IMG/VR virus record: IMGVR_UViG_3300036845_000453
Location: 1 to 20,193 of that record
Source: a virus
DNA length: 20,193 nt
Direction: 5' to 3' (one strand)
Of this stretch, positions 1 to 20,193 are shown piece by piece. The notes below the pieces were generated by a model. It worked only from the letters and a program-made list of their open reading frames with translations, was not told the origin of the DNA and did not search any database. Each line of letters starts with the position of its first letter. Within the stretch, counting starts at the first letter, position 1. A program made the position numbers and the translations under genes.

Positions 1-677
1 ATGCCGCCGCGAAGGCAGAGCGTCGGCGTCATATTGCCGGGGTTCGACAAGCGGTCGGTGTCCACGAGCTGGAAACAGGTTTTGAAAGCCGACGATTGCG
101 GTCGGTCGATCCATAACGGCAACGCCAGGCCTTCGCCGTTCTGTAGCACGGAGCGGAACATCAGGGTAGTAAGGCCGGTAAAGGTGAGCTTGCCAGCTAC
201 GTCGATGGCGGTCGAATCGGCCCACGCTTTCCACAACGATTCCACATCCCGACCCCAGGCTTCCGCCCAATCGGCGTCTTTGCCCAGAGCCCGATAGTCG
301 GGCCACGCGGAAAGGCGCAGCGCGGTGCCGATCACGTTGTCGAGGATGGTCTGAAACGCTCCTGCCGCTACGCCCGTGTTGCGGTCCAGATCGCGCGACC
401 GGGCCACGAGCGTGCCCATGTCGCTCAGGAGTTCCGCGTCAGCCGCGGCGCGGATCGGCAGCCAGTTGGACATCTGCTTGCGGATCCACGAGGCCCCGGT
501 GTATGGCGTGTCGCGGTAGCCGTAGCGCCCGTAGCCATAGCCCATGCCGTAGTTCCAGGCGCCGTCTGAAGACTGGCCGCGCAGGCCGCCGAAGAGACGC
601 GAAAGGAACCCTGGCTTCTTGGCTAGGTGCTCCAGCGGATTCGAGGGCGGCGGTGTTTGGGGCTGCTCGGGTGACAT
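1..677 (-). CDS. Phage portal protein, lambda family (partial, N-terminal 225 residues)
   Basis: Portal proteins form the dodecameric ring at the capsid vertex through which DNA is packaged and to which the connector and tail attach. The frame opens at ATG 677-675 and runs off the left window edge with no stop. It has a Gly/Tyr-rich N-terminus (residues 40-56) and then the family pattern: RSRDLDRN at 93-100, DNVIGTALR at 113-121 and QNGEGL at 179-184. These match the lambda-type portal family (Phage_portal_2), which is usually about 480-550 residues, so more than half is missing. It lies 9 bp after the gpW-like gene, on the same strand. The family call is firm. The truncation is caused by the window, not by mutation. 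Confidence 0.9.
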   Translation of the reverse strand, partial: MSPEQPQTPPPSNPLEHLAKKPGFLSRLFGGLRGQSSDGAWNYGMGYGYGRYGYRDTPYTGASWIRKQMSNWLPIRAAADAELLSDMGTLVARSRDLDRNTGVAAGAFQTILDNVIGTALRLSAWPDYRALGKDADWAEAWGRDVESLWKAWADSTAIDVAGKLTFTGLTTLMFRSVLQNGEGLALPLWIDRPQSSAFKTCFQLVDTDRLSNPGNMTPTLCLRGG

Positions 678-686
678 GGTTTGCTT

Positions 687-1001
687 CTATGGCCAGCCGT
701 AAAAGCTGATGGGTTTGCGCACGTTTACGCCGCTGCTGCCATAGCCGCCGCTCGCGCCAGCGGTGACAACTCCATTTAGATAATCGATCAAGCGCTGCAG
801 ATCGGCGGCATTCGTGGCGTTGAAAGTGACCCGGCCCAGTTGCGGGGTTTCGACCCCGGAGGGCATCTGTCCGATGAGCAGGTTGAAGTAAGCCTGCTGC
901 GCCTGCGTAAGCATGGTCTGGGCCTGATCCGGCGTCAGCCCACGCAGGGCCACTTTCAGGTCCATCGGCATCGGGGCATTGGAGCGATAGGGCGGCGTCA
1001 T
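687..1001 (-). CDS. gpW-like head-tail connector protein
   Basis: This 104-residue protein has the hallmarks of lambda gpW, a small head-completion protein that sits under the portal and lets the tail join. Residues 57-76 read as VTFNATNAADLQRLIDYLNG, equivalent to the gpW beta strand plus second helix (VEFTATSVSDLKKYI in lambda), and the C-terminus ends in the aromatic pattern FYGWP, as gpW ends in FYV. The N-terminal half (residues 14-45) is an extra helical part with LTPDQAQ, so it is longer than lambda gpW (68 residues). The start overlaps the stop of the previous gene by ATGA. Its place between terminase and portal is the usual one. Confidence 0.8.
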   Translation of the reverse strand: MTPPYRSNAPMPMDLKVALRGLTPDQAQTMLTQAQQAYFNLLIGQMPSGVETPQLGRVTFNATNAADLQRLIDYLNGVVTAGASGGYGSSGVNVRKPISFYGWP

Positions 1002-1261
1002 ATTTTACCTGCAATCAAATCAGTCCAGGTGACGTGAAGCGGAACTCCTCCGTGAATTCCACCTTCCGGCCCGATACGATAGGCGTAAATCAAAATCGCT
1101 TGTTCTCCGTGTCTGACCTCAACGCTAATGCCCCCGTTAGGTGTCCGTACCAGAACGACGTACGTCTCCTTCGCGGTGGCCAATGCTTCGGCGGTCGGTG
1201 CCAGTGCTCCATTACCGTCCCAATTCGCGCTGAGGTTCATGAGTGCTTCAACCTGGGTCAT
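998..1261 (-). CDS. Small conserved-type protein of unknown function (NWDG motif)
   Basis: This 87-residue protein starts at ATG 1261-1259, two bases after the terminase stop, and its end overlaps the gpW-like start by 4 bp, so it is translationally coupled on both sides. Near the N-terminus is NLSANWDGNGALAPT (residues 9-23), a motif I recognise from many small uncharacterised bacterial and phage proteins (NWDGYGA followed by a helix). The second half is beta-rich (GGISVEVRHGEQAILIYAYR). No function is known to me. A longer same-strand frame reaches back into the terminase, but the Met at 1261 fits the operon spacing and the motif. Confidence 0.75.
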   Translation of the reverse strand: MTQVEALMNLSANWDGNGALAPTAEALATAKETYVVLVRTPNGGISVEVRHGEQAILIYAYRIGPEGGIHGGVPLHVTWTDLIAGKI

Positions 1262-1263
1262 AG

Positions 1264-3216
1264 TTATTCCAGAAAACTGTCCGTGTTGGCCCCGTGTGAC
1301 CGGAACTCCGGCATGGGGGTCTGGCCCTTCGAACCCAGGCCGGTTTTCCCGCCCACGGCGGCACCGGCCCGCAGGGCGGATTCGATCTCGTCCCAACGTT
1401 TCTCGGGAAAGACTTCCATGCGCAGCACCGCCGCTGCCGCGCGGGCATAGATCCGGCAGTCGAGCGCCTCGTTGCGGTCGCGGCGCTTTTCCCATTTGGT
1501 TGTCGTGCGTCCCGCCGTCGTGTGCGTAATCAACTGTTCGGCGCAAAGCTGGTCGAAGAACTCTTTGCCGTAGCCGGGGAAGTGGCAGAAGCCCGCTGGC
1601 CAGGTGTAGCCGGCCGCTAAGTCGGGCACCGCAAGGCGAAGCGCACGGTACAACTCTTCCTTGCCGATGGAGGTATTCACGGGCCACAACCGCACGCCGC
1701 CACGCACGACGCGGCCGCCTGCCGTCACATCCATGAAAGACGGCGCGCCCACAAACGCCGAGATGTGCGAGTGACCATCGCCCTTGACGGCCATGACGCT
1801 CTGCGATCCCATGCGCCGCACCCATTCGTAAACGCGCATGGTGTTGAAGCCGGAATCGACGGCCAGCTTCTTGATGCGCAGCGCCCCGCCGTAGAAGCTC
1901 GGGAACTCCTCGTCGAGCATCTCCGCCAGCTTGGCCCACACCTCGGGCTGATTGGTGTTGCCTTCGAATACACGGTAATCGACCGACCACGATTCGCGGT
2001 TGCGGCCCCAGGCGACCACCTCGCATTCGATGCGGTTCATCTGCACATCGGCACCGGCTGTGAGGACGAGGCCGCCCTCGGGCACTTCGCCAATCGCGTA
2101 GAGTTCGCGCCGTTCGTAGAGACGGTCCACGTCGGGCACTTCGCCCTGATCGGCCCACGGTACACCGAGGACGGTATTGTAAAAGGCCTGCAACTTCTCC
2201 GGTGACACCATGCTCTTGTCGCGCATCCGCATGATCTGGGTCCAGGAGAGCCACCCGACTGGCGAATAGTAGCTGGATAAATGGAATCCTTTGGTAACTC
2301 CGTCGCCCAGACCCAATGAGCGCCACTCGCCTGCGGCCAGCATGATGGTCTTTTCGTGGTCGAAGATTTCCTTCTCGCACTCCTGACAGCGGTACGCCGC
2401 GCGGTGCGGCATCTCTTCCGACCATTGCAATTGTTCCGGCAGCAAGGTGATGAATACGCCGCACCGTGGACAGGGCACAAAGTAGTAGCACTGATCCGAC
2501 TGGCTGAAGAACGTTTCAATGCGGCTGCGGCCTGCAATCGTGGGCGTTGACGCAATCAGGATTTTCTTGCGCCGGAAATTCGAGGTGCGGGCTATCGCCA
2601 GATCGCAGGGTTCGCCCTCGCGGTCGACATTCGCCGGATACGCATCCACCTCATCGAGAAACAAATAGCGCGCCGCCATCGAACGCAGGCCCTTGGCGCT
2701 ATTAGCACCGGCCAGCACCAGGATGCCGCCGAGGAACTCTTTGGCCAGGATGGTGTTCCCCGAGTCGCGCTCTTTGGGGGATCGCACCAGCGTGCTCAGA
2801 ATCGGGCAGTCTTCGATCAAGGGGCCAATGCGCTGTTTCGAGTTGCGCTTGGCCATGGTCTCGGTGGGCTGCACCACCAGCATGGGACCGGGCGCAAGAT
2901 GGATCACGTAGCCCATCCAGTTGATCCCGGCTTCCGTGGCTCCAACCTGCGAGCCTTTCATGAAGACCACCCGCTCGCAGGGCGATTCCGGCATGAGCGC
3001 GTCCATGATGTCGCGCAGGTAGGGCGTGCGGCTGGTGCGCCACATACCGGGTTCCGGCGATGAGCGCGTCGTCAGAACCCGGTACTGATCCGCCCATTCG
3101 CTGATAGCCAGCTTGGGGTCGGGCCGCGCGCCCATGCGGCAGGCTTTGATCGTCGCCTCGTAAGCATTGGCCAGACCGGGCAGGGAAGCGTGCAGCGTGT
3201 TCCCTGGAGTGATCAT
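1264..3216 (-). CDS. Terminase large subunit, GpA family
   Basis: This is the 650-residue packaging motor and headful or cos nuclease. The ATPase part shows a Walker A-like MKGSQVGATE at residues 86-95 and a Walker B YLFLDEVDAYP at 184-194. A four-cysteine zinc site follows (C249, C252, C277, C280). The C-terminal RNase H-like nuclease shows the acidic residues expected: TAGADVQ (D390), LAVDSGFNT (D454) and DRNEALDCR (D586). The length matches lambda gpA-type terminases (about 640 residues). The start at 3216 overlaps the small-subunit stop by ATGA. All key motifs are present and the frame is intact. Confidence 0.95.
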   Translation of the reverse strand: MITPGNTLHASLPGLANAYEATIKACRMGARPDPKLAISEWADQYRVLTTRSSPEPGMWRTSRTPYLRDIMDALMPESPCERVVFMKGSQVGATEAGINWMGYVIHLAPGPMLVVQPTETMAKRNSKQRIGPLIEDCPILSTLVRSPKERDSGNTILAKEFLGGILVLAGANSAKGLRSMAARYLFLDEVDAYPANVDREGEPCDLAIARTSNFRRKKILIASTPTIAGRSRIETFFSQSDQCYYFVPCPRCGVFITLLPEQLQWSEEMPHRAAYRCQECEKEIFDHEKTIMLAAGEWRSLGLGDGVTKGFHLSSYYSPVGWLSWTQIMRMRDKSMVSPEKLQAFYNTVLGVPWADQGEVPDVDRLYERRELYAIGEVPEGGLVLTAGADVQMNRIECEVVAWGRNRESWSVDYRVFEGNTNQPEVWAKLAEMLDEEFPSFYGGALRIKKLAVDSGFNTMRVYEWVRRMGSQSVMAVKGDGHSHISAFVGAPSFMDVTAGGRVVRGGVRLWPVNTSIGKEELYRALRLAVPDLAAGYTWPAGFCHFPGYGKEFFDQLCAEQLITHTTAGRTTTKWEKRRDRNEALDCRIYARAAAAVLRMEVFPEKRWDEIESALRAGAAVGGKTGLGSKGQTPMPEFRSHGANTDSFLE

Positions 3217-3767
3217 GCCGCCAGCTTTCCCTCAGAGTAGGCGTCGAACACCTTGCGCAGTTCGGCTTCGAGTAAGCTCTGGCACGCGCCGATGTTCGAT
3301 TCCCCGGCCAGCAGCGGAGCGATGCGCGACGGAATATTGAAGCACGCCTCGCGGATGGTGCGGAACTCCTGAAAGCGGGCGTTCTCGACATCCGCGGTGG
3401 GAGTGAGACTGCCTACCCGCTCCTCATAGCGCGTCTTCTTCAGCAGCGCCTCATATACCTGTGTCGACGCCCTGGCGCGGGCATAGGCCGTCGAGCGTGT
3501 CTCATCGGGCTTGGGAATATCGGCGTTGGGGATTTCCGGCAGCGTGCCGCTGAATTCCACAGGCTTTGCACCGCTGCCAGAAGACGCCGCGCGGTTGTTG
3601 TGGCCCTTCTCGTGATGGGTGGTCGCATGGAATTCCGCGATCGCTTGATCGAGGTCGTAAAGGCCGTCCGCGCCGGGTGTGATGCGTCCCGCCTGCATGG
3701 CAATGTGGACCGCCATGCGGCTGCGCTTCAGCGCCTTAGCGAGTTCAATTTCACCAACGCGGGCCAT
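3213..3767 (-). CDS. Terminase small subunit (Nu1-like DNA-packaging protein)
   Basis: The protein has 184 residues from the chosen start. The N-terminal MARVGEIELAKAL followed by SRMAVHIAMQAGRI looks like the winged helix-turn-helix of Nu1-type small terminase subunits, which bind the packaging site. A linker rich in Ser/Gly/Pro follows, then a helical C-terminus (FQEFRTIREACFNIPSRIAPLL) that would contact the large subunit. It directly precedes the large terminase with an ATGA overlap. A start at 3845 is also open but would overlap the divergent ParB-like gene and adds unrelated residues. I see no Shine-Dalgarno before 3767, and a possible -10 (TAGAAT, 3781-3776) lies so close that the message could be nearly leaderless. 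Confidence 0.8.
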   Translation of the reverse strand: MARVGEIELAKALKRSRMAVHIAMQAGRITPGADGLYDLDQAIAEFHATTHHEKGHNNRAASSGSGAKPVEFSGTLPEIPNADIPKPDETRSTAYARARASTQVYEALLKKTRYEERVGSLTPTADVENARFQEFRTIREACFNIPSRIAPLLAGESNIGACQSLLEAELRKVFDAYSEGKLAA

Positions 3768-3831
3768 CGCGCTGATTCTAACGTGGAAAACTGTGTTTGA
3801 CCAAATGCTAAATTCAAACAGGAGCAACGCG
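3768..3831. promoter_or_regulatory. Divergent intergenic region between packaging operon and ParB-Mom cassette
   Basis: The 64 bp separate two opposite transcription units. On the minus strand TTGGTC (3804-3799) and TAGAAT (3781-3776) are 17 bp apart, a weak sigma70-like pair that would start transcription within a few bases of ATG 3767. On the plus strand AGGAG at 3820-3824 is a good Shine-Dalgarno for the ParB-like start at 3832. No convincing plus-strand -10 is seen. Confidence 0.4.
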
Positions 3832-4458
3832 ATGCCGCTCGACACCCAGACTTGGCCGGCAGATCAGGTGGAGCGATGGCCGCTCGCGAAGCTGGTCCCG
3901 TATGCCCGCAATGCCCGCACACACTCCCAGGAACAGATCCGGCAGGTGGCCGCATCCATGCGTGAATGGGGCTGGACGATCCCGGTCCTGGCCGATGAGC
4001 GGGGCGGCATCATCGCGGGACATTGCAGGGTGAGCGCTGCGGAGATGAACGGCTACGACGAAGCCCCTGTGATGGTAGCCCGCGGCTGGTCGGATGCGAA
4101 GAAGCGCGCTTACATCATTGCCGACAACAAGCTGAGTCTCAATGCCGGATGGGACGAAGAACTGCTGGGCCTGGAATTGCTGGAGCTGCGCGAGAGCGGC
4201 GTCGATCTTGGCTTAACCGGCTTCGCGGGTTCAGAGTTGGTCGCCCTCTTGCGCGAGGTGGAAGAAGCCCAGCCTCCCGATCTGCCGGATGGAGAGCGCA
4301 CGCCATACCGGCAGATCACCTTTACCCTGCACGACGAGCAGGCCGCGCTCGTGGCCCTGGCGCTGGCTGCCGCCAAAGAAAAAGGGCCGTTCTCGCTGGA
4401 GCTGAATGAGAACGTCAACGGCAACGCCCTGGCGCGGATCTGTGAGGCGTACCTGTGA
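3832..4458 (+). CDS. ParB-like N-terminal domain protein (modification-associated)
   Basis: This 208-residue protein carries a ParB/Srx-like fold: WPLAKLVPYARNARTHS (16-32) and the nucleotide-binding box IIAGHCRVSAA (60-70), which is GHCR rather than the classical GHRR. RAYIIADNKLSLNAGWDEE (93-110) follows, then a C-terminal domain ending in NENVNGNALARICEAYL. This architecture is common in phages and next to DNA-modifying enzymes. It is not a chromosome-partition ParB, since the HTH and dimer domains are absent. It has a strong AGGAG ribosome site and overlaps the Mom-like gene by GTGA, so the two are almost certainly co-translated. ParB-fold domains can use CTP or ATP; I infer a helper or nuclease role in modification. 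Confidence 0.85.
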   Translation: MPLDTQTWPADQVERWPLAKLVPYARNARTHSQEQIRQVAASMREWGWTIPVLADERGGIIAGHCRVSAAEMNGYDEAPVMVARGWSDAKKRAYIIADNKLSLNAGWDEELLGLELLELRESGVDLGLTGFAGSELVALLREVEEAQPPDLPDGERTPYRQITFTLHDEQAALVALALAAAKEKGPFSLELNENVNGNALARICEAYL

Positions 4459-5255
4459 CAGGAGTGCCCACGGCCAAGGATCTCCGCGTGGCTATCATCC
4501 GCTCCGCTGATGCCCACGCCTTCATGCGCAAGGCGCACTACTCGCATAAGAGCGTGCAGAATTCGCAGTTGCATCTGGGGGTGTTTCTCGGTACGCGCCT
4601 CGAAGGGGCGATGCAGCTCGGGCCGCCGCTGGATCGCCGCAAGCTGATCACGCTGGTGGCCGATACGCCTTGGACCGGCTTCCTCGAATTGAACCGCATG
4701 GCGTTCACGGACAACCTGCCGCGCAATTCGGAAAGCCGCGCGATCGCGGTGGCCATGCGCCTCCTGAAGAAACAGTTCCCGCAGATTCAATGGATCGTCA
4801 GTTTTGCCGACGCCACGCAATGCGGGGATGGTACGATCTATCGCGCGTCGGGGTTCGTGCTCACGGCGATCCGCGCCAACACCACCATCTGGGGAGGACC
4901 GGAGGGCGAGGTGATTACCAACATCGGTATCCGCACCAGCGGCAAGGCGCTGCAGGCGTTTGCCCATGTCGGCGGTAACGACGTGTACCGGGGCGGAGCC
5001 AGCATGACGCACTTCCGCGCGGCTGGCTTCCGTCCGCTGAAAGGCTTCCAGCTTCGGTATCTTTACTTCCTGCACCCCACGGCCAGGGAGCGGCTGACGG
5101 TGCCGGTGATACCATACTCTGCAATCCGCACGGCGGGTGCTTCGATGGCTCGCGGTGTTCGTGTAAGCGTCGGAAGTGGCCCGGCAGACACAGCCGCGTT
5201 TTACCGCGCGGAAGAGGGCGGTTCGACCCCGACCCCGACGCTCCAAGATCCATAG
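4455..5255 (+). CDS. mom: Mom-like adenine hypermodification protein (GNAT fold)
   Basis: This 266-residue protein resembles phage Mu Mom, which converts adenine to N6-(carbamoylmethyl)adenine (momA) and protects phage DNA from host restriction. Visible family features are FMRKAHYSHKS (23-33), LELNRMAFTDNLPRNSESRA (78-97), which is the GNAT-like acceptor/cofactor region, and IVSFADATQCGDGTIYRASGF, split as IVSFADAT (114-121) and GTIYRASGF (126-134). The C-terminus LRYLYFLHP then a Gly/Ser/Thr tail is usual for the phage versions. The start is GTG 4455, overlapping the ParB-like stop; GTG 4464 is an alternative. Mu regulates mom with the zinc-finger Com protein, and no Com homologue is visible here. 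Confidence 0.85.
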   Translation: MTGVPTAKDLRVAIIRSADAHAFMRKAHYSHKSVQNSQLHLGVFLGTRLEGAMQLGPPLDRRKLITLVADTPWTGFLELNRMAFTDNLPRNSESRAIAVAMRLLKKQFPQIQWIVSFADATQCGDGTIYRASGFVLTAIRANTTIWGGPEGEVITNIGIRTSGKALQAFAHVGGNDVYRGGASMTHFRAAGFRPLKGFQLRYLYFLHPTARERLTVPVIPYSAIRTAGASMARGVRVSVGSGPADTAAFYRAEEGGSTPTPTLQDP

Positions 5256-5288
5256 CCGCGCGTACTATGTAACCTAAAGGAGCATTCG

Positions 5289-5945
5289 ATGCCCGCATTG
5301 AATATCACCGAAACGCTTTCTCTCACGCACGCTGTCGTAGCCACCAGCCCGGCGTCCCCCAGCAGCGCCAAAACCGTAAGCAGCGGTCCGGTTAAGATCA
5401 GCCAGATCGGGAGCAATGTCTCCAGCGGCATTCAAATCGTGACTACCACCGCCGAGGTCATCAATATCGGGGCAGTGGCGGGAGGCGCGCTGGGCCGCTT
5501 CGCCATCAAAAACCTGGACGGCGCGAATGACCTGAGTGTGTTGCCGGGACTGGCCGGACCGGCGTTCCTCACATTGCTGCCTGGGGAAATGGCGCAAGGC
5601 CGCTTCGACGCCAGCGTCACGGCTCCGGCGGTCAAAACGAGCGCGGCGGCGGGCAGTTCGATCACCGCTATAGCCGTGGCGACCGGCGGCGCCGGCTATA
5701 CGGTTGCGCCGACAGTCACCCTGGCTGGCGCAGGCGCAGGCACCGGAGCGGCATTCACAGTGAACCTAACAGGAGGCGCGGTTAGCTCTGTCACTGTGAC
5801 TGCCGGAGGGTCCGGGTATCCAAGTAGCGGCGTAACCGCGACATTTACGGGTGGCACTTTCACCACCGCCGCTACGGCGGGCGCGGTCACGGTAACAACG
5901 CCAGCCACGACGGTGTTGATGGAATACATCGTCTGCGCGGACTAG
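5289..5945 (+). CDS. Glycine-rich beta-repeat protein, probable virion component
   Basis: This 218-residue protein is rich in Ala, Gly, Thr, Ser and Val with almost no charged residues. Residues 1-115 form a beta-rich domain ([37 protein letters not shown]). Residues 124-190 hold the repeat type [15 protein letters not shown] ... [17 protein letters not shown], a motif (GGxGYxxxPxV / GxVxxxxVxxGGSGY) often seen in phage tail, fibre and capsid-decoration proteins. AAAGGAG at 5276-5282 gives a strong ribosome site at good spacing from ATG 5289. I infer a structural role; which part of the virion is unknown. Confidence 0.7.
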
Positions 5946-6155
5946 ATGACCGTCGAGTTCACACGCCAGGGCAAAACCTATTTCTGCGTGCTCGGACCTG
6001 TTCACGGACCCACGCCCCCAGAGCGGATTTCTATTGCGTTCCGCCCTTGCGCCTACAAAGCGCCGGTCATGCTAGAACTCGCCTATCTCGGCCGCGATCC
6101 CACACGCGCCATAGAGCTGTACCAGCCCGTCGAAAGCGATCCTGGCGAAGACTGA
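5946..6155 (+). CDS. Small hypothetical protein
   Basis: This 69-residue protein starts directly after the TAG of the glycine-rich gene, with no gap, which points to translational coupling. It reads as a short beta-rich protein (TVEFTRQGKTYFCVLG, ISIAFRPCAYKAPVMLELAYLG) with an acidic end. I do not recognise a family. Its position suggests it is a partner of the preceding putative virion protein. The first 17-bp repeat unit begins 12 bp after its stop. Confidence 0.65.
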   Translation: MTVEFTRQGKTYFCVLGPVHGPTPPERISIAFRPCAYKAPVMLELAYLGRDPTRAIELYQPVESDPGED

Positions 6156-6166
6156 TTTCCCGCAGC

Positions 6167-6268
6167 GTGAAGCTCCTTCGCGCGTGAAGCTTCAGACGCG
6201 GTGAAGCCCCTATTGTGGTGAAGCTCCGGGACTCGTGAAGCCTTCTGGTGAGTGAAGCTCTCTCGCAC
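6167..6268 (+). repeat. 17-bp-periodic repeat array 1 (six units)
   Basis: Six copies of the 7-mer GTGAAGC begin at 6167, 6184, 6201, 6218, 6235 and 6252, exactly 17 bp apart. The core extends to GTGAAGCTC in about half the units, and the other 8-10 bases of each unit differ from copy to copy. The period is not a multiple of three, so coding on either strand does not explain it. A second array with the same core and orientation lies at 9963. Array 1 overlaps the 3' end of the minus-strand zinc-finger gene. Confidence 0.9.
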
Positions 6269-6590
6269 CCGTGCCCACGACGTAGCGGTCGAGCAACTGG
6301 TGAAACACTGTCACGCAGCCGGCGCAAAGGTCCGGCGGCAAGGTGCGCACTCGTCGGCGACCAGTCGCCACCAGAAGTGCCGCACCGCAATAGGCATGCC
6401 ATGGGTCATCGTAGAGTTCCAGGTGTGTCACGCCGTCGAAGTCGCGCACCCGCAAGTCGATCTGATTGAGCACCCAGGTCTGCAGGAACCGGCGTTGGTG
6501 CTGCAGCAGACCGTTGCGGGCGCGCAGCGCCTGGCACTCCCGGCAGACCCGCTTCACCGTTTTGCCGCATTCCGCGCAGATCACGCGCAC
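6210..6590 (-). CDS. Small zinc-finger protein, unknown function, with repeat-encoded tail
   Basis: This 126-residue protein from GTG 6590-6588 has CAEC and CREC at residues 5-8 and 15-18 and, in the second half, WHAYCGA and LCAGC, a cysteine spacing typical of zinc ribbons. A basic segment with a predicted helix (ALRARNGLLQHQRRFLQ) lies between them. It is probably nucleic-acid binding or structural; no named family is recognised. The last 18 residues (ELH...FT...ASP) are translated from 17-bp repeat array 1, so the tail may be an accident of the array and the original stop may have been lost. No good Shine-Dalgarno is visible. Confidence 0.6.
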   Translation of the reverse strand: MRVICAECGKTVKRVCRECQALRARNGLLQHQRRFLQTWVLNQIDLRVRDFDGVTHLELYDDPWHAYCGAALLVATGRRRVRTLPPDLCAGCVTVFHQLLDRYVVGTGARELHSPEGFTSPGASPQ

Positions 6591-6623
6591 TAGAATATCA
6601 GGATTTACACTATTTGCTGAGTG

Positions 6624-6652
6624 TTGACAGAGACAGCAAAATTAGGTATCCT
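6624..6652 (+). promoter_or_regulatory. Sigma70-type promoter of the small-gene operon
   Basis: A perfect -35 TTGACA lies at 6624-6629, followed after exactly 17 bp by TATCCT at 6647-6652 (4 of 6 matches to TATAAT). It points to the plus-strand gene run that starts at 6697 and predicts a start of transcription near 6659, right at the palindrome. Confidence 0.6.
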
Positions 6653-6658
6653 ATAAGA

Positions 6659-6674
6659 GATCGGATAGCCGATC
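6659..6674. promoter_or_regulatory. Inverted repeat, probable operator
   Basis: GATCGG (6659-6664) and CCGATC (6669-6674) are perfect inverted arms around four bases. The palindrome covers the predicted transcription start, where a repressor dimer would block the promoter at 6624. It could instead form a small 5' UTR hairpin. Confidence 0.5.
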
Positions 6675-6680
6675 AGAAAC

Positions 6681-6696
6681 GGACTAAGACAAACAA
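6681..6696 (+). promoter_or_regulatory. A-rich leader box before the first small gene
   Basis: GGACTAAGACAAACAA sits immediately before ATG 6697. It contains both elements (GGACTAA and GACAAACAA) that recur in front of other genes in this window. There is no classic Shine-Dalgarno at normal spacing, so this box may be the translation signal. Confidence 0.45.
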
Positions 6697-6906
6697 ATGA
6701 CACAGCATTGGTATGACGCGGAGGTCGTAAACCTCAAAGGCCTAAAGGCTAGAGCGCGTGACAATTACGCGATTGGCATGAAGGTGAAGGCGCATCTGAA
6801 AGATGGGGAGCCCACTTCGGTGGTGATCCAGGGGACAGGGATGTATGGCACCGATGCCATTGTGCCGCGCACTCTCATTCGCTTTACGGGAATGGGGGTG
6901 AAGTAA
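6697..6906 (+). CDS. Small hypothetical protein, first gene of plus-strand operon
   Basis: This 69-residue protein (MTQHWYDAEVVNLKGL...) has a basic first half (LKARARDNYAIGMKVKAHLK) and then a short beta-rich part with PTSVVIQGTGMYG. I do not recognise a family. It is the first gene after the TTGACA promoter, and the next gene starts 3 bp after its stop. The coding bias at third positions looks normal for the window. Confidence 0.65.
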   Translation: MTQHWYDAEVVNLKGLKARARDNYAIGMKVKAHLKDGEPTSVVIQGTGMYGTDAIVPRTLIRFTGMGVK

Positions 6907-6909
6907 GCG

Positions 6910-7182
6910 ATGACCATCCAACAAGCGGCACAAACGGCACTCGATATTCAGTACGCTTCCAATGCGTCGGGAGTGACTAAAACGCTGGCAGGACCAGTCG
7001 CAGATGCGATCTGGGAAGAGGTGCGCAGCTCGGGCAGCGGGTGTTTCAACCGGCATCCCATCATCGCTCTGTTCCTCTTCAAAATTGGTGAGCTGAACGG
7101 CTGCGGAATCAGTTCGCTCGATCCCGGTTATGAGGCAGCCGAGCAGGCGTGCATCGCCTTGGCTGCGGAGGTGTCCCAGTAA
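6910..7182 (+). CDS. Small hypothetical protein
   Basis: The 90-residue frame looks mostly helical (TIQQAAQTALDIQYASNASG; LFLFKIGELNGCG) with an Ala-rich C-terminus (EAAEQACIALAAEV). No signal peptide or clear motif is seen, and no family is recognised. The stop TAA shares its last base with the next ATG at 7182, which indicates coupling. Confidence 0.65.
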   Translation: MTIQQAAQTALDIQYASNASGVTKTLAGPVADAIWEEVRSSGSGCFNRHPIIALFLFKIGELNGCGISSLDPGYEAAEQACIALAAEVSQ

Positions 7183-7412
7183 TGGCCACCACTCTGATCT
7201 ATGAACTCATGGCGCGGTGGGAATCCCGCTCCGGGAAGTGGTGGGCCAATCTTTACCATGACGGTGAACACGCTTTCTACCGGGGAGTGGGATGCGGCGG
7301 AAACATGGGCCTCATCACCTGGGAAGCCGCGATAGTGGAATTGCAAGCAAAGGTGGATTCCGGCTACTTCCAACCGGATGCGCTCAAGATCCCGATGAAG
7401 AGAGTGAAGTAA
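7182..7412 (+). CDS. Small hypothetical protein
   Basis: The protein has 76 residues from ATG 7182, chosen because it overlaps the previous stop (TAATG). A start at 7149 would intrude into the previous gene. It is rich in aromatic residues (RWESRSGKWWANLYHDGEHAFYRGVG at residues 10-35, given here as the pattern W-x8-WW-x2-LYHDG) and ends basic (MKRVK). It probably folds as a small beta-rich domain. The family is unknown. Confidence 0.65.
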   Translation: MATTLIYELMARWESRSGKWWANLYHDGEHAFYRGVGCGGNMGLITWEAAIVELQAKVDSGYFQPDALKIPMKRVK

Positions 7413-7418
7413 GTTACC

Positions 7419-7444
7419 AGACAAACAAGAGGACAACGGACTAA
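7419..7444 (+). promoter_or_regulatory. A-rich leader box before an internal operon gene
   Basis: AGACAAACAAGAGGACAAC is followed by GGACTAA and ATG 7445. Both shared leader elements are present although this gene lies inside the operon, 32 bp after the previous stop. This argues for a translational or RNA-level role rather than a promoter. Confidence 0.45.
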
Positions 7445-7777
7445 ATGACTAACAACGAACAAACGAAAAAGCCTGCGGAGATCACTCCCCAGGAGATGCA
7501 CGAAAAGATGCTGGCCATTGCGGCCACCATCGGCCTCCCGAAGCACTACAGAAATGATCTGCTTTTTCATGACCTGGAAGCGCTGTGCGATATGCGCGCT
7601 GCAGGCAAAACGAGGTTCTGGTGGCGGCTGCGCGAATGCGGCACCCAATTCTCTTCGCACTCGGAGAGCTACGCGCGGATGGAGTGGAGCAATGAGCAGG
7701 GCCACTGCTACTTTGGCGATCTGGCCACCGGCGAACTCAGGCTGCTGCCGGTTCCGGCTGAAAGGCGGGTGCGGTAG
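7445..7777 (+). CDS. Hypothetical protein
   Basis: This 110-residue protein has a charged, polar N-terminus (MTNNEQTKKPAEITPQEMHEK begins it), a helical centre (LLFHDLEALCDMRAAGKTRFWW) and a C-terminal part that looks beta-rich (CYFGDLATGELRLLPV). I recognise no family. It is preceded by the shared A-rich leader and is followed directly, without a gap, by the next ATG at 7778. Confidence 0.65.
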   Translation: MTNNEQTKKPAEITPQEMHEKMLAIAATIGLPKHYRNDLLFHDLEALCDMRAAGKTRFWWRLRECGTQFSSHSESYARMEWSNEQGHCYFGDLATGELRLLPVPAERRVR

Positions 7778-8224
7778 ATGGCGGCCAACGATTCCAAACC
7801 AGGTTGTTTGAGCATCATTGGGTTCTTTCTCTTTCTGGGAGGTGCAGTATGGCTATTCCAAACGCTCACCGCCACTCCCCAGGATAAGGCCCGGTGGGCC
7901 AAGAATGACCGAGAGCACGCCGCATATAACGCACAGAAGGTTAAGGACCCGCAATCGCAACTCGAATATTACGCTTGCAAGAAAGTGCAAAAATATGCAC
8001 TCGATCAACTCCGCGCTCCTTCTACGGCAGACTTCCCATCTTGCACTTGGGATGGGAAAGGGGCGGTCACCTACAAAGGCGACGGGCATTACGAGGTAAA
8101 TTCCTACGTCGATTCACAGAACGGCTTTGGTGCGATGCTCCGCAGTACGTTTTGGGGAAAGATAAACATAGCAGAGAACCACTGGACAATCTCTGATTTC
8201 GGTTTTGAAGGAGGGTTGCAATGA
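7778..8224 (+). CDS. Membrane-anchored protein with extracytoplasmic domain
   Basis: This 148-residue protein has one transmembrane helix near the N-terminus (residues 10-30, LSIIGFFLFLGGAVWLFQTL), preceded by a lysine, so the C-terminus is probably outside. The soluble part contains LRAPSTADFPSC followed by HYEVNSYVDSQNGFGAMLR, a pattern seen in a widespread small domain of exported or membrane-anchored proteins in bacteria and phages. Two cysteines (in YYACKK and FPSCTW) could pair. It has no named function. It may alter the envelope of the lysogen. Its stop overlaps the next start (ATGA). Confidence 0.7.
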   Translation: MAANDSKPGCLSIIGFFLFLGGAVWLFQTLTATPQDKARWAKNDREHAAYNAQKVKDPQSQLEYYACKKVQKYALDQLRAPSTADFPSCTWDGKGAVTYKGDGHYEVNSYVDSQNGFGAMLRSTFWGKINIAENHWTISDFGFEGGLQ

Positions 8225-8415
8225 CCCTCTTTATCCGAATCGGGAACCTCACTTACGAGGTTCCCCGCAGCGGTATGAATGGCCTCCTGGGGCAACTCAA
8301 GGTGGCCGCGGATCAAAGCGGCAAACCGGTGACAGCTACCATCACGGTGCTGCCGGCCGCAGCCCAACGCGCTTGCGATCTCATCACCGATACGCTGCAG
8401 GAGTTCCGCCGATGA
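8221..8415 (+). CDS. Small hypothetical protein
   Basis: This 64-residue protein begins MTLFIRIGNLTYEVP, then a Gly-rich turn and a helix, and ends in ITDTLQEFRR. It overlaps both neighbours by four bases (ATGA). The alternating strand and helix pattern suggests a compact alpha/beta fold. No family is recognised. Confidence 0.6.
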   Translation: MTLFIRIGNLTYEVPRSGMNGLLGQLKVAADQSGKPVTATITVLPAAAQRACDLITDTLQEFRR

Positions 8416-8606
8416 GCGCATACAAGGTGGCTCAGAATCCCTACACTAAACTCTGGGTTGTGGTGGGCTTTGCGGGATTTGTCCGCAAGGGAAAGCCGGT
8501 GTATATCCCGGTATCCGATGGCTTCCCCACCAAGGCAGCCGCACTGAAACACATTCCGCACCTGATGGCAGCGGAAGCATCGGCCAAGCGGGAGTTGTCG
8601 GTATGA
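8412..8606 (+). CDS. Small hypothetical protein
   Basis: The protein has 64 residues from ATG 8412, which overlaps the previous stop by ATGA; an upstream in-frame ATG at 8205 would run through the previous gene. It reads as strand-rich at the start (KLWVVVGFAGFVRKGKPVYIPV) and then a helix (KAAALKHIPHLMAAEASAKR). The pattern resembles small phage accessory proteins, but I cannot name a family. Confidence 0.6.
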   Translation: MSAYKVAQNPYTKLWVVVGFAGFVRKGKPVYIPVSDGFPTKAAALKHIPHLMAAEASAKRELSV

Positions 8607-8959
8607 GCAACACCAAGCGCATTGCCGAACTCAACGACCTCGCGCGTACCGCGATGGGCATCTGTAGCCGCGCGCATCAGACCAGGGGCATCTCAGCACT
8701 GCCGCCCGCGGTTCAATCGCGCATCCGGGAGAAGGTGGAAACCTTCTCGGATTTCACGCCCGGTAATGATCCGCATGGTGAGCGGGATTTCGGCAACTTC
8801 GAGATCAATGACGGCTTTGATGGATTTGAACACGACCCGATTAAAGTGTTCTGGAAAATCGACTATTACGACAAGGCGCTGGAGTACGGCAGCGAGGATC
8901 CGGCAGACCCGAAAGTTACAACGCGGGTTCTGACCATCATGCTGGCCGAAGAGTACTAA
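8603..8959 (+). CDS. DUF3768 family protein
   Basis: This 118-residue protein matches the DUF3768 pattern closely. It starts RIAELNDLARTA, then ISALPPAVQSRI, FSDFTPGNDPHGERDFG, KVFWKIDYYDKALEYGSEDP and ends VTTRVLTIMLAEEY. This family is common on proteobacterial plasmids and phages and has no known function. The length is typical and the frame is intact. It overlaps the previous gene by ATGA and is the best-conserved member of this operon. Confidence 0.85.
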   Translation: MSNTKRIAELNDLARTAMGICSRAHQTRGISALPPAVQSRIREKVETFSDFTPGNDPHGERDFGNFEINDGFDGFEHDPIKVFWKIDYYDKALEYGSEDPADPKVTTRVLTIMLAEEY

Positions 8960-8961
8960 GC

Positions 8962-8978
8962 AAAGGAAAGGACTAACT
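8962..8978 (+). promoter_or_regulatory. Leader box with Shine-Dalgarno before the 8979 gene
   Basis: AAAGGAAAGGACTAAC lies just before ATG 8979. The same 16 bases occur on the minus strand at about 15697-15712 before another operon. It contains AAGGA, so it acts at least as a ribosome site. Confidence 0.5.
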
Positions 8979-9284
8979 ATGAAAACGACGGAAACAACAG
9001 ATACCAGAACCTTATCCGAAAAGCGCCGCGCTGCCAGTCTGGCGCGGACCACCTTCTCGGGTGGACATGGCAAGCGCTCGAAGAAGATCCGCTGCGAATG
9101 CGGCCAGATGACTGCCAAGCGCGCACTCGCCAGGGGCCACTACTGCGGAGCGGAAGCGGTTGCCACCAAGGCGGCCGATGAGATTACGGACCTATGGTGG
9201 GCCGCGCCGGATCTGAACAAGGCAACCAAGATGGATGTAGTGCGCGAGATCATCCTGCGCCACTTCAAGGAGTCGAAAGCATGA
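8979..9284 (+). CDS. Small basic protein with cysteine motif, unknown function
   Basis: This 101-residue protein has a polar Thr-rich start, then a strongly basic segment (GGHGKRSKKIRCECGQMTAKR) containing CEC and, 18 residues later, HYCG, which could bind one zinc ion. The C-terminal half is helical (MDVVREIILRHFKES). This composition suggests nucleic-acid binding. The 5' end (AAAACGACGGAAACAACA) is nearly repeated at 9906, after the last gene of the operon. The stop overlaps the next ATG (ATGA). Confidence 0.6.
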   Translation: MKTTETTDTRTLSEKRRAASLARTTFSGGHGKRSKKIRCECGQMTAKRALARGHYCGAEAVATKAADEITDLWWAAPDLNKATKMDVVREIILRHFKESKA

Positions 9285-9712
9285 GCCACTACGAGTATGT
9301 TCTGGCGCGATCCGCTGGCGAGAAGTGGGGTCCAAGCATTTGGAACTTCTACGAGACTCTGCAGGGTGCCACCACGGCAGCTTCGGAGGTCAACCGGCAG
9401 GAGAAAGGCGAACCTTATACGCCGATGACCTACCTGCGCTTTCAGGAGTTGGAGCGCGAGTTCTGGCTCAAGGAGGGACCGGCCAGGATCACCGCGGAGA
9501 AGTTCCATGACATGCTGAATGTCCTGCCACCGATGCGCTGGAAACAGGAGGGTGCTTTCAACTCCTTCATGATGTCCGAGCGCATGAGCGGAACATTCAC
9601 TTACCAGTACGCGCAGCTCGGGTTCGAGACCGGTGCGGTGTACTTCCAGAAGATGGTGGATCTGTCCGATGCCACAACCTTCATGACAGAAAAGAGCGTG
9701 CGAGCACTATGA
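9281..9712 (+). CDS. Hypothetical protein, possibly DUF1419-like
   Basis: The protein has 143 residues from ATG 9281, chosen for its ATGA overlap with the previous stop. The second half reads ITAEKFHDMLNVLPPMRW, then SFMMSERMSGTFTYQYA and TGAVYFQKMVDLSD. This order (helix, LPP, W, SFxxSE, G, Y) recalls a small family of plasmid and phage proteins, possibly DUF1419; I am not sure. It is predicted to be cytoplasmic, and its function is unknown. Confidence 0.65.
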   Translation: MSHYEYVLARSAGEKWGPSIWNFYETLQGATTAASEVNRQEKGEPYTPMTYLRFQELEREFWLKEGPARITAEKFHDMLNVLPPMRWKQEGAFNSFMMSERMSGTFTYQYAQLGFETGAVYFQKMVDLSDATTFMTEKSVRAL

Positions 9713-9906
9713 CACTAACGATAACAATCACCATGGGTAACGATGCCATGCAGACTATCGAGGATCTTTCCGCAGCGCTTCGCAAGGTTGCCAGAGAGGT
9801 GGATGAACTGGACATGATCGAAGCCGGTTCCGAGATACTCTCTGGCCGCATTAGAGACGCCAACGCCAATTCGGTAGGAGAGTGGAACATCACAGGCAAA
9901 GCATAA
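9709..9906 (+). CDS. Small acidic helical protein, last gene of operon
   Basis: The 65 residues include a Thr-rich strand at the start (MTLTITITMG) and then a long helix with heptad-like spacing (MQTIEDLSAALRKVAREVDE), which could dimerise. The ATGA overlap with the previous gene and a terminator 20 bp downstream mark it as the last gene of the operon. No family is recognised. Confidence 0.6.
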   Translation: MTLTITITMGNDAMQTIEDLSAALRKVAREVDELDMIEAGSEILSGRIRDANANSVGEWNITGKA

Positions 9907-9925
9907 AAACGACGGAACAACATCG

Positions 9926-9961
9926 GCCCCGATTCGGATCACTTCCAGATCGGGGCGTTTT
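9926..9961 (+). terminator. Rho-independent terminator of the small-gene operon
   Basis: GCCCCGAT (9926-9933) and ATCGGGGC (9949-9956) form a perfect 8-bp stem with a 15-base loop, followed by GTTTT. It lies 19 bp after the stop of the last gene and just before repeat array 2. Confidence 0.65.
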
Positions 9962-9962
9962 G

Positions 9963-10060
9963 GTGAATCCCGGAGTATGGTGAAGCTCCGAGGCCGGTGA
10001 AGCTCGATGGTTGGTGAAGCTCGATGGTTGGTGAAGACGGTTGGTGAAGCTCGGGTGGGG
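9963..10060 (+). repeat. 17-bp-periodic repeat array 2 (six units)
   Basis: GTGAA cores begin at 9963, 9980, 9997, 10014, 10031 and 10044. The first four steps are exactly 17 bp and the last is 13 bp because the 10031 unit has lost four bases. The 10014 unit and its neighbour share the spacer GATGGTTG, a sign of recent duplication. The first core is GTGAATC and the 10031 core is GTGAAGA; the rest are GTGAAGC. The orientation and core match array 1. No gene covers this array. Confidence 0.9.
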
Positions 10061-10145
10061 ACTAGTGAGCGCTTTGGTCGGGGACGGGTTGGTGGGATGA
10101 AAAGCATAGTCCAACCTTACAGTCCTTTTCTGTTTCTGTCAATAG

Positions 10146-10194
10146 ATCAGCAAAAGAAAATGTGAAAAATCTTTTTCGATGAATCTTTGCTGAT
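10146..10194. promoter_or_regulatory. Nested inverted repeats in an AT-rich region
   Basis: ATCAGCAAA (10146-10154) and TTTGCTGAT (10186-10194) are perfect 9-bp inverted arms, and inside them GAAAAA (10164-10169) and TTTTTC (10172-10177) form a second pair with the same centre. This lies directly upstream of the promoter at 10198 and is much richer in A+T than the rest. A regulator binding site is likely; an origin-like unwinding element is possible. Confidence 0.5.
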
Positions 10195-10197
10195 TGC

Positions 10198-10227
10198 TTG
10201 ACACATACAGCATGTCATGCTTACTAT
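10198..10227 (+). promoter_or_regulatory. Sigma70-type promoter with internal palindrome
   Basis: TTGACA at 10198-10203 and TACTAT at 10222-10227 are 18 bp apart. The spacer holds GCATG-T-CATGC (10210-10220), an inverted repeat in the position of a repressor operator. It would drive the Lys/Ala-rich gene at 10275. Confidence 0.6.
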
Positions 10228-10255
10228 GGTGGAGTACTTGCCTAATGCGGTACAG

Positions 10256-10274
10256 AAAAGGACAAACAAACAAC
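10256..10274 (+). promoter_or_regulatory. A-rich leader box before the Lys/Ala-rich gene
   Basis: AAAAGGACAAACAAACAAC precedes ATG 10275 with no other clear ribosome site. It is the same motif as at 6688, 7420, 14891 and 15711, and here it is present in a short 5' UTR of about 40 bases after the TTGACA promoter. Confidence 0.5.
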
Positions 10275-10778
10275 ATGACAAACAAACAGAACATCCTGAG
10301 CGCCAAGGCCGAAAAGCTGATTGCCGATACTACAAAGGCAGTAAAGGCCGCTACAAAAGCCGAGGTATTACAGGCTGAGGCATTCAAGGCCGCATCCAAG
10401 GCCGCTCGTAAGGCCGCTCCCAAGGCTGAGGCCGCATCCAAGGCCGCTCCTAAGGCCGCTCCTAAGGCCGCTGCCGCTCCTAAGGCCTTTGGCATCCACA
10501 TCAACAAAACAGGCCGCGTATGCTTTTCGGCCATCGCTGCCGCGCGTATCCCTGCCGAGCTGGCGCATGTGGAAGTAAAGGCCGATGGCAAGAAAATTAC
10601 CATCCAGCCTGTAGCGAAATTCTCCGAGACATCTACCGAGCTTCGATGGGCTGGCAATCGGCCTTACATCTCTGCTACCAAAATCCTTAAGGCTACTGGC
10701 CTTTTTGATGGCTCTAAGAGCTTTGATTTTGAGGCCGCTCCGATCAATGGATGCGGCTTTCAATTCGTAATGGCATAA
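10275..10778 (+). CDS. Lys/Ala-rich protein with histone H1-like repeats
   Basis: This 167-residue protein begins MTNKQNILSAKAEKLIADTT. From about residue 20 to 75 it is a low-complexity string of KA, KAA and KAAPKAA repeats, like histone H1 tails or bacterial HctB/AlgP-type proteins, which bind DNA non-specifically. The C-terminal 95 residues are an ordered domain (FGIHINKTGRVCFSAIAAARIP, PYISATKILKATGLFDGSKS). I favour ATG 10275 over an in-frame ATG at 10194, which would lie upstream of the promoter -10. The domain type is not recognised. The strong promoter suggests high expression. A nucleoid-binding role is inferred. Confidence 0.7.
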   Translation: MTNKQNILSAKAEKLIADTTKAVKAATKAEVLQAEAFKAASKAARKAAPKAEAASKAAPKAAPKAAAAPKAFGIHINKTGRVCFSAIAAARIPAELAHVEVKADGKKITIQPVAKFSETSTELRWAGNRPYISATKILKATGLFDGSKSFDFEAAPINGCGFQFVMA

Positions 10779-10798
10779 GGCCTTTTCGAATCTCTCTC

Positions 10799-10823
10799 TG
10801 GCCCCAGCGCATAGCTGGGGCCA
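10799..10823 (+). terminator. Intercistronic hairpin, terminator-like
   Basis: TGGCCCCAGC (10799-10808) and GCTGGGGCCA (10814-10823) are perfect 10-bp arms around GCATA, followed by TTCCCATTTC. The T-run is weak, so this may be a partial terminator or mRNA-end stabiliser between the Lys/Ala-rich gene and the 55-residue gene. Confidence 0.55.
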
Positions 10824-10858
10824 TTCCCATTTCAAGATAAAAGGAACAAACATTTCAT

Positions 10859-11026
10859 ATGGCAAAACAGACAATAGAGCTTTCTAGGGAACAAATGATA
10901 CTTATGCGCTATGCGCTCATTGATTGGCGCGATTCTGAGGCCTCCCGCGAAGTAATGGAGATACTCTCGGAGGCCATCCGAAAAGCAAATGCCGAATCTG
11001 ACATGCGCCCCGGAGATGATCTCTAA
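10859..11026 (+). CDS. Very small helical protein (55 residues)
   Basis: The 55-residue frame runs from ATG 10859 to TAA 11026. It reads MAKQTIELSREQMILMRYAL, then an acidic/basic helix (SEASREVMEILSEAIRKANA) and ends DMRPGDDL. AAAAGGAACAAAC upstream (10841-10853) serves as ribosome site and resembles the shared leader. It lies between a hairpin and a strong terminator, which supports a real gene. It has the look of a helix pair, perhaps a regulator or anti-host peptide; no family is recognised. Confidence 0.6.
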   Translation: MAKQTIELSREQMILMRYALIDWRDSEASREVMEILSEAIRKANAESDMRPGDDL

Positions 11027-11054
11027 GGCCAAGTAAACATCCGCAGTACCATTC

Positions 11055-11089
11055 AAGGCCTCATGCTTGTGCATGAGGCCTTTTCTTTT
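11055..11089 (+). terminator. Strong rho-independent terminator
   Basis: AAGGCCTCATGC (11055-11066) and GCATGAGGCCTT (11071-11082) are a perfect 12-bp inverted repeat around TTGT, followed by TTCTTTT. It closes the transcription unit that starts at 10198. Because the arms are symmetric with A and T ends, it could work in both directions. Confidence 0.85.
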
Positions 11090-11093
11090 GGCC

Positions 11094-11183
11094 CCTGAGC
11101 GCTGCCGCTGGCCTGAGCGCTGCCGCTGGCCTGAGCGCTGCCGCTGGCCTGAGCGCTGCCGCTGGCCTGAGCGCTGCCGCTGG
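11094..11183. repeat. Five perfect 18-bp tandem repeats
   Basis: The unit CCTGAGCGCTGCCGCTGG occurs five times head-to-tail with no differences. It contains the palindrome AGCGCT. It lies 5 bp after the strong terminator, in a region with no credible gene. An open frame through it (a PERCRW repeat) is an artefact of the 18-bp length. Possible roles are binding of a DNA-associated protein, an iteron-like replication element or a neutral minisatellite. Confidence 0.95.
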
Positions 11184-11531
11184 CCCTTAATACCGAACCG
11201 CCCAGGCGCGGTCACACCTTTCACGCCGCACGTAGCACTCCACCTTTATCGCCATCCACTTCATAGTCGCCACTACAGCCTCACCGCGCGGTCGCCACGC
11301 TGGTCGGCCCACTCCCCATCAGTCTCCCGACTCCGACCTCACCTGACGCATCTGGTGCCAACTGGTGGGCCAACCTTGGTCGGAGACTCCTTGGTTCCGA
11401 CTTTTTGACTAAAAGGTACTCCGCGCCGGACCGAAGGCCGGCGGGCCTGCCGCCCGCACAAAATCGCTAGTATCGACGTAAATTGGTGATTTTAGGTGAC
11501 TTACGCCAACTAAAGTCATAGTAAGTCGTAG
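11184..11531. other. Gene-free region with several inverted repeats
   Basis: About 350 bp lie between the tandem repeat and the end of a minus-strand operon. I see no credible gene. It holds CTCCGACC near 11332 paired with GGTCGGAG near 11380, a GC-rich hairpin GGCGGGCCTGCCGCCC near 11438-11456, and AAGTC-type short repeats at 11493-11533. The base composition is C-rich on the plus strand until about 11400. Confidence 0.5.
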
Positions 11532-11735
11532 TCAAGGCCGATTTTTGCTACTCCAGACCACGACTTCCTCACTCGTGATCTCGCCGGTGGCTTGATCCGC
11601 GCGGCCGCGGGAGTCCCACAGTTCCCACTCGCCGGCCGCGTTGCGTTTACAGCCCAACACGCGCAACGCCGCGAAGTCGCGCATCGCCCACACCTTCCCG
11701 AGCAATTTCAACTTATCCGCTTGTGTCAGCGTCAC
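11532..11735 (-). CDS. Small hypothetical protein
   Basis: This 67-residue protein overlaps the upstream gene by 4 bp (ATGA). It starts MTLTQADKLKLLGKVWAMRD and then has RNAAGEWELWDSRGRADQATGEI, a strand-turn-strand pattern. It is the last gene of the leftward operon; no clear terminator follows. No family is recognised. Confidence 0.6.
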   Translation of the reverse strand: MTLTQADKLKLLGKVWAMRDFAALRVLGCKRNAAGEWELWDSRGRADQATGEITSEEVVVWSSKNRP

Positions 11736-11959
11736 AAATTCTCCTGTTCGAGCGCCTGGATGCCCGCATAGACTACCTCGTCGTTTCGCTCTACCGACTG
11801 CCTTGGCTCCAGCCGGTTAAACTCCTCGATCCACTCCTCCAGCGTCATCTTGGCGGCGACTGCCTGCTTGCAGAGACGCAGCCCCATTCGCAAGTGGTCG
11901 ACTTCGACCGACAGGGCCTCGTTCTCGCGCTGTAATCTTTCTAGTTCAGAATCACCCAT
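11732..11959 (-). CDS. Small coiled-coil protein
   Basis: This 75-residue protein is almost entirely helical. LERLQRENEALSVEVDHLR (residues 6-24) gives leucine-zipper-like heptads, followed by a second helix (MTLEEWIEEFNRLEPRQS). It probably dimerises. No DNA-binding motif is obvious. It overlaps the following gene by ATGA, and its start at 11959 lies 21 bp from the divergent membrane-protein gene. Confidence 0.65.
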   Translation of the reverse strand: MGDSELERLQRENEALSVEVDHLRMGLRLCKQAVAAKMTLEEWIEEFNRLEPRQSVERNDEVVYAGIQALEQENL

Positions 11960-11980
11960 TCAGGTCTATGCTATGGCTAA

Positions 11981-12175
11981 ATGCTGTTCCCCGCGTTCCT
12001 GATGCAACTCATCATCGTGCTGGTCATCGTCGCGCTGGCCCTCTGGCTTCTCAGCATGATTCCCATGGACCCGGTGCTTGCCAGGATGATCCGCATCATA
12101 CTCATCGTGGGCGTGTGTCTCTGGCTGTTGTACCTGTTGAGCGGGTTTCTGGGCGTTGCGCCCACGCGCCGATAG
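11981..12175 (+). CDS. Small membrane protein, Thivi_2564-like
   Basis: This 64-residue protein has two transmembrane helices: FLMQLIIVLVIVALALWLLS (6-25) and IILIVGVCLWLLYLLSGFLG (39-58), joined by MIPMDPVLARMIR. This arrangement, including a proline-aspartate loop with a basic end, resembles the Thivi_2564 family of tiny membrane proteins of unknown function. It is the only plus-strand gene in a 6-kb block of minus-strand genes, so it looks like a moron, a gene carried for the lysogen. A second Met at 12002 is an alternative start. Confidence 0.65.
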   Translation: MLFPAFLMQLIIVLVIVALALWLLSMIPMDPVLARMIRIILIVGVCLWLLYLLSGFLGVAPTRR

Positions 12176-12227
12176 CGGCTGGCCTGTCACTGAATCCCCG
12201 GAATGGCATCGGTTCGATCGCAGGCGC

Positions 12228-13160
12228 TCATACCTTGATTCTCACTTCCCGCGGTGCAGCCTCCTTGCCCTTGGTCCCGCGAATCACCGAGGGCTGCCAC
12301 ACGAGCTGCTTGTACTTGCCGAATAACCCGCGCCCTTCCCGGTAGTCCTTGAAGTGCCCCCGGCAGATGTGCATCGCCTTGGCGATCCCGTTGGTGGTGC
12401 CGGCGCCTCCCTGCGTCCGTAGGATCTGCTTTAAGGGCTCGATCTCCAAAGTATGAAACGGACGCGGCCAGACGCCCGTCCGCGCGTGGTACTTTTTAGC
12501 CAATGGTCCCGGCGTCTCCTGGTCGACCACCTTCACATTCTTGCAATGCAGGAACGACACCGCCAGGAGCGCCGGATGCAACAGAGTCATGTGGAGTGTG
12601 AGGGCTTCATTAAACTGCGGATCGGCGTAGCACTGCATGTGCGGCGTCCCGATCAGCACGCCCTCCTTATCGACCAGAAGAAACCAGGTGCCCGCCGGCC
12701 CCTCGATCTCCTTGCCGCGAACATCGTAGTCGGTGAACATCTCCGCGCATAAGACCCACTTGGCGTTTTCCGGAATCTCTCCGTCGGCTTTACATCCCGA
12801 GGCTTCCGCCGCCAGCCACAGCACGCCCATGCGCGCGTGCCGCCCCAGCGTGTCCGACATACTGGTATCGCCGTAGCTGTCGCTGTGAATGGTCTGCGGC
12901 ATCTTGTGTTCGGTCCAGAACACCTCGTAAGGCGGCGCGAGGTTGGGGAAGTCGCGCGTAAGGTCCCAGTACTCCTGGCCGGTGCCGCGAAAGTAGTAAT
13001 CCGCCACGTTGTCGATCAACAGGACGGGCACGCCGTCCCCGCAGACGATCTCCATCATGCGCCGCGCGTGCTGCGCCCATTTGTCCCCGTAGCGCCGCGC
13101 CACCCACCAGGGCATTTGCAGCCGCCCCGCCGCCCGGATGTCGTCAATCAATCGTGGCAT
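12228..13160 (-). CDS. Phage protein of unknown function (310 residues)
   Basis: This is the largest gene of its operon. The C-terminus GGAGTTNGIAKAMHICRGHF, then FGKYKQLVWQPSVIRGTKG, is a pattern I have seen in phage and actinobacterial hypothetical proteins (a K-x-x-H-x-x-RGH-F motif followed by a W and a G at the end). A central part (NAKWVLCAEMFTDYDVRGKE, GTWFLLVDKEGVLIG) reads as beta-rich. The function is not known to me. Its first base overlaps the previous stop (TGATG), so it is coupled. Confidence 0.7.
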   Translation of the reverse strand: MPRLIDDIRAAGRLQMPWWVARRYGDKWAQHARRMMEIVCGDGVPVLLIDNVADYYFRGTGQEYWDLTRDFPNLAPPYEVFWTEHKMPQTIHSDSYGDTSMSDTLGRHARMGVLWLAAEASGCKADGEIPENAKWVLCAEMFTDYDVRGKEIEGPAGTWFLLVDKEGVLIGTPHMQCYADPQFNEALTLHMTLLHPALLAVSFLHCKNVKVVDQETPGPLAKKYHARTGVWPRPFHTLEIEPLKQILRTQGGAGTTNGIAKAMHICRGHFKDYREGRGLFGKYKQLVWQPSVIRGTKGKEAAPREVRIKV

Positions 13161-13705
13161 CAGTACAACCTCATGCGCATACTGCCAGGATCGAGTTGTT
13201 CCTGCGCCGCGAAGTGATACGAGGCCGGGCCGGTGGCATAGCGCCCGTCAATTAACTCCTGGGAAACGATCAGCATCTCATCCGGCGACTGGACACAGAC
13301 TGAGAGGATGTCCCTGTAGGTCACCCATCCGCGCTTCAGCGCCTCCCGTGTGCCCCGTGTCTTGATGAACTTCATAAACTCTCCCGACGACAGCGCCTGC
13401 GCCGCTGCTGTGGACTCGTATTGGTCGGCGCGCGAAGTGAAAGCGACCGCCGCTGGCTCCACGGCGTCAACCAGGCTCTGTATCAACTGAAAGAATAGAT
13501 CCTTATTGCCGCTCAATTCGCAGGCCAGCCGTTCAGGAACCTTCGCCCGCGTCCAGGCTAGTTCCCCATCCGGGCCTCGTATGGCAACGGAAAACTCGAC
13601 TTGGAACCGGCAGTCGGCAAGCGCGTTTAGCGCGGTTTTAAGCGCTGTATCCGCCTCCTGCTTCAACTCGTCCTTCGTGACTACTTCCTCTGTGGGCTTA
13701 CGCAT
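13160..13705 (-). CDS. Hypothetical phage protein
   Basis: This 181-residue protein has a helical N-terminus (KDELKQEADTALKTALNALA), a strand segment (FQVEFSVAIRGPDGELAWTR) and a helical C-terminal half with SRADQYESTAAAQALSSGEF. The first helix plus strand arrangement could be a dimerising domain. I recognise no family. The start overlaps the end of the upstream gene by 8 bp. Confidence 0.65.
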   Translation of the reverse strand: MRKPTEEVVTKDELKQEADTALKTALNALADCRFQVEFSVAIRGPDGELAWTRAKVPERLACELSGNKDLFFQLIQSLVDAVEPAAVAFTSRADQYESTAAAQALSSGEFMKFIKTRGTREALKRGWVTYRDILSVCVQSPDEMLIVSQELIDGRYATGPASYHFAAQEQLDPGSMRMRLY

Positions 13706-14069
13706 CGGCCACCTCGATCTCGTACTCCTGATCGTCTAAACCCTTCACGGTCTGTTGCTCAAAGTCGATATAGAGCGGGATCGTGACCACTCTCTCGTGC
13801 TGCGCTTCGGCCTCTATCCAGGTAGCACAGCGGCGTTGTTCGACCCCTTTGTCCTTCCAGAAGACCATCGTCTCGAAGAGATGCGCCGGACCAGCCTGCA
13901 TGAAGTTTTGGTTGAGACCAAGAAACGCCGTTGAGATGAAGTACTTCCCGACGACATGCTGCGCGACGATGCGCCCCTTATTTCCCGCCCCGAAACTCCA
14001 TTCCGCCCACTTGAGAAAGTCGGGTTCTTCCACCACGCTCTGGCCCACTAAGATGTAATGCCGGATCAT
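13698..14069 (-). CDS. Hypothetical phage protein (FLGLNQNF motif)
   Basis: This 123-residue protein has ISTAFLGLNQNFMQAGPAHL followed by FETMVFW (residues 45-71). The pattern FLGLDxNF-x-LFETMVF recurs in phage genomes in small proteins without known function, and I recognise it only at that level. The C-terminus is acidic and beta-rich. It overlaps both neighbours by a few bases within the operon. Confidence 0.7.
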   Translation of the reverse strand: MIRHYILVGQSVVEEPDFLKWAEWSFGAGNKGRIVAQHVVGKYFISTAFLGLNQNFMQAGPAHLFETMVFWKDKGVEQRRCATWIEAEAQHERVVTIPLYIDFEQQTVKGLDDQEYEIEVADA

Positions 14070-14314
14070 GGCTCGATAACCTCCAGCTCCTCGCGCACGC
14101 TGAAGCGGCAGAGCGTGATCTTGTTGCCCGACTCGCGCGCAATCTCCCGCGCCAGCTCTCGCAGCGGGTCGACGCGCGTCTTGTCCGCGCAGATGAGCGG
14201 CAAGGGGTACACGCCGCAGAACGCCGGGATGCCTTCGCCATCGGCGTCGCTGGCGATGAAGACGAATACCTCGTCGATGCGTAGCAGCGTCTTCTTAGCG
14301 TCAAACGTCCTCAT
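14066..14314 (-). CDS. Small hypothetical phage protein
   Basis: The protein has 82 residues from ATG 14314, which overlaps the previous stop (ATGA). An in-frame start at 14419 would cover the previous gene and is unlikely. The sequence TLLRIDEVFVFIASDADGEG followed by GVYPLPLICADKTRVDPLRE suggests a compact alpha/beta fold. This type of protein often follows the FLGLNQNF type in phages, but I cannot name a function. Confidence 0.65.
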   Translation of the reverse strand: MRTFDAKKTLLRIDEVFVFIASDADGEGIPAFCGVYPLPLICADKTRVDPLRELAREIARESGNKITLCRFSVREELEVIEP

Positions 14315-14868
14315 GCCTTCACCTCTTTCGCCAACGGCTTGTTGGTCTGATAGTCGATGCCCAGCGCGGCTTTGCGGGCGCGCGCTCGACGACTCGCTTC
14401 TGAGAGTTTGCGCTTCCACTCGGCGATGGCTTGCGGTGATCTGTCGTGGCTGTTACTGCCTCGTTGCGACTTCGCGGCGGACGCTGCCTTCTCCTTTTTC
14501 GCGGCGCGTGCTTTTACCAGTCTCGCCATCATCGCGCGACGTTCCGGAGTCCATGTCGCCCGATTGATCCTACGCCCGATTGAGTCGTAACGTTGCTCGG
14601 GTTTCGCCTGTACGCGCGGCTTATTCTTGCCGCCTGCAGGCCGCCCCAGCTTCTTCGGCACTGGCAGGGCGGGCAATGTCTCGGGCCAGTCTTCCGTTCT
14701 CGCCACCGTCATCGTTCTATCGACGGCGCGCCCGCGCGTCAGTGACGTTAACGCATCCTGCGCCCCCGCCACCATTAGAAACTCGATCAACTGCGTGTTG
14801 TTCGCCGTCAAGAGGTCGATCTGCTCCTGATTGCGGTGGATCATGCGTAATATGTTTTGAGTGTCCAT
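14311..14868 (-). CDS. Basic protein with coiled coil and AT-hook-like motif
   Basis: The 185 residues have a strong positive charge in the second half. Residues 5-35 form a helix (NILRMIHRNQEQIDLLTANN) that could coil. Around residue 73 lies KKLGRPAGGKNKPR, an AT-hook-like core (GRP with flanking K/R). RATWTPERRAMMARLVKARA and a Lys/Arg/Ala-rich stretch follow. This fits a small nucleoid-associated or DNA-binding regulator. It is the first gene of its operon and carries the shared A-rich leader (14881-14906). Confidence 0.65.
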   Translation of the reverse strand: MDTQNILRMIHRNQEQIDLLTANNTQLIEFLMVAGAQDALTSLTRGRAVDRTMTVARTEDWPETLPALPVPKKLGRPAGGKNKPRVQAKPEQRYDSIGRRINRATWTPERRAMMARLVKARAAKKEKAASAAKSQRGSNSHDRSPQAIAEWKRKLSEASRRARARKAALGIDYQTNKPLAKEVKA

Positions 14869-14880
14869 TTCGTCGTCTAA

Positions 14881-14906
14881 GTCCTTTGTCGGTTTGTTTG
14901 TCTTAC
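14881..14906 (-). promoter_or_regulatory. A-rich leader box before the AT-hook gene
   Basis: Read on the minus strand, GTAAGACAAACAAACCGACA is followed by AAGGAC and, 13 bases later, ATG 14868. It carries both the GACAAACAAA and the AAAGGAC elements seen elsewhere in the window. Confidence 0.5.
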
Positions 14907-14920
14907 TTTCCGGATCTGTA

Positions 14921-15136
14921 CTAATTCATCACTTCAGCAACGAGCGTCGCCTCGACTTCATACCATCTCTCATCACCGACCGGCTCCAGGGCCGAACCAT
15001 CAGCGCATTGCTCCCAGGATTCCCGTGCTTCCTCCAGCGTGACTTCACGAATGATCACGATGCGCATCCCGTTCGCTGCGCGAACCTTATCCCCCGGCTG
15101 GAGATCCCTTCGGTCGCAACCCATGAAACCCCTCAT
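14921..15136 (-). CDS. Small hypothetical protein
   Basis: The protein has 71 residues from ATG 15136, which overlaps the previous stop (ATGA); the longer frame upstream lies in the previous gene. The pattern DLQPGDKVRAANGMRIVIIRE followed by RWYEVEATLVAEVMN looks like a small beta-barrel (SH3-like or PGD-K-V type). It is probably a small nucleic-acid or protein-binding module. No named family is recognised. Confidence 0.6.
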   Translation of the reverse strand: MRGFMGCDRRDLQPGDKVRAANGMRIVIIREVTLEEARESWEQCADGSALEPVGDERWYEVEATLVAEVMN

Positions 15137-15297
15137 GTTGATTGCTCTCCGGGTACGTCTTTCGAGTGAATAATCTGCACCAAGTCGAAACAGGGAATAC
15201 AAACGAAGTCCACCGTTTGTGGTGCCCATCCGACCAGCAGATGGCAGATTCGACACGCGACCATCTGAGGGTCCATCATCGTGATACCCGTCTTCAT
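15133..15297 (-). CDS. Very small zinc-motif protein (54 residues)
   Basis: The 54 residues contain VACRICHLLVG and FVCIPCFDLVQ, that is two CxxC pairs about 16 residues apart, a standard zinc-ribbon spacing. The start at 15297 overlaps the previous stop and the end overlaps the next start, so it is coupled on both sides. It could be a regulatory or host-takeover zinc peptide; the function is unknown. Confidence 0.65.
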   Translation of the reverse strand: MKTGITMMDPQMVACRICHLLVGWAPQTVDFVCIPCFDLVQIIHSKDVPGEQST

Positions 15298-15641
15298 GCC
15301 ACCGCTCGCTTTCTGGCGCTGCGCCGCACATAGTCGGTGTAATTCAGCAGTGTCTTGACGTTGTGCATGTAATGCGAGAACGCGCGACTCGGGCTGTCTT
15401 TCATCACAATCGTGTTCTCGAAGTGATACTTCGCTTCCAGGCCGCGCTGGGTCAGTCGCAAGCCATCCCGGCTGTATTCGATCCATCCGCGGTGATACAG
15501 GCTGCCCAATGAACGCTGATCGATATGGATGGCCGAGTCCAGGGATAGAGCGTCATCCGGGCGCTCGGTAAAGATGCGCAACGCGGCGCACTGCCGGTTC
15601 GACATCAGTACCTTGTGATTTAGATCGCCGATGGCTTCCAT
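15294..15641 (-). CDS. Winged-helix-like small protein
   Basis: This 115-residue protein has MSNRQCAALRIFTERPDDAL, then LGSLYHRGWIEYSRDGLRLT and QRGLEAKYHFENTI, a helix-helix-strand order like a winged-helix DNA-binding domain (LxxLxxRGWIExxxxGLRLTxxG). It probably binds DNA and may regulate its own operon. A 14-codon mini-ORF ends 4 bp before its start, so its translation may depend on that leader. Confidence 0.6.
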   Translation of the reverse strand: MEAIGDLNHKVLMSNRQCAALRIFTERPDDALSLDSAIHIDQRSLGSLYHRGWIEYSRDGLRLTQRGLEAKYHFENTIVMKDSPSRAFSHYMHNVKTLLNYTDYVRRSARKRAVA

Positions 15642-15645
15642 GCGG

Positions 15646-15690
15646 TTAATCGCACTGCACCACCGCGAGTTTGTTCTCGATAGTCCTCAT
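15646..15690 (-). CDS. Possible leader peptide of 14 residues
   Basis: ATG 15690 opens a 14-codon frame (MRTIENKLAVVQCD, stop TAA) which ends 4 bp before the winged-helix gene start. It has its own ribosome site AAAGGAAAGGAC at 15701-15712. It is too short to show coding bias. Its position fits a translation-coupling leader. A role by chance is possible. Confidence 0.4.
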   Translation of the reverse strand: MRTIENKLAVVQCD

Positions 15691-15697
15691 ATTCGCG

Positions 15698-15727
15698 TTA
15701 GTCCTTTCCTTTTGTTTGTTTGTCAAA
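15698..15727 (-). promoter_or_regulatory. A-rich leader with Shine-Dalgarno
   Basis: Read on the minus strand, TTGACAAACAAACAAAAGG is followed by AAAGGACTAAC and, 7 bases later, ATG 15690. It is the fullest copy of the shared leader and shares its last 16 bases with the site before 8979. Confidence 0.5.
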
Positions 15728-15743
15728 TGTAATTCGATGCATC

Positions 15744-15776
15744 ATTTTACTGCAATCCTCCTGCTTTTAAGCAGGA
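15744..15776 (-). promoter_or_regulatory. Palindrome over a possible minus-strand promoter
   Basis: TCCTGCTT (15759-15766) and AAGCAGGA (15769-15776) are perfect arms around TT. On the minus strand a -10-like TAAAAT lies at 15749-15744, so the palindrome occupies the spacer and -35 area and would be a natural operator. No good -35 is seen. It lies between the zinc-motif gene and the winged-helix operon. Confidence 0.45.
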
Positions 15777-15789
15777 TCGGAATAATACC

Positions 15790-16155
15790 TCAGAGTCCTA
15801 AACTGGCCTGAATGGCATCTTCGGCACACTGACAGCGCTTGGCCGCCGTGGTCTGATTCGGTCCGTCCACGATGATAAAGCCCAGGCCATTACACATAGG
15901 GCACTTGCCTTTGCCGGGGCTGCTAGTCTGTTCATTGGCCTTGCGCGGGTGGAAATAGCGATAGATGTGAGCGGGCGTGGGTGCCTCGATCTCATCCTGT
16001 AGCCAGGTCGTTACGAACACCCGCGCCGCGCCCGCTGACGTCGCAGTCTCCATCATATCGACGAGCAGCTCGATAGCCTCGTCGTTGCCGGTCGGGTATT
16101 TTGGTAAGCCGGAAAGCCTTGCGATGAGTTCGCGGGCGAAGGCACGTTTAATCAT
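15790..16155 (-). CDS. Phage replication-region protein with zinc motif
   Basis: This 121-residue protein has a helical N-terminal domain (AFARELIARLSGLPKYPTGN, then ELLVDMMETATSAGAARVFV and PTPAHIYRYF), which resembles the N-terminal part of phage helicase-loader-type proteins (W-x-PTPADI pattern). The C-terminus has CPMCNGLGF and CQC, a single zinc-binding element like half a DnaJ zinc finger. It lies at the end of the HTH-HNH operon, overlapping by ATGA. A replication accessory role is inferred. Confidence 0.65.
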   Translation of the reverse strand: MIKRAFARELIARLSGLPKYPTGNDEAIELLVDMMETATSAGAARVFVTTWLQDEIEAPTPAHIYRYFHPRKANEQTSSPGKGKCPMCNGLGFIIVDGPNQTTAAKRCQCAEDAIQASLGL

Positions 16156-16736
16156 GAGGCCACCTCAAAATCGAATAGTGTTCCGAATGCTGGCTTGGCC
16201 TTGAGAATAGCTTGGCGTTTTTCCCATTTAGCCCAATAGAGAAGTTTGGCAGCCCACCGCTCAGGGGATGCCTTAGCTTTGCCCCGATTGCAGCTCATAC
16301 AACACCACTTAGTATTGGTCGTATAAAACGGATCGTCTGCGGGTCGGATGATATCGAGGGTCACATCGCCAAGTCCATTTGCCATTTCTGCGAAGGGACG
16401 GCGACAATATGGGCAACCGTTCTTGAATGCGTGCTCGATGTCGTGTGCCATGTTCCGGATATCCCAACCAAAACGATCTGTTAGCTCACTTGCGGCCTGA
16501 ATCAACCCCGTTTTCTTGAACTTCGGTGCATGTTTAAGCAGGGCACTGCGCGCTTTGACCAGAAACCGCTTGCCGTTGTTTTTGTCGTCGGTGCGCCGGG
16601 TAAGACGGCAACCGATACAGCGGAGTTGTTTATTTGCTTTCCCGTAGCAAGAATTCTTACTACGGACCACCTCGAAGAACACTTCGCCGTACCACTCTCG
16701 ACACTCAACACAATACAGTTGTCGCTCCGGTATCAT
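16152..16736 (-). CDS. HNH-type endonuclease, atypical
   Basis: The protein has 194 residues from ATG 16736, chosen for the ATGA overlap with the previous gene. An N-terminal zinc element uses C9, C12, C40 and C43. The HNH-like part has CPYC (108-111), VTLDIIRPADDP (125-136), YTTNTKW (138-144) and CMSCNRGK (146-153). The CxxCN-xx-K ending is typical of HNH nucleases, but the usual Asp-His is Asp-Ile here (D128-I129), so the metal site may differ or be inactive. Its place next to the replication protein suggests a role in phage DNA processing or packaging. Confidence 0.75.
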   Translation of the reverse strand: MIPERQLYCVECREWYGEVFFEVVRSKNSCYGKANKQLRCIGCRLTRRTDDKNNGKRFLVKARSALLKHAPKFKKTGLIQAASELTDRFGWDIRNMAHDIEHAFKNGCPYCRRPFAEMANGLGDVTLDIIRPADDPFYTTNTKWCCMSCNRGKAKASPERWAAKLLYWAKWEKRQAILKAKPAFGTLFDFEVAS

Positions 16737-17635
16737 TGCCGGCCTCGCAGTCTGTCCTTCTCCGCCAGCCGTCCCATGCTCGCCGCGTTCCGCTCTCCCG
16801 CCGTCGCATAAGCCCTCAGTGCAGGCTTCCGGATCACCGGCGCTACAGTCCAGTCCCGATCTTCCAGCCAGCGCCACAACTGCGGAATGAACTTTCCGGC
16901 CTCCAGGGTGTTCCAGTACTCAATCCACTGAGCGTGGCGAATCTCGATGGTTTTGGCACATCGCGCGGCTGTGTCCGAACCATCACCCAGAATCGCGTCC
17001 AATCTCAGCAGCGCCTTGACCGGCAAGCCCGGCTGCGGGTGTACTTTCAGTAACGTTTCGCAGAGTTCAAGCGTGAAGGGCGAGCGCAGCGAGAGGCGTT
17101 GGCCGCGAAAGTTTTCCTCAGAAGACGACGGGGCCGCCGCCGCCGCATGGTGTACGCTCCGGGGCACGGCGTCCCCCTCGTTTCCAGATAAGTAGGTTCT
17201 CTGAGTAGGTTCAGTCAATAAGGATACGGGGGGTCCAGACCTGACATCTGTGTCAGGTCTGACCTGACAATTAGTCAGTTCTGGCGCGGCTTCCGGTGGA
17301 CGCGGCGGGTTAGGATTTTCCACCGCTGTGGAAAAAGTTTTCCGCAGGAGCAGACGCCACTGATCCCGCGCCGCGATGATGTACTGGCAGGTGTGCTGAC
17401 ATCGGTCGACGGCGATCAGCCGCCATTTCCGCAACTCGGCCAGCGCGCGATAGATTGTGCGCTCGCATACCTTCAGGTTATCCGCCAGGCGCTTGATACG
17501 CGGGTTACATTGGCCGGTGACTTTGTTCCGATAGTCGTCCAGGAGAGCTAACAGGAGTTTGGCGTAGGTGGAGAGATGATCGTCTTCCAGGAGAAACTTT
17601 GGCAGAATCAGGGACGGTTGGGTTATATTGGACAT
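16733..17635 (-). CDS. Helix-turn-helix replication protein
   Basis: This 300-residue protein has an N-terminal winged HTH: LSTYAKLLLALLDDYRN (21-37) followed by RIKRLADNLKVCERTIYRAL and LRKWRLIAVD, the order of HTH_36-type domains in phage replication initiators. A Pro/Ser-rich linker (105-190) follows, and the C-terminus has LRLDAILG and WIEYWNTLEAGKFIPQLWRW. The layout (DNA-binding head, flexible linker, partner-binding tail) resembles lambda O-like replication proteins. It is the first gene of its operon, with AAAAGG before ATG 17635. Confidence 0.75.
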   Translation of the reverse strand: MSNITQPSLILPKFLLEDDHLSTYAKLLLALLDDYRNKVTGQCNPRIKRLADNLKVCERTIYRALAELRKWRLIAVDRCQHTCQYIIAARDQWRLLLRKTFSTAVENPNPPRPPEAAPELTNCQVRPDTDVRSGPPVSLLTEPTQRTYLSGNEGDAVPRSVHHAAAAAPSSSEENFRGQRLSLRSPFTLELCETLLKVHPQPGLPVKALLRLDAILGDGSDTAARCAKTIEIRHAQWIEYWNTLEAGKFIPQLWRWLEDRDWTVAPVIRKPALRAYATAGERNAASMGRLAEKDRLRGRQ

Positions 17636-17736
17636 GCAATGCCTTTTCTAAGTGCCTTGTTGCGTTAGGCCATTTTTCCGTGGCCTTTTCGGAGCAGTCC
17701 TCTTTTTGAATGGGTTTTGTTTTGTTTGTCTTGAGG
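17636..17736 (-). promoter_or_regulatory. Leader of the replication operon
   Basis: About 100 bases upstream of ATG 17635 contain, on the minus strand, GACAAACAAAACAAAACCC (17730-17712), then AAAAAGAGGACT, a small stem GGCCA/TGGCC and a two-codon frame ATG-GCC-TAA. This resembles the shared A-rich leader plus an RNA element. No firm promoter hexamers are seen. Confidence 0.4.
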
Positions 17737-17786
17737 GCCGCGTGAGATGGCCTAGTCCTCCATCTCGATACGCGGCTTTCTTTTTT
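17737..17786 (+). terminator. Strong plus-strand terminator-like hairpin
   Basis: GCCGCGT-GAGATGG (17737-17750) pairs with CCATCTC (17760-17766) and, after a 3-base bulge, ACGCGGC (17770-17776). TTTCTTTTTT follows on the plus strand. By its T-run it acts on rightward transcription, yet the genes here run leftward, so it would stop antisense transcription; as a hairpin it also separates the two leftward operons. Confidence 0.6.
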
Positions 17787-18153
17787 ATGGGCTGCGCTCG
17801 TGCGCTGTGAGCCATTCCGCCAGTTCGCGCGAAGACGCCACCACGGCCACGCGCAGGCGGTAGCCTAACGTCAATTGCTGGATCTTGAACCGCTGATCGG
17901 CCGAGAGGCCGCCGCCTACTTCCCGCTTGACCTCCAGCATGAAACCGGGGTGCCGGGAATGGATCACCACGTAATCCGGCAGGCCGCGCTCACCCAGGCG
18001 AATCCAGCGCCCGTCATTTGTCTTGAAAGTGCCGACATGCTGGCGCGCCGGATAGTAGCCGCGAACCCGCAAAAGGTCCAGACAAGCACGCTCTACATCG
18101 TTCTCCGAGAGCGGCGGCGGTGCTTTCAGGCGGAATGCCGGTGCCCGTTTCAT
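17785..18153 (-). CDS. VRR-NUC domain nuclease
   Basis: This 122-residue protein is a stand-alone VRR-NUC (PD-(D/E)xK) nuclease. The expected residues are seen: E18 in SENDVERAC, GLPDYVVIH (D60), FMLEVKRE (E74, K76) and LSADQ (Q87). Phages use such Holliday-junction or flap nucleases in replication and recombination. It overlaps the methyltransferase stop by ATGA, so the two proteins are produced together. An alternative is a small restriction partner. Confidence 0.85.
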   Translation of the reverse strand: MKRAPAFRLKAPPPLSENDVERACLDLLRVRGYYPARQHVGTFKTNDGRWIRLGERGLPDYVVIHSRHPGFMLEVKREVGGGLSADQRFKIQQLTLGYRLRVAVVASSRELAEWLTAHERSP

Positions 18154-18746
18154 GGCAGATGCACCCGCGCCATATGGTCCGCCAGCGGAAACGGAATCTT
18201 CGAAAGGGTAGCTACGGCGTTTTTCCGCTCGGGAGTGGTGGAGTAGAACCGCGAGAACGGCGTATCTTCGAAGCGCGGCGCGAACCCCTTCCGGCCCCCT
18301 GCCGGAAATGGCATCAGCGCCGGGACATCACCCCACAGATAGTAGCTGTGATAGTGCCAGGCCGCGCGGCCTACCCACGGCTGGGCTCCGCGCACATTCT
18401 CAACGATCAGCGGGATCGGTCGGCCGGCAGCTTCGGACGCTTCCCGGCGAATCCGGAAGCACGCTTCGAACAGGGAATTATCGGGAGGTGGTAAATCGCG
18501 GACCCGCTTCCAGGGCATCGCCCGATAGCTGTATTGCTGGCAGGGGGGAGACGCAACAATCACAGCCGCATCGCGGAACTGCGATCCGTGGAGCGTAAGT
18601 ACATCCTGAATAACGAGTTGCGCCGGATACGGGCGGCGCTCGATGTCGAAACCCACCACCTCGTAGCCATTGGCCAGAAATCCTTCCGTCCAGCCGCCGA
18701 GGCGGCAAAAGAGATCAATACAGAACGGTTTAGACTGAGGGCTCAT
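18150..18746 (-). CDS. DNA (cytosine-5) methyltransferase, short form
   Basis: This 198-residue protein has the core C5 motifs: DLFCRLGGWTEGF (11-23; SAM binding), VVGFDIERR (D34), ASPPCQQYS with the catalytic Cys at about residue 69 and LIVENVRG (ENV 116-118). Typical enzymes have 300-400 residues, so the target-recognition domain is strongly reduced, as in many phage versions. The frame is intact and no frameshift is seen. Its start lies 25 bp after a recombinase-side terminator, so it needs its own promoter, which I could not identify. Confidence 0.85.
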   Translation of the reverse strand: MSPQSKPFCIDLFCRLGGWTEGFLANGYEVVGFDIERRPYPAQLVIQDVLTLHGSQFRDAAVIVASPPCQQYSYRAMPWKRVRDLPPPDNSLFEACFRIRREASEAAGRPIPLIVENVRGAQPWVGRAAWHYHSYYLWGDVPALMPFPAGGRKGFAPRFEDTPFSRFYSTTPERKNAVATLSKIPFPLADHMARVHLP

Positions 18747-18770
18747 GGATACTGGCCCCGAGAACCAAAA

Positions 18771-18794
18771 GAGCCCGAGATCAGTCTCGGGCTC
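18771..18794 (-). terminator. Rho-independent terminator behind the recombinase
   Basis: GAGCCCGAGA (18771-18780) and TCTCGGGCTC (18785-18794) form a perfect 10-bp stem with a 4-base loop. On the minus strand TTTTGG follows, so it ends leftward transcription from the recombinase. The 18747-18879 gap holds no gene. Confidence 0.75.
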
Positions 18795-18879
18795 GGATGT
18801 CTTACTGCTGTTGTTACTACTGTTTGGGAGCTATGCGCGCGGCTGCTGGAGTCGGCCTGGAGACAATCGCGCACAGCCC

Positions 18880-20193
18880 CTAAGCCACCTTTCGGCGGAT
18901 TGAAAATGCCGGATACATACTGTCTTGAATCTGTTCCGATTTAATACAGTATGTTTCCGGCTTTTTATTGGCAATTCCGCTCCCGCCGTCATCATCCGGC
19001 TTGAAGTGGATCATAATTTCGCCGTTTTCCAGTAATTCGACGCGCTCTACCCGCTTGCGGATCGCTTCGCGCTTCTCTTCCGGGCTCATTACAGCCGTTA
19101 ACTTGCGCCCGGTACTCTTTTCTAGGCTGAAGGCCTTGCGCGCCTTCGGAGCGGGCTGTATTGCCGACAATTGCGCCTCTAAAGTACGGCGCTGTTTCTG
19201 GCAATCTTTCAGCGCCGTCCGGAATGTCTCATAGGCGTCCGTCAGATCCGGATCGAGCATCGATTGGGTGGCGCGGAATTCCTTGGTCTTCAGTTTCCCG
19301 ATAGCCTTTTCCAGATCCGCCCGCTGCTTCGCGACCTCGGGAGCGGCTTGGACCTTCGCGGCCTCCCGTTGATGTTCGCGGTAGAGTGCCGGGGCATCGG
19401 CATCCAAGGCCAATACGGTCTTCCAAACTGTTTCTTCAATAGCATTCACAGGCTGCGAAAGCTGGTCGCAGCGGCGCTTGTAATGGGCATCAATGTTATT
19501 GCAGCGATACCGGATCGTTCCATGGTTGCAATTGATTACGCAGGAGTATCCGCACTTTCCGCACTTCAGCAAGCCGCGCAGCATGTAGACCGCTGGCCTG
19601 CCACCGTTCAAGCGCTTATTCGCTGCCATGCGTAGCCGCACTCGATCGAAAAGAGCGCGGTCGATAATAGGCGGCGTCGGAACCATAATCCAGTCCGCTT
19701 CCGGGCGATATTTAGCTGAGGTCTTTTTAGACTTACCCGCGGGTGCGGCTTTTCGCCTCTCGCCCTTCGGCTCAGACTTCACCCGGCGATTGTATCGCGC
19801 TTCGCCATAGTAGGTGGTATTGGCTAGCATCTGCGAAATGACCTGTTTCGCCCATAACTTCGCCTTCAGAGGCCGGACCCCTTCATCGCCGAGGCGTCGG
19901 CAGATATCCAGCAGGCCCATGCCATCCGCCGCCCACTGGAAGATGTTCCGCACCACCGCCGCCTGCTCGGGCACAATGGCCAACCCGCCCTTCTTGCCCT
20001 GGAGTTTGCCTTCATACCGATAGCCATATGCGATCCGCCCACCGACAATGTGGCCCTGCATCGCCTTCTCTTTACGACCCCGTGCGGAGCGCTCCGCAAA
20101 CTTAGCCTTCTCGAACTCCGCGAAGACGCCGCGCATGTTCAGCATCATCTTACCTTCCGGATTGTCTCCCACCGGAGCATTGACTACTTCCAG
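18880..20193 (-). CDS. Large serine recombinase (partial, C-terminal 437 residues)
   Basis: The frame enters from the right edge with no visible start, so roughly the first 100-150 residues, with the catalytic Ser, are outside the window. Visible parts begin with the end of the resolvase domain (NAPVGDNPEGKMML, GVFAEFEKAKFAERSARG). The Recombinase domain has GGRIAYGYRYEGK, NIFQWAADGMG and MLANTTYYGEARYN. The zinc ribbon is LKCGKCGYSC and RYRCNN with a further Cys, and a coiled coil lies near residues 270-350. It is probably the phage integrase. The 3' end contains a large inverted repeat. Confidence 0.9.
   Translation of the reverse strand: MEVVNAPVGDNPEGKMMLNMRGVFAEFEKAKFAERSARGRKEKAMQGHIVGGRIAYGYRYEGKLQGKKGGLAIVPEQAAVVRNIFQWAADGMGLLDICRRLGDEGVRPLKAKLWAKQVISQMLANTTYYGEARYNRRVKSEPKGERRKAAPAGKSKKTSAKYRPEADWIMVPTPPIIDRALFDRVRLRMAANKRLNGGRPAVYMLRGLLKCGKCGYSCVINCNHGTIRYRCNNIDAHYKRRCDQLSQPVNAIEETVWKTVLALDADAPALYREHQREAAKVQAAPEVAKQRADLEKAIGKLKTKEFRATQSMLDPDLTDAYETFRTALKDCQKQRRTLEAQLSAIQPAPKARKAFSLEKSTGRKLTAVMSPEEKREAIRKRVERVELLENGEIMIHFKPDDDGGSGIANKKPETYCIKSEQIQDSMYPAFSIRRKVA
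18908..18961. repeat. Long inverted repeat in the recombinase 3' end
   Basis: GCCGGATACATACTGT (18908-18923) and ACAGTATGTTTCCGGC (18946-18961) pair at 15 of 16 positions with a 22-base loop; TTTTTATTG follows on the plus strand. It is inside the last 30 codons of the recombinase. It could be a rightward terminator, a recombinase-bound site or an attachment-related element. Confidence 0.7.

Follow-up and report, generated by a model that had tools for sequence, protein, structure and literature searches.

The window analyzed here, the whole 20,193-bp IMG/VR virus record IMGVR_UViG_3300036845_000453 from a bacterial virus, contains two arrays of short direct repeats with a shared core. As far as can be judged from sequence, the arrays are genuine, out of the ordinary and probably functional. 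They lie at the ends of transcription units and gene blocks, and are probably not the borders of a swappable cassette. Our preferred reading, which we hold tentatively and with slightly less than even confidence, is that the arrays are rows of asymmetric sites with the consensus G-GTGAAGCTC-N7 for one DNA-binding protein of phage or host, which would block or insulate transcription in a stoperator-like manner. The window encodes a GpA-type terminase, a Mom-type modification protein, an O-like replication initiator and numerous small unknown genes, and the features discussed below are collected in Table 1. No confident Pfam family was found for any of the eleven ORFs of the small-gene operon, g10 giving a single borderline match to DUF1419, and a comparison of positions 6100-10800 with annotated phages gave no nucleotide matches.

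Table 1. Features in and around the two arrays (positions in the window).
Feature	Position	Strand	Description
g69	5946-6155	+	Final gene of a rightward unit (tail operon); the unit stops about 12 bp upstream of array 1
Array 1	6167-6258	+	Six GTGAAGC cores at exact 17-bp steps with random spacers; between g69 and zn, whose 3' ends converge
zn	6210-6590	-	Small protein with CxxC motifs
Small-gene operon promoter	6624-6652	+	Sigma70-like, TTGACA-17-TATCCT; consensus match only
Small-gene operon	6697-9906	+	Eleven small ORFs
Small-gene operon terminator	9926-9956	+	Strong intrinsic hairpin (fold z -4.19) directly upstream of array 2
Array 2	9963-10052	+	Six GTGAA cores, four with GTGAAGCTC, at steps of 17, 17, 17, 17 and 13 bp; begins a few bases past the terminator T-run
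AT-rich stretch	10101-10210		Between array 2 and the rep promoter
rep10275 promoter	10198-10227	+	TTGACA-18-TACTAT; conserved in G002
rep10275	10275-10778	+	AKP-repeat protein: Lys/Ala/Pro repeat N-terminus and conserved C-terminal domain
O-like replication initiator	16733-17635	-	HTH_36; PHROG replication initiation
Large serine recombinase	18880-20172		Interrupted by the contig end of the window

The GTGAAGC cores of array 1 start at positions 6167, 6184, 6201, 6218, 6235 and 6252, and those of array 2 at 9980, 9997, 10014 and 10044, with further GTGAA cores at 9963 and 10031. These positions confirm the copy numbers and steps given in the initial annotation, together with the common orientation, conserved core and variable remainder that it had described. 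GTGAAGC occurs 12 times in the window against 2.9 expected, a count reached in none of 100 shuffles, and the best run of any 7-mer at constant period has six members, compared with two (58 times) or three (twice) in 60 Markov shuffles. Taken over 14 units from the window and its sister phage G002, the consensus is GTGAAGCTC, often preceded immediately by G and followed by about seven free bases. Both array sites are intergenic and lie at the ends of rightward transcription units, GTGAAGC being on the strand of the upstream unit in each case, and the coordinates bear out the earlier claim that the pair encloses the minus-strand zn gene and the promoter, eleven ORFs and terminator hairpin of the small-gene operon. 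No terminator was found behind g69. The 17-bp step corresponds to about 1.6 turns and is out of phase with the DNA helix. Two other candidates were rejected: a coding repeat, given that 17 is not divisible by 3 and the frames break, and an RNA element or Type III toxin-antitoxin RNA array (ToxI-like), for which folding did not exceed that of shuffles (z of -0.5, -1.4, 0.4 and -0.3) and an Rfam search of the arrays matched no family.

The chief rival without a function is neutral slippage, a process plainly at work in this clade; the arrays would then be functionless intergenic minisatellites behind terminators, and the conserved core would reflect chance or a recent expansion. Intergenic regions in the clade are generally rich in tandem repeats, an unrelated 18-bp unit is repeated perfectly behind the next terminator in the window (11094-11185), and other units occupy that place in G002, G398 and G399. 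Moreover, array 2 has two units, 3 and 4, with the same sequence, so that slippage also acts within the arrays, and array 1 is absent from the close relative L085. A slippage array should be conserved over its whole unit and mutate evenly, whereas array 1 has a pairwise identity of 1.0 in the core and 0.28 in the spacers: all seven core columns are invariant, so that all 42 core bases agree over the six copies, and the mean for the ten spacer columns is close to the 0.289 expected for random DNA of the same composition. In a tandem repeat mutating at a uniform rate and having the same overall identity, seven contiguous invariant columns would arise with P of about 1e-4. This pattern, and the comparison with the sister phage below, lead us to regard functionless minisatellites as a somewhat unlikely explanation.

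The sister phage G002 (IMGVR_UViG_3300036828_000332, 52,037 bp) carries its own copies of both arrays, at matching positions and in one orientation, and shares about 92% identity with the window in the region of array 1. In array 1 the two phages differ at none of the 42 core positions and at 4 of the 60 spacer positions, the spacers thus being the same. Array 2 of G002 has three copies and starts directly behind the same terminator; here 25 of 27 core positions are identical compared with 5 of 16 spacer positions (Fisher p 4e-5, from a manual count of 43 aligned positions in this one genome pair). Because the cores were kept while the spacers were replaced, the core appears to be selected and simple slippage fails, which supports the earlier proposal that a regularly spaced site is maintained by selection. 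This sister comparison is the strongest sequence evidence for core selection, and it rests on a single genome pair because only two phages carry this core. Beyond array 2, the intergenic DNA of the two phages cannot be aligned until the rep promoter is reached. The operon terminator and that promoter flank array 2, whose distance from the promoter differs in the two phages, and a simple operator is therefore ill-suited as an explanation.

Searching 84,980 bacterial species genomes for three GTGAAGC at 17-bp spacing returned 59 stretches, nearly all of them plain minisatellites with conserved units, a result that favors the minisatellite account. Among 194 viral loci (1.87 Mb, partly overlapping), arrays with exact phase, fixed core, random spacers and a period that is not a multiple of 3 were present only in the window and G002. 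These searches agree with the view in the initial annotation that the arrays are not common dispersed minisatellites, since the strict form is confined to the two phages. Small GTGAAGC arrays with variable spacers lie between genes in L044 (Balneolales) and L019 (Methylophilaceae), and no further GTGAAGC arrays were found in these two genomes. G001 is recorded as Vicinamibacteria and therefore belongs to the phylum Acidobacteriota; in 396 genomes of this phylum the sole GTGAAGC array is the minisatellite of G001 itself, GTAGCACTT arrays are absent, and terminase (TerL) matches are distant only (42-43%). In other phages, GTAGCACTT arrays are mostly coding repeats, few being intergenic, and a TCCACTTCA scan covering all viral contigs gave promoter-type arrays in the clade that carries zn and nowhere else.

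This clade, sampled as 43 terminase relatives, shows another core near the same genes. About ten relatives have one to four copies of CCTCCACTTCA/CGTCCACTTCA (reverse complement TGAAGTGGAGG/TGAAGTGGACG) at steps of 11-23 bp, located 23-295 bp upstream of zn, a gene that adjoins the terminase within the clade and whose CxxC motifs are conserved. The rep10275 gene adjoins an array in five phages (the window, G002, G398, G399 and L095). The more distant relative G399 has two arrays of this second core (GAAGTGGA), one at zn and the other immediately downstream of a small-gene operon's terminator; one gene of that operon is homologous to g3 of the window, and both copies also bear the palindrome-like GGGAGATCCC (22874 and 24041). 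Since these two arrays share one core, bracketing recurs with a different motif. For the idea of binding sites it can be noted that GAAGTGGA arrays recur in the clade near the same genes; against it, that only two phages have the GTGAAGC core, that the clade is repeat-rich and that the 17-bp step is not helically phased.

The initial annotation had suggested that the arrays delimit a mobile or exchangeable cassette, and we have considered a version in which pairs of arrays would serve as homology or recombination sites for the entry, exit or swap of small-gene cassettes. The recurrence in G399 of same-core arrays around a small-gene operon, with another core and with GGGAGATCCC in both copies, fits this idea, as does the state of L095 and G398, where a single array is present and no operon separates rep from zn. 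The bracket in the window takes in zn, however, and that in G399 does not; in addition, arrays 1 and 2 have nothing in common beyond the core. Nor does the comparison with the sister phage place exchange at the arrays. Identity between the window and G002 is flat across array 1 (0.92-0.94 on either side) and lower in a stretch from about position 8,600 on, and G002 has no homologues of g1, g3 and g7, so that gene gain and loss concern single genes inside the operon. Array 1 is therefore not a breakpoint between these two phages. The suggestion of an exchangeable cassette draws no support from array 1 in this pair and survives in a milder form through the contrast of G399 with L095 and G398; a cassette border is weakly supported by these sequences, and exchange at array boundaries strikes us as improbable. 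A related model has the same-core arrays as paired border elements round a variable small-gene operon, where a protein would nucleate on, spread along or bridge the rows and so isolate the operon or guide exchange, and where the core (GTGAAGC or GAAGTGGA) and its protein would change together between lineages. We rate this model only marginally higher, as rather unlikely.

The initial annotation had named related phages with the same genes and no arrays as grounds for giving up the link to a cassette, and in L085 g69 and zn adjoin without an array between them, which contradicts that link for array 1. L085 also lives without array 1, an observation that speaks against the binding-site reading. 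In the window, the zn stop codon falls within array 1, and the array itself codes for residues 111-126 of the protein (the last 16 or so), a tail that is predicted to be disordered; the L085 protein stops about 17 residues sooner. The zn protein was considered as the binder of the arrays and set aside, its AlphaFold model (fair, pLDDT 80) giving no fold match and the protein no family match. Because L085 lacks it, array 1 must have been gained or lost, a history that might point to remnants of transposon ends, for which several direct copies of the site bound by a transposase such as IstA, MuA or TnsB are typical (PMC10122671). IS21, Mu and Tn7 have multiple terminal repeats that, like the arrays, are direct and combine a conserved with a variable part. 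Here, in contrast, there is neither a transposase nor an inverted partner array: no match to an rve/DDE integrase core (PF00665) or to IstB (PF01695) was obtained in the window, G002, G398, G399 or the contig of L085, both arrays point one way although a single element would have its ends inverted relative to each other, and no target duplication is seen in the alignment of the window with L085. An origin from transposon ends is hence highly improbable.

The main functional rival is that the arrays are iterons, array 2 and the adjoining AT-rich stretch forming a replication origin and the other array a second control element, both bound by the O-like initiator. As in theta plasmids such as P1 and RK2 and in the lambda origin, there are tandem direct sites of iteron length with a conserved core and constant step, two arrays with one core, an AT-rich neighbor (the richest in the window, with 0.65-0.70 AT in 60-bp windows against a mean of 0.41) and an encoded O-like initiator, whose own gene contains no iterated repeats. 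The arrays are not, however, in helical phase, whereas plasmid iterons generally are (PMC5043065). Lambda iterons, moreover, are inverted repeats within the O gene; here 7-10 of 17 bases are conserved, and the arrays lie neither beside nor inside the initiator gene, which is about 6.7 kb distant. The AT-rich stretch is partly promoter, and GC skew in G002 has no clear switch at the array. On balance, we consider iterons unlikely.

Stoperators, the sites recognized by the L5 repressor, are bound by the immunity repressor. Like the arrays, they are short asymmetric intergenic sites in one orientation relative to transcription, with several copies per genome. In cluster A mycobacteriophages they are 13-mer sites, more than twenty in number and located throughout the genome, where elongation is halted by repressor monomers, depending on orientation (PMC9283540). 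The present sites differ in forming two clusters of six at strict 17-bp phase, and many dispersed single sites are not seen: outside its arrays G002 has 9 copies of GTGAAGC, near the 6.8 expected, and this lack of a clear excess speaks against the stoperator-like reading. Two further kinds of phage repeat invite comparison. The 17-bp repeats of Corndog and other cluster O mycobacteriophages are also short, conserved and intergenic in many copies, and are 7-3-7 bp dyads at 34 dispersed positions (PMC4351075), whereas the cores described here are asymmetric and in arrays. The start-associated sequences of cluster K mycobacteriophages are likewise short, conserved phage-wide and tied to gene borders, and are found at translation starts (PMC3203893); the arrays, in contrast, are at the 3' ends of transcription units. 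The best reading of these comparisons is that the arrays resemble stoperators or iterons and belong to neither class.

If the arrays are rows of protein-binding sites, as we prefer, one protein molecule would occupy each core, and a filled row would cover about 100 bp. The row on array 1 might block or insulate transcription leaving the tail operon at a place with no apparent terminator, and that on array 2 might do the same directly behind a terminator, for transcription leaving the small-gene operon. Such a protein would act in the manner of stoperators, but from clustered sites. Phage-encoded candidates for DNA binding are the O-like initiator, zn, a ParB-like protein and a weak wHTH match at 15294-15641.

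The presence of another core in related phages suggests a fast-evolving pair of site and protein, of a kind known for phage immunity. No annotated phage related to this clade was found. If the cores are indeed protein sites, the arrays would serve as a probe for an uncharacterized DNA-binding protein of environmental phages, and would offer a natural series, with six sites, a fixed phase and free spacers, in which to ask why the step is 17 bp.

In the rep10275 gene region (rep10275 encodes a protein with a Lys/Ala/Pro-repeat N-terminus), a repeat array lies downstream of the terminator in each of four phages, namely the window, its sister phage G002, and the relatives G398 and G399. The repeat units, mostly 18-20 bp in length, are unrelated between the four phages; position is kept among them and sequence is not. 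Because both G002 contig ends fall within this one repeat, the G002 genome probably either is circular or was split within the repeat during assembly.

Coordinates of repeat arrays and genes in the window, related phages and chromosomal contigs
Feature	Source	Position	Remarks
rep10275-terminator array	window	11094-11185
rep10275-terminator array	G002 contig ends	L081:6-108 and L083:11927-12033
rep10275-terminator array	G399	25166-25463
rep10275-terminator array	G398	18084-18347
GTAGCACTT-core array	G002	L007:9573-9690	steps ~22/16/21/16/21
GTGAAGC mini-array, 17 bp	Balneolales chromosome	L044:988-1028
GTGAAGC mini-array, 17 bp	Methylophilaceae chromosome	L019:2830-2900
Mom-family DNA modification gene	window	4455-5255	PF25680, E 2e-50
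zn	window	6210-6590 (-)	alignment A2
Terminase large subunit with insertion	G002	L007:297-3320	after residue 587; LAGLIDADG domain
Terminase large subunit with insertion	L099	L099:3389-6418	residue 93, ATPase domain
Terminase large subunit with insertion	L100	L100:1520-4585	residue 93, ATPase domain

The zn gene and its relatives encode a conserved CxxC protein, for which Pfam, PHROG and fold searches returned no match, and the gene adjoins that of the small terminase in the clade. In the relatives, a -10-like box is located so near the start codon, only a few bases upstream, as to suggest a leaderless zn mRNA. In-frame intein-like insertions are present within the terminase large subunit of G002 and two other loci; the window terminase has none. 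Elsewhere in the window, a ParB-domain gene is directly upstream of the Mom-family gene.

Array 2, the GTGAA-core array behind the small-gene operon terminator, is followed in G002 by another fixed-core array, with core GTAGCACTT. Small intergenic arrays with this core are also seen in a few unrelated phages (L150, L153, L177 and L183), two of them directly downstream of related genes of 820-840 aa. GTGAAGC mini-arrays occur in two bacterial chromosomes as well, at one place per genome in each. The Balneolales mini-array resembles phage array 1 in having variable spacers, and in being positioned directly past a stop codon between convergent genes.
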